This document shows, in pieces, positions 1 to 64,000 of a stretch of 64,000 nucleotides of DNA. Below the pieces are notes generated by a model. It had not been told where the DNA came from and searched no databases. It saw only the letters and a program-made list of their open reading frames with translations. Both the position numbers and the translations under genes were made by a program. Positions within the stretch are counted from its first letter, which is position 1; each line of letters begins with the position of its first letter. The DNA lies in NCBI RefSeq assembly GCF_030297175.1, contig NZ_AP028070.1, positions 3,534,001 through 3,598,000 on the forward strand, in the 5' to 3' direction. Source of the stretch: Marinobacter sp. LA51. Lineage in GTDB: Bacteria > Pseudomonadota > Gammaproteobacteria > Pseudomonadales > Oleiphilaceae.

Positions 1-1545
1 CACCGGGGCGGTTTCGATGTCGAGAATGCCCGCCAGCCGTTTTTGCGAAACCCGCTCCGCCTGCCGGTCCATCAGGGCCCGGAAATCATAGACCCGGAGC
101 ACGGTTCGCAGTGCGTCCACGTCCAACATCGACAGATAGTTCAGCGACAGGTTGGAGATCAGAGTCCACAACAGGCTGCCATCCAGGGTCGGACGCAGAG
201 TGGCGGTGGGTCGGGTGACGTTGGTGAACGAAGCAAACGCCGGCGATGTTTCAGTGGCCATGCAGACGTCACCGATTGCCAATTGCTCCGGCAACTGCCG
301 GTTGGTGCAAGTCAGCGTCAGCGAGACCGCTTCCTGACGGCTCAGACATTCGGACTCGTCACCGCGCACGAAGGCAATGTAGTGATCAAAACCATCGCCC
401 CGGACGCTTTCCCGAGTCCGAAGTCGGTAATACAGTGCGGTCCGGCCACGGTCTCGCTCTACTTCGTGCTGAAAGCTCTCGAATGGCGTGTAGATCCGCG
501 GTTCGCCCCGACCAGATCGGCCCTCCAGCCAACCCTCGACCTGGGCCACGGAAAACACTTCGAAATGTTCAGGGGATCGACTGGACGGCAAGATCCGGTA
601 TTCCGTCTGACGCCCGCTCAGGTCAACCGGCTCACCCTCATGGCTGAACAGATTGACCGCGGGCGTACAGTACAGCTGCAGACTTTCCGCCCGGACTTTG
701 GCATCCGGCGGCAAGATCCGGCTGAAGTGGAACTGCAGGCTGATCTCGTCCGCCTGCACCGCCGGCAGCCGCGCGGCAAGGCCACAAACATCCACAAACC
801 GGAAAGCCTCCGGAAAACTCAGGTACTCCTGCAGGATGCGGTAACCCGGGTAGGCGTTCTTGGGGTACGGCAGCAGAGCCTCGTCACCGGCAAAGCCCAC
901 TGGCTGCAGCAGTGAGGGCGGCAAGCTGTAACTGGCCTCCCCCACCTTCAGCTCGACGCGGGTCAGGTAATGGTTAAGCCACAGATACAGTGTTTCCGCG
1001 GTGTGATCGTCGCCGCCTAGGTAGAAGCGCAAGGTGTTCAGGCCCATGGCATTGAGCGGCTGGTCGGTATGTACGGCCAGGTCCAGCGTCACAGACGACA
1101 CTTCCCGGGAATGTTCAGCATGAGCTCCGGCCACGCTGACCGGAAACAACTCGACGTCGCGACAAGTCCGAAACCGGCATTGGGTCTGGCGGTTGGCCTC
1201 GCCCAGGGGCCGACTTTTTATCTCGGTAGCGCGGTCAATGCGCTGGCGTTCACTGATCGCATGAAGCTGCGGATCAAAGCGAATAATGGTGCAACTGGGC
1301 ACCGGCCGAAGGTAATTGGGCCACAACATGTTCAATAGCGAGTGGGTCAACTCCGGAAATTCGTCCTCAACCTTCTCGCGCAGTTTTCCGGTCAGGAAAG
1401 CGAAGCCTTCCAGCAGGCGCTCCACGTCCGGATCTGTGCTTTGCTCCGACAGAAACCGGGTCAATTGCGGGTGTGCATCCGCAAATTCCCGGCCCTGAAG
1501 CCGCAGAAAGCTCAGTTCGTCTCGGTAAAATCGGTTCAACTTCAT
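1..1545 (-). CDS. tssF: Type VI secretion baseplate protein TssF (partial, 3' end outside window)
   Basis: The frame reads leftwards from ATG at 1545 and is still open at base 1, giving 515 codons of a family normally near 600 residues, so the C-terminus lies outside the window. The start, with the pattern MKLNRFYRDELSFLR, is typical of TssF. Further in is a segment reading LEGFAFLTGKLREKVEDEFP, also usual for this family. TssF is a wedge component of the T6SS baseplate and works with TssE, TssG and TssK in the cytoplasm below the membrane complex. The gene follows tssB, tssC and tssE in the common order, 66 bases after tssE. Long open frames on the opposite strand here are shadows. TssG would be expected next, beyond the window edge. 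Confidence 0.93.
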   Translation of the reverse strand, partial: MKLNRFYRDELSFLRLQGREFADAHPQLTRFLSEQSTDPDVERLLEGFAFLTGKLREKVEDEFPELTHSLLNMLWPNYLRPVPSCTIIRFDPQLHAISERQRIDRATEIKSRPLGEANRQTQCRFRTCRDVELFPVSVAGAHAEHSREVSSVTLDLAVHTDQPLNAMGLNTLRFYLGGDDHTAETLYLWLNHYLTRVELKVGEASYSLPPSLLQPVGFAGDEALLPYPKNAYPGYRILQEYLSFPEAFRFVDVCGLAARLPAVQADEISLQFHFSRILPPDAKVRAESLQLYCTPAVNLFSHEGEPVDLSGRQTEYRILPSSRSPEHFEVFSVAQVEGWLEGRSGRGEPRIYTPFESFQHEVERDRGRTALYYRLRTRESVRGDGFDHYIAFVRGDESECLSRQEAVSLTLTCTNRQLPEQLAIGDVCMATETSPAFASFTNVTRPTATLRPTLDGSLLWTLISNLSLNYLSMLDVDALRTVLRVYDFRALMDRQAERVSQKRLAGILDIETAPV

Positions 1546-1611
1546 AACACCACTGCACCAATCGAGGGCCCGAGGCGGCCGGATTCCGGCCTCCCCTAAC
1601 GTCCGTGTTCG

Positions 1612-2052
1612 TTACACCACCCGGTAGTAACGCTTGTCATCCAATAACAAATCGATGGTCGTCTTCTCGGCTTCAGACCCCACATTCAGGTACACCGTTA
1701 CCTGGAATCGCAGCTGCAATGGGTCGGATCCCTGAGGCAGGGTCACCACATCCACCCGCTTCACTCTGGGCTCGTATTTTTCAATACAGTTCCGGATAGC
1801 GCTGCGAACCTGAATACTGAGATCGTGGGTTCCCAAAGTGGCATCGTTGAAATCCAGCAACCCCAGATCAGGAACGGTGGCACTGTTGCCCGGATGGGCA
1901 TTCAGCAGCCGAACCAGATGCCGTTTGATGGATTCCACCACATGAGTGGCTTCCGCCATTCCCTGCCCGGCCGGTGCGCCGGCCTGCTCGAGTCGCTCGA
2001 ACAGGCTGCCACGGTGGCCGGTCACGGGATCAGCCTTGGCACTGCCAAACAC
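1612..2052 (-). CDS. tssE: Type VI secretion baseplate protein TssE (gp25-like)
   Basis: This 146-residue protein belongs to the T4 gp25-like family, which forms part of the baseplate wedge and nucleates the contractile sheath. The N-terminal half holds the pattern SLFERLEQAG, and the core has the family signature around ESIKRHLVRLLNAHPG followed by PDLGLLDFND. The C-terminal part contains a conserved EPRVKRVDV stretch seen in gp25 proteins. The length is normal for TssE. It starts only 4 bases after the tssC stop codon, so the two are very probably co-translated from one operon mRNA. Confidence 0.95.
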   Translation of the reverse strand: MFGSAKADPVTGHRGSLFERLEQAGAPAGQGMAEATHVVESIKRHLVRLLNAHPGNSATVPDLGLLDFNDATLGTHDLSIQVRSAIRNCIEKYEPRVKRVDVVTLPQGSDPLQLRFQVTVYLNVGSEAEKTTIDLLLDDKRYYRVV

Positions 2053-2056
2053 CGGA

Positions 2057-3553
2057 TCAATCCTTGTCCAGTCGGCCTACCAACGACAGCTCGAAATTGG
2101 CCCCCATGTATTTGAAGTGCGGCCGAACGGCCAGCGACACCTGATACCAGCCCGGATCGCCTTCTACGTCGGAGACAGTCACCTGGGCGGCGCGCAGCGG
2201 ACGTCGGCTACGGACCTCCGCCGGCGGATTTTCCTGGTCGGCGACATACTGACGAATCCAGGTGTTAAGCTCTCGCTCCAGATCCTGACGCTCTTTCCAC
2301 GACCCGATCTGCTCGCGCTGGAGCACTTTAATGTAGTGCGCCAGGCGGTTGACGATCATCATGTACGGCAGCTGAGTGCCCAGCTTATAGTTGGTCTCTG
2401 CTTCCTTGCCTTCCTTGGTGTTCGGGAACTGCTTGGGTTTCTGCACCGAGTTGGCCGAGAAGAAGGCGGCGTTGTCGCTGCCCTTGCGCATGGTCAGCGC
2501 GATGAAACCTTCATCCGCCATTTCGTACTCGCGCCTGTCGGTAATCAGAACCTCGGTCGGAATCTTGGATTCCAGCTGTCCAAAAGACTCGAACAGGTGC
2601 ACCGGCAGATCTTCAACCGCACCGCCACTTTGCGGTCCGATGATGTTCGGACACCAGCGGTAGTTAGCGAAACTCTCAGTCAGACGCGTTGCCAGCAGAT
2701 AAGCGGTGTTGCCCCACAGGTAGTGCTCATGGTCACCGGAGACCTCTTCCTTGTAGTTAAAGCTGCGAACCGGGTTTTCCGATGGGTCGTAGGGCACGCG
2801 CAGCAGGAAACGAGGTGAAGCCAGCCCCAGGTAACGGGCATCTTCGGATTCTCGCAGGGAACGCCACTTGGCGTACTTCGGGCCCTCGAACACGGCCTTC
2901 AGTTCCTTGATCGCCGGCAGTTCCTGATAGCTGTCGACCCCGAAGAAGGACGGGCCCACTGAGGAAAGGAATGGCGCATGGGCCATGGCGCCCACCGAGG
3001 ACACATACTGCAACAGCTTGATGTCCGGTGTGGACGGCGTAAACGCGTAGTTGCCAATCACGGCACCCACTGGCTCACCGCCAAACTGACCGTATTCAGT
3101 GGCGTAGATATGCTTGTAGAAACCGCTCTGGGTGACATCCGGAGCGAACTCGAAGTCTTCCAACAGCTCGGCTTTGGTGGCGTGAAGAACGTCCACCTTG
3201 ATGTTCTCCCGGAAATCGGTGCGATCGACCATCAGCTTCAGACCACGCCAGGATGATTCCAGCTCCTGCAGCTTGGGCGCATGGAGAATTTCATCCATCT
3301 GGGCGCTGATCTTGCGGTCCAGTTCCACCACCATCTGGTCCACCAGCGCCTTATTGACCGGCTGACCTTTTTCATCGCTCTTCAAGAGGTTGGCGATGAA
3401 CGTCGCTACCCCTTTGCGAGCCACGTCGTAGCCTTCATCGGCCGGGGCCATGCGGCTGTTGGCCATGACCTGATCCAGCAAGGATCCCTCTGTAACGGAC
3501 TCGGCTGCAACGGAGTCGGAGGCAGCAGATTGCTGCACAGCAGTATCAGACAT
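2057..3553 (-). CDS. tssC: Type VI secretion contractile sheath large subunit TssC
   Basis: The 498-residue protein is the large sheath subunit (VipB/EvpB family) that assembles with TssB around the Hcp tube and contracts to push it out. Recognisable features are the LESSWRGLKLMVDRTDF segment near residue 100, the GAVIGNYAF region, and a C-terminal end reading GANFELSLVGRLDKD. Length matches the family (about 490-500). It lies 66 bases after tssB and 4 bases before tssE, the standard order. Nothing looks broken. The N-terminal 30 residues are rich in Ser and Ala and are probably flexible. Confidence 0.97.
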   Translation of the reverse strand: MSDTAVQQSAASDSVAAESVTEGSLLDQVMANSRMAPADEGYDVARKGVATFIANLLKSDEKGQPVNKALVDQMVVELDRKISAQMDEILHAPKLQELESSWRGLKLMVDRTDFRENIKVDVLHATKAELLEDFEFAPDVTQSGFYKHIYATEYGQFGGEPVGAVIGNYAFTPSTPDIKLLQYVSSVGAMAHAPFLSSVGPSFFGVDSYQELPAIKELKAVFEGPKYAKWRSLRESEDARYLGLASPRFLLRVPYDPSENPVRSFNYKEEVSGDHEHYLWGNTAYLLATRLTESFANYRWCPNIIGPQSGGAVEDLPVHLFESFGQLESKIPTEVLITDRREYEMADEGFIALTMRKGSDNAAFFSANSVQKPKQFPNTKEGKEAETNYKLGTQLPYMMIVNRLAHYIKVLQREQIGSWKERQDLERELNTWIRQYVADQENPPAEVRSRRPLRAAQVTVSDVEGDPGWYQVSLAVRPHFKYMGANFELSLVGRLDKD

Positions 3554-3619
3554 ACCACATCCCTTCAGTACGTAATTGATAAATTGAGGTTTTACACCGC
3601 ATTCCCGCGGTGTCAGGAG

Positions 3620-4111
3620 TTACTGGTCTGTCGCCAGGTCCAGCTCGGCCAGCAACTTGTCCCGGGCCTGCTCGTTGTCCAGCAACTCCTGCATCTTGGA
3701 GCGGAACGACGGCACATTACCCAGCGGTCCTTTGAGGGCGACCAGTGCTTCTCGCAACTCAACCAGCTTACGCAGCTCGGGTACCTGTCGGGCAATGTTA
3801 TCGGGGGAGAAATCATCCAGGGTCTGGATATCGAGGTTCACCGGCAGTTCGTCGGCGTTTTCATCCAGTCTGTTAGTGACCGTGGTGGAGATGCTAAGCC
3901 CGGACTCCTTCATGACAGAACGGAAGTTGTTCTTATCAACGGAAATGGCTTTGCGTTCTTCGATGGGGGTTTCTTCAGCATGACCCTTGAAATCGCCAAC
4001 CACGAACATCTTCAGCGGAAGCTCGGTTTCAGCCTGCTGGTCTCCGGTAGCGGGGACATACTTGATATTGATGCGCTCTTTAGGCGCGACGGATCCGTCT
4101 TTTGAAGACAT
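3620..4111 (-). CDS. tssB: Type VI secretion contractile sheath small subunit TssB
   Basis: I place the start at ATG 4111, giving 163 residues beginning MSSKDGSVAPKERI. An in-frame upstream extension to 4174 has no family resemblance. TssB (VipA) pairs with TssC to form the sheath protomer. The family pattern RINIKYVPATG and the following LKMFVVGDFKG with a downstream PIEERKAISVDKNNF are clear. The C-terminal half is helical, rich in Leu, Arg and Glu (KLVELREALVALKGPLGNVP), as expected for the TssC-binding helix. This is the first gene of the visible T6SS run; no hcp or vgrG is present here. Confidence 0.96.
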   Translation of the reverse strand: MSSKDGSVAPKERINIKYVPATGDQQAETELPLKMFVVGDFKGHAEETPIEERKAISVDKNNFRSVMKESGLSISTTVTNRLDENADELPVNLDIQTLDDFSPDNIARQVPELRKLVELREALVALKGPLGNVPSFRSKMQELLDNEQARDKLLAELDLATDQ

Positions 4112-4236
4112 GCGCTTGCTCCCTGTGCAAATCATTTGCAGTTGTTCAATCCCTTGTACGCGCCTTCCTGGCACGCAACGCAGCGGACTCTACACAGGGC
4201 ATTTTTCGTACTCAAGCAAAAAGTGGCCAGAATGTG

Positions 4237-4261
4237 AGCCCGGGCAAAGTTTTACCGGGCT
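4237..4261 (-). terminator. Weak hairpin downstream of the hotdog-fold gene
   Basis: An inverted repeat AGCCCGG (4237-4243) / CCGGGCT (4255-4261) lies 16 bases past the stop of the gene at 4277-4768. There is no T-run behind it on either strand, so it may be a processing or weak termination hairpin at best. Confidence 0.3.
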
Positions 4262-4276
4262 ACATGCTTTTCAGCC

Positions 4277-4768
4277 TCAACGACGTTTTGGCGTCCAGGC
4301 CCAGACCATCTCAATTTCGATCGGCTCTTTGCCTTCGCTGTCGTGGATGGTGACCGGCACGGACACGTCGCCCTTTTCCTCAGTGCGCATGCGCTCGCGC
4401 TGCTCTTCGGTGAGGTGCGCTTGCACGGTCATATCGCCCTTGGCGCGGCGGGTGTATTCGGCGCTAGCGGTCTTGATTACCGGTACCTTGTCGTCTGGCA
4501 CGTTCAGGCCCACCAGAAAACCGGTTGCTGATTCGGCCAGCACCAGTGATGCCACCGCGTGCACGCCGCCGATGTGGTTCTGAACCCGGCGCTTGTTGGC
4601 AAGACTGATCACACAGCGCTCTTGGTCGAGGGACTCAATACGGATACCGGTTGTGACGGTGAAGGGCACTACTTTGCCAAAAAACAGGGTTAGGGCCCTG
4701 GATCGGGCGAAATCAGGCAGGCGATTGATTTTACTTACTATTCCGGACAACTTGTTGGCATTGGCCAT
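4277..4768 (-). CDS. Hotdog-fold thioesterase-like protein (DUF4442 type)
   Basis: I place the start at ATG 4768 (163 residues), because the longer frame upstream contains Cys- and Arg-rich sequence unlike the family. The protein has the pattern of hotdog-fold proteins of the DUF4442/YiiD-C type: an initial helix, strands around [15 protein letters not shown], then NRR-like [21 protein letters not shown], in which the central helix carries His, Gly and Glu positions usual for acyl-thioester-binding folds. Most members are uncharacterised; some are annotated as acyl-CoA thioesterases. The neighbour on the other strand encodes an acyl-CoA-binding protein, which agrees with a role in acyl-CoA handling, but that is inference. 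Confidence 0.8.
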
Positions 4769-4918
4769 AAACGGCACTCTCTCTATCCAATTTTTTGGCT
4801 GAGGACAATACCCCATTCGTCGGAGGAAAGGAACGTTTGGCCAATGACGTTGGCCCGTGCGGTGGCTATACTCGGCCGAACTCTTTTTACAGCCAATGCC
4901 TACCATAAGGAGATTGAG

Positions 4919-5179
4919 ATGAGCGACCTGAAAACCCAGTTTGACGAAGCGGTGAACTACATCCAGAACGCCGAAGGCGATTTTCAGCCTTCAAACGAGA
5001 TGAAACTTGAGTTCTATGGCCTCTACAAGCAGGCCACCGAAGGCGACGTTTCCGGCAAGCGCCCGGGCATGATGGACTTTGTTGGGCGCGCCAAGTTTGA
5101 CGCGTGGGACAAGCTGAAAGGCACCTCCAGTGAAGAAGCCATGCAGCAGTACATTGATAAGCTGAACGCCCTGAAATAA
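4919..5179 (+). CDS. Acyl-CoA-binding protein (ACBP)
   Basis: The 86-residue protein is a complete ACBP domain: four helices with the ligand-binding core pattern [17 protein letters not shown], followed by [17 protein letters not shown] and the ending helix with AMQQYIDKL. The conserved Tyr, Lys and Trp that hold the CoA part are present (YGLYKQ, AKFDAW). It binds long-chain acyl-CoA in the cytosol. The start at ATG 4919 is supported by AAGGAG at 4907-4912. ACBP is common in eukaryotes but patchy in bacteria; it recurs in wax-ester-forming marine gammaproteobacteria, in line with the proposed host. Confidence 0.95.
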
Positions 5180-5197
5180 CTCCCGCCGCCTGCCCCC

Positions 5198-5230
5198 AAT
5201 CCCGGTCGATCTGACCGGGATTATTTTTTT
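5198..5230 (+). terminator. Rho-independent terminator after the ACBP gene
   Basis: A perfect 10-bp stem AATCCCGGTC (5198-5207) / GACCGGGATT (5213-5222) with loop GATCT is followed by ATTTTTTT. It lies 19 bases after the ACBP stop codon. Confidence 0.93.
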
Positions 5231-5311
5231 GTCAGAAATTTTGCGACGTTCAAACGATTGTCATAAGATGCGCGCACTCTAACAAAAAGAACCCACTGGA
5301 CGCAGTTACTC

Positions 5312-5623
5312 ATGGATGTCACCGAGGCACTTGAACAATCCCAACCCGGCCTGATTGGCCGCGTCAAAAGCGCTATTCGTGAGCAGGATTTGCACCAGCG
5401 TGCAGAGCAAACCTATCTGCACTGGATTACCCGCTTTGTGCTTTTCCACGATCTGAAAGATCCGGAATCTCTGGCCGGCGAAGACCGCCAGCAGTTTCTC
5501 ACCTATCTCAGTGACCGTATTCAGCTATCGCGAGCACGCCTGAACCAGGCCAGCCAGGCGCTGACCTTCTTCTATCAGGACGTACTGGGCAAAACCGATA
5601 TCGGCGACACCGCCGCAGCCTGA
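5312..5623 (+). CDS. Stand-alone integrase N-terminal SAM-like (core-binding) domain protein
   Basis: The 103-residue protein resembles only the N-terminal core-binding domain of tyrosine recombinases, especially the integron-integrase-like kind: the pattern RAEQTYLHWITRFVLFHDLKDP followed by a second helix pair ending in a segment ALTFFYQDVLG. The catalytic domain with its Arg-His-Arg-Tyr residues is absent, and the frame stops cleanly. The downstream bases do not continue a recombinase in any frame, since an oppositely oriented gene starts its end at 5635. It may bind DNA without cutting, or be a remnant. It has its own upstream region after a strong terminator, so separate expression is likely. 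Confidence 0.75.
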   Translation: MDVTEALEQSQPGLIGRVKSAIREQDLHQRAEQTYLHWITRFVLFHDLKDPESLAGEDRQQFLTYLSDRIQLSRARLNQASQALTFFYQDVLGKTDIGDTAAA

Positions 5624-5634
5624 GACCGCGCGAC

Positions 5635-6096
5635 TCAGCGCTCAGTCATGTTGATATTCAGAGCATCATAGCTACGGTTTGCCTGAGGGCGAATGCTGTA
5701 GTTATTGCCGTGAGTTTGCCCGGGGATGGATTTCGGGTTGCTGAAGCGGATCTCAACGGGAATTTCAGAGCGCCCCAGGTCGGTTCGGCTGTCGCGAGGC
5801 TGCAAGGCGAGTGGATCGAGATAAAAATCATCGTCAGTAGCCGGCGTTACTGGAACTCCGGCAGCGGGTGCCGCCAGCCCACCCTCAATCACGGTGCTGG
5901 CAAGCACGTCTTCTTCTATCGAGCGCAGCGGGATGTTCTCGATAGTGGAACGCTCTTCGTAGTCAAAGGCGGTATCAACGAGCGGACTCTCTGCACCAAC
6001 GCTCACCGGAATGGCCAACAGCGCCAACCCCCACGCAACAATTCCTCGCCGCGCGGCCAAGCCCCTGACTGCCCCAACACCCATACGCCTATCCAT
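5635..6096 (-). CDS. Hypothetical exported protein
   Basis: I do not recognise a family. The predicted 153-residue product (start ATG 6096; ATG 6123 and 6084 are alternatives) has an Arg-rich N-terminus and a hydrophobic stretch reading GIVAWGLALLAIPVSVGAES, a good signal peptide with likely cleavage after VGA. The mature part is acidic with low complexity around an Ala/Pro/Val-rich segment (residues about 70-90), and no Cys, so no lipobox. It converges with the integrase-like gene, their stops lying 11 bases apart. Probably periplasmic. Confidence 0.6.
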   Translation of the reverse strand: MDRRMGVGAVRGLAARRGIVAWGLALLAIPVSVGAESPLVDTAFDYEERSTIENIPLRSIEEDVLASTVIEGGLAAPAAGVPVTPATDDDFYLDPLALQPRDSRTDLGRSEIPVEIRFSNPKSIPGQTHGNNYSIRPQANRSYDALNINMTER

Positions 6097-6451
6097 GCTC
6101 TCAACCCTAACCGTTTCAGCCACCCGAATCGGATGTGACGTTTTTTGATCAGTTTATAGCCTGAGCGTGTTGTGCGCGCATCGATTCGACGGAAATGTGA
6201 CGCCTTTCACTGTCTGGATACGTTTCAAGCAGCCGAGACAAACTGTGTAACAAAATGAATCAGATCAAATCCTTGGTGTCAGTTTGCTTAGGCCCTAAAT
6301 GGGACTAAACTGCGGTTTAGCCAGTAATTCTCTATGCCCGGCCAAGGGATCCACCAGACCTCCGGCTGTTTCGCGCACCTGGCTGTTGTTAACAAAATAA
6401 GAATTGCACCAACAGTTCCAACCCGATTCGTCGTAGCACTGAGGCCCGGTC
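6097..6451. promoter_or_regulatory. Non-coding region before the TonB-dependent receptor gene
   Basis: This 355-base divergent gap holds no convincing gene. On the plus strand I see a possible sigma-70 promoter, TTGCTT (6284-6289) and TAAACT (6306-6311) with 16 bases between. The -10 element overlaps an inverted repeat CTAAAC (6305-6310) / GTTTAG (6315-6320), which could be an operator. I did not find a convincing Fur box. Confidence 0.45.
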
Positions 6452-8584
6452 ATGATCCACCCAAGCGGTCCATCTATGTTCAGAACCAGAGCCCGACAGC
6501 ATCTCCGGGCTTCGGCGCTGGCTTGCCTGGCTGCCTCTGCGCCTATTTCTGCAAATCAGAACGATGACCCTTTCTGGGACATTCCCCTGGAAGAGCTGGG
6601 CCAGATCCGCGTGGTGTCCATTGCCTCCGGCTCGGCAACTCCGCTGGATAAAGCCGCTGCTATTACGTCCGTAATCAGCGCTGAGGATATTGCAGCGATG
6701 GGTGCAACGGAGCTGGATCAAGTTCTGGAAACGGTTCCAGGGCTGCACGTGAATCGCGCAGACCAGGCCTTCGCACCCAAGTATGTCTTCCGAGGCATTA
6801 CCACCAGCTCCAACCCCCAGGCTCTGCTGTTGATCAATGGCATCCCTGCGACAACTGCAATGTTTGGCAATCGTGGCAACGTATGGGGCGGTATGCCGGT
6901 AAAAGCCATTCGTCGCATTGAGGTGATTCGTGGGCCAGGCTCAGCGCTCTACGGCGCAGACGCTTATGCTGGCGTCATTAACATCATTACCAAGAATGCT
7001 CAGGACATTGATGGCGTAGTGACCGGCGCCCGTGCGGGCAGCTTTGATACCAAGGGCGCCTGGGTTGAGGCCGCCACCGACTGGAACAACACCGACATCA
7101 GCCTGGTTCTGGAGCAGCAAAGCACCGATGGCTGGCGCCGAACCGTTGACCGGGATGCCCAGACCAATTCCGATGAGGACTTCGGCACCTCAGCGTCCCT
7201 GGCCCCTGGCCCCGTAAACACCTCAGCAGATCAGTTCGAAGCCCGACTTGAAATTAACGGGGATCACTGGGACTTAAGGGCTGGTCTGCAAGACCGCAGA
7301 AACCTGGGCACCGGGGCAGGCCTTGCACAGGCCCTCGATCCAGAGGGTCGCTACGAGTCCCAGCGAATCAACGCGGATTATAGCTACCGATGGCTGGAGG
7401 TCGTTGACGGACTGGATGTCGAATCTCGCATCAGTTATTTCAACTTTATCCAGGAACCGGAGAACGACATCGTGCTATTCCCCCCCGGGGCCTTTAACGG
7501 CGCTTTTCCGGAGGGACTCCTGGGCAGCCCCGGATACAAGGAACGGCAGGCACGGGTTGATCTGAACTCCATCTACAGCAACGTTGAAAACCACCGCATC
7601 CTGGCTGGCATTGGCGCCTTCTGGGCGGATCTCTACGATGTCTCCGAGACCAAGAACTTCAACACCGATTTCAGCCCGAAGGGTGAGGTGGTCGACGTCT
7701 CTGACGATCCCAATCAGGTTTGGATGCCGGAGGAAGACCGGAAGAACTATTACGCCTTTGTGCAGGACGAGTGGCAATTCGCCCAGAACTGGCAGCTGGT
7801 AAGCGGGCTCCGCTACGATTACTACGAGGACTTTGGAGAAACCGTAAACCCGCGGGCTGCGCTGGTGTGGGCCACTACTGACAGTGTTACCACCAAGCTC
7901 CTTTATGGCAGAGCATTTCGTGCTCCGTCTCTGAACGAGCAATATGCCGCCAACAACCCGGTTTTGGCGGGTAACGATGATTTAGACCCGGAAACCATTG
8001 ATACCGTTGAGTTAGCCCTCGCCTACCAGGCAAGCCCCCGATTGCTTCTCGGCGTGAACATTTTCTACTACGAAATTGACGACCTGATTAATGCCGAACC
8101 TATTTCCGGTCCGGTAGCCAGCCAGTACCAAAACTCAGGCAAACGCAAAGGCCGTGGCGGCGAACTGGAAGCGACCTATCAAGTCCTCGACAACCTGAAT
8201 CTGGCAGCAAACTACGCCTACCAAAGGGCTGAAGACCAGGAAAGCAAAGAGTCGGTGGGCGAGGCCCCGAATCACCAGGCCTACGCCCGCATCGAGTGGC
8301 GGGTCAGACCAACGTGGGCCCTTAACACTCAAATCAACTACGTCGGGGAGCAAAAACGGACAGCTGCAGATTCGCGCGAACCGGTGGACGATTACACCAC
8401 CGTGGATGTCACAGCCCGCACCCATGGCCTATGGCGAGGTTTTGATATCGCAGTATCGGTCAGGAACGCCTTTAATGCAGATGTCCGCGATCCGAGTCCA
8501 TATGCCGATCCACGGCCGGCAATACCCGGAGATTTCCCAATGCCCGGACGTTCAGCCTATGTTGAAGCCCAGTACCAGTTCTAA
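6452..8584 (+). CDS. TonB-dependent outer-membrane receptor
   Basis: The 710-residue protein has a signal peptide (a basic start, then SALACLAASAPISA), a plug domain, and a 22-strand-type barrel. The plug shows the usual segments: TSVISAEDIAAMGATELDQ, the LETVPGL motif, and IRRIEVIRGPGSALYGADA with GVINIITK behind it. The barrel has FRAPSLNEQY and ends in aromatic QYQF, typical for barrel assembly. A likely TonB box lies around IRVVS just after the signal peptide. Such proteins import iron complexes, cobalamin or other solutes; the substrate cannot be read from sequence. Start choice: ATG 6452 has GAGG in front; ATG 6476 is an alternative. The stop overlaps by 4 bases the stop of the convergent citrate-synthase-like gene. 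Confidence 0.93.
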   Translation: MIHPSGPSMFRTRARQHLRASALACLAASAPISANQNDDPFWDIPLEELGQIRVVSIASGSATPLDKAAAITSVISAEDIAAMGATELDQVLETVPGLHVNRADQAFAPKYVFRGITTSSNPQALLLINGIPATTAMFGNRGNVWGGMPVKAIRRIEVIRGPGSALYGADAYAGVINIITKNAQDIDGVVTGARAGSFDTKGAWVEAATDWNNTDISLVLEQQSTDGWRRTVDRDAQTNSDEDFGTSASLAPGPVNTSADQFEARLEINGDHWDLRAGLQDRRNLGTGAGLAQALDPEGRYESQRINADYSYRWLEVVDGLDVESRISYFNFIQEPENDIVLFPPGAFNGAFPEGLLGSPGYKERQARVDLNSIYSNVENHRILAGIGAFWADLYDVSETKNFNTDFSPKGEVVDVSDDPNQVWMPEEDRKNYYAFVQDEWQFAQNWQLVSGLRYDYYEDFGETVNPRAALVWATTDSVTTKLLYGRAFRAPSLNEQYAANNPVLAGNDDLDPETIDTVELALAYQASPRLLLGVNIFYYEIDDLINAEPISGPVASQYQNSGKRKGRGGELEATYQVLDNLNLAANYAYQRAEDQESKESVGEAPNHQAYARIEWRVRPTWALNTQINYVGEQKRTAADSREPVDDYTTVDVTARTHGLWRGFDIAVSVRNAFNADVRDPSPYADPRPAIPGDFPMPGRSAYVEAQYQF

Positions 8585-9378
8585 TCGCCCCACTTCCGCT
8601 TAGCCGGTCCGTTGTAAACGATGTTGGCGCAACGGACCGGAAAAAAACTACCCTCCGGCCGATCTCGGGCATCCTGGTAACAGGGAATCATGCCCGATAT
8701 GAAGCAGGGAGTCATAAACAACTGATATTCCTGACAATTAAATCCAACATCGGCTGCAAGCCCGGCATGAATAGCAGCCACATTCATTGAAAAGCCGTAG
8801 GTCTCGTTCAGGTAAGCATACACATCCAGGGCTATCTGGAGATGGCGGCCGCCATCCAGGCCAAACTCCTTGGCTTTTGCCAGCATGTAAGGAACCCGCT
8901 CATCGGTATTGGCCAGTGGGCGCCCATAGCCGAATAACGTTCGACCTGCAGCTTTCTCACCCTCGACAAACTCAATAAGGTCACCACCTGCGTCGCAGTG
9001 CCGCCCAGCCCGGTAAAAGAAATCCAGGGCTCGCACCTCAGGGCGCCGGCCGTAAATCGACGCTTCGGAGACACTCATCCCCGCCATCAACGACAGTGAA
9101 GGCGTCGCACGCACAGTAGCCGCCAACGCTGTCACATGATTCGGCCAGATCGAGGCATCCGGATATCCGGTGCACACCCAAAAGGTGTTGAGCAGCTTGG
9201 CCACGTTCTCCTCAACCTCACGCTCCAGAATGGAGTACAGGTACACCCGCATCCACTCATGGTCGCCAAGATCCTGATGAAGATCCTTGCTGTGCAGGAT
9301 CACCCGGTCCGACAGGAAGGCCTTACCTTTGCGGGTTAGCCAGTGCTTCTCGGTTTCCAGCAGATTTTTGTGGCTCAT
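8581..9378 (-). CDS. Citrate-synthase superfamily protein lacking classical catalytic residues (subunit B)
   Basis: The start is ATG 9378, overlapping the upstream gene by 4 bases, giving 265 residues. The order of motifs follows citrate synthase: a large-domain helix pair ending at EASIYGRRPE (about 105-114), then LFGYGRPLANTDERVPYML (148-165), then MNVAAIHAGLAADVGF (198-213) and an ending ANIVYNGPAKRKW. By eye, Tyr109 sits where citrate synthase has the His of its HGGA motif, Arg153 where it has the His of GFGHR, and Ala201 where it has the Asp of NVDF. If this alignment holds, the protein cannot act as an ordinary citrate synthase. It is last in a three-gene operon after a similar protein and a ThDP enzyme, so it may be a regulatory or structural subunit, or use other chemistry. 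Annotation as citryl-CoA lyase would be possible but unproven. Confidence 0.75.
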   Translation of the reverse strand: MSHKNLLETEKHWLTRKGKAFLSDRVILHSKDLHQDLGDHEWMRVYLYSILEREVEENVAKLLNTFWVCTGYPDASIWPNHVTALAATVRATPSLSLMAGMSVSEASIYGRRPEVRALDFFYRAGRHCDAGGDLIEFVEGEKAAGRTLFGYGRPLANTDERVPYMLAKAKEFGLDGGRHLQIALDVYAYLNETYGFSMNVAAIHAGLAADVGFNCQEYQLFMTPCFISGMIPCYQDARDRPEGSFFPVRCANIVYNGPAKRKWGD

Positions 9379-10205
9379 TCGCGTGCCCCCTTCTGATGCT
9401 GGCCTGCAGGAAATGCATCTTCTTCGAGTTCGATGGCCGGGCCGTAGAAGGGGAAGTTTTTCCATCCCACGTGCTTTTGCTCCAGGGCATGCACCGCGGC
9501 GCCGGGAAGCCTCAGCATCAGGTACAACATACTGCCCTGGTCCTCGTTCATGCCCAAATCCACCAATGCCGCGGCGGCCAGCCCACTCATGGCCAGGGGA
9601 TAGCCAACATGCAGCTCCAGGGCCTGCCGGTTTGCTTTCAGCCAGGCCAGCGCACCATTGGCCGGTGCCAAGCCAGCCAGCAGCTCCAGAGATTGCAGGA
9701 TCGGTGTCGGAGTGGCGTCACCATTGGGATCGAAACCGGGCGCATGCTCCATGGGCAACCAGATGTCGGCGCGCTCGTCATCGCTGGGGTTCAGTAATCG
9801 CTTCTGCCATCGGGTGATGTCGAACTGACATTCCTGCCAGAGCGCCATACAGATCGAGAGCTCCTGGGCGCCTCCGTACTGACCGGCACCAACCGCCAAA
9901 GCGGCCATTAGTGCAGAGCTATGGTTGGTTTGGGCAACACCGGCGTTCATGGCGGCCCGGACACTGGCTTCCCGCGGGCCGGGATTAGCTAGCACCATCG
10001 CCAGCTTTTCCAGCAACGCAGTATCCGGAATTTTCGGCCGCTCTCCCTTAAACAGCAGCAGCAGGTATTCAAACCAGCTGGCGTTGGGAATGACCTCATT
10101 GTGCACATCGTAGCCGCTGCAAAAACTGGCCTTGGCGGCGAATGGATTAGAAGGTTCTGGTTCTTCCAGCCAAATATTGGAGTGGTACTGGTACTCTGTT
10201 GCCAT
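9375..10205 (-). CDS. Citrate-synthase/citryl-CoA-lyase-like protein (subunit A)
   Basis: The 276-residue product resembles the short citryl-CoA lyase or ATP-citrate-lyase C-terminal type of the citrate synthase superfamily. The best segment is AQTNHSSALMAALAVGAGQY followed by GGAQE (91-115), matching the region that ends in HGGAN in citrate synthase but with Tyr110 in place of His; ATP-citrate lyases also have a non-His residue here. A C-terminal piece GYPLAMSGLAAAALVDLGM (201-219) matches the region normally carrying the catalytic Asp, without a clear Asp. It begins 11 bases after the ThDP enzyme and overlaps the next gene by 4 bases, so all three are probably made together, and A and B may form a hetero-oligomer. 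Substrate unknown. Confidence 0.78.
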   Translation of the reverse strand: MATEYQYHSNIWLEEPEPSNPFAAKASFCSGYDVHNEVIPNASWFEYLLLLFKGERPKIPDTALLEKLAMVLANPGPREASVRAAMNAGVAQTNHSSALMAALAVGAGQYGGAQELSICMALWQECQFDITRWQKRLLNPSDDERADIWLPMEHAPGFDPNGDATPTPILQSLELLAGLAPANGALAWLKANRQALELHVGYPLAMSGLAAAALVDLGMNEDQGSMLYLMLRLPGAAVHALEQKHVGWKNFPFYGPAIELEEDAFPAGQHQKGARE

Positions 10206-10216
10206 GCTGATCCCGC

Positions 10217-11941
10217 TTATTCCGTCTCTTTGAGTACTTTCATCCGGACGCCCATGGGCGGCACCTCTTCACGATCAACCAGGATATCAAGCAAGCACGG
10301 GCCGGGACGCGCCAAAATCGACGCCAGATCAAGCTCATGAAGCTCTTCCAGGGTCGCAATCCGGTAGGATTCCACACCAACGGCTTCTGCCATCTTCGCG
10401 TAATCGACGCGTGGCAGCTCATTGGCAATCTGCTCTGCACCGCCCAGCGCCTGGCCATGGCGAATCATGCCCAGTGATGAATCGTTCAGCACCACCATCA
10501 ACACGTTGCAATTCTCCTGGGCTGCGGTGGTGAGTTCCTGGCCCGACATCAAATAGCTGCCGTCGCCCGTCACACACAAAACCGGTTCATCGCGAGCCGC
10601 CAGAGCAATACCCACCGAAGCCCCTATCGCCCAGCCCATCGAAGCGAAACCAACGCCAATGTGAAACAAGTTCCGGGAAGCCAAAGGCCGCCCAGGCTGC
10701 CCAACGCTCCAGTGGTGTATGCCCCACAAAAAGCTGTTACCGGTGTCGAACAGGATCCGCGTTGTTTCAGGGCAGGCCTTGCTCAAATAGGTCATCAGTG
10801 CCGGGGGCTTTACCGGGCCCGACGTGTCGAAGCAGCTTTCCCGGAAACGGCCTTCGACAAACTCGGGAACGCCATCGCCAGTACCCCACGTCGTCGGACT
10901 GATTTTTCCTGGTACCCCACTCAGATCTTTTAAAAGCGCTTCAACAACGTGCCTGGGCTCACCCAGAACCACATGGCCCGCCATGGTTGCCCGAGTTAAG
11001 TGTTCGGGGTTTCTGGACAGGTGAATAAGGCGCGCAGACAGCAGGCCATCCGGACTCCAGCCAGCTGTGGAGACCTCATCCAGGGCAGCGCCTACCATGA
11101 TAACCCTGTCGGCATTTTCCGGCTTCAACGCCTCGGTTGCGCGTTGGTGGCCAGCAAAGCCAAAAACACCCCGGTATTGGGGATGAAAACTGTTCACCAG
11201 GCCCTTACCGCGAGGTGTGGTTACCAGGTTCCAATGCCGCAGCTCCGCTAATTGTATCCATTGGTCTGCCGAGTGGATCGCATCTTCACCCAGCACGATG
11301 GTTGCCTGCATGACATCCGTGAGATCGCTGACTACCCGCTCGACGGAACCCGAATCGGGCACCACTTCATTGGGGATGAAGGCGCTCAGGCCCAGAGCCA
11401 TGGAGGCGTCTTGAACGCCGTGGCGCATAACATCCAGCGGAATAGCCAGATGTACCGGCCCAGGCTGCTGGCCGAGCGCATGGCTTAAGGCATGCAACAG
11501 CTTGGATTCTAGCTGATCAGGATGCGAGACCAACGTGTTGTAGCGGGTACAGCTGGAAAACATATCCAGGGTATTGATGCCAGTGCAGGAGGATTCCTGA
11601 AATGCACCCTGGCCAAATCGGTTCAGCGAAGTCTGTGCAGTTATCACCAACATGGGGATATTGTCGGCGTAGGCGTTTGCCACCCCTGTCAGCAGATTAG
11701 TCGAGCCCGGCCCGGCCGTAGCGCAACAAACGCCAATTCGGCCAGTTTCCCGGGCATAACCATCAGCCATGAAGGCGGCGCCGGTCTCGTGGCGAGCGGT
11801 GACAGCCCGAATTCCACCCTGGCGCTCACTCCGCGCGAGCGCATTATACAGCGGCTCTATGCTGCCCCCAGGAACACCGAACACGTACGCCACTCCCAGG
11901 CGCTCAAGGTACCGCAAAATCAAATCACCACAATCAAGCAT
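10217..11941 (-). CDS. Thiamine-diphosphate-dependent enzyme, acetolactate-synthase-like
   Basis: The 574-residue protein has all three domains of the acetohydroxyacid synthase/benzoylformate decarboxylase fold. Near the start are GVAYVFGVPGGSIEPLYNAL and TARHETGAAFMADGYAR, containing the catalytic Glu that activates ThDP, then TAGPGSTNLLTGVANAYADN. The C-terminal ThDP/Mg motif is GDGSYLMSGQELTTAAQ ending in LNDSSLG. The enzyme therefore looks active. Possible reactions are carboligation or decarboxylation of 2-keto acids; the exact substrate is not readable. A classical acetolactate synthase would usually have a small regulatory subunit next to it, absent here; instead two citrate-synthase-like genes follow. 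Glyoxylate carboligase is less likely, as the gene is 8 kb from hyi and garR. Confidence 0.88.
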   Translation of the reverse strand: MLDCGDLILRYLERLGVAYVFGVPGGSIEPLYNALARSERQGGIRAVTARHETGAAFMADGYARETGRIGVCCATAGPGSTNLLTGVANAYADNIPMLVITAQTSLNRFGQGAFQESSCTGINTLDMFSSCTRYNTLVSHPDQLESKLLHALSHALGQQPGPVHLAIPLDVMRHGVQDASMALGLSAFIPNEVVPDSGSVERVVSDLTDVMQATIVLGEDAIHSADQWIQLAELRHWNLVTTPRGKGLVNSFHPQYRGVFGFAGHQRATEALKPENADRVIMVGAALDEVSTAGWSPDGLLSARLIHLSRNPEHLTRATMAGHVVLGEPRHVVEALLKDLSGVPGKISPTTWGTGDGVPEFVEGRFRESCFDTSGPVKPPALMTYLSKACPETTRILFDTGNSFLWGIHHWSVGQPGRPLASRNLFHIGVGFASMGWAIGASVGIALAARDEPVLCVTGDGSYLMSGQELTTAAQENCNVLMVVLNDSSLGMIRHGQALGGAEQIANELPRVDYAKMAEAVGVESYRIATLEELHELDLASILARPGPCLLDILVDREEVPPMGVRMKVLKETE

Positions 11942-11994
11942 AAGCTGTTCGTTAAATCATAGAGGGAGGAAAAGGCTTGATACCTTAGTCCGTA

Positions 11995-13680
11995 TTATTC
12001 GTTCAGGGGAACCGGCATCGCGATGCCATAACCCTGTGCGTAGTCGAAGCCGAGTTTGGTGAGGCAGTCTTTCACGTCATCGTTTTCGACAAATTCGGCG
12101 ATGGTTTTCAGTCCGGCGGCGTGGCCGATGCGATTGCAGGCGTCGACGATCCCCATATCAATTGGATCGGCGAGCAAGTTCTGGATAAAGCCCCCATCCA
12201 CCTTCAGATAATCAATCGGCAGGGCTTTGAGATAGGTAAAGGAGCTCATTCCGGTACCAAAGTCATCGAGGGCAAACTCGAAACCTTCTTTACGGGCTCG
12301 CTCGATAAACCCGATCGTATCGTTTAAATGCGCAATGGCAGACGTTTCGGTGATTTCAAAGCAGATCCGAGCCGGAAGGATGGAATACTCCTGAACCTTG
12401 CGATGTATGAATTGGAACAACTCACCATCGCTGAGAGAGCCACCGGACAAGTTGATGAAAAAAGTACCGGTGGATTCCCGGCCGAGGCCAGTGCGGTCCA
12501 GGTAGGCAAATGCCAGGTCAATGACCCTCCGGTCAATGCGCGGCATCAATCCGAAGCGCTCTGCCGCCGGGATGAAAGCGCCGGGAGGCACAATGTCGTC
12601 ACCGTCACGCAAGCGCACCAGAAACTCGGTTCGGAAACCGTCGGCACTGGCCTCCTGCAGGGGAATCATTACCTGGTGATACAGGAAGAAATCGTCGGTT
12701 TGCAAGGCGCTCTGAAGGCGACTGGTCCAATGCATATCGCGCTGGCGCTGTTGCATGTTCAGGTCACTGGTTTCGTAAACCTGAACGTTGTCCCGCCCCC
12801 GGTCCTTGGCGGCATAGCAGGCCAAATCGGCGTGGCTGAGCAGCTCGCTGGCCGTTTTGTAATTACTCCCCATGATCACCATACCGACGCTGAGGGAGAC
12901 AGCGAACGGCTTATCCTCCCAGACAAAACGGTATTCACGGACCTCTTTGCACAGGTTTTCTGCAACCTTGCGGGCATCCACCGCGTCGCAGTTCCGCAAC
13001 AGTATCCCAAACTCGTCGCCACCTAATCGTGCCAGGGTGTCGGATCCTCTGAGCCTCAGTCCGAGCAATTTCGAAAGCTGTTTAAGCAGTTCATCGCCGG
13101 CCATGTGGCCGCAGGTGTCGTTGATAATCTTGAACTGGTCGAGATCCAGGTACAGCAACACGCAATCGCGCGCTGACTTGCGGGAATCATGGAGTGACTG
13201 AACTAGCTGGCGTTCAAATTCCCGACGATTAACCAGATCGGTCAGGCTGTCGTGATAGGCCATGTGCTCCAGGGTCGACTCGGCACGTTTTTTGGCAAGG
13301 CGGATGGACACTTCCCGCATCTCGCGCTGAATCGCAGGAATCAACCGGTTCAGGTTGTCCTTCATGATGTAATCCTGAGCGCCGGCCTTCATTGCACTTA
13401 CTGCGACGTCCTCTCCAATCAAACCGGACACGATAATCACCGGCAAATCGGGCGCATATTGGCGGCTCAGTTCCAGCACCCGAAAGGAGGTAAAACCAGG
13501 CAAGCTATGATCGGTGATGACCATATCCCAGATTTCTTCCATGAGCGCGGTTTCCATCGCGCTCTCGCTGTCCACCACTCTGTAGTAGGGCTCAATGCCC
13601 CCCTTTTTCAGAGCGCGCAACAGAAGGAAGGTGTCATCCTCAGAGTCTTCAATCAGCAACACCCGAAGGCGGCTTTTCAT
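11995..13680 (-). CDS. REC-GGDEF-EAL response regulator (c-di-GMP turnover)
   Basis: About 561 residues from ATG 13680 (GGTGAG just upstream; GTG 13695 is an alternative). Domain order: receiver (about 1-120) with phospho-acceptor Asp in MVITDHSLPGF; GGDEF (about 140-290) with intact LARLGGDEFGILL and an RGSD inhibitory site five residues before it; EAL-type domain (about 310-560). In the latter the signature reads TEFLVRL instead of EAL, but the Glu is kept, as are NLSGG, EITET, the DDFGTG motif, YLKVDG and AEFVEN. Both cyclase and phosphodiesterase activity are thus possible. It is last in the operon with a YfiR-like protein, sensor kinase and single-domain regulator, and is a likely output of that kinase. 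Confidence 0.92.
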   Translation of the reverse strand: MKSRLRVLLIEDSEDDTFLLLRALKKGGIEPYYRVVDSESAMETALMEEIWDMVITDHSLPGFTSFRVLELSRQYAPDLPVIIVSGLIGEDVAVSAMKAGAQDYIMKDNLNRLIPAIQREMREVSIRLAKKRAESTLEHMAYHDSLTDLVNRREFERQLVQSLHDSRKSARDCVLLYLDLDQFKIINDTCGHMAGDELLKQLSKLLGLRLRGSDTLARLGGDEFGILLRNCDAVDARKVAENLCKEVREYRFVWEDKPFAVSLSVGMVIMGSNYKTASELLSHADLACYAAKDRGRDNVQVYETSDLNMQQRQRDMHWTSRLQSALQTDDFFLYHQVMIPLQEASADGFRTEFLVRLRDGDDIVPPGAFIPAAERFGLMPRIDRRVIDLAFAYLDRTGLGRESTGTFFINLSGGSLSDGELFQFIHRKVQEYSILPARICFEITETSAIAHLNDTIGFIERARKEGFEFALDDFGTGMSSFTYLKALPIDYLKVDGGFIQNLLADPIDMGIVDACNRIGHAAGLKTIAEFVENDDVKDCLTKLGFDYAQGYGIAMPVPLNE

Positions 13681-13702
13681 GTCACTCACCAGCACTACCT
13701 TT

Positions 13703-14164
13703 TCAGAATGATCGGGACGAACCGACCATGGGGACTTGATTTACCGTTAACCAATAGCGAGCCAGCAAGCACATCTGCTCACTAAACCTACTATAGTCAA
13801 TCTGCTTGGTAACGAAGCTATTGGCACCCAGCCGATAAGCTTCGCGCAGTTCGCTCGGCTCATCCGACGAAGTCATCATGACCACCGGCAGCCAATCCGT
13901 CTGCGGCGTCGAACGGATACGCCGCAAAACCTCAAGGCCACTGACCTTGGGCAACTTGAGATCCAGAAGAATTACACCAAGAGTGTCGACCTGGGGTGAA
14001 CGTTTGCTGCTTTCGGTGCCAAAGAGAAATTCAAGAGCGGCCTGACCGTCCTCCTGAAGAATAATCGGGCTCTGACTGCTCGCCTTCCGGAGCGCCCGCA
14101 TCGTCAGGATCTGGTCATCGGGGTTGTCTTCAACAACCAGAATAGAACAATCACCTTTAGCCAT
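13703..14164 (-). CDS. Single-domain response regulator (Rcp1-like)
   Basis: The 153-residue protein is only a receiver domain: acidic pocket in ILVVEDNPDDQIL, phospho-acceptor Asp in GVILLDLKLPKVSG, conserved Thr/Ser in VVMMTSSDEPSE and Lys in NSFVTKQ. The Rcp1-type features are the NPDD start and a long insertion before the Asp, with the family's usual kinase partners being phytochrome-like. It has no DNA-binding or enzyme output domain, so it probably relays phosphate or regulates by protein contact. It lies 48 bases after the kinase gene and 22 bases before the REC-GGDEF-EAL gene. Confidence 0.92.
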   Translation of the reverse strand: MAKGDCSILVVEDNPDDQILTMRALRKASSQSPIILQEDGQAALEFLFGTESSKRSPQVDTLGVILLDLKLPKVSGLEVLRRIRSTPQTDWLPVVMMTSSDEPSELREAYRLGANSFVTKQIDYSRFSEQMCLLARYWLTVNQVPMVGSSRSF

Positions 14165-14212
14165 AGTCTCTCCAATTCCGCCGGGTCATCTGATAGTTGC
14201 AACCCCTTACGT

Positions 14213-15670
14213 TCAGCCACGATCCGGGCGGGGAAACTCTAAATAGAAGCAAGCACCACTGTCGATTGGCGATTCAGCGAATACCCGGCCGAAATGGCGC
14301 CGTACTACCCGATCTACCGTGGCTAGCCCCAAACCCGTTCCGGAGAATTGGGCCGGGGTATGCAAACGGTTAAAAGCCACAAACAGCTTGTCGACATACT
14401 TCATATCGAACCCCACCCCATTGTCCTTCAACGCGATGGTAATACTGTTGAGCTCTTCACACGCAGACACATCAATCGCTCTTTTCTCGTTTTTTGAGGT
14501 GTATTTCCACGCGTTTTCCAGCAGGTTCTGGAAAGCAATGCGTAACATGCGCTCATCGCCAACCACCTGCATGTCCGGCTGAATGGTCACTTCCGACGGC
14601 AACGTGTCGACAGTGTCCTGCAATTCCTCAACGATTTCCGCCAGCATAGTACTCAGGTCAACGCGCTCGACCTCCATGGCCTGCCGACTGACGCGGGAAA
14701 GTACCAGCATGCCGTCAATCAGGCTTCCCATTCTCACGGTCGCAGCACGAATTCTAGCCAGATAATCGAGACCGACATCATTCAATTGTTCCCGGCAGTC
14801 CTCCTCAAGGGCCTGACCGAAACCCTCGATGGCTCTCAGGGGCTGACGCAAATCGTGGGACACCGAAAAACTGAACGCTTCCAGCTCACGGTTAGCCAGA
14901 CTCAGTTCCGAGGTTCGCTCGGCAACCGTGCGCTCCAGGTCATCCTTGCTCTGCAGGATTTTCTGGTTCTGGTCCTGGATGGTGCCAATCATCTCGTTAA
15001 ACGCACTGCCCAGACGGCCCAACTCGTCTTTTCCGTACACCGGCACGCGAATGGAGTAATCATGCTCATGGGAAATCCGGTCGGCGGCATTGGAGAGCTC
15101 AACGATGGGCTCAGAAATCAATCGCTGAAGACGCGACGCCACCCAGATCAACAGCCCCAGTATCCCGATACCCACGCTGAACGATATGACGATGAAGGTC
15201 CAGATGTGCTCCCGAAGCACCTCGAGCCGGGACATCAGATAAAATTGCCCCACAATATCGCCATCCAACATGACCGGTTCAAGCAGACGATAATAGTCGC
15301 CCACAAACCCCACTTCCGGCTCGGCATCCAGGCTGGGGCACGGTTCGTAGCCTGTCCCGTTCAAGGCACTCATGAGGTCCCCTGCAACGTTATAGACGCA
15401 GACCTGCTCAATGGTATTGATCTGATTCAGGCTCGAGATAATGGTGTTGATCTGCTGACTGTCCTCAAACAGCAGAGCTGCGGCCGACTGCTCCGCCAGG
15501 ATGTCTGCAATGACGTGCAGCTCAGACTCAAGCTGTTCCTCGGAGGTGCGATTTTCCACCACAACCAGACTGGTGCAGACGAGCAGAATACCCAGGGTAC
15601 TGATGGAGACCGTCAGCAACAGGAGCTTGGTTTTCAGGGGCCAATACTGCCAGCGCCAGCGCTCGCTCAT
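14213..15670 (-). CDS. CHASE8-like HAMP sensor histidine kinase
   Basis: 485 residues. A first membrane segment (about 13-35) is followed by a periplasmic part with EEQLESELHVIADILAEQSA and AALLFEDSQQINTIISSL, which resembles the CHASE8 domain of YfiN/TpbB. A second membrane segment (about 155-180), a HAMP linker, a coiled stretch and then a kinase core follow: phospho-acceptor His in SVSHDLRQPLRAI, N-box NLLENAWKYTS, and Gly boxes DNGVGFD and GTGLGLATV. In YfiN the same sensory half carries a GGDEF output; here it is a kinase. The start overlaps the end of the yfiR-like gene by 4 bases, so the two should act as a pair across the inner membrane. Confidence 0.9.
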   Translation of the reverse strand: MSERWRWQYWPLKTKLLLLTVSISTLGILLVCTSLVVVENRTSEEQLESELHVIADILAEQSAAALLFEDSQQINTIISSLNQINTIEQVCVYNVAGDLMSALNGTGYEPCPSLDAEPEVGFVGDYYRLLEPVMLDGDIVGQFYLMSRLEVLREHIWTFIVISFSVGIGILGLLIWVASRLQRLISEPIVELSNAADRISHEHDYSIRVPVYGKDELGRLGSAFNEMIGTIQDQNQKILQSKDDLERTVAERTSELSLANRELEAFSFSVSHDLRQPLRAIEGFGQALEEDCREQLNDVGLDYLARIRAATVRMGSLIDGMLVLSRVSRQAMEVERVDLSTMLAEIVEELQDTVDTLPSEVTIQPDMQVVGDERMLRIAFQNLLENAWKYTSKNEKRAIDVSACEELNSITIALKDNGVGFDMKYVDKLFVAFNRLHTPAQFSGTGLGLATVDRVVRRHFGRVFAESPIDSGACFYLEFPRPDRG

Positions 15671-16212
15671 CGGATCACCCTCAAGGCGAGTTCCAGCAAG
15701 CGGGAGTTGATCTGGAGCCCAGATTTCTGGGCCGCCAGCAAATTGATCTCAAAGCGAATAACGTTGCCTTCCTTGACGTAGCCGATGATTCCCCCTTCCT
15801 CGACGAAATCGGGGATCTCACTGATGGTCAGAATTTGCCGGGCATGCGCAAAGTCGGTGATCTCGGCAAGAGCGCGGGCTTTGTCAGCACCCACGAACAG
15901 CACCTGGCAGCGATCGATCTCCTGCAACGAAGCAGGAAAATCCAGCTTAAGAGCCCGGCCCTGGGACACGCGGCCATTCAACTGTTGAAGTACATCGCCA
16001 AACGGGTTTCTGCCAAAAACACAGATGGTCAACCCGGTCATTTCCTCAGAAGGCTCAGACCAGGTGATAAAGCGAGTGAAGTTATAGAGAAATGCTGCCT
16101 TTACCTCATATTCTGAACGCACTGCACCGTAGGCCGTCCCCAGGGTCGACCACAGCAGCATCGCTATGAGAAATTTTAAAAACACCTGAGGGCAGCCCCC
16201 GGCCACATGCAT
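15667..16212 (-). CDS. YfiR-like periplasmic regulator (DUF4154 family)
   Basis: The 181-residue protein has a signal peptide (VFLKFLIAMLLWSTLGTAYGA) and the DUF4154 pattern SEYEVKAAFLYNFTRFITW, with later LTICVFGRNPFGD, CQVLFVGADKA and ILTISEIPDFVEEGGIIGY. YfiR proteins are periplasmic repressors that bind the periplasmic domain of their membrane partner, in Pseudomonas the diguanylate cyclase YfiN. The partner here is probably the CHASE8-type kinase that overlaps its stop codon. It is the first gene of a four-gene operon. One Cys is kept in the ICVFG segment and one in RCQVL; whether they form a disulphide is unknown. Confidence 0.9.
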   Translation of the reverse strand: MHVAGGCPQVFLKFLIAMLLWSTLGTAYGAVRSEYEVKAAFLYNFTRFITWSEPSEEMTGLTICVFGRNPFGDVLQQLNGRVSQGRALKLDFPASLQEIDRCQVLFVGADKARALAEITDFAHARQILTISEIPDFVEEGGIIGYVKEGNVIRFEINLLAAQKSGLQINSRLLELALRVIR

Positions 16213-16493
16213 TAACGAACCCTTACCCTAAGAGACGCACGCTCTGTACGTCCGGTAAGCCAGCCCGGAGTGTGTCGATCCATCGCAATCAGCAGTCGGC
16301 TTGTTGAGAGGCTTTGCACTTAAAACCACCAATTGCCGGCATGTTCCCCGAAGGTTAGCATCGGTGGTCTTCGCGTCAATAAACGGTTGGTTAAGAAGTG
16401 TTTTCAGATGTGTCTGAGATGGCACTGCCGCGAACAATCTGAGACTCTATACTGTCCCCCAGCCCCTTCTCTTGATAGCCACCCTTATTAATT

Positions 16494-16976
16494 ATGAAAA
16501 CAAACCTGATTACCCGCGCCGGGTTCGACAAGCTGCAACAGGAACTGGATTTTCTCTGGCGCACCGAGCGGCCTGAAGTCACCCGGAAGGTGACCTGGGC
16601 TGCCAGCCTCGGCGACCGGTCAGAAAACGCAGACTACCAGTACAACAAGCGCCGCCTGCGCGAAATCGACCGACGAGTGCGCTACATCCGAACCCGCCTG
16701 GAGAGTGTCAGGATTGTGGACTATTCCGAGGTTCAGGAAGGCCGGGTCTTTTTCGGCGCCTGGGTCCGGCTGGTGGACGACGAAACGTCCCTGACAATCC
16801 GAATTGTCGGCCCCGATGAGATCTACGAGCGCAAGGATTTCGTGTCTATCGACGCCCCCATTGCCCGCGCATGCCTGAAGAAGGAGCCCGGCGACGAGGT
16901 ATCGGTGCAAACACCCACGGCAGAAAAGCTCTGGTGGATTGACCAGGTGTGGTACGACGAAAACGGTTCGATCTAA
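16494..16976 (+). CDS. greB: Transcription elongation factor GreB
   Basis: The 160-residue protein rescues backtracked RNA polymerase by stimulating transcript cleavage through the secondary channel. The N-terminal coiled coil begins MKTNLITRAGFDKLQQEL and includes the loop ASLGDRSENADYQYNKR, whose two acidic residues (D and E) are those that act at the polymerase active site. The C-terminal FKBP-like domain carries VQTPTAEKLWWIDQVWY. The GreB-specific features are RRLREIDRRVRYI and length near 160. The gene is alone, divergent from the yfiR operon, with a 281-base intergenic region upstream in which I see no further gene. Confidence 0.96.
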   Translation: MKTNLITRAGFDKLQQELDFLWRTERPEVTRKVTWAASLGDRSENADYQYNKRRLREIDRRVRYIRTRLESVRIVDYSEVQEGRVFFGAWVRLVDDETSLTIRIVGPDEIYERKDFVSIDAPIARACLKKEPGDEVSVQTPTAEKLWWIDQVWYDENGSI

Positions 16977-16983
16977 CGAAAAA

Positions 16984-17003
16984 AACCCCGCAAGAACGGG
17001 GTT
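16984..17003. terminator. Intrinsic terminator-like hairpin downstream of greB
   Basis: Stem AACCCCG (16984-16990) / CGGGGTT (16997-17003), loop CAAGAA, 7 bases after the greB stop. The adenine run lies on the left side, so the U-tail fits best a leftward transcript; it may act in both directions. Confidence 0.65.
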
Positions 17004-17232
17004 AAGGCTAGCGCTGTGCTGGAGAGCGAAGCGGACTGTGTTGGTCGCCCGCCTCGAATATTACAAGTTCTATTATGCACGACCGGGGTTACAGCAGCGT
17101 GGCTGGTGAATTACCTTTTGTTCAGATGCGCCCGCGTGCTGGGGAAACTGGAATTAGGTTGTACACTCTAGGCTCTGGCGCTATTTTGCGGGGATAGATT
17201 TTCCTGAAGATTCGCAAACACGGAGCCTGTCC

Positions 17233-17514
17233 ATGAACACCCAGAAATTGCTGAATATTGCCCTCGATGGTATCGACACCCTCGGCTATCGCCTGGACCA
17301 GTACGGCATCACCGGCAAGGTTAACCGCCATAACATTGCCGCCTTTCTGGCGGCTGAACAGAAACACCTCGAGGGCGAGTGGGACAGCATTCAGGCCAAA
17401 GTGGATCGTCGCCGGTCCCAGGTTGAACACCTGACCCAAGCTATTGAAAACCGAGCCGACGCTGTTTTTGGACCGGTATTAGAGCGGGTGAACCGTTTCC
17501 GCGCCAGCCAGTAA
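17233..17514 (+). CDS. Small helical hypothetical protein
   Basis: I do not recognise a characterised family. The 93-residue product is predicted almost wholly helical, beginning MNTQKLLNIALDGIDTLGYR and continuing with a long charged helix (AAEQKHLEGEWDSIQAKVDRRRSQVEHL) that would suit a coiled coil. The general look recalls phasin-like or gas-vesicle-type helical proteins, but that is weak. There is no signal peptide or membrane segment. It ends 2 bases before the end of the convergent sensor kinase gene. Confidence 0.65.
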   Translation: MNTQKLLNIALDGIDTLGYRLDQYGITGKVNRHNIAAFLAAEQKHLEGEWDSIQAKVDRRRSQVEHLTQAIENRADAVFGPVLERVNRFRASQ

Positions 17515-17516
17515 CC

Positions 17517-19007
17517 CTAAACGCTTTTAGCGTCACTGGCCTCGGTGGGAGTGGGTGAGCTATCGCCAGCCACTCCAGCAGTTTGCTCCATGGTCGTCGC
17601 CTTGATGCGCTTGCGGACACCGGTGAATGCCGGCATGTGAACCGACACCGTCAACCCGGGTGCGTCTGCATCCGGCTGCGTATCACTGAGCACAATCCGG
17701 CCCTGATGGATCTCGGCAACGGCACTGACCAGACTCAAGCCCAGACCGTTACCTGGCAATGAGCGGCTCTTACCCACCCGGTAAAAACGTTGGAACACCT
17801 GCTCTTTCTCCTCGTCAGGTATGCCGATACCGCTATCGCGCACTTCGAATATCGATTCCTCGCCCTCTTTGCGGACCGCCACTCCGATAACACCCTGTTC
17901 CGGCGTATATTTGATCGCGTTATCAATCAGGTTGCTGACCATCTGGAACAGCAAATCCCGGTCTCCTTCAATCATCACACCCTTTTCCATGTGCTGTTCG
18001 AACCGCTGCTCCTTGTCTTCTGCCAACGCTTCGTACAACTCACAGGCGTCTGCAACCAACTCATCCAGAGCAACCAGCTTCATGTCGGCGGCATTGCCAC
18101 GGGTTTCCAGGCGGGCAATTCGCAGCAGGGCGTTGAAGGTGGCCAACAGCTGATCGGCTTCGGCCACCGCACGGCCAGCCTGCTCCCGCGCCTCATCGTT
18201 ATCGACAGACATCAGGGTGCTTTCCAGCTGGTTTCTCAGCCGGGTCAGTGGCGTCCTCAGGTCGTGCGCAATGCTGTCGGAAACATGCCGGATACCTTCC
18301 ATCAGGTACACGATCCGATCGAGCATCTGGTTCAGGTTTTCCGCCAGCTGATCGAAATCGTCTTCGGTGCCCCGGGTGGGGATTCGCAGGGAAAGATGTC
18401 CGTTCATGATTCGGCGCGACGTGTTGTTGATCACCTCAATGCGCCGGGTGGTGCTGCGGCTCATCAGGAAGCCACCAAGGAGGGCCAGCGCCAGGGTTAT
18501 GCCCATGCCCCAATTGATGGCGGTCTCGATGACCCGCTTGAGATTGGTGAGCTCATCGACATCGCGCCCTACCAGCAATCGAAGACCGCCCTGCACCTCA
18601 AAGATACGGGCACGGGCCAGGCGTTGCGGGCCATTCCAGCCTACATCTTCATTCAGGGTGAAGTTAATCCAGCCACTTTCTGATCGGGCTCCCTGGGGCC
18701 AGGATTCGATATTACCGGCCAGTTTCAGGAAGTCATCGGTGGTGAGAAGGTAAATCGACTTGGCGTTCGGGTCGCGGGCGACCCGTTCGCGGATGATGGT
18801 AATCAGGCCGTTTACGCCACGGCCACGGTACTGCTCTGCCAGACCGGCAATTTCCGCCTCGATGGTTTCATCCGTCTGGGCGGTCATGAAGCCCGCTGTA
18901 CGCCAATAGATAAAGGCCAGCAAAATAAAGACTGAGGTGGCAAACACCACCATGTACAGCAAGGCTAATTGAAAGGACGAGGTCCTGAGCTGACTAAGCA
19001 GTTTCAC
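17517..19007 (-). CDS. Two-component sensor histidine kinase (HAMP type)
   Basis: The start is set at GTG 19007 (MKLLSQLRTSSFQLALLY...), 14 bases inside the end of the regulator gene; the longer frame upstream is antisense-like Cys-rich sequence. The 496-residue protein has membrane segments at about 12-35 and 165-190, a periplasmic sensor region between them, HAMP, then HisKA with phospho-acceptor His in SIAHDLRTPLTRLRN, N-box NLIDNAIKYTP, and Gly boxes VRDSGIGIPDEEKE and GNGLGLSLV. The PhoB-class partner regulator is translated just before it. The signal is unknown. The last 30 residues form an extra tail rich in Ala, Thr and Ser. Confidence 0.93.
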   Translation of the reverse strand: MKLLSQLRTSSFQLALLYMVVFATSVFILLAFIYWRTAGFMTAQTDETIEAEIAGLAEQYRGRGVNGLITIIRERVARDPNAKSIYLLTTDDFLKLAGNIESWPQGARSESGWINFTLNEDVGWNGPQRLARARIFEVQGGLRLLVGRDVDELTNLKRVIETAINWGMGITLALALLGGFLMSRSTTRRIEVINNTSRRIMNGHLSLRIPTRGTEDDFDQLAENLNQMLDRIVYLMEGIRHVSDSIAHDLRTPLTRLRNQLESTLMSVDNDEAREQAGRAVAEADQLLATFNALLRIARLETRGNAADMKLVALDELVADACELYEALAEDKEQRFEQHMEKGVMIEGDRDLLFQMVSNLIDNAIKYTPEQGVIGVAVRKEGEESIFEVRDSGIGIPDEEKEQVFQRFYRVGKSRSLPGNGLGLSLVSAVAEIHQGRIVLSDTQPDADAPGLTVSVHMPAFTGVRKRIKATTMEQTAGVAGDSSPTPTEASDAKSV

Positions 19008-19674
19008 GCAACATGTACCCTGCACCCCGGATGGTCTGCAGCAGGGGCGTTTCGAATTCCTTGTCGATTTTCGCCCGCAGGCGGCTGATGTGCACGTCAA
19101 TCACGTTGGTCTGGGGATCAAAGTGATAGTCCCACACCTTCTCCAGCAGCATGGTCCGGGTCACCACCTGGCCGGCGTTACGCATCAGGTATTCCAACAG
19201 CCGGAATTCCCTGGGCTGGACATCAATGTTCTGGCCCGCACGCTTAACGGTCCGCGCCAGCAGATCCATTTCCAGATCGGCCACCCGCAACACCGTCTCG
19301 GTTTCCGGAGTCTGGCGGTTACGACGCACCAACGATTCGATACGGGCCAGCAGCTCGGTAAAGGAGAACGGCTTGGTGAGATAGTCATCACCACCGCCGC
19401 GCAGGCCTTCCACGCGGTCGTCCACGTCGCCCAGTGCACTCAGAATCAGCACCGGCACCTGGTTGCCCGTGGCCCGCACTGTTTTGATGATAGACAACCC
19501 GTCCATGCCCGGGAGCATCCGGTCCACGATCATGATGTCGTATTCTTCACTGGCCGCCATCAACATACCGTCTTTCCCGTCGGCGGCATGATCCACAACG
19601 AAATCGGACTCTCTCAGCCCCTTCACCAGGTAATTTGCTACGTCCTGATCGTCTTCGATTACCAGTGCTTTCAC
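18994..19674 (-). CDS. OmpR/PhoB-family response regulator
   Basis: GTG 19674 is chosen because GGGAGGT lies 6 bases in front of it and the product then starts MKALVIEDDQDVAN, as is usual. The 226-residue protein has a receiver domain with phospho-acceptor Asp in IMIVDRMLPGMDG, Thr/Ser in LILSALGDV and Lys in DYLTKPFSF, then a winged-helix domain with DVQPREFRLLEYLMRNAGQV and the VDVHISRLRAKID helix that contacts DNA. It ends GAGYMLRETA. It overlaps the kinase gene by 14 bases, so both are one operon. The hyi gene lies 118 bases upstream on the same strand. Confidence 0.95.
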   Translation of the reverse strand: MKALVIEDDQDVANYLVKGLRESDFVVDHAADGKDGMLMAASEEYDIMIVDRMLPGMDGLSIIKTVRATGNQVPVLILSALGDVDDRVEGLRGGGDDYLTKPFSFTELLARIESLVRRNRQTPETETVLRVADLEMDLLARTVKRAGQNIDVQPREFRLLEYLMRNAGQVVTRTMLLEKVWDYHFDPQTNVIDVHISRLRAKIDKEFETPLLQTIRGAGYMLRETA

Positions 19675-19792
19675 CGGCCTACCTCCCGTAAACGGATTAC
19701 GATTTTTAAAGCTCAATGTAATGACAGGGTACGAAGAAGTGAGTGGCCGAGCCAGTTACGATCTTGTAAGAGGGTGTCGCCTATGGCGACGG

Positions 19793-20572
19793 TCACCCCT
19801 GCCCCTCAAACCACGCGAGGCTGTCCCCGGTTGCTCCGGAGGGCCGGTATTCCGCGCTGACCCAGCCCTCATAACCCATGCTGTCGATCGCTGAAAAAAC
19901 ATTCGAAAAGTTAATCTCGCCGGTGCCGGGCTCGTGTCGCCCGGGATTATCGGCGAATTGAATGTGGCCAATCCACGGCAAAAGGCACTCCATGGACCTG
20001 ATCAGGTCGCCTTCCATAATCTGCATGTGGTACAGGTCGTATTGCAACCTTATGTTATCGCCATCCACCTGCTCAATCAGCGCCAGCACCTTGCCCGAGG
20101 TGTCCAGCATAAAGCCGGGCATATCCACCCGGGAGTTAATGGCCTCCAGACACAGGGTAATGTCCTCGGCGGCCAGCTTCTCTGCGGCGTAGGCCACGTT
20201 GTCCGCCAGTGTTTGCCAGGCCCGTTCCTCAGAGACGAAATCCGGCCGCAGCCCGGCCAGGCAGTTCAGTTGCCGGCAGCCCAGCGCCTTGGCGTAGTCA
20301 ATGGCTTGATCGACCCCGACCCGGAACTCGTCGACCCGATCCGGCAGGCAGGCAATACCCCGCTCACCCGCGTCCCAGTCACCCGGGGGCAGATTGAACA
20401 GTACCTGGGTCAGCTCATTGTCACTGAGCGCCCGGCTCAGCAGGTCTTTTGGATAGGCATAGGGAAACAGATATTCGACACCTTCAAACCCGGCGGCGCG
20501 GGCGCAGGCGAAGCGTTCGGTGAAACCCACCTCGGTAAACAGCATGGAAAGATTGGCAGCGAAGCGTGGCAT
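19793..20572 (-). CDS. hyi: Hydroxypyruvate isomerase
   Basis: From ATG 20572 the protein has 259 residues and a TIM-barrel fold of the xylose-isomerase-like superfamily. It converts hydroxypyruvate and tartronate semialdehyde into one another. Family signs are the start MPRFAANLSMLFTEVGF, the segment GFEGVEYLFPYAYP, CLEAINSRVDMPGF with a metal-binding Glu, YDLYHMQIMEGDL with metal-binding Asp and His, and a last metal Glu in GWVSAEYRPSG. The garR-like reductase gene lies 4 bases upstream, forming the usual glyoxylate-to-glycerate pair. Glyoxylate carboligase, the first step, is not next to them. Confidence 0.93.
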   Translation of the reverse strand: MPRFAANLSMLFTEVGFTERFACARAAGFEGVEYLFPYAYPKDLLSRALSDNELTQVLFNLPPGDWDAGERGIACLPDRVDEFRVGVDQAIDYAKALGCRQLNCLAGLRPDFVSEERAWQTLADNVAYAAEKLAAEDITLCLEAINSRVDMPGFMLDTSGKVLALIEQVDGDNIRLQYDLYHMQIMEGDLIRSMECLLPWIGHIQFADNPGRHEPGTGEINFSNVFSAIDSMGYEGWVSAEYRPSGATGDSLAWFEGQG

Positions 20573-20576
20573 GTCG

Positions 20577-21488
20577 TTACTCCTTCGGTCCGCGGCCAAG
20601 AGATCCGAGCAGCGCGCCGTTCAGATGCTCCAGTTCCAGAAGCAAACCACTGTGGTCGACATCACTATGCCCATTGGCGACCAGTGACAGGTATTCATTA
20701 TGAACCTGCTGCGACAACGGCAGGGTCAGCCCCTCGTCGCGGGCTTCATCCAGAATCATGCGCATGTCCTTGAGCTGGATCCGGGCCGGCGCTCCGGGTG
20801 AAAAATTTCGCTCCAACATGCGCTGACCGTGCAACTCCAGAATTCGGGAGCCTGCGAAGCCACCCATCAGGGCCTCTCGTACGGCAACCGGGTCGGCTCC
20901 GCCTTTGGCCGCCAGCAGCAATGCTTCCGAAACCGCACCGATGGTAATGCCCACGATCGCCTGATTCGCCAGCTTGGCTAACTGACCTGACCCGACGGGA
21001 CCGATTCTGGTACACCGGCCCAGAGCCGCGAACACCAACTGTGCCCGCGCAACGTCTTCCTCGGAGCCGCCGGCCATGATGCTCAGGCGCGCCTCTTGCG
21101 CACCGACCGTACCGCCCGATACCGGGGCGTCCACATAGCCTGCGCTCCGTTCAGCAGCGAGCGCGGCGTGTTGTCGGGCGACAGACGGCTGCACGGAACT
21201 CATATCAATCAGCAGGGCGCCAGGTTTTAGCGCGCCAAGAGTACCTTGGCCAACCAGAACCCGATCTACAACCTCGCTGTTCTCCAGCATGGTGATGACC
21301 ACATCGGCGTTGGCCACGGCCTGTTCGGGCGTGTCGGCGATACTGGCCTCACCGGCAAACGGCTCACATTTGCTGGCGGTGCGATTCCACAAGGTCATGG
21401 GGAAACCGCTGTCCAGAAGGTTGCGGGTCATAGGCGCGCCCATCAGGCCAATACCCAGAAAAGCGATGTGCGGTCGTTCAGCGGTCAT
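20577..21488 (-). CDS. garR: 2-hydroxy-3-oxopropionate (tartronate semialdehyde) reductase
   Basis: The 303-residue protein is a beta-hydroxyacid dehydrogenase. It has the NAD(P)-binding start IAFLGIGLMGAPMTRNLLD with Gly-x-Gly-x-x-Gly, the substrate motif YVDAPVSGGTVGAQEARL, and the catalytic Lys in GQLAKLANQAIVGI. It reduces tartronate semialdehyde to glycerate. 3-hydroxyisobutyrate dehydrogenase is the main alternative, but the adjacent hyi gene favours the glyoxylate route. The operon order garR-hyi is common. An in-frame upstream start is not available before the rpoH terminator. Confidence 0.88.
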   Translation of the reverse strand: MTAERPHIAFLGIGLMGAPMTRNLLDSGFPMTLWNRTASKCEPFAGEASIADTPEQAVANADVVITMLENSEVVDRVLVGQGTLGALKPGALLIDMSSVQPSVARQHAALAAERSAGYVDAPVSGGTVGAQEARLSIMAGGSEEDVARAQLVFAALGRCTRIGPVGSGQLAKLANQAIVGITIGAVSEALLLAAKGGADPVAVREALMGGFAGSRILELHGQRMLERNFSPGAPARIQLKDMRMILDEARDEGLTLPLSQQVHNEYLSLVANGHSDVDHSGLLLELEHLNGALLGSLGRGPKE

Positions 21489-21548
21489 AACCCATAATCC
21501 CCTGCAGTCGTCTCAAGTGTTGTTTGCGGACACCGATTATACAAACAA

Positions 21549-21580
21549 AAACGCCACCAACCGGAACGGTGGTGGCGTTT
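21549..21580 (-). terminator. Rho-independent terminator after rpoH
   Basis: An 11-bp perfect stem AAACGCCACCA (21549-21559) / TGGTGGCGTTT (21570-21580), with a further CCG/CGG pairing inside, is followed on the minus strand by a T-rich stretch. It lies 30 bases past the rpoH stop. Confidence 0.9.
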
Positions 21581-21609
21581 GCAGGGATTCGAATTCGGAA
21601 GGGCCGGGG

Positions 21610-22470
21610 TCAGGCAACTTCGGCCATCTGATTTCGAATCTTTTTCATGGCGTTTTTCTCCAACTGGCGAATACGCTCAGCGGAAACACCGTACTTATCG
21701 GCCAACTCATGCAGCGTGGACTTGCTGTCCGAGAGCCAACGTTCCCGTAGGATGTCCTGGCTACGCTCATCCAGATTCTGCAGCGCCTCCATCAGGCGGC
21801 CGTTGGAATCTTCGGTCCAGTTGGCGTTTTCCAGTTGGGTGGCCGGGTCGCTGCGACGATCCTCAAGGTAGTAGGCCGGGGCCTGATACGCGTTGTCCTC
21901 GTCATCGTCCATCGGACCATCAAAGGCGGTGTCATGGGATGACAGCCGGCCTTCCATCTCGCGCACAACCCGGGGCTCTACGCCCAGATCGGCAGCGACC
22001 GCTTTCAGCTCTTCATGGTTCAACCACGCCAGCTTTTTCTTCTGGCTGCGCAGATTGAAGAACAGCTTACGCTGGGCCTTGGTAGTGGCCACCTTCACGA
22101 TACGCCAGTTGCGCAGGATAAACTCGTGGATCTCAGCCTTGATCCAGTGCACGGCAAATGACACCAGACGCACACCGTATTCTGGGTTGAAACGTTTAAC
22201 GGCTTTCATCAAGCCGACGTTGCCTTCCTGAATCAGGTCGGCCTGGGCCAGCCCATAACCGGAATAGCTCCGGGCAATATGGATGACAAAGCGCAAATGC
22301 GACAGCACCAGCTGACGAGCGGCCTCAACATCGCCGTCGTAATGAAGCTTCTCAGCAAGATCCCGCTCTTCTTCCGCGGTAAGCACCGGAATGCGTCCCG
22401 CCGCCTGGATGTACGACTCGAGATTTCCACCCGGAACCAGTCTGTCAATGAGCTGTAAACTCGTACCCAT
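21610..22470 (-). CDS. rpoH: RNA polymerase heat-shock sigma factor RpoH (sigma-32)
   Basis: The 286-residue protein directs RNA polymerase to heat-shock promoters. Region 1.2-2 includes [20 protein letters not shown] and [20 protein letters not shown], then [19 protein letters not shown]. The RpoH box that sets it apart from other sigma factors is present as QRKLFFNLR. The ending has the region 4.2 helix-turn-helix [22 protein letters not shown]. Its place beside ftsYEX is the common gammaproteobacterial order. Translational control by mRNA folding is known in E. coli; I could not judge it here by eye. Confidence 0.98.
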
Positions 22471-22662
22471 GCCTTAACCTCCGAACCTGACGGCCAATAA
22501 ATATAACAACTGGTGCTTCGACCGCCAAGCCCCTGATAAATTCCCGAAATTCCCAGTAACCCGTTAAAAATCAACTCTCTGGGAAATTCACTAAGGTTTC
22601 TCTATCCTGCAAACTACGCCAGAACTTACTGTCTTTTCAATACGGTTTTCCCGCAATCCGGA

Positions 22663-23667
22663 TCATCCGCCGGCAATTTCACCCGGCTCAATATCGTCCA
22701 GATGCCGTTTCACCGCCAGCCAGGCGCCTAGCCAGCCTAACAGCATCGCAACGATTATCAACGCCAGCGCGCCATCGACATTAAGGCCATTCAAGGTAAA
22801 TTCACTGCGATACAGTTCTGTCAGACGCTCAATCGGCCCACTGAGCCACCAAAGGGACAGCTGCAGAAGGATGAACGCGACCACCCCACCCCCGAGGCCA
22901 AACCAGGCGCCAGTATAAAGGAACGGCCGCCGCACAAAGGCGTCGGTGCCGCCCACCAGCTTGGCCACCAGGATTTCGTCCCGACGGCTTTCGATCGACA
23001 ACCGCACGGTGTTGCCGATGACCAGAACGACTGCCGCCGCCAGTAACAGAGACAGCGCCCAGACTGCACGTGCCAGAAGATCCGTCATGGCATTCAGGCG
23101 CTGCAACCAGCCCAGGTCAACCTGCACCCTCTCCACACCTTCCATCGCCTGGATGAAGCTCACCAAACCTTCAACGCCCGCTTCTGAGCGGGCGCCTTGC
23201 TCCGGCGTAATCAGCAACGTGTGCGGCAGCGGATTGTCGTCCAGGTAGTCCAACGCATCCTCTAGCCCGGAAGACGTCCGGAAATCGGCCAGTGCCTGGT
23301 CCCGATTGACCAGTTCCGTCTCGGCAACCCGACCATCGGTTGCGATTTCCTCCCGCAACTCGCTGGCGCGCTCCTCTGACAGCTCCAACTGCAGGTAGGC
23401 GGTCAAACGGGCACTGCTTTCCCAGCCAGAACTTACCCCTTCCAGGCTGGTCAGCAGCAACAACAGCGCCACGGGCAGCGCCAATGCCACCCCCATCACG
23501 GCCCAGGTCATGGAGCTAGCCACGGGGTTGCGCCAGAGTCGCTCGGCACTGTCCCGAGCCACTTTCCGGTGGTGATTGAGGTAGCTTTCTGCCTGCTGGC
23601 GCCAGGGTGAGCGGGAAGCCGCAGCGCCACGGGTGGTTTCGGGCTTTCGGCGTGAGTCAGTGGCCAC
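22663..23667 (-). CDS. ftsX: Cell division ABC transporter-like permease FtsX
   Basis: The 334-residue protein starts at GTG 23667 and overlaps ftsE by 11 bases. It has a cytoplasmic N-tail, a first membrane segment near residues 53-75 (MTWAVMGVALALPVALLLLL), a large periplasmic loop (about 80-205) and three C-terminal membrane segments, a typical FtsX layout. With FtsE it controls murein hydrolases at the septum, in many gammaproteobacteria through EnvC binding to the periplasmic loop. The family FtsX C-terminal pattern ESRRDEILVAKLVGGTDAF is present. Confidence 0.95.
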   Translation of the reverse strand: MATDSRRKPETTRGAAASRSPWRQQAESYLNHHRKVARDSAERLWRNPVASSMTWAVMGVALALPVALLLLLTSLEGVSSGWESSARLTAYLQLELSEERASELREEIATDGRVAETELVNRDQALADFRTSSGLEDALDYLDDNPLPHTLLITPEQGARSEAGVEGLVSFIQAMEGVERVQVDLGWLQRLNAMTDLLARAVWALSLLLAAAVVLVIGNTVRLSIESRRDEILVAKLVGGTDAFVRRPFLYTGAWFGLGGGVVAFILLQLSLWWLSGPIERLTELYRSEFTLNGLNVDGALALIIVAMLLGWLGAWLAVKRHLDDIEPGEIAGG

Positions 23668-24346
23668 TTACACCCCCCGTGAATGGCTGGCCACCGGCAA
23701 CCAAGCGACCGTGGTCGAGGGTCAGGGTGCGACGCCCCATCTCATTAATAAGGGCAATGTCGTGGGTGGCAATCAACACAGTGACCCCCACCTGGCTGAA
23801 CTGGCCAAACAGGTTCATGATGTCGGCCGACAAGGCCGGATCCAGGTTACCGGTAGGCTCATCCGCCAGCAGCACCGGTGGCTTGTTCACCACCGCCCGG
23901 GCAATGCCCACGCGCTGTTGCTCACCGCCAGAAAGCTGCATCGGGTTCATCTTTTCCTTGCTCAGCAGCCCGACCTTATCGAGCGCCGCCCGCACCCGCC
24001 GACCAGTATCCCTCGGTGACGCCCCCATCACTTCCAGCGGCATGGCGACGTTGTCGAAAACGGTGCGATCAAACAACAGCTGGTGATTCTGGAAGACCAC
24101 GCCAATGTGACGCCGGATGTACGGAATCTGACGGCGAGGCAATCGGTTCAAAACCTGACCGCCCACAATCAGTTCGCCCGCACTCGGTCGCTCCATCACC
24201 ATAATCAGTTTCAATAGCGTGCTTTTGCCGGCACCGGAGTGGCCGGTGAGAAACGCCAGCTCGCCCCGATCCAGGCCAAAATTCACCTGGCGCAGGGCGG
24301 TGTGGTCACTGTCGTAGCGCTTGGTAACCTGGCGAAATTCAATCAT
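23657..24346 (-). CDS. ftsE: Cell division ATP-binding protein FtsE
   Basis: The 229-residue ATPase has Walker A GHSGAGKST, the ABC signature LSGGEQQRVGIARA, Walker B VLLADEPTGNLDP and the switch His in IATHDIALI. The start MIEFRQVTKRY is typical. It pairs with FtsX at the division site. It begins 30 bases after ftsY and overlaps ftsX, as in most gammaproteobacteria. Confidence 0.98.
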   Translation of the reverse strand: MIEFRQVTKRYDSDHTALRQVNFGLDRGELAFLTGHSGAGKSTLLKLIMVMERPSAGELIVGGQVLNRLPRRQIPYIRRHIGVVFQNHQLLFDRTVFDNVAMPLEVMGASPRDTGRRVRAALDKVGLLSKEKMNPMQLSGGEQQRVGIARAVVNKPPVLLADEPTGNLDPALSADIMNLFGQFSQVGVTVLIATHDIALINEMGRRTLTLDHGRLVAGGQPFTGGVSGH

Positions 24347-24376
24347 GGCAGGCTGCAGCTCCGGTCGTGCCGAGGT

Positions 24377-25615
24377 TTAGTCAAACAGGGCATCCACAAA
24401 GGTTTCGGCGTCGAAACTGCGCAGGTCGTCCACCTGCTCACCCACGCCAATAAAGCGAATGGGCAGCTGCAACTGGCGAGCAATGGCAAACACGATGCCG
24501 CCCTTGGCGGTGCCGTCGAGCTTGGTCAGGGTAATACCACTGACACCGACCGCCTGCTGGAACACCTGGGCCTGGCTCAGGGCGTTCTGGCCGGTACCGG
24601 CATCCAACACCAGCATCACTTCATGGGGAGCAGTGTCGTCCAGCTTCTTCATTACCCGAACGACTTTCTCCAGCTCGTTCATCAGGTTGTCTTTGTTCTG
24701 GAGACGGCCAGCGGTGTCGGCGATCACGACATCCACCTCACGGGACTGGGCCGACTGAATCGCATCAAAAATCACCGACGCACTGTCAGCACCGTTATGC
24801 TGGGCCACCACCGGAACATTATTGCGCTCGCCCCACACCTGCAGCTGCTCAACGGCGGCAGCACGGAAGGTGTCACCGGCGGCCAGCATGACCGACTTGC
24901 CGTCGTTCTGGAACTTCTTGGTCAGCTTGCCAATAGTGGTGGTCTTGCCGACACCATTCACACCAACCATCAGGATGACATACGGCTTCTTGCCGGCATC
25001 CACCGTCAGAGGTTTGGACACGTCTTTTAACAGACCATGCAGCTCATCCCGCAAGGCCTTGCGCAGGGCTTCGCCGTCCTTGAGCTGGTTACGCTCAAGC
25101 TTGTCGGTCAGCGATTCAATGATTTCCGAGGTGGCGGTAACACCCACATCCGCCATCAGCAGGGTGGTCTCAATTTCCTCGAGCAGGTCTTCATCGATCT
25201 TCTTGCCCACCGAGAACAGATCGGCCATACCACCAGTCAGGCTGGCCCGGGTTTTCCCCAGCCCCTGCTTAATGCGCTCGAAGACACCGAGCTGGGGTTC
25301 CGGCTCAGGAGCTGGTTCGGGTTCTGGTGCCGGCTCAGGGGCAGCGACAGGCTCTGGAGCCTCGACTGTTTCGGGCTTGGCTTCGGCCGGGGCGGGTGCG
25401 GCCGGTGCCGCTTCCTCGGCTGGGCTCTCTACACTCGCCTCTTCTGCACGGGCTTTTTCCGCAGGCTCGGCCGGCGCCGGCCCTTTGGCCACCTCCGGCT
25501 TGCGCTGAGGCACCGGCCTCGGACGCGGGGCCCGGCTACGATTGCCGGCAATATCCAACACGAAAATGAGTACGAGAAGGGCCAACAGGCCAATTGAAAT
25601 CCACTCTGCCGTCAT
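24377..25615 (-). CDS. ftsY: Signal recognition particle receptor FtsY, with N-terminal membrane segment
   Basis: The 412-residue protein targets ribosome-SRP complexes to the Sec translocon. The NG domain shows G1 VGVNGVGKTTTIGKL, G3 DTAGR and TKLDGTAKGGIV. Between the start and the NG domain is a low-complexity stretch (about 30-105) rich in Ala, Pro and Glu, the acidic A region. Unusually, the first 25 residues read WISIGLLALLVLIFVLDIAG, a probable membrane anchor, whereas FtsY of E. coli has only an amphipathic lipid-binding helix. An internal start after this segment is possible but no obvious ribosome site was seen for it. Confidence 0.95.
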   Translation of the reverse strand: MTAEWISIGLLALLVLIFVLDIAGNRSRAPRPRPVPQRKPEVAKGPAPAEPAEKARAEEASVESPAEEAAPAAPAPAEAKPETVEAPEPVAAPEPAPEPEPAPEPEPQLGVFERIKQGLGKTRASLTGGMADLFSVGKKIDEDLLEEIETTLLMADVGVTATSEIIESLTDKLERNQLKDGEALRKALRDELHGLLKDVSKPLTVDAGKKPYVILMVGVNGVGKTTTIGKLTKKFQNDGKSVMLAAGDTFRAAAVEQLQVWGERNNVPVVAQHNGADSASVIFDAIQSAQSREVDVVIADTAGRLQNKDNLMNELEKVVRVMKKLDDTAPHEVMLVLDAGTGQNALSQAQVFQQAVGVSGITLTKLDGTAKGGIVFAIARQLQLPIRFIGVGEQVDDLRSFDAETFVDALFD

Positions 25616-25774
25616 AAAGTCATACCATCAATCCGAATGGGCGGGAGAAATAAGGCCGACATTCTAGCAGACTGTCCTGCCGAAGTGAGGGTTGCCGGAA
25701 TTATCCCGCCCGCCCCGGTTTCCGCTACCATACGGGCTACGCACTGACACAGACAGGTTGCTGGAGTTAACTAA

Positions 25775-26422
25775 ATGGCACGCAAAAAACCCGCCGGCCG
25801 GGGCTCAGTGAATTCGCCTGGCCGCGGCTCCCAGGACGCCGGAGGCGGCTTGGGTGAACTCCGCATCATCGGTGGCGACTGGCGCAGCCGAAAACTGCGC
25901 TTTCCCGACGCCGGCGGGGTGCGCCCTACGCCGGCCCGAACCCGTGAAACCCTGTTTAACTGGCTGTCGTTTCACACCGCCGGTAAAGACTGCCTGGACC
26001 TGTTTGCCGGCTCGGGCGCCCTGGGCCTGGAAGCCCTGTCCCGTGGTGCCGGCGCCGTCACACTGGTCGATCACACACCGAGCCTGGCACGGGCACTCCG
26101 GGACAACCTCCGGCTGCTGAAATCAGACCGGGGCACGGTGGAGTGCGCCAGCGTCGACAGCTACCTGGCGCACCGCACCCGGGATCCGTTCGACATCATC
26201 TTCATGGACCCACCTTTCCGCCAGGGCTGGCTTGAAACCATCCTACCGGTGCTGGACGAACAGGGCTGGGTAAAACCGGGGGGCTGGATCTATCTGGAAC
26301 ATGAAAGCGAGAGAGCGAGTCCAACCGTACCCGCCCACTGGCACTTGCATCGCCAGAAGACCGCAGGCCAGGTCACCTATTGTCTGTTTCGAGTGCCCCC
26401 TGAACAGGAACACAGCACCTGA
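25775..26422 (+). CDS. rsmD: 16S rRNA (guanine966-N2)-methyltransferase RsmD
   Basis: The 215-residue enzyme methylates G966 of 16S rRNA. After a basic, Gly-rich leader (to about residue 28) comes the family start LRIIGGDWRSRKLRFP with VRPTPARTRETLFNWL. The SAM-binding segment is CLDLFAGSGALGLEALSRGA and the catalytic DPPF motif is in IIFMDPPFRQGW. It is divergent from ftsY with a 159-base gap, the common arrangement with ftsYEX. Confidence 0.96.
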   Translation: MARKKPAGRGSVNSPGRGSQDAGGGLGELRIIGGDWRSRKLRFPDAGGVRPTPARTRETLFNWLSFHTAGKDCLDLFAGSGALGLEALSRGAGAVTLVDHTPSLARALRDNLRLLKSDRGTVECASVDSYLAHRTRDPFDIIFMDPPFRQGWLETILPVLDEQGWVKPGGWIYLEHESERASPTVPAHWHLHRQKTAGQVTYCLFRVPPEQEHST

Positions 26423-26455
26423 CGGCCTCACTAAACCAGTGATCCGGACACAAAA

Positions 26456-26475
26456 AACCCCGCCGAAGCGGGGTT
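26456..26475 (-). terminator. Rho-independent terminator after the desaturase gene
   Basis: Stem AACCCCGC (26456-26463) / GCGGGGTT (26468-26475) with tetraloop CGAA, followed on the minus strand by six T. It separates convergent rsmD and desaturase genes and lies 6 bases past the desaturase stop. Confidence 0.9.
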
Positions 26476-26481
26476 CTCAGT

Positions 26482-27660
26482 TCAGGCTGCGGGCTTGAGC
26501 GAATAGGCTCGCAGGTGCTCGGCGAACTCTTCCAGATAGCGAATGCCACTGGCCTCCGCCTCTTTGCACCATTCCATCAGCGCGTTCAGCTTTTCCTGGG
26601 GCTTGAGGCCACGCTGACGCCACAGCGCCTGCAGTTCGTGGCTCTTGTCGTAGATCTGACGCAGCATGGCGTTTCGTTCCAGGACAGATTCCAGGGTTTC
26701 CTTTTCTTTCGGCTGAATCAGCGTGATTTCACGTGACAACAGCTGCTTGAGCTTGCGATAACGCGGCCAGATTTCGCCATCCATCAGCGCTCGCTGCTGG
26801 CGCAGAGCTGGCTCCATGACGCGCTTGCGGTACTGGCGCATGATGTCGAACCGGTTGTTGGCGATGGCCTGTACGGTTTCAACATCCACTTCCTGCTTGC
26901 CCGGTACATGATGGGCGATCGGCCGGTATCCCTTCGGCTTGGCCATGCCAAATAGCTGGAACAGACGGATATAACCCCAGCCGATATCCACTTCGTACCA
27001 CCGCCGCGAGAGCTTGGACGAATTCGGATAGGTGTGATGGTTGTTGTGCAGCTCTTCACCGCCAATCAAAATCCCCCAGGGAGAGATGTTGTGGGCATTG
27101 TCGGTGCACTCGAAGTTGCGGTAGCCAAACCAGTGGCCAAGGCCGTTCACGACGCCTGCGGCCCAGACTGGAATCCACATCATCTGCAGGGCCCAGATCC
27201 AGATGCCGTGCACGCCGAACAGTGTCAGGTTAATCACTGCCAGCAACGAAACACCCAGCATCTTGTAGCGACTGTAGATATTTCGTTCAATCCAGTCTTC
27301 CGGGGTGCGCTGGCCATAACGCTCCAGGGTTTCCGGCGTGGCTGCGGTGGCGTAAAGCTCAGCACCCTCTAACAGCACCTTCTTGACGCCCAGCACTACC
27401 GGGCTGTGAGGATCTTCCTCGGTTTCACACTTGGCGTGATGCTTCCGGTGGATTGCGGTCCACTCTTTGGTGTTCTGGGCCGTGGTGAGCCACAACCAGA
27501 AGCGGAAGAAGTGTTTCAGAACGGGGTGCAGATCCAGCGAATTGTGGGCCGAATGACGGTGCAGGTAGAGCGTCACACTCACAATGGTGATGTGGGTCAT
27601 ACCCAGCGCTACCAGAATCAGCTGCATCACCGACAGGTCAAGAAGACCGTTAAACCACAT
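26482..27660 (-). CDS. Membrane fatty acid desaturase (delta-9 acyl-CoA type)
   Basis: The product has 392 residues from ATG 27660. Three histidine boxes typical of stearoyl-CoA-type desaturases are seen: HRHSAH, HRKHH in the segment HRKHHAKCETEEDPH, and HNNHH in EELHNNHHTYPNSSK. Between them are hydrophobic pairs (about 6-30, 135-180) that would span the membrane. It inserts a double bond into acyl chains using a di-iron site, adjusting membrane fluidity. The C-terminal 130 residues are charged and helical (about 260-392), longer than in short desaturases, with no further motif that I know. ATG 27678 is an alternative start. Confidence 0.92.
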   Translation of the reverse strand: MWFNGLLDLSVMQLILVALGMTHITIVSVTLYLHRHSAHNSLDLHPVLKHFFRFWLWLTTAQNTKEWTAIHRKHHAKCETEEDPHSPVVLGVKKVLLEGAELYATAATPETLERYGQRTPEDWIERNIYSRYKMLGVSLLAVINLTLFGVHGIWIWALQMMWIPVWAAGVVNGLGHWFGYRNFECTDNAHNISPWGILIGGEELHNNHHTYPNSSKLSRRWYEVDIGWGYIRLFQLFGMAKPKGYRPIAHHVPGKQEVDVETVQAIANNRFDIMRQYRKRVMEPALRQQRALMDGEIWPRYRKLKQLLSREITLIQPKEKETLESVLERNAMLRQIYDKSHELQALWRQRGLKPQEKLNALMEWCKEAEASGIRYLEEFAEHLRAYSLKPAA

Positions 27661-27895
27661 AAAAAATCCTCGAATCAATTCAGCGACTTGCGCCGTTCCA
27701 GAAGGAAAGAGAACCGGAGAGTATCAGACCTTCGTAGGGGGGCAACGAGCCAATGATGCCACTTTAGCGTACAGGTGTTCGCTGTCACAACCGTATTTGG
27801 CTGCAATTTTGTTACTGATTACACTTAGTGTGTTTCCAAATTAGCCTTGGCGTACCAATCAGCCGACAACCCCTAACCGCCCGGAGTGTCACCGC

Positions 27896-28708
27896 GTGCC
27901 CGAATTACCCGAAGTTGAAACCACCCGGCGCGGCATCGCCCCCCATTGTGAAGGGCAGTGCATCACCCAGGTCACGGTTCGTAATCCCAGCCTGCGCTGG
28001 CCGGTGCCGGATGACCTAGCCGAACGCCTCGAAGGCCAGACCATCCGCACCGTGGATCGGCGTGCCAAATATCTGTTTTTAAACCTGGACGGCGGCACGG
28101 TGATTGTTCACCTGGGCATGTCCGGCAGCCTGCGCGTCATTTCCGACCAGGCCCCGCCTATGACCCACGATCATGTCGAGCTGACGTTACAGAGCGGTGT
28201 CGTCCTTCGCTTTAATGACCCGCGACGGTTTGGTTGCTGGCTGTGGTCAGACGCCGCCGACAGCCATCCGCTGATTGCCAGCCTGGGGCCCGAACCCCTG
28301 TCGGCAGAGTTCAACGGGGCCATGCTGTACCGGCTGTCCCGATCCAAGAAGACCCCGGTCAAATCCTTCATCATGGATAACCATGTGGTGGTGGGCGTGG
28401 GCAACATTTACGCTAACGAGGCCCTGTTCAAGGCCGGCATTCACCCCAGACGGCAGGCAGGACGGATCAGCCTGGATCGCTACCACCTGCTCGCCGAGGC
28501 GATCCGGGAAACCCTCAGTGCGGCCATACTGATGGGCGGAACCACCCTGCGGGACTTTGTAAATAGCGATGGCAAACCGGGCTATTTCGCCCAGTCACTG
28601 CTGGTGTACGGACGAACCGGCGCTCCGTGCCCTGAGTGCGAGACCGCTTTAAAGGAAATCCGGATGAACAATCGTTCCACCGTCTATTGCCCCCGCTGCC
28701 AGCGATAG
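27896..28708 (+). CDS. mutM: Formamidopyrimidine-DNA glycosylase (Fpg)
   Basis: A GTG start at 27896 gives 270 residues. The mature N-terminus [13 protein letters not shown] holds the catalytic Pro and Glu that excise 8-oxoguanine and cut the strand. The helix-two-turn-helix contains [20 protein letters not shown], and the zinc finger has four Cys in [15 protein letters not shown] and YCPRCQR at the end. Length is normal. It stands alone, with about 200 bases on either side. Confidence 0.97.
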
Positions 28709-28904
28709 CCGACGACACAAATGCACAATTTGCAACGAAAAATCGTTTGAAAATACGCAAATATGATTCATAGTTAACAGAGATTTCATGCCCTTCGTCT
28801 ACACTGGGAGGCATATTCAGCGTCCACTCGGCGTCCACAAGGTGCGGTCGGCACAATCGGACGCGACAGAAACCACCGGGGCGACAAGTTCAGGAGACAG
28901 TACG

Positions 28905-29237
28905 ATGACTCGAAAGATTTCCCGCACACTGATGGCCACGCTGGCCGCCTGCCTGTTGGCGTTTTCTTCTGTCGGGCATGCCAAGGCGGTGGATGAAAGT
29001 CCCTCTGCGCTGGCGATGACCGGTGATGCCATTTTCGCCCGTCCGGTCCTCTTTGCCACCACTATTATCGGCAGCGCCGTTTACCTGGTGTCGTTACCGT
29101 TCTCATTGCTAGGCGGAAATGCCGGAGAAGCCGGCGAAGTTCTGGTCGTGGGTCCTGCCAAAGCGACGTTCGTGCGCTGCCTGGGCTGCACCCGGGTTGG
29201 CCGCAAGCCTGAACCGGTTCAGCAAAACGCCGAGTAA
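28905..29237 (+). CDS. Small exported protein of unknown function
   Basis: The 110-residue product (ATG 28905, CAGGAG upstream) has a signal peptide: LMATLAACLLAFSSVGHA. Then follow DAIFARPVLFATTIIGSAVY and SLPFSLLGGNAGEAGEVLVV, a pattern I know from short pseudomonad proteins often labelled multidrug transporter without evidence. One hydrophobic segment (about 45-70) could anchor it to the membrane. Two Cys close together (RCLGC) near the end may bind metal or form a disulphide. Function unknown. Confidence 0.75.
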   Translation: MTRKISRTLMATLAACLLAFSSVGHAKAVDESPSALAMTGDAIFARPVLFATTIIGSAVYLVSLPFSLLGGNAGEAGEVLVVGPAKATFVRCLGCTRVGRKPEPVQQNAE

Positions 29238-29288
29238 CACCACAGCGAATCCGTACTATCCCGGCTTGCCAAGGCCGGATTTCTGCGG

Positions 29289-29319
29289 CAGCCTGAAGAA
29301 AAATCTTCAGGCTGTTTTT
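29289..29319 (+). terminator. Rho-independent terminator directly before the nucleotidase start codon
   Basis: A perfect 11-bp stem CAGCCTGAAGA (29289-29299) / TCTTCAGGCTG (29304-29314), loop AAAA, then TTTTT. The next ATG lies only 4 bases behind the T-run. It ends the transcript of the small exported protein. Confidence 0.9.
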
Positions 29320-29323
29320 GTTT

Positions 29324-30013
29324 ATGGTGAATTGGTCCTCGCTGGAGACGGTGTTCCTCGATATGGATGGAACCCTTCTCGATCTGCATTTTGACTCCCA
29401 TTTCTGGCTGGAACACCTGCCGCTGCGCTACGCAGAACGGCACAACCTCGCCCATCAGGACGCTAAAGACCATGTCATTCCGATGATCATGGCCGAACGT
29501 GGCACCCTGAACTGGTACTGCACCGATTACTGGAGCAAGCGGCTAGCTCTGGACATCACCGAGCTGAAATCAGAAGTGGGCGACAAGATTGGTTACCGCC
29601 CCCACGTCATCGATTTCCTCGACGCCCTGCGCGGGTCGGGCCTGTGCACGGTAATTGTTACCAATTGCCATCCGGATCCCCTGAAACTGAAACTGGAACG
29701 AACCGGACTGGACCAGCGGGTCGATGACATCGTATCCAGTCACCAGCTCGGACGCGCCAAGGAAGACCGGCAGTTCTGGCAGGACCTGCATCAACTGGCG
29801 CCCTACCAGGCCAGCTCAACACTGATGGTGGACGACAGCTTCCCGGTTCTTGAGAGTGCCCGGGATGCCGGCATCGGCCAGTGTCTGGCGGTCCTGGCGC
29901 CCGACAGTCAGCAAGCGGCGCATAAGCAGCATCCGGACATCCCCGGCATTCATCATTTCGATGAAGTGCTGCCAGCGTTGCGCCACCGCCAGTCTCTGCC
30001 ATCCGGTCGGTGA
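29324..30013 (+). CDS. yrfG: HAD-family GMP/IMP nucleotidase (YrfG-like)
   Basis: The protein has about 229 residues from ATG 29324 (TTG 29318 and GTG 29327 are alternatives). It belongs to the haloacid dehalogenase phosphatases: nucleophile Asp and acid-base Asp in FLDMDGTLLDLHFD, Thr in IVTNCHPDP, Lys in GRAKEDRQFW and acidic pair in LMVDDSFPV. The signature LHFDSHFWLEHLP is typical of the YrfG group that removes phosphate from GMP and IMP. Oddly no good ribosome binding site exists, as a strong terminator hairpin stands right before the start. hslR follows 41 bases later, as in many related genomes. Confidence 0.9.
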   Translation: MVNWSSLETVFLDMDGTLLDLHFDSHFWLEHLPLRYAERHNLAHQDAKDHVIPMIMAERGTLNWYCTDYWSKRLALDITELKSEVGDKIGYRPHVIDFLDALRGSGLCTVIVTNCHPDPLKLKLERTGLDQRVDDIVSSHQLGRAKEDRQFWQDLHQLAPYQASSTLMVDDSFPVLESARDAGIGQCLAVLAPDSQQAAHKQHPDIPGIHHFDEVLPALRHRQSLPSGR

Positions 30014-30054
30014 GCAGGTTATAATCATTTCAGGCGTTCATCAGGCGAGGAGAC

Positions 30055-30462
30055 ATGGCGGCACCCACCACTGACGACAACCGCGTAAGACTCGACAAAT
30101 GGCTCTGGGCGGCGCGTTTCTACAAAACCCGCTCCCTGGCCAAGGAAGCCATTGAGGGCGGCAAGGTCCACTACAACAACCAGCGCTGCAAGCCCGGCAG
30201 GATGGTGGAAACCGGCGCAAAGTTGACTCTGCGATTGGGTTGGCAGGAAAAAGTCATCATCGTTGACGACATTAGCGACCGCCGTCGGGGCGCCCCGGAA
30301 GCCCAGAAGCTTTATCACGAGACCGACGACAGCATTAAAAAACGGGAAGACCTCGCGTGGCAGCGTAAAACCATGCAGGCCGCCCAATTACCACCGGCGC
30401 GACGGCCGTCCAAGAAAGACCGCCGCGATATCCAGCGTTTCCGCGAGCAGAACAACATCTGA
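30055..30462 (+). CDS. hslR: Ribosome-associated heat shock protein Hsp15
   Basis: The 135-residue protein carries an S4 RNA-binding domain in VRLDKWLWAARFYKTRSLAK and EAIEGGKVHYNNQRCKPGRMV. Its C-terminal tail is strongly basic and charged (about 85-135). Hsp15 binds free 50S subunits holding nascent chain and helps recycle stalled ribosomes. The gene order yrfG-hslR-hslO is the standard one in gammaproteobacteria and suggests heat-shock control with the nearby RpoH, though I did not mark a sigma-32 promoter. Confidence 0.96.
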   Translation: MAAPTTDDNRVRLDKWLWAARFYKTRSLAKEAIEGGKVHYNNQRCKPGRMVETGAKLTLRLGWQEKVIIVDDISDRRRGAPEAQKLYHETDDSIKKREDLAWQRKTMQAAQLPPARRPSKKDRRDIQRFREQNNI

Positions 30463-30542
30463 CTCTTTTCCAGCGCAGCGCGCCGAACGACCAAAACCGG
30501 GCTCGGCTCTGAGCCCAACTCAGTTTTTTCAGGAGATACACC

Positions 30543-31397
30543 ATGGCATCCCGTGACCAATTCCAGCGCTTTATCTTTGAGGACAGCCAAGTCCGGGGCG
30601 CCTGGGTCCAACTGGGGGAAAGCTTCCAGGAAATCGGCAGCCAGGCCCCCTACCCCGATTCCGTTCGCGGTCTGCTGGGTGAGGCACTGGTGGCCAGCGT
30701 GCTGATGAGCAGCACCCTCAAGTTCGAAGGCACCCTGTCTCTGCAGGCCCAGGGCGAAGGCCCGCTCCGCACCCTGATGGCTGAATGCAGCCATGACCGT
30801 TACATTCGCGGCCTGGCCCGCTTCGATGAGCACGCCGTCAGCGAAGAAAACCTGCACGACATGCTCGGTGAGGGCCGAATGGCGATCACCATCACCCCGA
30901 ACAAAGGCAACCGTTATCAGGGCGTCGTACCTCGGGAAGAGAACAGCCTGGCGGGCTGCCTGGAGGAATACTTCGAGCGCTCCGAGCAGATTGCCACCAG
31001 CCTGATTCTATTCGCCGATGAGCACAGCGCAGCCGGCCTACTGCTTCAGCGCATGCCGGGCACCACAGAGCAGGACGACGATCTTTGGGAGCGAGTCAAC
31101 CACCTGGCCCGCACCGTGGAAGCGTCTGAGTTGCTGGAACTGGACAGTGAAACCATCCTGCACCGTCTATTCCACGAGGAAACCGTGCGCCTGTTCGAAC
31201 CCGAGACTGTCGCTTTCCGGTGCAGCTGCTCGCGCGAACGGACCCTGGGCGCCCTGGAAGCGATTGGCAAAGACGAGTGCTACAGCATCCTGGATGAACA
31301 AGGCCAGATCGATATGGACTGCCAGTTCTGTCACGCACACTATCGCTTCGATAGAAACGATATTGATCATCTTTTCACCGGTCACACGTTACACTGA
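30543..31397 (+). CDS. hslO: Redox-regulated chaperone Hsp33
   Basis: The 284-residue protein is Hsp33, switched on by oxidation. The N-terminal part begins [20 protein letters not shown]. Near the end are the four zinc-binding Cys: the pair in FRCSCSRER and the CQFC pair in [12 protein letters not shown], which form disulphides and unfold the linker when activated. AGGAG is close before ATG 30543. A terminator hairpin follows. Confidence 0.97.
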
Positions 31398-31413
31398 CAC
31401 CTTCATGTACATG

Positions 31414-31457
31414 CCCGGAAGCCGCTCATGGCGCGGCTTCCGGGGCAGTCGTTTTTT
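31414..31457 (+). terminator. Terminator hairpin after hslO
   Basis: Stem CCCGGAAGCCGC (31414-31425) / GCGGCTTCCGGG (31433-31444), loop TCATGGC; a T6 run starts 8 bases further on. It lies between hslO and pckA. Confidence 0.75.
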
Positions 31458-31570
31458 ACCGGCGCCTCTGGCATAATAGCGCGCCTGAATTGACCCGATT
31501 GTTCAGATTTCCGCCAAATTTTGGGGGGCGGCCTGAGCAATCACGAAGACATCCCAAGGGCGAGGTCGAA

Positions 31571-33103
31571 GTGAGCAACACTTATAATGATCTGAGTACA
31601 GCACAACTGGTCGAGCAGGCACTGGCGCGCAACGAAGGCCAGCTAGCTGCTAACGGTTCACTGGTTGTGAAAACCGGTGAGCGCACAGGCCGGTCTCCCA
31701 TGGACCGTTTTATCATCGAAGAGCCGAGCACCGCTGATGATATCCACTGGGGTCCGATCAACCGCCCGTTTGACGCCGAAAAGTTCGACGCCCTCTGGGA
31801 TCGAGTTGAGGCCTACATTGCCGAGAAAGACCAGTTCGTGTCTCACGTTCACGTCGGCTCTGATCCCGAGCACTATCTCCCGGTCAAGATGACCACCGAA
31901 ACCGCGTGGCAGAACCTGTTTGGTCGCAACCTGTTCATTCGCCCGGACAGCTACAATCCGGCCGACAAGCAGGAATGGCAGATCCTGAACGCCGCCAACT
32001 TTGAGTGCGATCCCGAGCGCGATGGCACCAACAGCAACGGTACGGTCATGATCAACTTTGCCAAGCGCAAGGTCCTTCTGGCTGGGATGCACTACGCCGG
32101 CGAAATGAAGAAGGCCATGTTCTCCGTACAGAACTTCCTGCTGCCCGAAAAAGACGTTCTGCCGATGCACTGCTCGGCCAACGTCGGCGAAGACGGCCAG
32201 ACCTGCCTGTTCTTCGGCCTGTCAGGCACTGGCAAGACTACCCTGTCTGCCGATCCGAACCGCTTCCTGATCGGTGACGACGAGCACGGCTGGGGCCCAG
32301 GCACCGTATTCAATGTGGAAGGTGGCTGCTACGCCAAGTGCATCGACCTGTCCCAAAAGAACGAGCCCATTATCTGGGACGCAATCCGCTTTGGTGCCAT
32401 CGTCGAAAACGTCACCATTGATCCGGAAACCCGCGAACCGGACTACACCGACGTCTCGCTCACCGAGAACTCCCGCTGCGCCTACCCGCTGGAGCATGTG
32501 GAAAAGCGTGTACTTGAGAACCGTGCTGGCGAGCCTTCGCACATCGTCTTCCTGACCTGCGACATGACCGGTGTATTGCCGCCGGTGTCGATCCTGACCA
32601 AAGAAGCGGCGGCCTACCACTTCCTGAGCGGTTACACCGCGCTGGTTGGCTCTACCGAGATGGGTTCTTCGTCCAAGCTGAAGTCCACCTTCTCCACCTG
32701 CTTTGGCGCACCGTTCTTCCCGCGTCCGGCCGGCGTTTACGCCGAACTGCTGATGAAGCGGATGGACGAGTTCGGCAGCAAGGTGTTCCTGGTAAACACC
32801 GGCTGGACCGGCGGTCCTTACGGTGAAGGCCAACGCTTCAGCATCCCGACCACCCGCGCCATCATTGCCGCCATTCAGAACGGCGATCTGGACGACGTGG
32901 AAACGGAGCACCTGCCGACCCTGAACCTGGACGTACCCAAGTACATCCCAGGGGTAGACTCCTCGCTGTTGAATCCACGTAACACCTGGACCAGCCCGGA
33001 GTACTACGACGGTAAGGCGGCGGAGCTGATCTCCCAGTTCGTGGAGAACTTCAAGAAGTTCGACGTCTCTGACGCGATTGTTGAGGCCGGCCCGAAGCTC
33101 TAA
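31571..33103 (+). CDS. pckA: Phosphoenolpyruvate carboxykinase (ATP)
   Basis: I set the start at GTG 31571, giving 510 residues beginning [18 protein letters not shown], which matches the pseudomonad enzyme; the frame stays open to 31490 but that part has no resemblance. It converts oxaloacetate and ATP to phosphoenolpyruvate, the entry to gluconeogenesis. Seen are [10 protein letters not shown], the P-loop [11 protein letters not shown], the metal site IGDDEHGWG, and [12 protein letters not shown]. Full length, no damage. Flanked by terminators on both sides, so it is a single-gene unit. Confidence 0.97.
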
Positions 33104-33116
33104 GCCAGCCCGAATA

Positions 33117-33150
33117 AAAAAAGCGCCCTGCGAAAGCACGGCGCTTTTTT
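33117..33150 (+). terminator. Rho-independent terminator after pckA
   Basis: Stem AAAAAAGCGCC (33117-33127) / GGCGCTTTTTT (33140-33150); the loop has an inner TGC-GAAA-GCA hairpin. It lies 13 bases past the pckA stop. Confidence 0.93.
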
Positions 33151-33351
33151 TGTATTAATGGTACCGATGATCATAGAGGCACTTTCAGCCGGAATACACG
33201 TCAGCTTATTTTACATATTTGCCAAAAGAGCCGTTCGGTTACTGTACAACTCCTTGCCACGTCGAGCATTTTTAGTGTCCTGGCATCGTTGATGCTTCTA
33301 CTGTTCCGAGCCTAAGGGAGGGCTTAACCAAAAAACAGAAGGAACAGGAAT

Positions 33352-33945
33352 ATGCCTAAATTCACCAGAATACTGCAGGGAGTCGGTTTGGCATTGGCAA
33401 TGACCGCCACGTCAGCTACTGCCGCACTGATTGATTTCTCCAGTGCGGCTTGGTCTGGGGCGGGAGGCACCAGCAGCCACACCGTGGGCGCCGTGACCGC
33501 GTCAACCAATCACGGACGTCTGACCCATGATAGTAGCCACGGTCTTGGAATCTACGACCGTGATTTTCTCACCGGAACGGGTGATGAAGTTGATAACAGG
33601 GAAATGCTGTCGATCGATCTGGGCGCGTCAGCCCTAATTGAAAAAATCGTTTTACACAAGCTTTTCGCGAATGAGGGGCCTTGCCCATTCTGTTACGACG
33701 AGAAGGGCGAATATCGTCTGGATGGCGGCAGCTGGATGAGCTTCACCGGCACCATGTCGAGCCAACCAGGCATGCTTGCCATCATGGTCGGCGCTGCGGC
33801 TCAAACCATCGATTTTCGTGCGGATCGCCCGTTGCTAGACGACTTTGCACTCAAAGCCATCAAGACTCCTGAGCCGGGCACGCTCGCCCTCCTGGGCTTG
33901 GGCCTGGCTGGAATCGGTGCCATTCGCCGTCGCAAAACTGCCTGA
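33352..33945 (+). CDS. PEP-CTERM sorting-domain protein
   Basis: The 197-residue protein has a signal peptide (residues 1-24, ending TSATA) and a C-terminal PEP-CTERM signal: the motif TPEPGTLALLGLGLAGIGAI followed by RRRK. Such signals are recognised by exosortase, which cuts the protein in the inner membrane for surface or exopolysaccharide-linked export. No exosortase is in the window. The middle is beta-rich with a CPFC motif (GPCPFCYDE), which could be a disulphide. Function unknown. GAAGGAA lies before ATG 33352, and the 200 bases upstream contain no gene. Confidence 0.88.
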   Translation: MPKFTRILQGVGLALAMTATSATAALIDFSSAAWSGAGGTSSHTVGAVTASTNHGRLTHDSSHGLGIYDRDFLTGTGDEVDNREMLSIDLGASALIEKIVLHKLFANEGPCPFCYDEKGEYRLDGGSWMSFTGTMSSQPGMLAIMVGAAAQTIDFRADRPLLDDFALKAIKTPEPGTLALLGLGLAGIGAIRRRKTA

Positions 33946-33993
33946 TCCTGCCAATGGTCAACTGACCGCTGGAACGCTCAGCACGAGCAAGTT

Positions 33994-34020
33994 CGCCCGA
34001 AGCCCAGCTTCGGGCGTCTT
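33994..34020 (+). terminator. Rho-independent terminator after the PEP-CTERM gene
   Basis: Stem CGCCCGAAG (33994-34002) / CTTCGGGCG (34008-34016), loop CCCAG, followed by TCTTTATT. It lies between convergent genes and touches the stop codon of the TRAP permease gene. Confidence 0.85.
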
Positions 34021-36104
34021 TATTCTGCGTAGAACAGCAGAGGCACGAACGCCACCAGCACCAGCGAGATCCCCATAGCAATGAGCGGCATGATGATGCG
34101 TTCATGGCGCTGGTAAAAGGTGCCGGATTCCTGCTGGGCCGCCAACACTTCCGCTTCACCCACCACTTGCCGGGTCAGCAAATGATTCAGCGCCACCGGC
34201 GGACTCAGGTAGCCCAGCTCGAAGGCCACCAGGGTGACCATCCAGAAGTGAATCGGGTGAATGCCGCTGGCATAGGCAATAGTCGCCACGGTTGCTGTGA
34301 CCAGAATGACCGCGCCGAAGGCGTCCATGATCATGCCCAGTATCACCAGGATGACCACCATCAGAAGCATGGCCGACCAGGCACTGTCGAACGCCTGTGG
34401 AAAACTTTGCATGATGTGGGAACGCTCGATCACACCACCAATACTAACGGACAGTCCCAACAACAGAAGCAGGGCACCGATTTCCGCCGTCGTGTCGTTG
34501 GTGGCTTTCCGCAAGCAGCTTTCCAGGCCCGGGTGGTCAGTCTCGCCCGAGGCCTTGCCCCGGCGGGGTTTCAGGCCGAAGTGCTCGTACGCGAGGATGG
34601 CCAGCATAATCACCGGCAACAGGCGTGGCGCAGAGAATTCATCCATGCTGACATCCAGCGCCGTTCGGTACAGAAGCACTACGGCAACGATTACCAGCAC
34701 ATAGGGAATTAGCGGCTTCATTGCTTGTAGCATGGCCGGAAACGCCACTGAAGACGGCGCCAACTCGAACTTGCTCTGGCGATTCACGGTCAGTGCCACC
34801 AAAAGAAACATCGTGGCGGTCAGGACAAACACCCAAATGCCCCAGCCAAACAAATCGTCCGTGGTGACTTCCCGGTTCAGGTACGCTATCACCACCACCA
34901 GAAGGCACGGACGCAACACGACACCCAGTGAGCCGGACATGGCCGTGGCAGCCAGCGCCAGCTGACGTCGGGCGCCCGCGGCCCGTAATTCACTGTAGAT
35001 GACCGCACCGGCGGCAATCACAAAGATACCCGAAGCACCGGTGTAGGCGGTCGGGATGGCAGCAACCAATACCGCCACCACGGCCAGCATTTCCGGCGGC
35101 ATGCGCCAGGGCCGGAAGACATTAAACACCAGGGTGGCCAAGCGGGTCTGCTTCAGCATCATGCCAACCCAAACGTACAGACCTACATTCAGGAACATGT
35201 CGGACAGTTCCATCATCTTGCCGAGATAGATGCCAATTCCCGAGGCATGGCCGATTAGCGCAAAGTAACTGCCAGAGATTAGACACATCCCGGTGTAGAG
35301 CGGCACGGCCAGGAACGCCTTGTTCAAATTGCCGCCCTCTTCCAGCTCTTCCGGTACCCGGAATAAGCGATAAAGGCTGGCCAGGGTCAGGCAACCAAAG
35401 CCCGCAATCCAGAAATTATGCAGCAGCAATTCTTCCGATGAGACCGAGGTTTCGGCCCCCAGGGTGGACTGGCGGAATATGACACTGGACCCCAGCAACA
35501 TGGCATTGGCGATGGTTTGCAGGGTATGGGATACAACGTAGTCCAGCCGGGTTTCCATGGCTCGCATGGCAATGTGGTGGCGGGTCAGCGTAGCGGTTAC
35601 CGCGCACAGCATGACCAGGAGAACGAGGATATAGCGCTGGGACGAGAGCCCAAAGGCAATCAGATCGGCAATGAACAGCTCAACCGCCCGGTAAGCTTTG
35701 ACACCCAGCGTCAGCTGCCCCTGAAGGCTTTGGTAGCTCTGGTAGGCTTCCCGACAATCCGCCAGCGACCGCTCAATGGCAAGCCGCACTTCTGCCGGAT
35801 TCTTCTCCACAGCGCCGAGCAGAGCCGCCATCGGATCGTCGCTGGCCGGCGCTTCCGCCATTTCCGCCGCAACGGTCGCATCAACGTCTCGGTTAGCGTT
35901 GCAGGTGGGCTGAACCGGATCCATTCGCAGCTTGTAATAGCCGCTCCAGAGCTGTTCGCCCCCGCGCAGCATCTGGTTGTGGATATCACTACTGGTCGAG
36001 AATACCACCACCGCCAACAGCAACAGACAGGCGGGCAGAGAGGAGAACCACTCCAACCCGCTGCGACGGACTCCAACCTTGGAAAGCGCTACATTCTGGG
36101 ACAT
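34020..36104 (-). CDS. Fused TRAP transporter permease (DctQ-DctM)
   Basis: The 694-residue membrane protein combines the small and large TRAP permease subunits. The first ~210 residues hold a membrane segment, a long soluble loop (about 45-145, rich in Ala and Glu, with Cys residues) and further segments, unlike a plain DctQ. The rest is DctM-like with about a dozen membrane segments, including AIPTAYTGASGIFVIAAGAV, GSLGVVLRPCLLVVVIAYLN and the ending VAFELGYLSPPVALNHLL typical of DctM. It imports an organic acid or similar solute with a sodium gradient. The gene for a TatT-type lipoprotein lies 7 bases upstream. The solute is unknown. Confidence 0.9.
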   Translation of the reverse strand: MSQNVALSKVGVRRSGLEWFSSLPACLLLLAVVVFSTSSDIHNQMLRGGEQLWSGYYKLRMDPVQPTCNANRDVDATVAAEMAEAPASDDPMAALLGAVEKNPAEVRLAIERSLADCREAYQSYQSLQGQLTLGVKAYRAVELFIADLIAFGLSSQRYILVLLVMLCAVTATLTRHHIAMRAMETRLDYVVSHTLQTIANAMLLGSSVIFRQSTLGAETSVSSEELLLHNFWIAGFGCLTLASLYRLFRVPEELEEGGNLNKAFLAVPLYTGMCLISGSYFALIGHASGIGIYLGKMMELSDMFLNVGLYVWVGMMLKQTRLATLVFNVFRPWRMPPEMLAVVAVLVAAIPTAYTGASGIFVIAAGAVIYSELRAAGARRQLALAATAMSGSLGVVLRPCLLVVVIAYLNREVTTDDLFGWGIWVFVLTATMFLLVALTVNRQSKFELAPSSVAFPAMLQAMKPLIPYVLVIVAVVLLYRTALDVSMDEFSAPRLLPVIMLAILAYEHFGLKPRRGKASGETDHPGLESCLRKATNDTTAEIGALLLLLGLSVSIGGVIERSHIMQSFPQAFDSAWSAMLLMVVILVILGMIMDAFGAVILVTATVATIAYASGIHPIHFWMVTLVAFELGYLSPPVALNHLLTRQVVGEAEVLAAQQESGTFYQRHERIIMPLIAMGISLVLVAFVPLLFYAE

Positions 36105-36111
36105 GGCGAAG

Positions 36112-37176
36112 TTACAACAGGTCGTCCAGGTTCATGGTTTCTACCTCGTCCGGCTGGTCATCCCAAAAGCTGCCCAGCTGGCCCAGAGGGGTGCGATGGC
36201 CGGTATTCTCCACCCAGAGCCGATCGGAAATGGCGACGATCATGTTGGTGGCCATGGCATCTACAAATCGCCAGTCGGCGTTGGCGGGTGTCTGCTCGAG
36301 CGAGCGCGCGTGCTCCCGAATGACGTGTTTGACCAGATCCTGGTCACCCTTGTTAATCGCTGCGATGGCGTGGAATACGTGCGGCAGACGAACCCCTGCT
36401 GCCTCGCCCTGCCCGTCGGCAATATCGAGGCGTTCGAAGGCATTTTCACCTTCCGGCTCTGCGCCCGGGATCATGGCCCAGACAGTTGCCCGAAGCGCCA
36501 TGGGGGCTCCCCACCACTTTTCGTTCTCAAGACATTCCGTTGCCCGGGCGACAATCGAGCCGACATTGGCAGGTACGCCTATGGAAGATGTCGACTGGAT
36601 CTGGGCATTCAGCGCCTGCAGGCCAGACAACAGGCCCGCCAGGTAAATAAACTCATCTTTGTCATCGGCGAAATCCGGGCATTCGCCAGTTCCGGGCGCA
36701 CCGTAGTAGGCATTGTGATGCTTCCAGCCCTTGAAATAGCGCTCGGAAGCCAGGACATAGGCGCGTTTCTGACGAATCAGGGCGTCCTCGGCTTCGTTGG
36801 CATTCATGGCGTGCATGGCCGCCAGACCATCCAGCTCGAACTCCCGGGCCTTCTCCTCGGCGCAACCACCCGCCGAAAGATACAGCATGACGGCCAGCTG
36901 ATCCGGCTCAGAAGTGACCCGACCGAAGGACATCAGCAGCGGCGCGGTAGCCTCACTCATAGCACAGCCCATGGCCAGATCGCTGCTTTCCAGCAGGTAA
37001 GGCACGGTGTGATCCCGGGAGAAGCCTTGCATGACGTCGCCCGTGGTCTTGTAGAGCATGTTGTTGACTGCTCCACAGCCACTGAGTAACGCCCCTGCCA
37101 TCAGTGCGGCACCCCATCCCTTCAGCCGGGGCCAAACGGGTGATCGTTCCAGTGAGTGAGTCAGGGGATCTGTCAT
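36112..37176 (-). CDS. TRAP transporter-associated TatT-like lipoprotein
   Basis: The 354-residue product (ATG 37176) has a lipoprotein signal: GWGAALMAGALLSGC with the lipobox Cys at about residue 34. The mature part is all helical, with repeated helix pairs as in TatT, the TPR-like partner seen with some TRAP systems; the segment GCAMSEATAPLLMSFGRV is typical. Placement directly before a fused TRAP permease supports this. It would sit in the periplasm bound to a membrane and may help pass ligand to the solute receptor. In this genome the receptor gene is on the far side of the HU gene. Confidence 0.83.
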   Translation of the reverse strand: MTDPLTHSLERSPVWPRLKGWGAALMAGALLSGCGAVNNMLYKTTGDVMQGFSRDHTVPYLLESSDLAMGCAMSEATAPLLMSFGRVTSEPDQLAVMLYLSAGGCAEEKAREFELDGLAAMHAMNANEAEDALIRQKRAYVLASERYFKGWKHHNAYYGAPGTGECPDFADDKDEFIYLAGLLSGLQALNAQIQSTSSIGVPANVGSIVARATECLENEKWWGAPMALRATVWAMIPGAEPEGENAFERLDIADGQGEAAGVRLPHVFHAIAAINKGDQDLVKHVIREHARSLEQTPANADWRFVDAMATNMIVAISDRLWVENTGHRTPLGQLGSFWDDQPDEVETMNLDDLL

Positions 37177-37460
37177 CGTAGGTCTACCTTTAGCGTTTTT
37201 ATTCTCAACGTTGTGCGTGGGCATGATGCCGCCGATCCAGCCCAACCCACCGTGTTACAGACTGTAACCAAGGCCGCATTATGGCTCACAAGATCCTGTT
37301 TTTATGAGACCGGCGCCGCAAATGACGCCAAACACCGCGGCAAATCCCGGAGCCGGAATTTGCACATTGAACGCCAACCCACTATAGATGAGACCAACTG
37401 CAGGCCATCGCGCCTGTAGCCAGCACCCAGACCAAAACAGAAATAAAAAAGGAGTATCCG
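37177..37460. promoter_or_regulatory. Divergent intergenic region between the TatT-like gene and the HU gene
   Basis: This 284-base gap should hold the promoters of both genes. I see no convincing promoter motif or small gene; only AAAAGGAG close before the HU start codon is clear. Confidence 0.4.
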
Positions 37461-37733
37461 ATGCGCAAACCCGAACTAGCTGCCGCTATTGCTGATCAAA
37501 CCGGCCTAACCCGCGACAAGGCCAGCGAGGTGATTACCGCGTTTACCGATCAGGTCTCTGCGGCCGCTGCGAGGGGTGAAGACGTCACCCTGATCGGTTT
37601 TGGTACGTTCAATATTCGCTCCCGGGAAGCGCGGGATGGCAGGAACCCGCAAACCGGAGCCAGCATTCGCATTCCGGCCAGCAAGACCGTTGGCTTCAAG
37701 GCCGGCAAGGGACTTAAGGATAAAATCAGCTGA
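37461..37733 (+). CDS. hup: HU-family DNA-binding protein
   Basis: The 90-residue protein is a complete HU/IHF-fold histone-like protein. The helical dimer part begins MRKPELAAAIADQTGLTRDK, then GEDVTLIGFGTFNIRSREARDG, the arm with NPQTGASIRIPASKTVGF that inserts into the DNA minor groove, and an ending KAGKGLKDKIS. It compacts and bends DNA. A strong ribosome site (AAAAGGAG) precedes it. It lies between TRAP genes of the opposite strand and probably is an independent unit. Confidence 0.95.
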   Translation: MRKPELAAAIADQTGLTRDKASEVITAFTDQVSAAAARGEDVTLIGFGTFNIRSREARDGRNPQTGASIRIPASKTVGFKAGKGLKDKIS

Positions 37734-37738
37734 CTAAG

Positions 37739-37764
37739 ACGGGGCCTGCGCTGACAGGCCCCGT
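37739..37764. terminator. Strong hairpin between convergent HU and solute-binding genes
   Basis: A 10-bp stem ACGGGGCCTG (37739-37748) / CAGGCCCCGT (37755-37764), loop CGCTGA, with only few T behind it. Probably stops transcription from both sides. Confidence 0.75.
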
Positions 37765-37793
37765 TATATCGCGAACAACAACGCAAATCACTT

Positions 37794-38813
37794 TCAGGAA
37801 GCACACTCTGCGCGGGTTGCATCCACCCGGCACCGAATCGCCTTCATCAACTTGATGGCCCGTTCGTCAAAAACCCCATCATCCAGCAGCGACAGCCGCA
37901 CCTTGCGCAGCATCTTGTCGTACTCGGCAGTGTCTTCCTGCGGCAAGTTCATCCACACCGTCTTGGGAATCTCCGCTTCGGCCTGGGCGATGATGTCGTA
38001 CGCTTCATCAATGCGTTTGATTGATTCATTACGCACCATCTGAGCCGCCTCATCCGGGAAACGGTCACGGTGGATAATCACCTGGAAGTTCATGTAGCCA
38101 ATCGCGTATTTCACGACGGCACCGTTAGGCTCAACGCCCTTGTAGAGTTCAAGCGGTGTGTAGGCAACTGCCGGGGCGTAGGCGAGGTCGACGCTGCCAT
38201 TATTGAATTTTCCGGCAAAATTGGCCGAGTTAGAGCCCACCACCGAAGCACCAACGTGCCGGACCATGCGCACGGAAGCCTGATCATAATCCAGGGTCGC
38301 AATACGCTTGCCCTGGAGCTTCTCCACGGAATCGATTCCACGGTCACGGGTATGCAGGTAAATCGCCCCACCCGGGAACACACCGGCGACTTCATAGGGG
38401 CCGTCAATCAGGAATGGTCGAGCCTTGGCCTGGCTAAGGGTGTTGTACAGAAGGCGCATCTCCTGCTCGCCGGGAACGGCTCCCATCGCTTCCAGGCTGC
38501 CGGTGAACTTGTTGAACTCCCGGGCCCGGGTGCCAGTGAGCAACACAGCATCGCACTGGCCCGCCTTGAAGTCCTCGGCGGCCACCTTTTCATCGGTATA
38601 GGCCCGAAGGTTCAGCTTGATGCCCTGCTTCAGGGCCACCGGCTGGAAGGTCTTGGTGATGGCAAACAGGGGGCCATTAGCACCTACCGGATCGAATACG
38701 CAAAAGCTGCGTTTCAGCGTTTCACCCTGGCCATGGCTCAGGGTAGGGGAAAAAAGACTGACACACAGGGCGGCAGCCATGGCCACCCGATGCGGGAAGG
38801 TTGCTGATGTCAC
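37794..38813 (-). CDS. Putative periplasmic solute-binding protein (DUF6091/TRAP receptor type)
   Basis: I choose GTG 38813, preceded by AGGAG, which gives 339 residues with a proper signal peptide (VAMAAALCVSLFSPTLSHGQ); the frame is open further upstream but lacks a signal. The mature part begins KRSFCVFDPVGANGPLF and resembles periplasmic binding proteins of the phosphonate/TRAP type: AGQCDAVLLTGTRAREF and GKRIATLDYDQASVRM lie in the ligand cleft region. I infer that it is the receptor for the fused TRAP permease at 34020-36104. Four Cys suggest disulphides. The ligand is unknown. Confidence 0.8.
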   Translation of the reverse strand: MTSATFPHRVAMAAALCVSLFSPTLSHGQGETLKRSFCVFDPVGANGPLFAITKTFQPVALKQGIKLNLRAYTDEKVAAEDFKAGQCDAVLLTGTRAREFNKFTGSLEAMGAVPGEQEMRLLYNTLSQAKARPFLIDGPYEVAGVFPGGAIYLHTRDRGIDSVEKLQGKRIATLDYDQASVRMVRHVGASVVGSNSANFAGKFNNGSVDLAYAPAVAYTPLELYKGVEPNGAVVKYAIGYMNFQVIIHRDRFPDEAAQMVRNESIKRIDEAYDIIAQAEAEIPKTVWMNLPQEDTAEYDKMLRKVRLSLLDDGVFDERAIKLMKAIRCRVDATRAECAS

Positions 38814-39024
38814 GGGAGGACTCCTGATGTTTTTATTGTCGGGCGCCGGTACGTCCAGGTGTACCGACCGGCCCGCTTTCCTTGGCTGACAGTAAGCCGG
38901 CCTCGGTAAGGATACGTTGGCACCGGTGGCTGTCATCAAGGACTTTTCAGGAACAACAGGAGATTCTGTGATGGTGTCGACAGAGATATCACTACCTCTG
39001 CCGCATTTTGACCGGGATCCGCGC

Positions 39025-40332
39025 TCAGGTCTCCGGGTGCTGCCAGGCCACCTTGCCCCCAGCCAGGGTCAGGCGCACCACACCCGGCACTTCGCGACCG
39101 GTAACCGGCGCGTGGCGACCTACCGAAAGCAGGGTATCGTCTGCCGGCGTCCAGTAGTGCTCTGGGTTGAACACGCACAGGTCGGCCACTTCACCCTCCG
39201 CCAATCGGGCGGTGCGTCCCAGAACCGAAGCAGGCCCCGAAGTCAGCGCCCGCATAAGTTCCGGGAATCCCAGCTCATTCAGTTCCACCAACTCCAGCCC
39301 CAGGGAGAGAACACTCTCAATGGTGGACAGACCCGGTTCGGTGGCCGCCAGGGGAGCCTGTTTGGCCGCTGTATCGTGGGGTTGGTGCTGGCTGGTGATG
39401 GCATCGATGACGCCGTCCCGGACACCGGCAAGCAGTGCCTTCCGATCGCGTTCACTGCGCAGCGGCGGCCGGACATGGAAACGACTGTCGAAGCCGGCCA
39501 ACGCGTCCTCGGTGAACAGCAGCTGATGAATGGCCACGTCGGCGGTTACCGCAATACCACGACTGCGGGCCTCGGCAAGCATCTCGACACTGCGGGCACA
39601 GGACAGTTGACTCAGGTGCAACCGTGCCCCGGTTTCTTCGGCCAGCAGGATCATCTCCATCACCGCCGTGGTTTCGGCCACTTCAGGAATGCCAAGTAAC
39701 CCCAGACGAGACGTCACCACGCCATCGTGGGCATAGCCATCCGCCGCCAGGGCCTGGTTCTCCGGTCGGAACATGACCGTCAGGCCAAAGGTCTGGGCGT
39801 AGGCCATACACCGACGCAGAACCCGGGCATTGCGCACACCCCGGCCGCCATTGCCCACCGCGACACAGCCAGCAGCGGCCAGACCCGCCATATCACTGAG
39901 CAGTTCGCCTTCCAGGCCCCGGGTGATGGCACCCACCGGCAGAACGTGAACAGAGGCCCGGTTGCTGGCCAGATCCCGGATCAGGTTGGTCACCGCACCC
40001 GAGTCATTGACCGGCGATGTCTCCGGCGAGGCGCACACCGTGGTGAAGCCACCGTGGGCGGCCGCCCGGGTTTCCGACTCGATATTGCCTTTCTGACCGT
40101 TGCCCGGCTCCCTCAGGTTGCAGTGCAGGTCGACAAAGCCCGGGCTGATGACACAGCCTTCGGCATTCACAGTTCCATCGGCACTGGCCCGTGCCGCCGC
40201 CTCGCCCATGGCCACAATGTGGCCGTCTTTAATGAGCAGGGCGGTGTTCTCGGCGTCGGTATCCAGGCTATCCAGCAGGCGCCCGCCAACAATCTTCAGG
40301 CTTGCGCCGCTGTCTTGAACTGAACGACTCAT
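39025..40332 (-). CDS. pyrC': Inactive dihydroorotase-like protein PyrC'
   Basis: The 435-residue protein has the dihydroorotase fold. Where active enzymes have His-x-His after GFVD, this one reads [10 protein letters not shown], so the second metal-binding His is Asn72. Other metal ligands are also poor: an active-site Lys or His is missing at [15 protein letters not shown]. Such PyrC' proteins serve as structural partners of aspartate carbamoyltransferase in pseudomonads. The start overlaps the pyrB stop by 4 bases, exactly the pyrBC' arrangement. An active dihydroorotase must be encoded elsewhere. Confidence 0.93.
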
Positions 40333-41342
40333 ACCTGTCCTCCCTGAGTCTGCGTGCGCTGGCGTTCGGCAAGCTGCCCGCCCATGGCCATGGACATTAC
40401 CGCCATGCGGATCGCGATGCCGTTGGTCACCTGATTCAGGATGACCGACTGCGGCCCATCGGCCACTGCCGATTCAATCTCAACTCCACGGTTGATCGGG
40501 CCCGGGTGCATCACAATGCAATCCGGATGCGCCAGCGCCAGCTTGTCCCGGTTCAGCCCGTACAGCCGATAGAACTCTCGCTCACTGGGCAACAGGGCAC
40601 CCTCCATTCGCTCGTTCTGGAGCCGAAGCATGATCACCACATCGAGGTCTTTCATGCCCTCAGCCATGTCGTAGTAAACGGTACAGCCCAGGCTCTCGAC
40701 ATCCTTGGGCAACAAGGTGCCCGGCGCAATGACCCGCACCTCGGCGACACCGAGGACATTGAGCGCCCGGATCTGCGAGCGCGCTACCCGTGAGTGCAAG
40801 ACGTCTCCAACAATGGCGACTTTCAGGCCCTCGAATCCGCCCTTGTGCTGGCGAATGGTGAGCATGTCCAGCATGGCCTGGGTCGGGTGGGCATGACGGC
40901 CATCACCGGCATTGATGATGGCCACCCCGGGCGTGACGCTCTCGGCGATAAAGTGTGGCGCTCCACTCTGAGAATGGCGCACAACAAACATGTCGCTGGC
41001 CATCGCCTCGAGATTCAGCAGGGTATCGGACAGGGATTCACCTTTGGAGGTGGCCGAAGTGCTGATATCCAGATTAAGCACGTCGGCGGACAGCCGTTTT
41101 GCTGCCAACTCGAAGGTACTTCGGGTACGGGTACTGGACTCAAAGAACAGGTTCACCACCGTGCGTCCTCGCAGCAGCGGAACCTTCTTGATGGTGCGCT
41201 CCCCCACTTCGATGAAGGAATCAGCGGTATCCAGAATGTCCGTCAACAGGTCACGGCTTAGACCGTCGAGAGTCAGGAAATGGCGCAACTGACCATCCCG
41301 GGTCAGCTGCAAGTGGTGCGGGGAAGGATCGTTTGCGGTCAT
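40329..41342 (-). CDS. pyrB: Aspartate carbamoyltransferase catalytic subunit
   Basis: The 337-residue enzyme joins carbamoyl phosphate and aspartate in the second step of pyrimidine synthesis. The carbamoyl phosphate site is [18 protein letters not shown], followed by [28 protein letters not shown], and [12 protein letters not shown]. The N-terminal extension of about 25 residues is as in pseudomonad enzymes that bind PyrC'. pyrR lies 59 bases upstream with a terminator-like hairpin between. Confidence 0.97.
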
Positions 41343-41387
41343 GAGTCGCCTGTATGCTGTTCGGGTTTCTTATCGTTAGCGTATGGC

Positions 41388-41415
41388 CAAAAAAAGCCGA
41401 ATCAATGTCCGGCTT
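41388..41415 (-). terminator. Terminator-like hairpin between pyrR and pyrB
   Basis: On the minus strand AAGCCG (41415-41410) and CGGCTT (41399-41394) form a stem around the pyrR stop codon, followed by a run of T, TTTTTTT counting those in the stem. Two G-U pairs could lengthen it. A likely attenuation point for pyrB and pyrC'. Confidence 0.7.
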
Positions 41416-41911
41416 CCTGGAGCTCAATGTGTAAGGGATCGGGACCCCGCAGCTTCACCCGCTGATGCGCTTCCAGGGCCAGGGTCCGGCCAACAACGTC
41501 AGGCTGCACCGGCAGTTCCCGGGCGCCCAGATCAATCAGGGTGGCCAGAATGATACTGGCTGGACGACCATAGTCGAAGATCTCGTTCATGGCAGCACGA
41601 ATAGTCCGGCCACTCATGATCACATCGTCGATCAGAATCACGTCACGACCTTCGGTATCGAACGGCAGGCTCGAGGGCTTCACCCTCGGGTTCAGGCCAA
41701 TACGGCTGAAATCATCACGGTAGAAGGAAATATCCAGCTCACCGAAGGGCTCATCCAGGCCCAGGCGCTTGCTGAGTACATCGGCGAGCCAGACACCACC
41801 GGTCCGGATGCCTATCAATGCCGGCTGGTCCACGCCCCGGTCTGCCAGAACCTGGCGCAGGCCGGTTTCCAGCTCATTCAGCAGCTGGTCGATATCAAGC
41901 AGTGCGGTCAT
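41402..41911 (-). CDS. pyrR: Bifunctional pyr operon regulator/uracil phosphoribosyltransferase PyrR
   Basis: The 169-residue protein has the PRPP-binding signature VILIDDVIMSGRTIRAAMNE and the start pattern of PyrR with LIGIRTGGVWLADVL. In Gram-positive bacteria PyrR binds pyr mRNA and causes attenuation; in pseudomonads its role is less clear. Being just before pyrB it could act on the hairpin at its own 3' end. It follows ruvX after 32 bases in one transcriptional direction with gshB-tonB-yqgE. Confidence 0.95.
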   Translation of the reverse strand: MTALLDIDQLLNELETGLRQVLADRGVDQPALIGIRTGGVWLADVLSKRLGLDEPFGELDISFYRDDFSRIGLNPRVKPSSLPFDTEGRDVILIDDVIMSGRTIRAAMNEIFDYGRPASIILATLIDLGARELPVQPDVVGRTLALEAHQRVKLRGPDPLHIELQEAGH

Positions 41912-41943
41912 TACTTCCTCGCTGTTGTAGAGGCCTTGATCGG

Positions 41944-42402
41944 TCAGTGATCGACCCGGTCACGCTGGAGGCCAAACCAGGTTTCCAGAATCAGTACGGC
42001 GGCCCGGTCATCAACACCGTGGCGGCCGAAATCCCGACTACCCCCGGCGGCCATCACCTCACCCTTGGCTTCGAAACTGGTGAGGCGCTCATCCACCATC
42101 TCGACAGCCACATGGTAGCGGCCGTGGAGTCGGTTGCCGAATTTCCGGGCCCGGGCACACATCTCGTTCTCGGTGTCGTCCATGTTCAGCGGCAAGCCCA
42201 CCACTACCAGGTCCGGCTGCCATTCCTGGAGCAATGCCTCCACTTTGGACCAATCAGGAATGCCATCCCGGGCCGGAATCATCGCCACGGGCTGACCGGT
42301 ACCCAGCATTTCCTGACCCGAGGCTACGCCGATGCGGCGGGTGCCGTAATCGAAAGCCAGCACGCGACGGTTGCCCGGTTCAGGCATGTCCAATGGACTC
42401 AC
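41944..42402 (-). CDS. ruvX: Holliday junction resolvase-like protein RuvX (YqgF)
   Basis: The 152-residue protein has an RNase H-like fold: RVLAFDYGTRRIGVASGQ at the start with the first acidic residue, VVVGLPLNMDDTENEM, and VEMVDERLTSFEA plus a last acidic position in GVDDRAAVLILE. It takes part in 16S rRNA 5'-end maturation in E. coli. GTG 42402 or ATG 42387 can be the start; the overlap with yqgE is then 23 or 8 bases. The pairing yqgE-ruvX is widespread. Confidence 0.94.
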   Translation of the reverse strand: MSPLDMPEPGNRRVLAFDYGTRRIGVASGQEMLGTGQPVAMIPARDGIPDWSKVEALLQEWQPDLVVVGLPLNMDDTENEMCARARKFGNRLHGRYHVAVEMVDERLTSFEAKGEVMAAGGSRDFGRHGVDDRAAVLILETWFGLQRDRVDH

Positions 42403-42946
42403 TGAGCTGGTTCAAATCGATGCCGATCAGCTTCAACACCGCCTTGTAGCGATCTTCCCAGGGGGTACGGAAGATAATGTCGGTGGAGGCGGGACAGGTG
42501 AGCCAGGAGTTGCTGCCCAGTTCCTGTTCAAGCTGGCCCTCACTCCAGCCGGCATAGCCCAGGGCCACCAGGAATTCCTCCGGCCCCTGGTTCTGACCGA
42601 TGCCGGCCAGAATATCCCGGGACGTAGTCAGCAGCACATCGTCGGTCACCTCGGCGGTATTCTGCCAGCTGGTTCCCGGCGGGTGCAGGACAAACCCCCG
42701 CTCAGGCTCTACCGGACCGCCGCTGTATACCGGAAGATCCAGTTCGCCGCCGTGCATATCCAGTTGTTCCAGGATTTCACCCAGGTGGATGTCCAGGGGC
42801 TGGTTGATCATCAGGCCAAGTGCGCCATCGTCGGAATGCTCGCACAGGTAGATCACCGCGCCGTGGAAACGTGGGTCCGCAAGATAGGGTGACGCCACCA
42901 GGAAGTGGTGCCTCAGGCTGTTGGGAGAATGCTTTGATGCTGTCAT
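42380..42946 (-). CDS. yqgE: YqgE/AlgH family protein
   Basis: The 188-residue protein begins LRHHFLVASPYLADPRFHGA and continues with AVIYLCEHSDDGALGLMINQP, the family mark, then VYSGGPVEPERGFVLHP and a later GYAGWSEGQLEQEL. Biochemical role is not settled; in Pseudomonas it is called AlgH because of a link to alginate control. The start overlaps tonB by 4 bases and the end overlaps ruvX. Confidence 0.94.
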   Translation of the reverse strand: MTASKHSPNSLRHHFLVASPYLADPRFHGAVIYLCEHSDDGALGLMINQPLDIHLGEILEQLDMHGGELDLPVYSGGPVEPERGFVLHPPGTSWQNTAEVTDDVLLTTSRDILAGIGQNQGPEEFLVALGYAGWSEGQLEQELGSNSWLTCPASTDIIFRTPWEDRYKAVLKLIGIDLNQLSESIGHA

Positions 42947-43809
42947 CCGGAAGTCAGCCCCCGCCGCTGGAAAGACCAGGTTCGTATGATTTCCAATTCG
43001 TCCACCTTCTTGCCCATAGAGTCCGGGAACGGCGCAAACGGCGACGCCATTCGGACGATTCGGATGGCGGCGTCATCCAGCACTGTACTTCCGGAGGACT
43101 GAAGCACCGCCACTTCCTTGATTGTGCCATCTTTGCGGAGGGAAACCAGCATTCGAAGTGTGCCGTAAATTCCTGCGCGTCGTGCTTCGGTGGGGTAATT
43201 GATGTTGCCAACCCGGGTGACCTTGCTGATCCAGTTCTGGACGTACCAGGCGTTGGTCGATTTCAGGGTCGAGGCGGCCGTCACCCGCATCACTCGCGGC
43301 TTGCGTGCATAGGCCTGTTGCTGGGCATCAAGGCGCGCTTCCAGGCTCGCAATTTCCAGGCTCCGCTCCATCAGGCTCTTCTTTTCACGAACCGGCACCG
43401 GCTCCTCAACCGGTTCGGTGCGTTCCGTCGGCTGCTCAATCTTGCGACTGGACTGGGCCTCGGTTTGCACCACCTGTTGTTCACGCACAGGCTGCGGTTC
43501 CGTTTTCGAAGGCGGCTCCGGTTGCACTTGGGCCTCTTCCTGCTGGCTGACCTGGGCCGGGTTCGGCGTGGTCATTTCCTCGGCCTGTTCCTCACTGCCA
43601 CTGCCCTGCTGATTGGTCTGAGCCAGAAAATCGGCTTCTTCCGGTGCCAGTTCGTCCTCAAACTGCGACAGGGTAATTTCCATGGTCTGTGCCGAAGACC
43701 GGGGCGGCTCCGGGGCAAAGGTAATCCCCAACACGATCATGGCATGCACCGCGAGCGCCATAAAAAGGGTAAAGGAAAACCGGTCGAAGTCGCTTACCTG
43801 AACTGCCAT
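42943..43809 (-). CDS. tonB: TonB-like energy transducer
   Basis: The 288-residue protein has one N-terminal membrane segment (about 13-32, LFMALAVHAMIVLGI), a long middle rich in Glu, Gln and Pro (about 40-150) that would span the periplasm, and a C-terminal TonB domain with YPTEARRAGIYGTLRMLVSL, followed by VLQSSGSTVLDDAAIRIVRM. It passes energy from ExbB-ExbD to outer-membrane receptors such as that at 6452-8584. No exbBD is in the window. The order gshB-tonB-yqgE-ruvX is that of pseudomonads. Confidence 0.93.
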   Translation of the reverse strand: MAVQVSDFDRFSFTLFMALAVHAMIVLGITFAPEPPRSSAQTMEITLSQFEDELAPEEADFLAQTNQQGSGSEEQAEEMTTPNPAQVSQQEEAQVQPEPPSKTEPQPVREQQVVQTEAQSSRKIEQPTERTEPVEEPVPVREKKSLMERSLEIASLEARLDAQQQAYARKPRVMRVTAASTLKSTNAWYVQNWISKVTRVGNINYPTEARRAGIYGTLRMLVSLRKDGTIKEVAVLQSSGSTVLDDAAIRIVRMASPFAPFPDSMGKKVDELEIIRTWSFQRRGLTSG

Positions 43810-43847
43810 TCCAGATCCTGGTTAAATCGTTAGCCCCGGGCCAGGCA

Positions 43848-44810
43848 TTACGCCCGTTTTCGCGCCTCCAGGCGCTTGGCAACCGCGTCCATCAACAGGC
43901 CGGCAATATCGATGCCGAACGCCGTGTCGAGCTCGCGGATACAGGTGGGGCTGGTTACATTGATTTCAGTGAGATAATCGCCAATGACATCAAGCCCGAC
44001 AAACATCAGGCCTTTTTCCTTGATGATCGGGGCAACACGGTCGCAGATCTCGCGGTCCCGCGCCGTCAATTCGCGCCCTTCACCTCGGCCACCTGCCGCC
44101 AGATTGCCACGATTCTCGCCTTGCGACGGAATACGTGCAAGGGCGTAAGGCACAGGTTCGCCCTCAATCATCAGAATGCGCTTGTCGCCGTCGGTGATCT
44201 CCGGAATGTACTTCTGGGCCATGGCCTGGTGCTCACCGTAATTGGTCAGCGTTTCAATGATGACGCCCAGGTTAAAGTCGTTTTCCCGGATCCGGAAAAT
44301 CGAGTGTCCGCCCATGCCATCGACCGGTTTCATGATGACATCACCATGGCGGGCGTAAAATTCCTTGAATCGGGTCGCTGACCGGCTTACCAACAACGGC
44401 GGGGTCAGATCCTCGAACTGGGTAGCAAACAGCTTCTCATTGCAATCCCGCAGGGTTGCCGCCGGGTTCACCACCAGGGCACCTTGCTGCTCCGCCGACT
44501 CAAGGATGTAGGTCGCCATCAGGAACTCACGGTCCACTGGTGGGTCCTTGCGCATCAGGATGACATCCAGGTCCCCCAGAGCACGATCCTGACTGGGTCC
44601 AAAGCTGTACCAGTTTTCGGGATCGTTGTGCACCGTCAGGCCCCTGGTTTCGGCCATGGCCCTGCCACCGTCCATGTACATGTCCGGCAGTTCCATATAT
44701 TCGATTTCCCAGCCACGTTTTTGCGCCGCCAGCAACATCGCCAGTGAACTGTCTTTCTTGAAGTGGATATCCTCTATTGGATCCATCACGATCCCGAGTC
44801 GGACTGTCAT
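43848..44810 (-). CDS. gshB: Glutathione synthetase
   Basis: The 320-residue ATP-grasp enzyme joins gamma-glutamylcysteine and glycine. It begins VRLGIVMDPIEDIHFKKDS, a strong GshB mark, with DVILMRKDPPVDREFLMATY, then the ATP-grasp parts DVIMKPVDGMGGHSIFRI and the ending MFVGLDVIGDYLTEINVTSP with metal-binding acid and Asn. Length is normal. It is first in the leftward operon; 294 bases separate it from pilG. Confidence 0.97.
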   Translation of the reverse strand: MTVRLGIVMDPIEDIHFKKDSSLAMLLAAQKRGWEIEYMELPDMYMDGGRAMAETRGLTVHNDPENWYSFGPSQDRALGDLDVILMRKDPPVDREFLMATYILESAEQQGALVVNPAATLRDCNEKLFATQFEDLTPPLLVSRSATRFKEFYARHGDVIMKPVDGMGGHSIFRIRENDFNLGVIIETLTNYGEHQAMAQKYIPEITDGDKRILMIEGEPVPYALARIPSQGENRGNLAAGGRGEGRELTARDREICDRVAPIIKEKGLMFVGLDVIGDYLTEINVTSPTCIRELDTAFGIDIAGLLMDAVAKRLEARKRA

Positions 44811-45104
44811 AGTGCCTCTTGAAATCCAAGGGTTGAAAACACGAACCGGTCAGCAGAGTGGACCGGGCAATAAGTGCTATGCTGAGACGTCGAATGGTAT
44901 TGTACCCGAGCCACGAATGCATCCGCAGAAATCCTCAGCCGATTACGTGACGTTGCAGGCGGAAGTACATTTGGTCACAAAGTAATACTTTTTATCCAGC
45001 CATTGATACTCTATAAATAGGCGGGGTTTATAGAACAGCCGTAAGGTTTGTGCTAAAACCCGTTGTAAAATAATGACAGTCGCTGAGCGCAAGGCAGTTG
45101 GACA
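44811..45104. promoter_or_regulatory. Divergent gshB-pilG intergenic region with inverted repeat
   Basis: This 294-base gap must hold promoters for gshB and pilG. An inverted repeat CTATAAA (45011-45017) / TTTATAG (45027-45033) lies 72 bases before the pilG start and could be an operator. A weak promoter, TTGTGC (45048-45053) and TAATGA (45071-45076) with 17 bases between, is the best candidate I see. No small gene is evident. Confidence 0.4.
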
Positions 45105-45497
45105 ATGGATGACAACTTCGAGAATTTGAAGATCATGGTGATCGACGACAGCAAAACCATTCGTCGCACCGCAGAAACCCTTCTGAAAAAAGTCGGCTGT
45201 GAGGTGATCACCGCAACTGACGGCTTTGACGCTCTGGCCAAAATTGCCGATTCCCAGCCGGACATCATCTTTGTCGATATCATGATGCCGCGACTGGATG
45301 GCTACCAGACCTGCGCACTTATCAAGAACAATTCCTCCTTTAAAAAGACGCCGGTTATTATGCTCTCCAGCAAGGACGGCCTGTTCGACAAGGCAAAGGG
45401 CCGCATCGTCGGCTCTGACCAATACCTGACCAAACCGTTCAGCAAGGACGAGCTGCTCAATACTATCCGCCAATATATCCCCCAGGCGGCACAGTAA
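45105..45497 (+). CDS. pilG: Twitching motility response regulator PilG
   Basis: The 130-residue receiver protein has the acidic pair in IMVIDDSKTIRRTAETLL, phospho-acceptor Asp in IIFVDIMMPRLDGYQ, Ser in VIMLSSKDG and Lys in YLTKPFSKDELL. This sequence is very close to PilG of Pseudomonas, which takes phosphate from ChpA and promotes pilus extension and cAMP production. First gene of the eight-gene Pil-Chp cluster. Confidence 0.97.
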   Translation: MDDNFENLKIMVIDDSKTIRRTAETLLKKVGCEVITATDGFDALAKIADSQPDIIFVDIMMPRLDGYQTCALIKNNSSFKKTPVIMLSSKDGLFDKAKGRIVGSDQYLTKPFSKDELLNTIRQYIPQAAQ

Positions 45498-45529
45498 ACC
45501 TGCTGAAACCCAGAACCATCGAGGAACCC

Positions 45530-45892
45530 ATGGCTCGCATTCTCATTGTTGACGACTCCCCCACCGAGGTGAAGAAGATCTCCTCCATCCTGGAAAAGCA
45601 CCAGCACGACGTTCTGACCGCCGATAACGGCGCAGACGGGGTTGCCAAAGCCCGCGCAGAAACGCCTGACCTGGTGCTGATGGACGTTGTCATGCCCGGC
45701 CTGAATGGCTTTCAGGCTACCCGCCAGCTGACCCGCGCTCCAGAAACCGCCTCCATCCCAGTGGTTATCGTGACCACCAAGGATCAGGAAACGGACCGTG
45801 TCTGGGGTACCCGTCAGGGCGCCAAAGGTTATCTGGTCAAGCCGGTTAACGAAGACGATCTGATCAAAACAATCAACAATCTGATTGCCTGA
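45530..45892 (+). CDS. pilH: Twitching motility response regulator PilH
   Basis: The 120-residue receiver protein has ARILIVDDSPTEVKKISSIL, phospho-acceptor Asp in DLVLMDVVMPGLNGFQ, Thr in VVIVTTKDQETD and Lys in GYLVKPVNEDDLI. PilH acts as the second target of ChpA, thought to drain phosphate or direct retraction. It starts 32 bases after pilG and is followed by pilI. Confidence 0.97.
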   Translation: MARILIVDDSPTEVKKISSILEKHQHDVLTADNGADGVAKARAETPDLVLMDVVMPGLNGFQATRQLTRAPETASIPVVIVTTKDQETDRVWGTRQGAKGYLVKPVNEDDLIKTINNLIA

Positions 45893-45912
45893 TCCCCAAC
45901 CGTGGAGTAAGC

Positions 45913-46458
45913 ATGTCCGCCCAGACCGCCCCCTTTGCCGTTCTGACGGATATCGCCCAGCGCAGCCGGTCCATGGCGGCCGGCTTGCCGGAGCAACAAG
46001 AAGCCGTTGAGCTGTGGAACGGTATCGGCTTTATTCTTGCCGGTGAGCGCTATGTGGCTCCCATGGGCGAAGTCACTGAAATCCTCCATGTTCCGAGGTT
46101 CACCCACATTCCTGGGGTTCGCCCATTTCTCCTGGGTGCCGCCAACGTCCGTGGCCGCCTCCTTCCCCTGGTAGATCTTGCCAGTTTCTTTGACATCCCC
46201 CGCTCTTCGCGCAGTCTGCGCGAACGTCGGGTGCTGGTTGTCGAGGAAGGAGACATCTTCAGCGGGCTGGTGGTCGACAGTGTGTTGGGCATGCAGTACT
46301 TCGCTTCTGACAGTTTCAAGGACGCACCAAAAGGTGTGCCTGAAAACGTTCGGCCGTTTGTTACAGGCGGCTACGAGCGTAACGAAGAAGTCTGGAAAGT
46401 CTTTTCGGCCGTTGATCTGCTCGACGACGAACGCTTTCTCGACGTCGCACAGTGGTAG
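45913..46458 (+). CDS. pilI: CheW-like adaptor PilI
   Basis: The 181-residue protein has a CheW domain: FILAGERYVAPMGEVTEIL, then FTHIPGVRPFLLGAANVRGR with LLPLVDLASFF, VLVVEEGDIFSGLVVDSVLG. It links the receptor PilJ to the kinase ChpA at the cell pole. The N-terminal 35 residues precede the domain as in Pseudomonas PilI. Spacing to pilH is 20 bases. Confidence 0.95.
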   Translation: MSAQTAPFAVLTDIAQRSRSMAAGLPEQQEAVELWNGIGFILAGERYVAPMGEVTEILHVPRFTHIPGVRPFLLGAANVRGRLLPLVDLASFFDIPRSSRSLRERRVLVVEEGDIFSGLVVDSVLGMQYFASDSFKDAPKGVPENVRPFVTGGYERNEEVWKVFSAVDLLDDERFLDVAQW

Positions 46459-46549
46459 GGTGTTGATACTGGCAGGAACATCACCCTGACCGCCTGATAC
46501 CCGCAACAATAAACTTGCCAATCTTTAAGAAGAGGCCGGGAGCCAGAAA

Positions 46550-48625
46550 ATGAAAAACAGAGCCGGAAGACTCAGTATGGGACAGGGAGGCAACAAGCTG
46601 GTTGCCGGTCTGATTGCCGCACTGATTGCACTCACCGTCCTGCTCGTTGTGGTCCTGTTTATCATTAACAGTGACAGCCAGAACGACCAGGAGTACATCG
46701 CCAACACCGCTGAGCTGAGGGTACTTTCCCAGGCCATTGCGAAGAACGCGACAGAAGCCGCGGGCGGTACCGCCGAAGCCTTTAACCAGCTCCGGCGTTC
46801 ACGGGATGAGTTCCAGACGCTCTGGAACAACGTCTCTGAGGGCAACCCGGAAACCGGTCTCCCGCCCAGTGAACTGGCCAACCAGAGTGGCGTAAAGGAC
46901 AACTGGAATACCGTGCGTGAAAACGCCGACAGCATCCTGTCGACCCAGGACGCGGTTCTGGGCCTGCACGAAGTTGCGCGCACACTGAACGAAACCATTC
47001 CACAGCTGCAGGTCGAGTACGACGACATCGTTCAGATTCTGCTCGACAACGACGCCCCGGCCGAGCAGATCGCGCTGGCACAGCGTCAGTCACTGCTGGC
47101 TGAACGGATTGTGCGCTCGGTCAACAACGTACTGTCCGGTGACGAAGACGCGGTTATCGCCGCAGACCGTTTCGGACGTGACGCCAGCCTGTTCGGACGG
47201 GTACTGGAAGGACAGCTCAACGGCAACCCGGCCATGGGCATCTCGAAGGTAGACGATGAAGACGCCATCTACGGTCTCGAAGCCGTTGATGAACTGTTCG
47301 AGTTCGTCTCCCAAAACGTAGACGCCATCCTTGAAGCCTCTCCCGACCTCTTCAAGGTACGTACTGCAGCCAGCGACATCTTCCAGAATTCCGAGATTCT
47401 GCTCTCCGAACTGTCCGTACTGGCGGAAGGCTTCCGAAGCCAGTCTGGCTCTCGACTGGTCAGCCCGACCCTCGCCTTCATCATCCTGGCCGCCATGGTT
47501 GCCATCGTGGTTATGATCGGCCTGGCCCTGTACCGGGAAACCCAGGAACGCCTGTCAACGACTCAAGAGCAGAACGAGCAAAACCAGAACGCGATCCTGC
47601 GACTGCTGGACGAGCTGGCTGACCTGGCCGATGGTGACCTGACTACCGAGGCCACGGTAACCGAGGACTTCACCGGTGCCATCGCCGACTCCATCAACTA
47701 CGCGATCGACCAGATGCGCGGACTGGTACAGGCGATTCGGGGTACTGCGGTTCGGGTAGCATCAGCGTCCCAGGAAACCCAGGCCACGGCCATGCACCTG
47801 GCCGACGCCTCCGAGCACCAGGCTCAGGAAATTGCCGGCGCTTCTGCCGCGGTTAACGAGATGGCGGTCTCCATCGACCAGGTATCTTCAAACGCTGCCG
47901 AATCCTCCGCAGTTGCTGAGCGGTCGGTTGCGATCGCGAAGAAAGGTGCCGAGGTGGTACAAAACACCATCCGTGGCATGGACAACATCCGTGAGCAGAT
48001 CCAGGAAACATCCAAGCGGATCAAGCGCCTGGGTGAGTCGTCCCAGGAAATCGGTGACATCGTATCGTTGATCAACGACATCGCCGACCAAACCAACATC
48101 CTGTCCCTGAACGCCGCGATCCAGGCCTCCATGGCCGGTGACGCAGGCCGGGGCTTCGCGGTCGTTGCCGACGAAGTTCAGCGCCTGGCGGAACGTTCTT
48201 CTGCGGCAACCAAGCAGATTGAAGCCCTGGTTAAGACGATCCAGTCTGACACCAACGAGGCGGTTATTTCCATGGAACACACCACCGCTGAGGTGGTCCG
48301 TGGTGCACGTCTGGCCCAGGACGCGGGTATCGCGCTCGAGGAAATCGAGAACGTATCCATGTCTTTGGCGGAGCTGATCCAGAACATCTCCAACGCCGCA
48401 CGACAGCAGTCGTCGTCCGCTGCGCACATCTCCAACACCATGAACGTTATCCAGGAAATCACGTCCCAGACCTCGTCCGGTACCAACGCGACCGCGAAGT
48501 CTATCGGTAACCTGGCAGAAATGGCGTCCGAGCTTCGGTCCTCCGTTGCCGGCTTCACCCTGCCGGAAGAAGACGTGGCCGACCAGGAAGAAGAGGAAGA
48601 CAGCGACGTTCCGGTGGTGGGCTGA
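46550..48625 (+). CDS. pilJ: Methyl-accepting chemotaxis-type receptor PilJ
   Basis: The 691-residue membrane receptor has membrane segments at about 13-37 (LIAALIALTVLLVVVLFII) and about 305-328, a periplasmic region made of two PilJ-type helical modules between them, then HAMP and a long cytoplasmic signalling coil. The hairpin tip reads INDIADQTNILSLNAAIQAS with the following GRGFAVVADEVQRLAERS, a near match to the usual MCP tip. PilJ senses pilus tension and surface contact by binding pilin. Codon use is marked by GTC/ATC and CAG preference, but not foreign-looking. Confidence 0.96.
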   Translation: MKNRAGRLSMGQGGNKLVAGLIAALIALTVLLVVVLFIINSDSQNDQEYIANTAELRVLSQAIAKNATEAAGGTAEAFNQLRRSRDEFQTLWNNVSEGNPETGLPPSELANQSGVKDNWNTVRENADSILSTQDAVLGLHEVARTLNETIPQLQVEYDDIVQILLDNDAPAEQIALAQRQSLLAERIVRSVNNVLSGDEDAVIAADRFGRDASLFGRVLEGQLNGNPAMGISKVDDEDAIYGLEAVDELFEFVSQNVDAILEASPDLFKVRTAASDIFQNSEILLSELSVLAEGFRSQSGSRLVSPTLAFIILAAMVAIVVMIGLALYRETQERLSTTQEQNEQNQNAILRLLDELADLADGDLTTEATVTEDFTGAIADSINYAIDQMRGLVQAIRGTAVRVASASQETQATAMHLADASEHQAQEIAGASAAVNEMAVSIDQVSSNAAESSAVAERSVAIAKKGAEVVQNTIRGMDNIREQIQETSKRIKRLGESSQEIGDIVSLINDIADQTNILSLNAAIQASMAGDAGRGFAVVADEVQRLAERSSAATKQIEALVKTIQSDTNEAVISMEHTTAEVVRGARLAQDAGIALEEIENVSMSLAELIQNISNAARQQSSSAAHISNTMNVIQEITSQTSSGTNATAKSIGNLAEMASELRSSVAGFTLPEEDVADQEEEEDSDVPVVG

Positions 48626-48652
48626 TTTTCGGTCCGGGGCTGTTGACGGTTT

Positions 48653-49552
48653 ATGGCGCAAATGCATAACAACCTGTCACCCGCCGAAGGCATCTGGTCA
48701 CTGCGCCGACTCCCTGACATGGACGAGGCGCAGTTCCGCCAGTGGCAGACCTTGCTGGAACATCGTACCGGGATAACCCTGTCGGCAGAGCGGCGCTCAT
48801 TTCTGGAAACCAATCTTGGCATCCGAATGCGGGAAATCGGTTGCAACAGCTATCAGGCCTACTACGAGAAAATCGTATCCGGGCCCGATGCCATCCAGGA
48901 ATGGTCAACACTGGTGGATCGTCTGACGGTCCAGGAAACCCGGTTCTTCCGGGATCCCGATGCCTTTCGCCTGGTGGCGGATTATGTACTGACCAGACCG
49001 AGGGAGCAGTTGCGCAAGCGGCCACTGGAAGCCTGGAGTGTCGGCTGTTCAAGCGGTGAAGAACCTTACACCCTGGCCATGGTGCTGAACGAATGCATGA
49101 GCCAGCTGGAGTTGCAGCCCTTATTTGGGATTACCGGTTCCGATATCAGCAAGCCCGCGATTGACAAGGCCCGAGACGGCCTGTTCAACCCCCGCAAGTT
49201 GATGGGGATGGACGAAGAGCTGAAAACCCGGTACTTCCGCCCGGCCGAGCGGAACACCGTAGAGATTGTAGAAAGCATCCGTGAACGGGTGTGTTTTACC
49301 AGACTCAACGTGCTGGACCTCGACCAGGCTCCCATGCACGGAATGAACATTATTTTCTGCCAGAATCTGCTGATCTATTTCCGCCGCTGGCGCCGGCGGG
49401 AAATAGTCAGGCGACTTGCAGAGCGGCTGGCGCCCGGGGGATTGCTAGTGCTGGGCCAGGGAGAGCTGACCGATTGGCAGCCACCGGGTCTGCAGAGACT
49501 ACCCTCGGAACATGTACTGGCGTGGATCAAGCGCCAGACTGACGAAGAATAA
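48653..49552 (+). CDS. pilK: CheR-type methyltransferase PilK
   Basis: The 299-residue protein methylates Glu residues of PilJ with SAM. It has the CheR N-terminal helical part (FRQWQTLLEHRTGITLSAER) and the SAM-binding part with AWSVGCSSGEEPYTLAMVLN, ITGSDISKPAIDKARDGLF and the NIIFCQNLLIYF motif where most CheR read FCRNVLIYF. The final PGGLLVLGQGELTDW is also typical. It lies 27 bases after pilJ and 11 bases before chpA. Confidence 0.95.
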   Translation: MAQMHNNLSPAEGIWSLRRLPDMDEAQFRQWQTLLEHRTGITLSAERRSFLETNLGIRMREIGCNSYQAYYEKIVSGPDAIQEWSTLVDRLTVQETRFFRDPDAFRLVADYVLTRPREQLRKRPLEAWSVGCSSGEEPYTLAMVLNECMSQLELQPLFGITGSDISKPAIDKARDGLFNPRKLMGMDEELKTRYFRPAERNTVEIVESIRERVCFTRLNVLDLDQAPMHGMNIIFCQNLLIYFRRWRRREIVRRLAERLAPGGLLVLGQGELTDWQPPGLQRLPSEHVLAWIKRQTDEE

Positions 49553-49563
49553 CCGGAGTGGTT

Positions 49564-52500
49564 ATGGGCAATCACCATGACAGCATCGCCCTCGACTGGG
49601 TTCGGGGCGAGATACAGGACACGCTGACCCAGGGTCAGTATGCACTGGAAGCGTATGTCGAAAACCGAGACGACACCGCGCGCCTGCGCTTCTGCCTGAA
49701 TTATCTTCATCAGGTGCATGGCACCCTGCAGATGGTTGAGCTTTTCGGCGCAGCCCTGCTGACCGAAGAGATGGAGAAGCTGACCCAGGCCGTGCTAAAC
49801 GACACCGTCGCCAATGTCGACGAGGCCGTCGAAGTGCTGATGCAGGCGATCCTTCAGCTGCCCCAGTATCTGGATCACCTGGCCAGCAGCCGGGATGATT
49901 TCCCAATGGTGCTGCTGCCCCTGCTGAATGACCTTCGGGCTGCGCGCGGCGAAGCCCTGCTGTCAGATACATCCCTGTTCAAACCTGATCTGAGTCGCTC
50001 GCACATGCGAGTCACCGGCAAGGTGTCCCAGCGCCTTCAGGACCCGAAGGTCCTGGGTCATATCCGCAAACTGCGCCAGATGTACCAGTTTGCCCTGGCC
50101 GCCGTAATCCGCGAAGAAGATCTGGCAGCCCATTTCGATTACATGCAGAAGGTCATCCAGCGCCTTATTCGACTGTGCCAGAAAACGCCGCGTGGCGAGC
50201 TCTGGAAAGCAGCCAGCGCCTTTGTTGAGACCCTCCAGGCACACGTAAACCCGGTCAACGCTGCGGTTAAATCCCTGCTGCGGGAACTCGACAGCGAAAT
50301 TCGTCGACTCACCGATGAACACGCCGACATCCTGCAACAGCCGGCGCCTGAGGCGCTGCTAAAACACCTACTTTATTACGTCGCCCGGGCCCGGGACCTG
50401 GAAGCACCCCAGGTCCAGAGTTTGCGGTCTGAGTACCAGCTGGACCAGGCCCTTCCTTCCGAGGACGACGTAGACGCTGCCCGCAGCCGGGTTTCCGGCC
50501 CGGGCCGCGAAGCAATCCACTCGGTGGTTAGCGCCCTCAATGAAGAACTCACCAAGCTCAAGGACCAGCTCGACCTGTTCGTTCGCGCCGAACAGCGCCA
50601 GAACAGCGAATTGGAGGACCTGCTCCCCGGTCTGCGTCAGGTGGCCAACACCCTGGCAGTGCTGGGGCTGGGTATTCCCCGCAAGGTAGTGACCGAACAG
50701 GTCGAACTGATCAACAAGCTTAGCAACCAGATGGAGCCCGTCGACGATGGCACCATGATGGACATTGCCGGCGCCTTGCTCTACATCGAAGCCAGTCTGG
50801 CTGGCCTCGACAGCGACGGCCAGTCTGACGACGACACCGACAGTGACGAAGGCCAAACGGTTAATCTGGGTTCCCGGGAACTTGGCGAAGCCAACAGCGC
50901 ACTGCTGCGCGAATCCCGGAACACCCTTGAGCAAGTCAAGACAGCCATTGTCAATTTTATTGCCTCCCAGTGGGATACCCGGGAAATCGAGCACGTGCCC
51001 GGACTGCTGCACAGCATTCGGGGCGGCCTTGGCCTGATTCCCCTCAACCGCGTTGCCGACATGCTGGCCTCCGCCGAGCGCTACCTGACGGACGTGTTAC
51101 TCAGTGGCAAACAGGTACCCGACTGGAAGGACCTCGACACCCTGGCCGATGCCGTCACCAGCATCGAATACTATCTGGAGCGTCTGGCTGAAGGCATTGG
51201 CGAGAACGAAACCATCCTGAAAGTTGCCGAAGACAGCCTGGCATCGCTTGGCTTCCCGGTCGGTGCCGATCCGACCTGGTCCGAAGCCAACGCCGACGAC
51301 TCGATTCCGGTCATCGAAGCCTCCGAAGAAGACGCTGTCTCTGCCGCACCCGAAACCGCGAAATCGTCTGATCATGAGCTGCTGGACGACGAGATCCTGG
51401 GCATATTTATCGAAGAAGCCGAGGAAGTCCTCGAGACCATCCACGAATACTACCCGCAGCTGCGTCAGCATCATGACGACCACACCGCACTGACCGAAGT
51501 GCGCCGCGCCTACCATACCCTCAAGGGCAGTGGCCGCCTGGTTGGCGCCACCAGCCTCGGGGAACTGGCCTGGTCGGTAGAAAACCTGCTGAACCGGGTC
51601 ATTGATCGGACCATCAAACCCACGGACGAGATGTTTTCCCTTATCGATGAGGTCAACACTCGGATTCCGTCACTAATCAATGAATTCCGGGACGGCCTGG
51701 CCACCGGCGACGTTGATGAACTGATTCAACGTGCCGAGGCGATGGCCACCACCCGCCGCACCGAACTGAACATCGAAGAAAGCACCGAAGAAAGTGCTAA
51801 AGATAGCAGCGAAGCCACAGAGGCGGCGGAACAGCCAGCTGAAACTGAAAACACCGAAACACCAGCACCCGAGCTAGCTGCCGAAGCGCCAGTAACCGCA
51901 GGTTTCGCCGACGACGATGATCTGATCGACGATGAAATCCTTGAGATTTTCATCGAAGAAGCCGGAGAGGTTTTGGACACCGTTCGTGAATACCTGCCGA
52001 TGCTGCTGCGCCAGCGCGATGACCGCACTGCGTTGTCGGAAGTTCGCCGGGCATTCCACACCCTCAAGGGCAGCGGACGAATGGTCGGTGCACTGGTCGT
52101 GGGTGAACTGGCTTGGTCAGTGGAGAACATGCTGAACCGCGTGATCGACGGCAGCATTTTCATGAACGATGACGTTGCCGGTCTGCTTGAAGAAGTCACT
52201 GCGGCCTTGCCGGCCCTGGTCGAAGATTTCGAGAACCGCCGGGCGCCAAGCAGCGATACCAGCGAGCTCCAGGCTCGCGCCAATGCCCTGGCCAACGGTG
52301 AAATTCCCGATGCCAGCAGTATGCCCGCCTCCGAAACCGAGGTTGAGCCTGGTGACATTACTGACACGACCAAAGCCGGCCGCACTGACGCCGAGGTCGA
52401 CCCGGTGCTGCTCGATATCTTCGAGAGCGAAACCGACACCCACCTGCAATCGCTCAAGGATTTCCTTGCCGCAGCTGGTGACAAGACTTCGGTTTCCTAC

Positions 52501-55500
52501 ACCGATGATCTCTCCCGGGCCCTGCACACCCTCAAGGGCAGCGCCCATACAGCAGGCATTGCGCCGATTGCCGAAGTAATCACCCCGCTTGAGCGTTTCG
52601 TCAAGGAATCCCGGGCCCAGAACAAACGCGCGGACCGCGAAGTGGTGTCCTGCATCGCGGATGCCTGCAGCTTCCTGACCGAAGGCCTGGCCCAAATCCG
52701 GACCAATCCTCAAGCGCCGCTGCCAGGTACCGACGCGTTCCTGGCGAAACTGGACCGGCTCTCCCGCGAGAACCTGCACCGTTCCCGTAGCGCCGGTAGC
52801 GATGTGCCGGAACAAGAGGCCCCCTCGCAACTGGTGCAGCTGTTCTTGAACGAAGGTTTGGACATCGTTCTGGACGCCGACCGGATTCTCGACCAGTGGG
52901 CCAGCAACCCTCAGCAAACCGAGTCGCTCAACACCTTGCGGACAGAACTGGAACAACTGACCGAAGGTGCCGCAGACGCCGGCCTGCACGACGTCTCGTC
53001 GCTGTCTGGCGCACTTAAGGAAGCCTATGACAAGGCTGCCGCCTCCGAGCAGGCCGTGCCGAATGAAGCCTTTTTTGAGACCGTGCGCGATGCCCACGAA
53101 CAGCTGATCAACACCATGGATCAGGTTGCTGCGGGACTTTCGACCGAATCCAGCGACAACATCCTGGCACGCCTGGAAACCCTGATTCAGGATCAGGCTG
53201 ACGTCGACCAGGCCAGTGAACAGGCTGAGGTTATCAACCAGGAATTCGCTGAAGACCTGGAAGCCATCGATCTTGGCCTGGATCTGGAAGAGATCGAGCC
53301 GGCAACTCCGGAGACTGATGCGTCGCATGAGGCTACCGAAGCGACCGCACCTTCCGACGCCGAGGAGTCCGACGACGAGCTGGATCAGGAGCTGGCGGAG
53401 ATTTTCCTTGAAGAAGCCCGCGACCTCATCGACAGCACGGCGGACGCGCTGCAAAACTGGAGCGAAAACACCCACAACCTGGATTTGCTGCGGTTGCTGC
53501 AGCGGGATCTGCATACCCTGAAAGGCGGGGCACGCCTGGCTGACATCCCATCCATCGGCGACCTGTCCCACGAACTGGAAACGCTGTTTGAAGGCCTGAC
53601 TGAGCAGCGGCTGTCGATCAATGACGACCTGTCTGACCTGTTGTTCCGGGCACACGATCGTCTTGCCGGCATGGTCGAGGCACTGGAAGCCTCAGAAACA
53701 CCTCGCCCGGCACCGGATCTGATCGGTGAAATCCAGGCTTACATGGACAACGCCGACGGTTCCCGCCCGGTTACCGACGTCAGCACAGCATCTGATACGC
53801 CAGCGGAAGACGAATCGCTACCGCTCCCGGATCTTCAGGAGCAAGAGGAACCGGCACCAAGCGAGGACCTGGCGTCCGAAGACAATGTTACTGATCTGTC
53901 TCACCTGGACCCAGAACTGGTGGGCATCTTCCTGGAAGAAGCCTACGACCTGATCAATTCCACAGGCAGTGCGCTACACTCCTGGAGCGAAGACCCGTCC
54001 AACCGGACCGTTGCCGCAGAGTTGCAGCGCGATGTGCACACCCTGAAAGGCGGTGCACGCATGGCGGGCGTCGAGGCGATTGGCGACCTGACCCACGTCC
54101 TTGAAGACCTGTTCGAGAAAGTGGCCGAAGGTCAGCTGGACGCCAGCGACGACATGAACGACCTGCTGTTTGCCTGTCACGACCGGCTGGCACAGATGGT
54201 TGAGCAAGTTGCCACCCAGAAGCCCTGCCCACCGGCAGATGAGCTGGTGGCCAAGGTTCAGGCAATCCTGCGTGGCGAGCAGCTGGCCGGAGAGCCAGCA
54301 CCGGCGGAGCCTGAGTCCGAGGTGTCCGAGTACGACACCGATGAGCACGAAATCGAGGCCGAGCAGGCCCCTGCGGAACCCGAGCCAGAAGCCAAAGCGG
54401 AAAAGCTGACCGCCATTACTGAATCTCTGGCCAACGCCAATGACGACGACCTGATTGGTATCTTCCTGGACGAAGGTCTGGAGATCCACAGCGCCATCGG
54501 AGAGTGTCTTGCCCAGTGGCGCGATGAGCCGGATGAGCTATCCGGTGTGACCCAGCTGCAGCAGGAACTGCACACCTTGAAAGGTGGTGCCCGACTCTCA
54601 GACGTCGATCCGATCGCTGACCTGGCCGAGGCCTGGGCTGACGCACTGGATCCCCTGATTGCCGGCTCCAACAACCAGCAGGCCCTGTTGGCACTGAGTG
54701 GTCGCGCTCTGGATTCGCTGAAGGCCATGCTCACCACTCTGGAGGATGGCAAGCAGCCAGAAGCTGATAACCCACTTATCGAAGCTCTGCGAACAGCCCA
54801 CGATGTAGCCGCAGCCGATACCGGAGCGGCACAGCCGGATCCGGCGGGGGCCGAACAACAGGTAGACCCGGAAGTTCTGGAAATCTTCCTGGAAGAAGCC
54901 GGCGAAATCATGGATCAGCTTGAGCAGCTGCTGGACGACTGGCACAAAGAACCGTCCAACCATACCTTCAATCAGGAAGCCCAACGCGCGCTGCACACCT
55001 TGAAAGGGGGTGCCCGCTTATCACAACTGGCGCAGCTGGGGGATAAAGCCCACGGCCTGGAAACCCGGCTGATTGACCTGGGTGGCAATGCCCCCAGCGA
55101 AAGCCAATGGCAGAGCATTACCCAGGATCACGACGCCATCATTGCCATGGTGGCGGGCATCCGGAAACGCTTCGAATCCGGCGATTCCGCACCGGAGCCG
55201 ACCCCGGCACCCGAACCAGCCCCGGAACCGAGCCAGACACCGGATGCGAACCTGCCCAAGCCCACCAAAGCACCGGCGAAGCCACAGGCGAAAGCACGCA
55301 AGAAGGCGGCCGATAGTCAGCGTGCGGCCCAGGAAACCATCCGGGTTTCTGCGCCTCTGCTGGATGAACTGGTCAACCTGGCTGGCGAAACCAGTATTAC
55401 CCGTGGCCGTCTGGAAACCCAGACCAGCGACTTCGGCCACACTCTGGATGAAATGGCGGCCACCATTGAGCGTCTGCGTGAGCAGCTGCGCCGCATGGAA

Positions 55501-57162
55501 ATCGAGACCGAAGCCCAAATCCTGTTCAGTGCCGAGAAAGAGCACGGCCCAGACTACGGCGATGACTTCGACCCGCTGGAGATGGACCGCTACTCGTCTA
55601 TCCAGCAGCTGTCCCGAGCCCTGACCGAATCCTCATCGGACCTTGCCGACCTGCGCGAGACCCTGTCCGACCGGGTTCGTGATACCGAAACCCTGCTGGT
55701 GCAGCAGTCGCGGATCAATACGGAACTGCAGGAAGGTCTGATGAAGACCCGCATGATTCCGTTCGCCTCGATGGTGCCGCGCCTGCGTCGTATCGTCCGC
55801 CAGATCAGCGGTGAGCTGGGCAAGAAAGTGGACTTTGATGTCCGCAACGCCGAAGGCGAGATGGACCGCAACATCCTCGAACGGATGATTGCACCGCTGG
55901 AGCACATGCTTCGGAACGCGCTCGACCACGGCATTGAGGCGCCGGCGGATCGGAAGGCCCACGGCAAGCCAGAAACCGGTGAAGTGGTGTTGTCCCTGAC
56001 CCGCGAAGGCGGTGACGTGGTGCTCCGGATGATGGACGACGGCAAGGGCATTCCCTCCGATGTCATTCGCGACAAGGCGATCCGCCAGAATATGATGCGT
56101 GCGGATGAAGATCTCACCGAGCGGGAGATCCTGCAGTTCATCCTGCAGCCCGGCTTCTCCACTGCCCAGCAGGTGACCCAGATTTCCGGCCGCGGTGTCG
56201 GCATGGACGTGGTCGCCAGTGAAATCAAACAGCTCGGCGGCAGTCTGGATATCGATTCCGCCGCTGGCCGCGGCACCACCTTTACCGTGCGCCTGCCGTT
56301 TACGGTATCGGTCAACCGCGCCTTGATGGTATCGACCGGTGAAGACTTCTACGCCATCCCTCTCAACACCATCGAGGGCATTGTGCGGGTCAGCACCTAC
56401 GAGCTGGAGGAATACTACAAACCTGACGCGCCGATGTACGAGTACGCGGGTCAGGAATACCGGCTGCAGTACCTGGGCAACCTACTGAACAGTGATCATC
56501 AGCCGAAACTCCAGGGTCAGGCCCTGCCGTTGCCGGTGATCCTGGTGCGCGGCGCAGAACAGCCGATGGCCCTGCAGGTAGACAACCTGATGGGTAGCCG
56601 GGAGATTGTCGTTAAATCCCTCGGCCCCCAGTTCAGTTCAGTGAGGGGCGTGTCCGGTGCGACCATCCTTGGTGACGGTAACGTGGTCGTGATCCTCGAC
56701 CTGCCAGCGATGATTCGTTCCGACATCCTGTCCGAACGCCAGCGCCTGGCCAGCCTTGAGAAAGCCCGTGAAGCGGCACGCTACGAAGAGCAGGTCACCA
56801 CCGTCATGGTGGTGGATGACTCGGTCACGGTACGAAAGGTCACCTCGCGCCTGCTGGAACGTAACGGCATGGAAGTAGTGCTGGCGAAAGACGGCCTGGA
56901 CGCGGTGGCGCAGTTGCAGGACCACAAGCCGGACGTCATCCTGCTGGATATCGAAATGCCGCGGATGGATGGTTTCGAAGTTGCCAGCTTTGTTCGCCAC
57001 GACGATAACCTCCGGGAGACACCGATCTGCATGATCACCTCCCGGACCGGCGAGAAGCACCGGGAGCGGGCCATGGCCATCGGCGTCAACGAATACCTGG
57101 GTAAGCCGTTCCAGGAAACCGAGCTGCTTGAGACCATCAAACGGCTGACCGGTAACCAGTGA
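49564..57162 (+). CDS. chpA: Hybrid chemosensory histidine kinase ChpA with many Hpt domains
   Basis: I choose ATG 49564, which starts MGNHHDSIALDWVRGEI like Pseudomonas ChpA and has CCGGAG in front (GTG 49558 is an alternative), giving 2,532 residues. An N-terminal FimL-like part carries HQVHGTLQMVEL (His52). A weaker Hpt-like site is HSIRGG (His483). Seven canonical phosphotransfer motifs HTLKG follow, at His651, 832, 988, 1317, 1492, 1670 and 1811, separated by acidic linkers. Then come the dimerisation helices near VNLAGETSITRGRLE, the ATPase with MLRNALDHGIEAP (about 2115-2128) and GRGVGMDVV, a CheW-like part and a C-terminal receiver with Asp2462 in VILLDIEMPRMDG. It phosphorylates PilG and PilH and controls twitching and surface sensing. 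Confidence 0.95.
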   Translation: MGNHHDSIALDWVRGEIQDTLTQGQYALEAYVENRDDTARLRFCLNYLHQVHGTLQMVELFGAALLTEEMEKLTQAVLNDTVANVDEAVEVLMQAILQLPQYLDHLASSRDDFPMVLLPLLNDLRAARGEALLSDTSLFKPDLSRSHMRVTGKVSQRLQDPKVLGHIRKLRQMYQFALAAVIREEDLAAHFDYMQKVIQRLIRLCQKTPRGELWKAASAFVETLQAHVNPVNAAVKSLLRELDSEIRRLTDEHADILQQPAPEALLKHLLYYVARARDLEAPQVQSLRSEYQLDQALPSEDDVDAARSRVSGPGREAIHSVVSALNEELTKLKDQLDLFVRAEQRQNSELEDLLPGLRQVANTLAVLGLGIPRKVVTEQVELINKLSNQMEPVDDGTMMDIAGALLYIEASLAGLDSDGQSDDDTDSDEGQTVNLGSRELGEANSALLRESRNTLEQVKTAIVNFIASQWDTREIEHVPGLLHSIRGGLGLIPLNRVADMLASAERYLTDVLLSGKQVPDWKDLDTLADAVTSIEYYLERLAEGIGENETILKVAEDSLASLGFPVGADPTWSEANADDSIPVIEASEEDAVSAAPETAKSSDHELLDDEILGIFIEEAEEVLETIHEYYPQLRQHHDDHTALTEVRRAYHTLKGSGRLVGATSLGELAWSVENLLNRVIDRTIKPTDEMFSLIDEVNTRIPSLINEFRDGLATGDVDELIQRAEAMATTRRTELNIEESTEESAKDSSEATEAAEQPAETENTETPAPELAAEAPVTAGFADDDDLIDDEILEIFIEEAGEVLDTVREYLPMLLRQRDDRTALSEVRRAFHTLKGSGRMVGALVVGELAWSVENMLNRVIDGSIFMNDDVAGLLEEVTAALPALVEDFENRRAPSSDTSELQARANALANGEIPDASSMPASETEVEPGDITDTTKAGRTDAEVDPVLLDIFESETDTHLQSLKDFLAAAGDKTSVSYTDDLSRALHTLKGSAHTAGIAPIAEVITPLERFVKESRAQNKRADREVVSCIADACSFLTEGLAQIRTNPQAPLPGTDAFLAKLDRLSRENLHRSRSAGSDVPEQEAPSQLVQLFLNEGLDIVLDADRILDQWASNPQQTESLNTLRTELEQLTEGAADAGLHDVSSLSGALKEAYDKAAASEQAVPNEAFFETVRDAHEQLINTMDQVAAGLSTESSDNILARLETLIQDQADVDQASEQAEVINQEFAEDLEAIDLGLDLEEIEPATPETDASHEATEATAPSDAEESDDELDQELAEIFLEEARDLIDSTADALQNWSENTHNLDLLRLLQRDLHTLKGGARLADIPSIGDLSHELETLFEGLTEQRLSINDDLSDLLFRAHDRLAGMVEALEASETPRPAPDLIGEIQAYMDNADGSRPVTDVSTASDTPAEDESLPLPDLQEQEEPAPSEDLASEDNVTDLSHLDPELVGIFLEEAYDLINSTGSALHSWSEDPSNRTVAAELQRDVHTLKGGARMAGVEAIGDLTHVLEDLFEKVAEGQLDASDDMNDLLFACHDRLAQMVEQVATQKPCPPADELVAKVQAILRGEQLAGEPAPAEPESEVSEYDTDEHEIEAEQAPAEPEPEAKAEKLTAITESLANANDDDLIGIFLDEGLEIHSAIGECLAQWRDEPDELSGVTQLQQELHTLKGGARLSDVDPIADLAEAWADALDPLIAGSNNQQALLALSGRALDSLKAMLTTLEDGKQPEADNPLIEALRTAHDVAAADTGAAQPDPAGAEQQVDPEVLEIFLEEAGEIMDQLEQLLDDWHKEPSNHTFNQEAQRALHTLKGGARLSQLAQLGDKAHGLETRLIDLGGNAPSESQWQSITQDHDAIIAMVAGIRKRFESGDSAPEPTPAPEPAPEPSQTPDANLPKPTKAPAKPQAKARKKAADSQRAAQETIRVSAPLLDELVNLAGETSITRGRLETQTSDFGHTLDEMAATIERLREQLRRMEIETEAQILFSAEKEHGPDYGDDFDPLEMDRYSSIQQLSRALTESSSDLADLRETLSDRVRDTETLLVQQSRINTELQEGLMKTRMIPFASMVPRLRRIVRQISGELGKKVDFDVRNAEGEMDRNILERMIAPLEHMLRNALDHGIEAPADRKAHGKPETGEVVLSLTREGGDVVLRMMDDGKGIPSDVIRDKAIRQNMMRADEDLTEREILQFILQPGFSTAQQVTQISGRGVGMDVVASEIKQLGGSLDIDSAAGRGTTFTVRLPFTVSVNRALMVSTGEDFYAIPLNTIEGIVRVSTYELEEYYKPDAPMYEYAGQEYRLQYLGNLLNSDHQPKLQGQALPLPVILVRGAEQPMALQVDNLMGSREIVVKSLGPQFSSVRGVSGATILGDGNVVVILDLPAMIRSDILSERQRLASLEKAREAARYEEQVTTVMVVDDSVTVRKVTSRLLERNGMEVVLAKDGLDAVAQLQDHKPDVILLDIEMPRMDGFEVASFVRHDDNLRETPICMITSRTGEKHRERAMAIGVNEYLGKPFQETELLETIKRLTGNQ

Positions 57163-58214
57163 TGGCCGGCCAGTGTGGCCGGCCCAGAGTCGGGATTGTC
57201 TCGGATATCGTGTTGCAGCGGCATCGGCTGCAGGCCGCGACGGCCAAGGTGGGACTTGATGTCTGTTTCTCCGGGGACCCGGAGCGATTGCTGGGCTATC
57301 CCGAATTTCCGGCAGCCGGGCTCTGGCTGGTAACGCTGGAAGACGAAGCCGATCACCCGGCATTGTTTGATCATCTGCTGGAGAATACCGACGCACCGGT
57401 GCTGTTTGGCCTTGATCCGGCGCCCAAGCCCGGCGGCACCGACTACTTCCGGTGGGAACGCCGCTTGCTGAGCAAGCTGGAAGATCAGCTCGGCGATCTT
57501 GAAGAGCTGGATTCCGAAGCCAGCATCGAGCAGCTGGATGTCCAGGTACCGGCAACAGCCACACCGCCGACCCTGCCGCACTGGATAACGCCCGCCACCC
57601 CAGGCTCTGTTGCCGAGGAAATCTGGATTCTCGGCGCCTCGCTGGGTGGGCCTTCGGCGGTCAAGTCGTTTCTCGATCACCTGCCACCGGGCCTGCCCGT
57701 TGGTTTTATTTATGCCCAGCACATCGACAACAATTTCACCGAGGTACTGACCCGGGTTCTCGGTCGCCACTCTCATTACGCCCTGAAGCGAGCCAACGAG
57801 GGCTACCGCGTTCAGAATGGCGACGTGGTGCTGATGCCGGTGGACCACGAGTGGCGAGTGGACGCGGCCGGGGCGCTGACCGAATTAAGCAGTCCCTGGC
57901 CCGGCCCTTATGGGCCCTCCATCGACCAGGTTCTGCTGAACGTCGCCGACCATTACGGTGCACGCTGCCATGCTATCCTGTTTTCCGGGATGGGCAACGA
58001 TGGCGCCATCGCGGCACCCATGCTCAGAGCCTACGGGAGCCGAATCTGGGTGCAGGAGCACACCAGCTGCGGCAATAGCTCAATGCCGGATTCGGTTGCC
58101 GCCACCGGGTGTTCCACGCTCAGTGGCACACCGGAAGAACTGGCCCGGGAGCTGATCAAAACCATTGAAGAATCGTGCCTGCTCAAAGGCCGGCACAAAC
58201 GGGATTCCGCCTGA
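57162..58214 (+). CDS. chpB: CheB-type methylesterase ChpB
   Basis: About 350 residues from ATG 57162, overlapping the chpA stop by one base (GTG 57159 is possible). It has no intact receiver at the N-terminus: the first 130 residues lack a DD pair and phospho-Asp. The C-terminal methylesterase has the Ser in LGASLGGPSAVKSFLDHLP, His in FIYAQHIDNNF and Asp in FSGMGNDGAIA, forming the catalytic triad. It removes methyl groups from PilJ and opposes PilK. Confidence 0.93.
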   Translation: MAGQCGRPRVGIVSDIVLQRHRLQAATAKVGLDVCFSGDPERLLGYPEFPAAGLWLVTLEDEADHPALFDHLLENTDAPVLFGLDPAPKPGGTDYFRWERRLLSKLEDQLGDLEELDSEASIEQLDVQVPATATPPTLPHWITPATPGSVAEEIWILGASLGGPSAVKSFLDHLPPGLPVGFIYAQHIDNNFTEVLTRVLGRHSHYALKRANEGYRVQNGDVVLMPVDHEWRVDAAGALTELSSPWPGPYGPSIDQVLLNVADHYGARCHAILFSGMGNDGAIAAPMLRAYGSRIWVQEHTSCGNSSMPDSVAATGCSTLSGTPEELARELIKTIEESCLLKGRHKRDSA

Positions 58215-58225
58215 GGACACAAGCA

Positions 58226-58687
58226 ATGAACGACAACAGCCAAACACTCTCCTGCGTTATGATCCCCATGGGCGAGCGGCAACTGTTACTTCCAAACGTC
58301 TCCATTGCCGAGGTGGTGGATTACGCCAGTTCCTCAGCCGGAACCGACACGCCGGAATGGCTGGTAGGCTTTCTGGACTGGCGCGGTTTGCAACTCCCGG
58401 TGATTTCCTACGACGCCGCCAATGGCGGCAGCCTTAGTGTTCCCGGCGCCAATCGGGGACGCATCGTGGTGCTGAACACCATCGGCGAGCACCACCAGCG
58501 GCTTCCGTTCATTGCCCTGGTCACCCAGGGTATTCCCAGCCAGGCCCGCCTCACGGAAAGCCAAATCAAACAACTGGACGGCGAAGCCGGACCTGCCGAT
58601 CTGATGCAGGTCGAGGTCGACGGCGACAACGCCTGGATTCCCAACCTGGAATACCTCGAAGGTCTGGCCAACGAATCTCGCCCCTGA
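58226..58687 (+). CDS. chpC: CheW-like protein ChpC
   Basis: The 153-residue product (ATG 58226) has a CheW-like fold with CVMIPMGERQLLLPNVSIAEV, VGFLDWRGLQLPVISYD and an acidic final part. In Pseudomonas ChpC links other inputs to the kinase ChpA and is not required for twitching. It closes the Pil-Chp cluster; the gap to chpB is 11 bases. Confidence 0.9.
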   Translation: MNDNSQTLSCVMIPMGERQLLLPNVSIAEVVDYASSSAGTDTPEWLVGFLDWRGLQLPVISYDAANGGSLSVPGANRGRIVVLNTIGEHHQRLPFIALVTQGIPSQARLTESQIKQLDGEAGPADLMQVEVDGDNAWIPNLEYLEGLANESRP

Positions 58688-58715
58688 TCCTGTTGTGCCA
58701 TGGCGGGGATTTTTG

Positions 58716-58733
58716 GAAATGTTATAATGTTTC
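58716..58733 (+). promoter_or_regulatory. Zur-box-like operator overlapping the zur promoter
   Basis: The 18-base site GAAATGTTATAATGTTTC contains one complete half (GAAATGTTATA) of the gammaproteobacterial Zur operator and a partial second half. It includes a perfect -10 hexamer TATAAT (58723-58728), 22 bases before the zur start, so bound Zur would block polymerase. This suggests autoregulation of zur-znuCB by zinc. Confidence 0.75.
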
Positions 58734-58754
58734 AAACTTTTCCGGATTCCCGCT

Positions 58755-59273
58755 ATGTCTGCCCGCGCACTGCCCTATCGCCCACACAATCACGATACCT
58801 GTGTCACCCAGGCACTCACTGACGCCCGCACTATCTGCCAGGATCGCAACGCTCGCCTGACGCCCACACGGGAGCGGGTCCTGGAGCTGATCTGGCAATC
58901 CCACAAACCGCTGGGGGCTTACGATGTCCTGGCCCAGCTGTCCGACGACGGTCACAACGCTGCACCGCCAACGGTTTACCGGGCGCTGGATTTCCTGCAG
59001 CAGAACGGCCTGGTACATCGTATTGCCTCACTCAATGCCTTTATTGGCTGTACCCATGCCGGTGAACACCACACCGGCATGTTTTTGATCTGCCAGGGCT
59101 GTGGCAACGTTCTGGAACTGACCGCGCCGTCGGTTTCCGGTGCCATCAAGGCCGCCACTGAAGCCGAATCCTTCGCGCTGGATGACATCACCCTGGAGAT
59201 CGCCGGTCTCTGCCCTCGCTGCCAAAGCGAACGGGGTGAAGAAGGTAAAACAGGAGCGCCGGGCAATGAGTGA
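58755..59273 (+). CDS. zur: Zinc uptake regulator Zur (Fur family)
   Basis: The 172-residue repressor has the Fur-family winged helix with ARLTPTRERVLELIWQSHKP and APPTVYRALDFLQQNGLVH, and metal sites: CTHAGEHH, FLICQGCGN and the C-terminal CPRCQ. The two CxxC pairs form the structural zinc site and the His-rich part the sensing site. With zinc it represses znu genes. It overlaps znuC by 8 bases. znuA, the binding protein, is not adjacent, unlike in many pseudomonads. Confidence 0.95.
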   Translation: MSARALPYRPHNHDTCVTQALTDARTICQDRNARLTPTRERVLELIWQSHKPLGAYDVLAQLSDDGHNAAPPTVYRALDFLQQNGLVHRIASLNAFIGCTHAGEHHTGMFLICQGCGNVLELTAPSVSGAIKAATEAESFALDDITLEIAGLCPRCQSERGEEGKTGAPGNE

Positions 59274-60057
59274 GTTACTGGCAACCCTGAACCAGGTCAC
59301 GGTGGAATTTGACGACCGGCTGGTGGTCGATCGCGTCAACCTGACCGTGCACCGGGGCGACATCATTACCATTATTGGTCCGAACGGCGCCGGGAAAACC
59401 ACTCTGATACGGGCCATACTGGGTCTGCAGAAAGCCTCCAGCGGTGAAGTCACCCTGTCGCGCAAACTGGTGATCGGCTACGTCCCTCAGCACCTTGCCC
59501 TGGAATCGACCCTGCCGCTGAGCGTCAAACGCTTCATGATGCTAACCGGGCGGGCGCTGCCAGAATGCCAGGCGGCCTTGCAGAAAACCGGCGTTAGCCA
59601 CCTATTGGATGCCTCTGTGCATCACCTGTCCGGTGGTGAGAAGCAACGGCTGTTGCTGGCCCGGGCCCTGGTCCGGGAACCTGACCTGCTGGTACTTGAC
59701 GAACCGGCTCAGGGCGTCGACATCAATGGCCAGGCCTCGCTGTACGAGCTGATCCGCCAGCTTCGTGATGAGCTTAACTGCGGCATCATCATGATCTCCC
59801 ACGACCTGCACCTGGTCATGGCGGCCACCGACAAGGTTATTTGCCTGAACCAACACATTTGTTGCAGCGGCCACCCGGCCGATATCTCCCACGATCCGGC
59901 CTTCATTGAAACCTTCGGCCCCCGGGTGGCGGAATCCCTCGCGGTTTACCATCACCACCACAACCACCGCCATGACCTGCACGGCGACGTGGTAGAAAGC
60001 GAGACGGGTTCGTCCGTTACCGACCATCAGGAGTGCTCCGGCCATGCCCATCATTGA
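59266..60057 (+). CDS. znuC: Zinc ABC transporter ATP-binding protein ZnuC
   Basis: The 263-residue ATPase has Walker A GPNGAGKTTLIRAI, signature LSGGEKQRLLLARAL, Walker B LLVLDEPAQGVDING and switch His in IMISHDLHLVM. The C-terminal tail is His-rich (YHHHHNHRHDLHGD, about 228-241), probably zinc-binding, as in other ZnuC. ATG 59266 is chosen for the start MSELLATLNQVTVEF and because it overlaps zur. It ends 14 bases within znuB. Confidence 0.96.
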   Translation: MSELLATLNQVTVEFDDRLVVDRVNLTVHRGDIITIIGPNGAGKTTLIRAILGLQKASSGEVTLSRKLVIGYVPQHLALESTLPLSVKRFMMLTGRALPECQAALQKTGVSHLLDASVHHLSGGEKQRLLLARALVREPDLLVLDEPAQGVDINGQASLYELIRQLRDELNCGIIMISHDLHLVMAATDKVICLNQHICCSGHPADISHDPAFIETFGPRVAESLAVYHHHHNHRHDLHGDVVESETGSSVTDHQECSGHAHH

Positions 60058-60856
60058 CGCCGTGCTCAACGACTTTTTCTGGCGGGCGCTGATCGGCGGA
60101 CTGGGCGTAGCCCTGGTCGCCGGGCCCCTGGGCTGCTTCGTGGTCTGGCGCCGAATGGCCTACTTCGGCGATACCCTGGCGCACTCGGCCTTGCTCGGTA
60201 TTGCCCTGAGTTTCCTGATCAGCGTGCCACTGCACGTTGGCGTGGTAATGACCTGCATGGTACTGGCCATCGCTCTGGTGCTGCTTTCCCGAACCCGCGC
60301 CCTCGCCACCGACACCCTTCTGGGAATTCTTGCTCACAGCGCCCTGGCCATTGGCCTGGTGACACTCAGTTTCATGCCCGACGTCCGGGTGGATCTCACC
60401 GGCCTGTTGTTTGGCGACCTGCTGGCCATGAGCCGGGCCGACCTGTTCTGGATCTATGGGGGTGCTGCGGTGATCCTGACCCTGCTGGCTACTCTCTGGC
60501 ATGGTCTTCTGATGAGCACCATTCACCCGGAACTAGCCCGGGTGGAAGGCCTGCCGGTGGAGCGTCTGCGCCTGGTCCTGGTCCTGATGTTTTCCCTGGT
60601 GATTGCGGTGGCGATGAAAATCGTTGGCGTGCTGCTGATTACTGCCCTGCTGATCATTCCGGCTGCCACCGCCCGACGCCTGGCCCACGGCCCGGAACAC
60701 ATGGTTGGGCTGGCGATGGTGTTTGGTTTCATCGCGGTGACCGGCGGCTTAAGCCTGTCCTGGTACCTGGACACACCGGCAGGCCCTTCCGCCGTAGTGA
60801 CCGCATTCCTGACCTTCGTGCTGGTCTATGGCACCGCCGGCAAAGCCCGAATCTGA
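60044..60856 (+). CDS. znuB: Zinc ABC transporter permease ZnuB
   Basis: The 270-residue inner-membrane protein has about eight hydrophobic segments and family motifs: RRMAYFGDTLAHSALLGIAL near residue 37, DTLLGILAHSALAIGLV, FGDLLAMSRADL, and IVGVLLITALLIIPAATARR. It forms the zinc channel with ZnuC. The 14-base overlap with znuC marks coupled translation. Confidence 0.96.
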   Translation: MPIIDAVLNDFFWRALIGGLGVALVAGPLGCFVVWRRMAYFGDTLAHSALLGIALSFLISVPLHVGVVMTCMVLAIALVLLSRTRALATDTLLGILAHSALAIGLVTLSFMPDVRVDLTGLLFGDLLAMSRADLFWIYGGAAVILTLLATLWHGLLMSTIHPELARVEGLPVERLRLVLVLMFSLVIAVAMKIVGVLLITALLIIPAATARRLAHGPEHMVGLAMVFGFIAVTGGLSLSWYLDTPAGPSAVVTAFLTFVLVYGTAGKARI

Positions 60857-60946
60857 GAATTTCCCAGTCACCTCGGACTGGTCTAAAGTGAAGGAACATC
60901 ACTGAGGGAGTGTGGCATTCAACTGCCATAACTCGGGAAGACGCGC

Positions 60947-61951
60947 ATGGACAGCACATCGACTCATCCATCGGGCTGGCACCGCCTTTGGCCAGGCCTA
61001 TGGGTGCCATTGGTCATTCTGATCGTCGGCGTGGCGTCGACGGCGTTCACTGCCCATCAGGAATCACACCGGGCCCGCCAACTGGCCGAGGCTCGTTATC
61101 AAGCCGAACACCAGGCCCTGGTTCACCTGTTGCTGGCGCGGGCCCCAGGGCGGGTCAGTGACGATGCGCTGGCGCAACGCGCAACCCGGGAATGGCTACA
61201 AGCTGTATTCACGAATGCGCTACCGCCCAGCCTAGGTGTCCGGGTTGATACCTTGTCCAGACACACCAAGCGCCCGCTGTTCCAAATTCGGACCCAAGGT
61301 CCCATTGACCCCACGCTGGCTCTGCGTACCGAAGTCAGCTCGGAGAATTTCAGCTGGATGTTGACCACGGTGCCAGCCCGGGCCCTCCTCGAACAGGCCT
61401 CCGACACCGCACTCAGAAACGTCTGGCTGGCTGGCGGCTGCCTGACCCTGGTGGCGACCGTGCTGGCGTTGATTCAGTGCCGCCGATTGCACACCAAAAC
61501 GAAACAGATCTGGGAGATGGAGCTTCAGGAAGCGGGCTTCGACCAGCAAGTCAGCAATCTACAGGTCGAGAAAACCATTCTGCGCCGGGCTCTTGATGAC
61601 AGTGAGCAACGCAGCCGAGATCTGGTGGCACTGTCCGGAGCGATCATTGGTGAACTCGACGAAACCGGCCACATTGGATTTATTTCGCCGCAACTCGCTG
61701 AGTTGCTGGAACGGGCACCGGCCGATCTCGCCGGCCATCCCTTTGAACAACTGATGGTAGCTAACTGCCGAGAGAATTTTAGACGGGCATTGAACGCCGC
61801 CCGCGCCGACCAATCCATCGAACGCATTGACGTGCCACTGCATCATGGCGACGGCGAGAGCACTGTCGAGGTCACGCTACGCATCCTTGCACTGACCGAC
61901 CCGGTGCATGGCCTCAGCGGCTTTCGCCTCAGCGCCGTGCCCCACCCCTGA
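60947..61951 (+). CDS. Membrane-anchored PAS-domain protein without output domain
   Basis: The 334-residue product has two membrane segments (about 17-35 and 160-180), with a periplasmic domain between. Behind the second is a coiled coil (about 190-225) and a PAS domain (about 230-330), starting LSGAIIGELDETGHIGF and showing LAGHPFEQLMVANCRENF. The frame ends in the PAS domain, so no kinase, GGDEF or methyl-accepting part exists. It may act by contact with another signalling protein or be a remnant of a longer sensor, though the downstream bases show no continuation. Confidence 0.75.
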   Translation: MDSTSTHPSGWHRLWPGLWVPLVILIVGVASTAFTAHQESHRARQLAEARYQAEHQALVHLLLARAPGRVSDDALAQRATREWLQAVFTNALPPSLGVRVDTLSRHTKRPLFQIRTQGPIDPTLALRTEVSSENFSWMLTTVPARALLEQASDTALRNVWLAGGCLTLVATVLALIQCRRLHTKTKQIWEMELQEAGFDQQVSNLQVEKTILRRALDDSEQRSRDLVALSGAIIGELDETGHIGFISPQLAELLERAPADLAGHPFEQLMVANCRENFRRALNAARADQSIERIDVPLHHGDGESTVEVTLRILALTDPVHGLSGFRLSAVPHP

Positions 61952-61971
61952 CTTAATGCTCTATGTCAGGG
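61946..61971. terminator. Hairpin spanning both convergent stop codons
   Basis: CCCTGAC (61946-61952) pairs with GTCAGGG (61965-61971) over a 12-base loop. It covers the stop codons of the PAS and CDGSH genes. No T-run follows, so termination is uncertain. Confidence 0.4.
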
Positions 61972-62212
61972 TCTTGTGAGTGCCATCGCACAAAGGCGCC
62001 GAACCGGTCTGTTTGCAACCGCAGAACCAGACCCACTCCTTTTTTTCCGCGGTAAATTTTACCGGGGTGAATCCGGTGCCTTTGTGGGAGCCATCGCAAA
62101 ACGGTTGGTTCTGGCTTCGGCCACACGCGCACCACAGGTAGTTTTTACCCGCCTCAACCAGCACGGAATAGGGTGTCTTACTGGCCACCAGCGCCTTGTC
62201 ATCACTCATACC
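61961..62212 (-). CDS. CDGSH iron-sulfur domain protein (two-motif type)
   Basis: From ATG 62212, with GGAGG 4 bases upstream, the protein has 83 residues. It contains two CDGSH-type sites: [16 protein letters not shown] and [16 protein letters not shown], each with three Cys and one His to hold a 2Fe-2S cluster, as in mitoNEET-like and tandem bacterial proteins. It has no membrane anchor, so it would be cytosolic and may transfer electrons or clusters. ATG 62224 is an alternative start. It is divergent from the arsenic operon and the link, if any, is unknown. Confidence 0.9.
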
Positions 62213-62298
62213 GCCTCCGGTCATAATCTTGCCCTCAGATAGAAGCAGTATAGACAATGACCCCAAGGCACTTGCCTGGCCACTCATTGCCGGTTATT

Positions 62299-62338
62299 GT
62301 ATATGCACTTTCTAGCATATACGGATTTAGGTATATAC
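62299..62338 (+). promoter_or_regulatory. Palindromic operator-like sites before the arsenic operon
   Basis: A perfect inverted repeat GTATATGC (62299-62306) / GCATATAC (62315-62322), spacer ACTTTCTA, and a second palindrome GTATATAC (62331-62338) lie in the gap before acr3. ArsR-type repressors commonly bind such AT-rich dyads; no arsR gene is next to it here. Confidence 0.6.
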
Positions 62339-62395
62339 ATGAGCGCTGAAGCAAACAACCAGAGAATCCGCCCAAGCAACACGGATGGCGCGTAA
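62339..62395 (+). CDS. Possible 18-codon leader peptide overlapping acr3
   Basis: ATG 62339 opens a frame of 18 codons ending in TAA at 62393-62395, whose last base is the A of the acr3 ATG. The arrangement would allow translational coupling. The Shine-Dalgarno is weak (TAGG). It may be chance or a remnant of a lost upstream gene. Confidence 0.3.
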
Positions 62396-63423
62396 TGGGC
62401 CTGTTCGAACGCTACCTCAGTGTCTGGGTCGCCCTGGCCATTCTCCTTGGCATGACCACCGGCAGCCTGTTCCCGGACGGGTACGAAGTCATAGCCAACC
62501 TGACCTACGCACACGTGAACCTGGTCGTCGCCGTGTTCATCTGGGCCATGATTTACCCGATGATGGTCCAGATCGACTTTTCGGCAATCCGACAGGTGGG
62601 CCGCGAGCCGCGCGGGCTGGTGCTGACATTGGTGGTGAACTGGCTGATTAAACCCTTCACCATGGCCGCCCTCGGCTGGCTGTTCTTCAAGGTGTTGTTC
62701 GCGGGGATGATTGATCCGGCCACCGCCACCGAATACATCGCCGGGATGATTCTGCTTGGGGTCGCGCCCTGCACCGCCATGGTGTTCGTATGGAGTCAGC
62801 TGACCCGAGGCAACGCTGCCTATACCCTGGTTCAGGTGTCGGTGAACGACGTCATCATGGTCTTTGCGTTTGCGCCGATTGCCGCGTTGCTCCTGGGCCT
62901 GTCCTCCATCACCGTGCCCTGGCAGACGCTGTTGCTGTCTGTTTTGCTGTATGTGGTCGCACCCCTGATTGCTGGCGTACTGACCCGACGCTATCTTTTA
63001 AGGCAGGGCAAGCAACGCCTGGACGGATGGCTACACCACAGCAAACCGACCACGGTGCTCGGGCTGCTGGCAACCGTGGCCCTGCTGTTCGGGCTTCAGG
63101 CCGAGCGCATCCTAGACAACCCGGTCGCGATTGGGCTGATCGCGATACCGCTGCTGATCCAGAGCTACGGCATTTTCGTCATCGCTTATCTGGCCGCCCG
63201 AAAGCTGCAACTGCCCCACAATATTGCGGCGCCGGCCGGGCTGATCGGTACTTCAAACTTTTTTGAACTGGCGGTGGCCGTTGCAATCAGCCTGTTTGGG
63301 CTGACCTCGGGCGCGGCCCTGGCGACCGTGGTCGGCGTTCTGGTGGAGGTTCCGGTTATGCTATCGCTGGTGGCCCTCGCAAACCGGACCCGACACTGGT
63401 TTCCTCAGCCAATCTCATCCTGA
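62395..63423 (+). CDS. arsB: Arsenite efflux transporter ACR3
   Basis: The 342-residue membrane protein has ten hydrophobic segments. It belongs to the bile/arsenite/riboflavin transporter superfamily, ACR3 group, which exports arsenite. Marks are the segment [17 protein letters not shown], the essential Cys126 in [27 protein letters not shown], and [17 protein letters not shown] with the conserved Glu. It is not the ArsB antiporter fold, although the symbol arsB is often used. A gene for an ArsJ-associated GAPDH follows 41 bases later. Confidence 0.94.
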
Positions 63424-63464
63424 CACACAATCACCCTGGCCCAGCGCTATAGGAGACACTGTAC

Positions 63465-64000
63465 ATGAGCACCATCAAAGTAGGCATTAACGGCTTTGGC
63501 CGAATTGGCAGGCTAGCGTTGCGTGCCGCCTGGGACTGGCCAGGCATTGAGTTTGTAGCCATCAACGACCCGGGCGCGGATGCCGGAACACTGGCCCACC
63601 TGCTCACCTTCGACAGTATTCACGGACGCTGGAACCGGGACGCCGGCGTGGAGGGCACTCATATAGTGATCGACGAACGCCGTATCCGGGTGACCCACAA
63701 CCGCACCATCGCCGAGACCGACTGGTCCGGTTGTGACGTGGTCATCGAAGCCAGTGGTGTGATGAAGAAGGTCGACGTGCTACAGGCCTATCTGGATCAA
63801 GGCGTCAAGCGGGTGGTGGTTACTGCCCCGGTGAAAGAGGCCGGCGCCAAGAACCTGGTCGTAGGCGTGAACGATCACCTGTTCGACCCGGGCACCGATC
63901 GGATCGTTACCGCCGCCTCCTGCACCACCAATTGCCTGGCGCCGGTGGTCAAGGTGATCCATGAAAAACTGGGCATCAAGCACGGCTCCATCACCACCAT
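63465..64000 (+). CDS. Glyceraldehyde-3-phosphate dehydrogenase, ArsJ-associated type (partial, 3' end outside window)
   Basis: The frame begins at ATG 63465 with AGGAG 12 bases upstream and is open at the window end (about 178 codons seen of roughly 330). It has the NAD-binding start KVGINGFGRIGRLALRAAW, the segment AHLLTFDSIHGRW and the catalytic Cys in TAASCTTNCLAPVV. The form LAHLLTFDSIHGRW and the location behind acr3 point to the GAPDH found with ArsJ: it makes 1-arseno-3-phosphoglycerate from arsenate, which ArsJ then exports. A housekeeping gap gene is the alternative. arsJ would be expected just beyond the window. Confidence 0.85.
   Translation, partial: MSTIKVGINGFGRIGRLALRAAWDWPGIEFVAINDPGADAGTLAHLLTFDSIHGRWNRDAGVEGTHIVIDERRIRVTHNRTIAETDWSGCDVVIEASGVMKKVDVLQAYLDQGVKRVVVTAPVKEAGAKNLVVGVNDHLFDPGTDRIVTAASCTTNCLAPVVKVIHEKLGIKHGSITT

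Follow-up and report, generated by a model that had tools for sequence, protein, structure and literature searches.

A ThDP enzyme and two triad-less citrate-synthase-like paralogues, encoded beside receptor and kinase genes in Marinobacter, may make and sense a small molecule

Gene content of the locus and the ThDP enzyme

The window analysed here is a 64,000-nucleotide stretch from Marinobacter sp. LA51. It contains a run of seven genes that is headed by a YfiR-type protein, passes through a histidine kinase, a response regulator and a GGDEF-EAL protein and ends with a ThDP enzyme (T) and two citrate-synthase-superfamily paralogues (A and B). A TonB receptor gene is convergent with B, their 3′ ends overlapping by 4 bases. 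The genes, by coordinates and strand, are:

6452..8584, plus: dedicated TonB-dependent receptor (Pfam plug and barrel)
8581..9378, minus: B, citrate-synthase-superfamily paralogue 2, 265 aa
9375..10205, minus: A, citrate-synthase-superfamily paralogue 1, 276 aa
10217..11941, minus: T, acetolactate-synthase-like ThDP enzyme, 574 aa (Pfam TPP_enzyme_N/M/C)
11995..13695, minus: response regulator-GGDEF-EAL protein, 53 bases upstream of T (Pfam)
13703..14164, minus: response regulator with a single receiver domain (Pfam)
14213..15670, minus: histidine kinase with CHASE8 periplasmic sensor and HAMP (Pfam)
15667..16212, minus: YfiR/HmsC-like periplasmic protein (DUF4154), head of the run (Pfam, 142 bits)

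The original prediction held T, A and B to be an operon, and a genuine operon is what we find; the YfiR, kinase, response regulator, GGDEF-EAL and facing TonB genes were absent from that account. Linkage of the TonB receptor, the YfiR or other periplasmic binding protein and the kinase/GGDEF-EAL genes shifts the likely meaning of the locus from plain metabolism to the making and sensing of a small molecule. The YfiR/HmsC-like gene occurs in 5 of 25 same-genus genomes, the identical set to that of A. An orthologue of the TonB receptor is found in eight of the nine A-bearing relatives, and one weaker match (G030, 280 bits) lies outside them.

T was expected to be an apparently complete acetolactate-synthase-like enzyme, and it does carry the three TPP_enzyme domains, the ThDP-binding Glu and the GDG..N motif; the motif residues Glu52, Gly459-Asp460-Gly461 and Asn486-Asp487 (GDG..ND) are invariant in 17 aligned T proteins. 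T shares its domain set and ThDP motifs with the acetolactate synthase large subunit (TIGR00118) but differs in scoring below the equivalog cut-off of that model (316.7 versus 538.35 bits) and at two residues. Gly496 of T is Trp in the acetolactate synthase of the same genome (L168) and Gln in a relative, also from this genome (L169), and T has Ala where both have the Arg of GARFDDR/GARLDDR. We take the acetolactate-synthase Trp and Arg at those two sites to be acceptor-site residues. Against solved structures T matches BbmA (E 1e-95), CsmA (E 1.6e-82) and acetolactate synthase I (E 2.9e-60), which makes the ThDP C-C linking enzymes BbmA and CsmA (PDB 8x3x, 8x3z) its closest solved relatives. 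Like T, BbmA has Gly at the acetolactate-synthase Trp site, the residue altered in the G484F entry 8xod. BbmA and CsmA are reportedly described in a 2025 paper by Liu. BbmA would have the same activity as CsmA; literature on BbmA includes PMC13307353.

Catalytic sites of A and B

The motifs HGGA, PGFGH and NxD, which hold the catalytic His, His and Asp of citrate synthase and citryl-CoA lyase, are visible in the proteins L118, L120 and L121. The residues at these sites in A and B, all encoded on the minus strand and placed by alignment, are:

9876..9878, minus: A Tyr110, first catalytic His site (HGGA)
9726..9731, minus: A Asp159-Pro160 (GFDP), PGFGH His site
9585..9587, minus: A Ser207, catalytic Asp site
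9052..9054, minus: B Tyr109, first catalytic His site
8920..8922, minus: B Arg153, second catalytic His site
8776..8778, minus: B Ala201, catalytic Asp site

Residues were counted in the best 120 of 1955 A matches (8000 candidates scored) and the best 120 of 160 B matches, all of them nearest homologues; alignments A1 and A2 contain the window protein with 27 and 22 sequences, respectively, chosen from the 120 best of each search (of 160 B and 1955 A). In these best 120 A proteins column 110 is Tyr (111) or Leu (9) and never His, column 159 is Asp (119) or Glu (1), column 160 is Pro throughout, and column 207 is Ser (94), Thr (22), Val (3) or Ala (1) and never Asp. In the best 120 B proteins column 109 is Tyr (108), Phe (11) or Trp (1), Arg153 is Arg in all 120 (and in 52/52 of our genome set), and column 201 is Ala (96), Ser (13), Val (8) or Gly (3) and never Asp. 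The canonical His/His/Asp set thus occurs at the aligned columns in 0 of the best 120 A and 0 of the best 120 B matches. The substitutions first read from the window, Tyr110 and Tyr109 for the HGGA His and Arg153 and Ala201 for the His and Asp of B, agree with both alignment and homologue counts. Loss of catalytic residues had been judged fullest in B; the loss is real but is not peculiar to B, A being likewise without the full set.

We also looked for His and Asp elsewhere in A and B. None stands at an aligned place, but in near-branch A proteins His154, just N-terminal of PGF, could serve as a replacement catalytic His; it is present in all of the best 120 A matches (of 1955) and in 44/55 genome-set rows. 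Glu153 (40/55) and Arg232 (44/55) are further near-branch residues, while the polar residues His239 (53/55) and Glu242 (54/55) are fixed across branches. Far-branch A proteins retain the first His, and the first His only, in 7/55 rows. In B, Asp159, Arg161 and Cys250 are fixed together with Arg153, each in 52/52.

Predicted models of each single chain give A and B the citryl-CoA lyase/citrate synthase fold. By these models they share the fold of the superfamily (PF00285, NF004864 group), from which they differ as paired paralogues with all three catalytic residues replaced. A and B score 15.7 and 19.4 bits with PF00285 (cut-off 27), and 39.1 and 21.5 bits with the citryl-CoA lyase model NF004864 (cut-off 261). 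Precomputed Pfam annotation assigns PF00285 to some of their homologues. As predicted, A and B are a conserved pair; a tree of 25 chosen A, 25 chosen B and one outgroup sequence shows an old duplication.

Three other assignments were rejected. Ordinary citrate metabolism does not fit A and B, as two complete citrate synthases are encoded at other places in the genome and the catalytic residues are gone. Decay of A, B and T into pseudogenes is contradicted by dN/dS ratios of 0.04-0.08 against L011; T compared with L012 gave 0.10, and A compared with L020 gave 0.07. The remaining four comparisons were saturated in dS and yielded no ratio. The weak match L118, which adjoins a CoA transferase and has HGGA, PGFGH and NIDG, is a genuine citryl-CoA lyase.

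Linkage and neighbouring genes

The predicted link between the pair and the ThDP enzyme is upheld by their distribution, as orthologues of T and A occur in the identical 9 of 38 relatives. Among 274 genomes of the class both were matched in 29, A alone in 3 and strong T alone in 8; the A match of G216 is the A model on B (L119, where B, TonB and binding protein are present and A is absent), so that 28/274 genomes have real A and T. The Fisher test of co-occurrence ignored phylogeny and scored G216 as A-bearing. Mirror-tree correlations, computed without a background control, were 0.63-0.89.

Of 46 loci picked by B, 45 contain all of T, A and B, the sole exception being at a contig edge, and A and B are found in 8/8 loci picked by T outside the earlier samples. 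The locus tally used a T profile built from B-picked loci and cut-offs chosen by the analyst, and scored as misses both L111, with A and no B, and L106, with just a 43-bit piece of B. At L111 A adjoins AMP-binding and FadB-like genes. The three genes are therefore not scattered, as was asked of them, but their togetherness holds from the side of B and not always from that of T: 8 of 37 strong T genomes are without an A match, so A/B is not an obligate subunit of T. In two of these (G101, G243) T sits at a contig end; T is remote from A/B in G108, G234, G238 and G216.

The TonB receptor is present in 42/46 B-picked loci. Where DNA was retrieved around each locus, a TonB match of at least 250 bits was absent near T-A-B in 4/8 phylum loci and 5/31 class loci. 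Four of the T-picked loci, L163-L166, carry in one direction and without gaps the genes for TonB, A, B, T and binding protein and then one more frame, which is a histidine kinase in L165. The L165 binding protein is TrpX-like (88 bits), a hint of an aromatic ligand too weak to use. L161 gives no TonB match, and after its T-A-B genes come those for a 1727-aa Ser/Thr kinase-GAF-histidine kinase and for a LuxR-type regulator. T and A are naturally fused in a single case, L041. The 886-aa frame of L104 duplicates that case, each contig being 19,739 bases long, and a supposed second T fusion in L136 has an N-terminal stretch with no Pfam domain that looks like an upstream frame.

Apart from T, A, B and signalling proteins, the families found in more than 7 of 79 loci include a single enzyme, a short-chain dehydrogenase (SDR). 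Among the minority of single-locus neighbours that were annotated, a sulfotransferase, an amidotransferase and a carbamoyltransferase occur in one locus each. Two T loci without A/B (L135, L139) keep TonB and binding protein and have a KASIII-like enzyme or a methyltransferase at the A/B place, which reads as exchangeable tailoring. Each is a single locus: when 75 genomes were searched around the KASIII case and 76 around the methyltransferase case (G070, G169), no new T genome emerged, and T was absent from the three same-genus relatives of the methyltransferase case.

Interpretation and alternatives

We favour, at a probability of roughly 0.45, the reading that T-A-B is a short biosynthetic route whose small-molecule product is released and returns as a signal. 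By family, T would couple two 2-keto acids to an alpha-hydroxy-beta-keto acid or a decarboxylated alpha-hydroxyketone. A and B, probably a heteromeric enzyme turned to a new purpose with a rebuilt active site on the citryl-CoA lyase fold, would follow T and jointly modify this product, most likely with an acyl-CoA, and in some species SDR or, singly, sulfotransferase, amidotransferase or carbamoyltransferase might decorate it. Gene content suggests that the molecule would enter the periplasm through the cognate TonB receptor and there be handed by a YfiR-type or PF04392 binding protein to the histidine kinase, which would act on c-di-GMP enzymes or a response regulator. This reading draws on the co-inheritance of T and A, the frequency of TonB in B-picked loci, the one-way runs of L163-L166, the L161 arrangement, the L041 fusion, the Gly496 that matches BbmA as opposed to the Trp of L168, the SDR as sole further recurrent enzyme and the KASIII/methyltransferase swaps. 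Against it stand T genes without an A match, T-A-B loci without a TonB match and decorating enzymes confined to single loci; moreover, a TonB receptor ought to be superfluous for a small alpha-hydroxyketone, which favours a larger or metal-bound ligand.

That A and B are not enzymes but serve T as structural or regulatory subunits, in the manner of the acetolactate synthase small subunit, or form a ligand-binding sensor pair, we consider unlikely. The loss of canonical residues from both proteins, the T-A fusion, the constancy of the three genes in B-picked loci and the confinement of the candidate new-active-site residues of A (Glu153, His154, Arg232) to the near branch speak for it; T without A/B, other enzymes at their place in L135 and L139, the polar residues fixed across branches in A and B and the first His retained in far-branch A speak against it. 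Also improbable in our view is a further alternative, in which a compound from outside enters through TonB, is detected by the sensor and is degraded by T with A-B. The modelled fold of A and B is nearest to citryl-CoA lyase, a C-C lyase, ThDP enzymes are capable of lyase action, TonB and sensor are compatible with substrate-induced uptake, and the L111 neighbours would suit such a route. However, no gene set leading toward central metabolism recurs, SDR being the one further enzyme among families in more than 7 of 79 loci, the three single-locus transferases are of biosynthetic types, and T is nearest to BbmA/CsmA.

Somewhat better placed, yet still rather unlikely, is a metallophore: T-A-B would make a small alpha-hydroxy acid or diol chelator, TonB would import its metal complex and the sensor would report metal or chelator supply. 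Dedicated TonB receptors typically mark chelate uptake, the nearest solved receptors are the colicin I receptor CirA (124 bits) and then enterobactin receptors, and citrate-like alpha-hydroxy acids chelate metals. The receptor scores 146.1 bits with the siderophore model TIGR01783 (cut-off 223.5). Against a metallophore, Fur-like boxes are lacking, the best matches (of 19) averaging 10.70 upstream of 43 T genes (shuffled 10.81) and 10.95 upstream of 41 TonB genes (shuffled 10.94), and coupling to a kinase and GGDEF-EAL protein is unusual for plain iron uptake. No Fur box with at most 3 mismatches was found in the window, a search whose positive control is thin (one site elsewhere in the genome). 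As signal or as metallophore, the T-A-B product from 2-keto acids may be taken up and sensed by the linked receptor and kinases. More doubtful than the signal pathway itself is its extension to an undescribed Pseudomonadota-wide signal class. Here a ThDP enzyme would work with a triad-less heteromer of citrate-synthase fold to make decorated 2-keto-acid-derived signals, and every signal would be read by a separate set of TonB receptor, periplasmic binding protein and kinase. Such a class would imply that the citrate-synthase fold has acquired a new mode of catalysis.

Alpha-hydroxyketone signalling (CqsA/CqsS, LqsA) resembles the proposed pathway in the product class predicted for T and in the linkage of synthase to sensor kinase. 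T, with its three TPP_enzyme Pfam domains, is not a PLP synthase of the CqsA/LqsA type; the system around it, though it may operate in a similar manner, falls outside that class. To our knowledge the CqsA/LqsA synthases are PLP enzymes without a TonB receptor or citrate-synthase-like protein. PqsBC is a heterodimer that takes part in making a signal, and one of its subunits is devoid of catalytic residues; A-B is like it by analogy, though PqsBC has the KASIII (thiolase) fold and A-B that of citrate synthase. The T-A-B set is present in marine Marinobacter, for example M. algicola DG893 (L021) and M. lipolyticus SM19 (L020), and in many other proteobacteria, and is absent from the literature searched: the titles and abstract openings listed for the gene combination, TonB/DUF4154 and the enzyme class gave no description of it. 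If our reading is true, this widespread set is a production and sensing system, culturable marine bacteria could yield a new signal or metallophore, the citrate-synthase fold works without His/His/Asp, a conserved Arg occupying the position of one catalytic His, and counting T, A and B as citrate-cycle or branched-chain amino-acid enzymes is wrong annotation. Their current database names include citryl-CoA lyase, citrate synthase and hypothetical.

Genomic setting of the T, A and B genes

Three minus-strand genes had been predicted, for a ThDP enzyme resembling acetolactate synthase (T) and two citrate-synthase-superfamily paralogues (A and B), and these are present as described, encoding 574, 276 and 265 aa. 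They form the tail of a longer co-directional run on the minus strand with a YfiR-like gene at its head, whose spacings from the YfiR-like gene to B are -4, 48, 7, 53, 11 and -4 bases. A TonB receptor gene converges on B, overlapping its end by 4 bases. The host genome is a single 3.77 Mb contig whose nearest named relatives are Marinobacter; B of M. sediminum R65 is 97% identical.

Genes preceding T, A and B in the run, and the convergent receptor gene
15667-16212, minus strand: YfiR-like, head of the run
14213-15670, minus strand: histidine kinase, second
13703-14164, minus strand: response regulator, third
11995-13695, minus strand: response regulator-GGDEF-EAL, fourth, followed by T, A and B
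6452-8584, plus strand: TonB-dependent receptor

In the response regulator-GGDEF-EAL protein (11995-13695, minus strand) the GGDEF motif is intact and the likely EAL motif reads EFL.

Conservation of the gene set

The three genes are kept together as the original prediction of an operon implied: T, A and B were all found in 45 of 46 named-genome loci with a B alignment, and in the sole exception the contig begins just before A. Among 38 relatives, A was found in nine and T scored above 400 bits in the same nine, the best T-like protein below these reaching 244 bits. Of 274 class genomes, 32 matched the A model, 37 had a strong T (640 bits or more) and 29 had both, a count that includes one genome (G216) where the A model matches B; a further T-like match in G102 scored 346 bits. 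The three A-only genomes comprise a true citryl-CoA lyase (L118), a locus where a fragmented T lies next to A and B (L116), and G165, where this survey found no T. Strong T lacked an A match in eight genomes, in two of which the contig ends after T. All three genes were present in 23 of the 31 class loci fetched around A matches. T was found in 10 of 398 genomes of the phylum, and all eight of these not previously sampled carry T, A and B. On one metagenome-assembled contig (L041) T and A are fused in one open frame (T residues 23-593, A 612-880).

The A gene is two overlapping frames, with T and B whole, in Marinobacter salarius R9SW1 (L014:9172-10004) and M. similis A3d10 (L051:9175-10004), reflecting either sequencing error or real disruption.

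The TonB receptor and sensors are part of the gene set. One receptor family occurs in 42 of the 46 named loci, and an orthologue in eight of the nine A-bearing relatives; a weaker one (280 bits) is in one relative without A. As periplasmic partner, 23 of the 46 loci have a YfiR-like protein and nine a PF04392 binding protein. Within the genus the YfiR gene occurs in the same 5 of 25 genomes as A, and three genomes of other families gave weak YfiR matches (88 bits or less). Outside the class, four loci (L163-L166) carry TonB, A, B, T, the binding protein and a frame of ~770 aa, co-directional and gapless; in L165 this frame encodes a histidine kinase. No TonB match was found in L159-L161, where a protein of 1727-1771 aa comes after B. 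The L161 version of this protein is a Ser/Thr kinase-AAA-GAF-histidine kinase, with a LuxR-type regulator next in line. Separately, a T gene without A or B adjoins a histidine kinase and a FIST-domain protein at L138:9147-13191.

Homologues are named at source as citryl-CoA lyase, citrate synthase, citrate/2-methylcitrate synthase, citrate synthase family protein or hypothetical. Among the papers listed by searches of mostly open-access literature, none was seen to describe the gene set. The folds and modules are known; we could not find their combination and active-site state described.

Active sites and possible products

Citrate synthase chemistry is done by His, His and Asp, whose motifs are visible in three comparison proteins (L118, L120 and L121). 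B had been predicted to lack all three, and does so at the aligned places; A, for which replacement of the first His alone had been claimed, is also without the catalytic set there. Among 120 listed homologues of A, position 110 is Tyr in 111 and Leu in 9, 159 is Asp in 119 and Glu in 1, 160 is always Pro, and 207 is Ser (94), Thr (22), Val (3) or Ala (1). Among 120 of B, position 109 is Tyr (108), Phe (11) or Trp (1), 153 is always Arg, and 201 is Ala (96), Ser (13), Val (8) or Gly (3). In a wider genome set including more distant members, 7 of 55 A proteins keep the first His, and 6 of 52 B proteins carry Asn where the catalytic Asp would be. Constant in both branches of this set are A His239 (53/55) and Glu242 (54/55), and B Arg153, Asp159, Arg161 and Cys250 (each 52/52). 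A Glu153, His154 and Arg232 are constant only in near A (120/120 listed, versus 40, 44 and 44 of 55); from its place directly before PGF, His154 might do the work of a catalytic His.

In a tree of 51 chosen proteins (25 A, 25 B and one citryl-CoA lyase as outgroup) A and B fall on two sides of one branch with support 100/100, the root not being fixed by this single long-branch outgroup; the split indicates one old duplication followed by joint inheritance.

The closest relatives of T are BbmA and CsmA, ThDP enzymes that link carbons, with acetolactate synthase next. T has Gly496 where two acetolactate-synthase-like proteins of this genome have Trp (L168) and Gln (L169), and an Ala replaces the Arg of their GARFDDR/GARLDDR motifs. 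BbmA has Gly at the Gly496 place, as in T; this BbmA residue is the one altered in PDB entry 8xod. In acetolactate synthase the Trp and Arg at these places are acceptor-site residues, and the replacements in T suggest a wider acceptor pocket.

By analogy with citrate synthases, which form oligomers, we infer that A and B may form a mixed oligomer acting after T. Hints to this are the exchangeable A-B place, tailoring genes and B Arg249. A KASIII-like enzyme (L135:4691-5683) or a methyltransferase (L139:8006-8803) takes the A/B place at one locus each, with T, TonB and binding protein retained; no second case of either swap was found in the genomes searched around these loci. The KASIII-like swap, at its one locus, points to an acyl-CoA step. 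An SDR recurs (9 of 46 named loci, scoring at least 100 bits), and single loci have, within or beside the set, a carbamoyltransferase (L045:13872-15662), an asparagine-synthase-type, glutamine-dependent amidotransferase (L113:11298-13211) or a sulfotransferase (L056:10597-11895), the last three suggesting a single core product variously decorated across loci. Citrate synthase lends a carboxylate-binding Arg to its neighbour, and B Arg249, which 107 of 120 listed homologues and 43 of 52 B proteins of the genome set share, is by position a candidate for this, in a stretch poorly placed in the predicted model.

As to what the set serves, we rank a signal first, a metallophore second and scavenging third, none being proved. 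The TonB receptor points to a ligand that is larger or metal-bound. No Fur-like box was found in the window or upstream of the T and TonB genes, with one site elsewhere in the genome as a weak positive control. The kinases and c-di-GMP proteins speak for a signal.

Other genes near the set

Adjoining the TonB end, 5312-5623 (plus strand) encodes a 103-aa stand-alone phage-integrase N-terminal SAM-like domain, which may be a remnant of an element that moved the gene set; five close Marinobacter loci carry a family of 103-108 aa that is perhaps this one. At 4844-5179 (plus strand) lies an acyl-CoA-binding protein frame (ACBP, PF00887) whose first ATG overlaps an opposite-strand DUF4442 frame, and at 3620-4174 (minus strand) a type VI secretion sheath protein (VipA/TssB).
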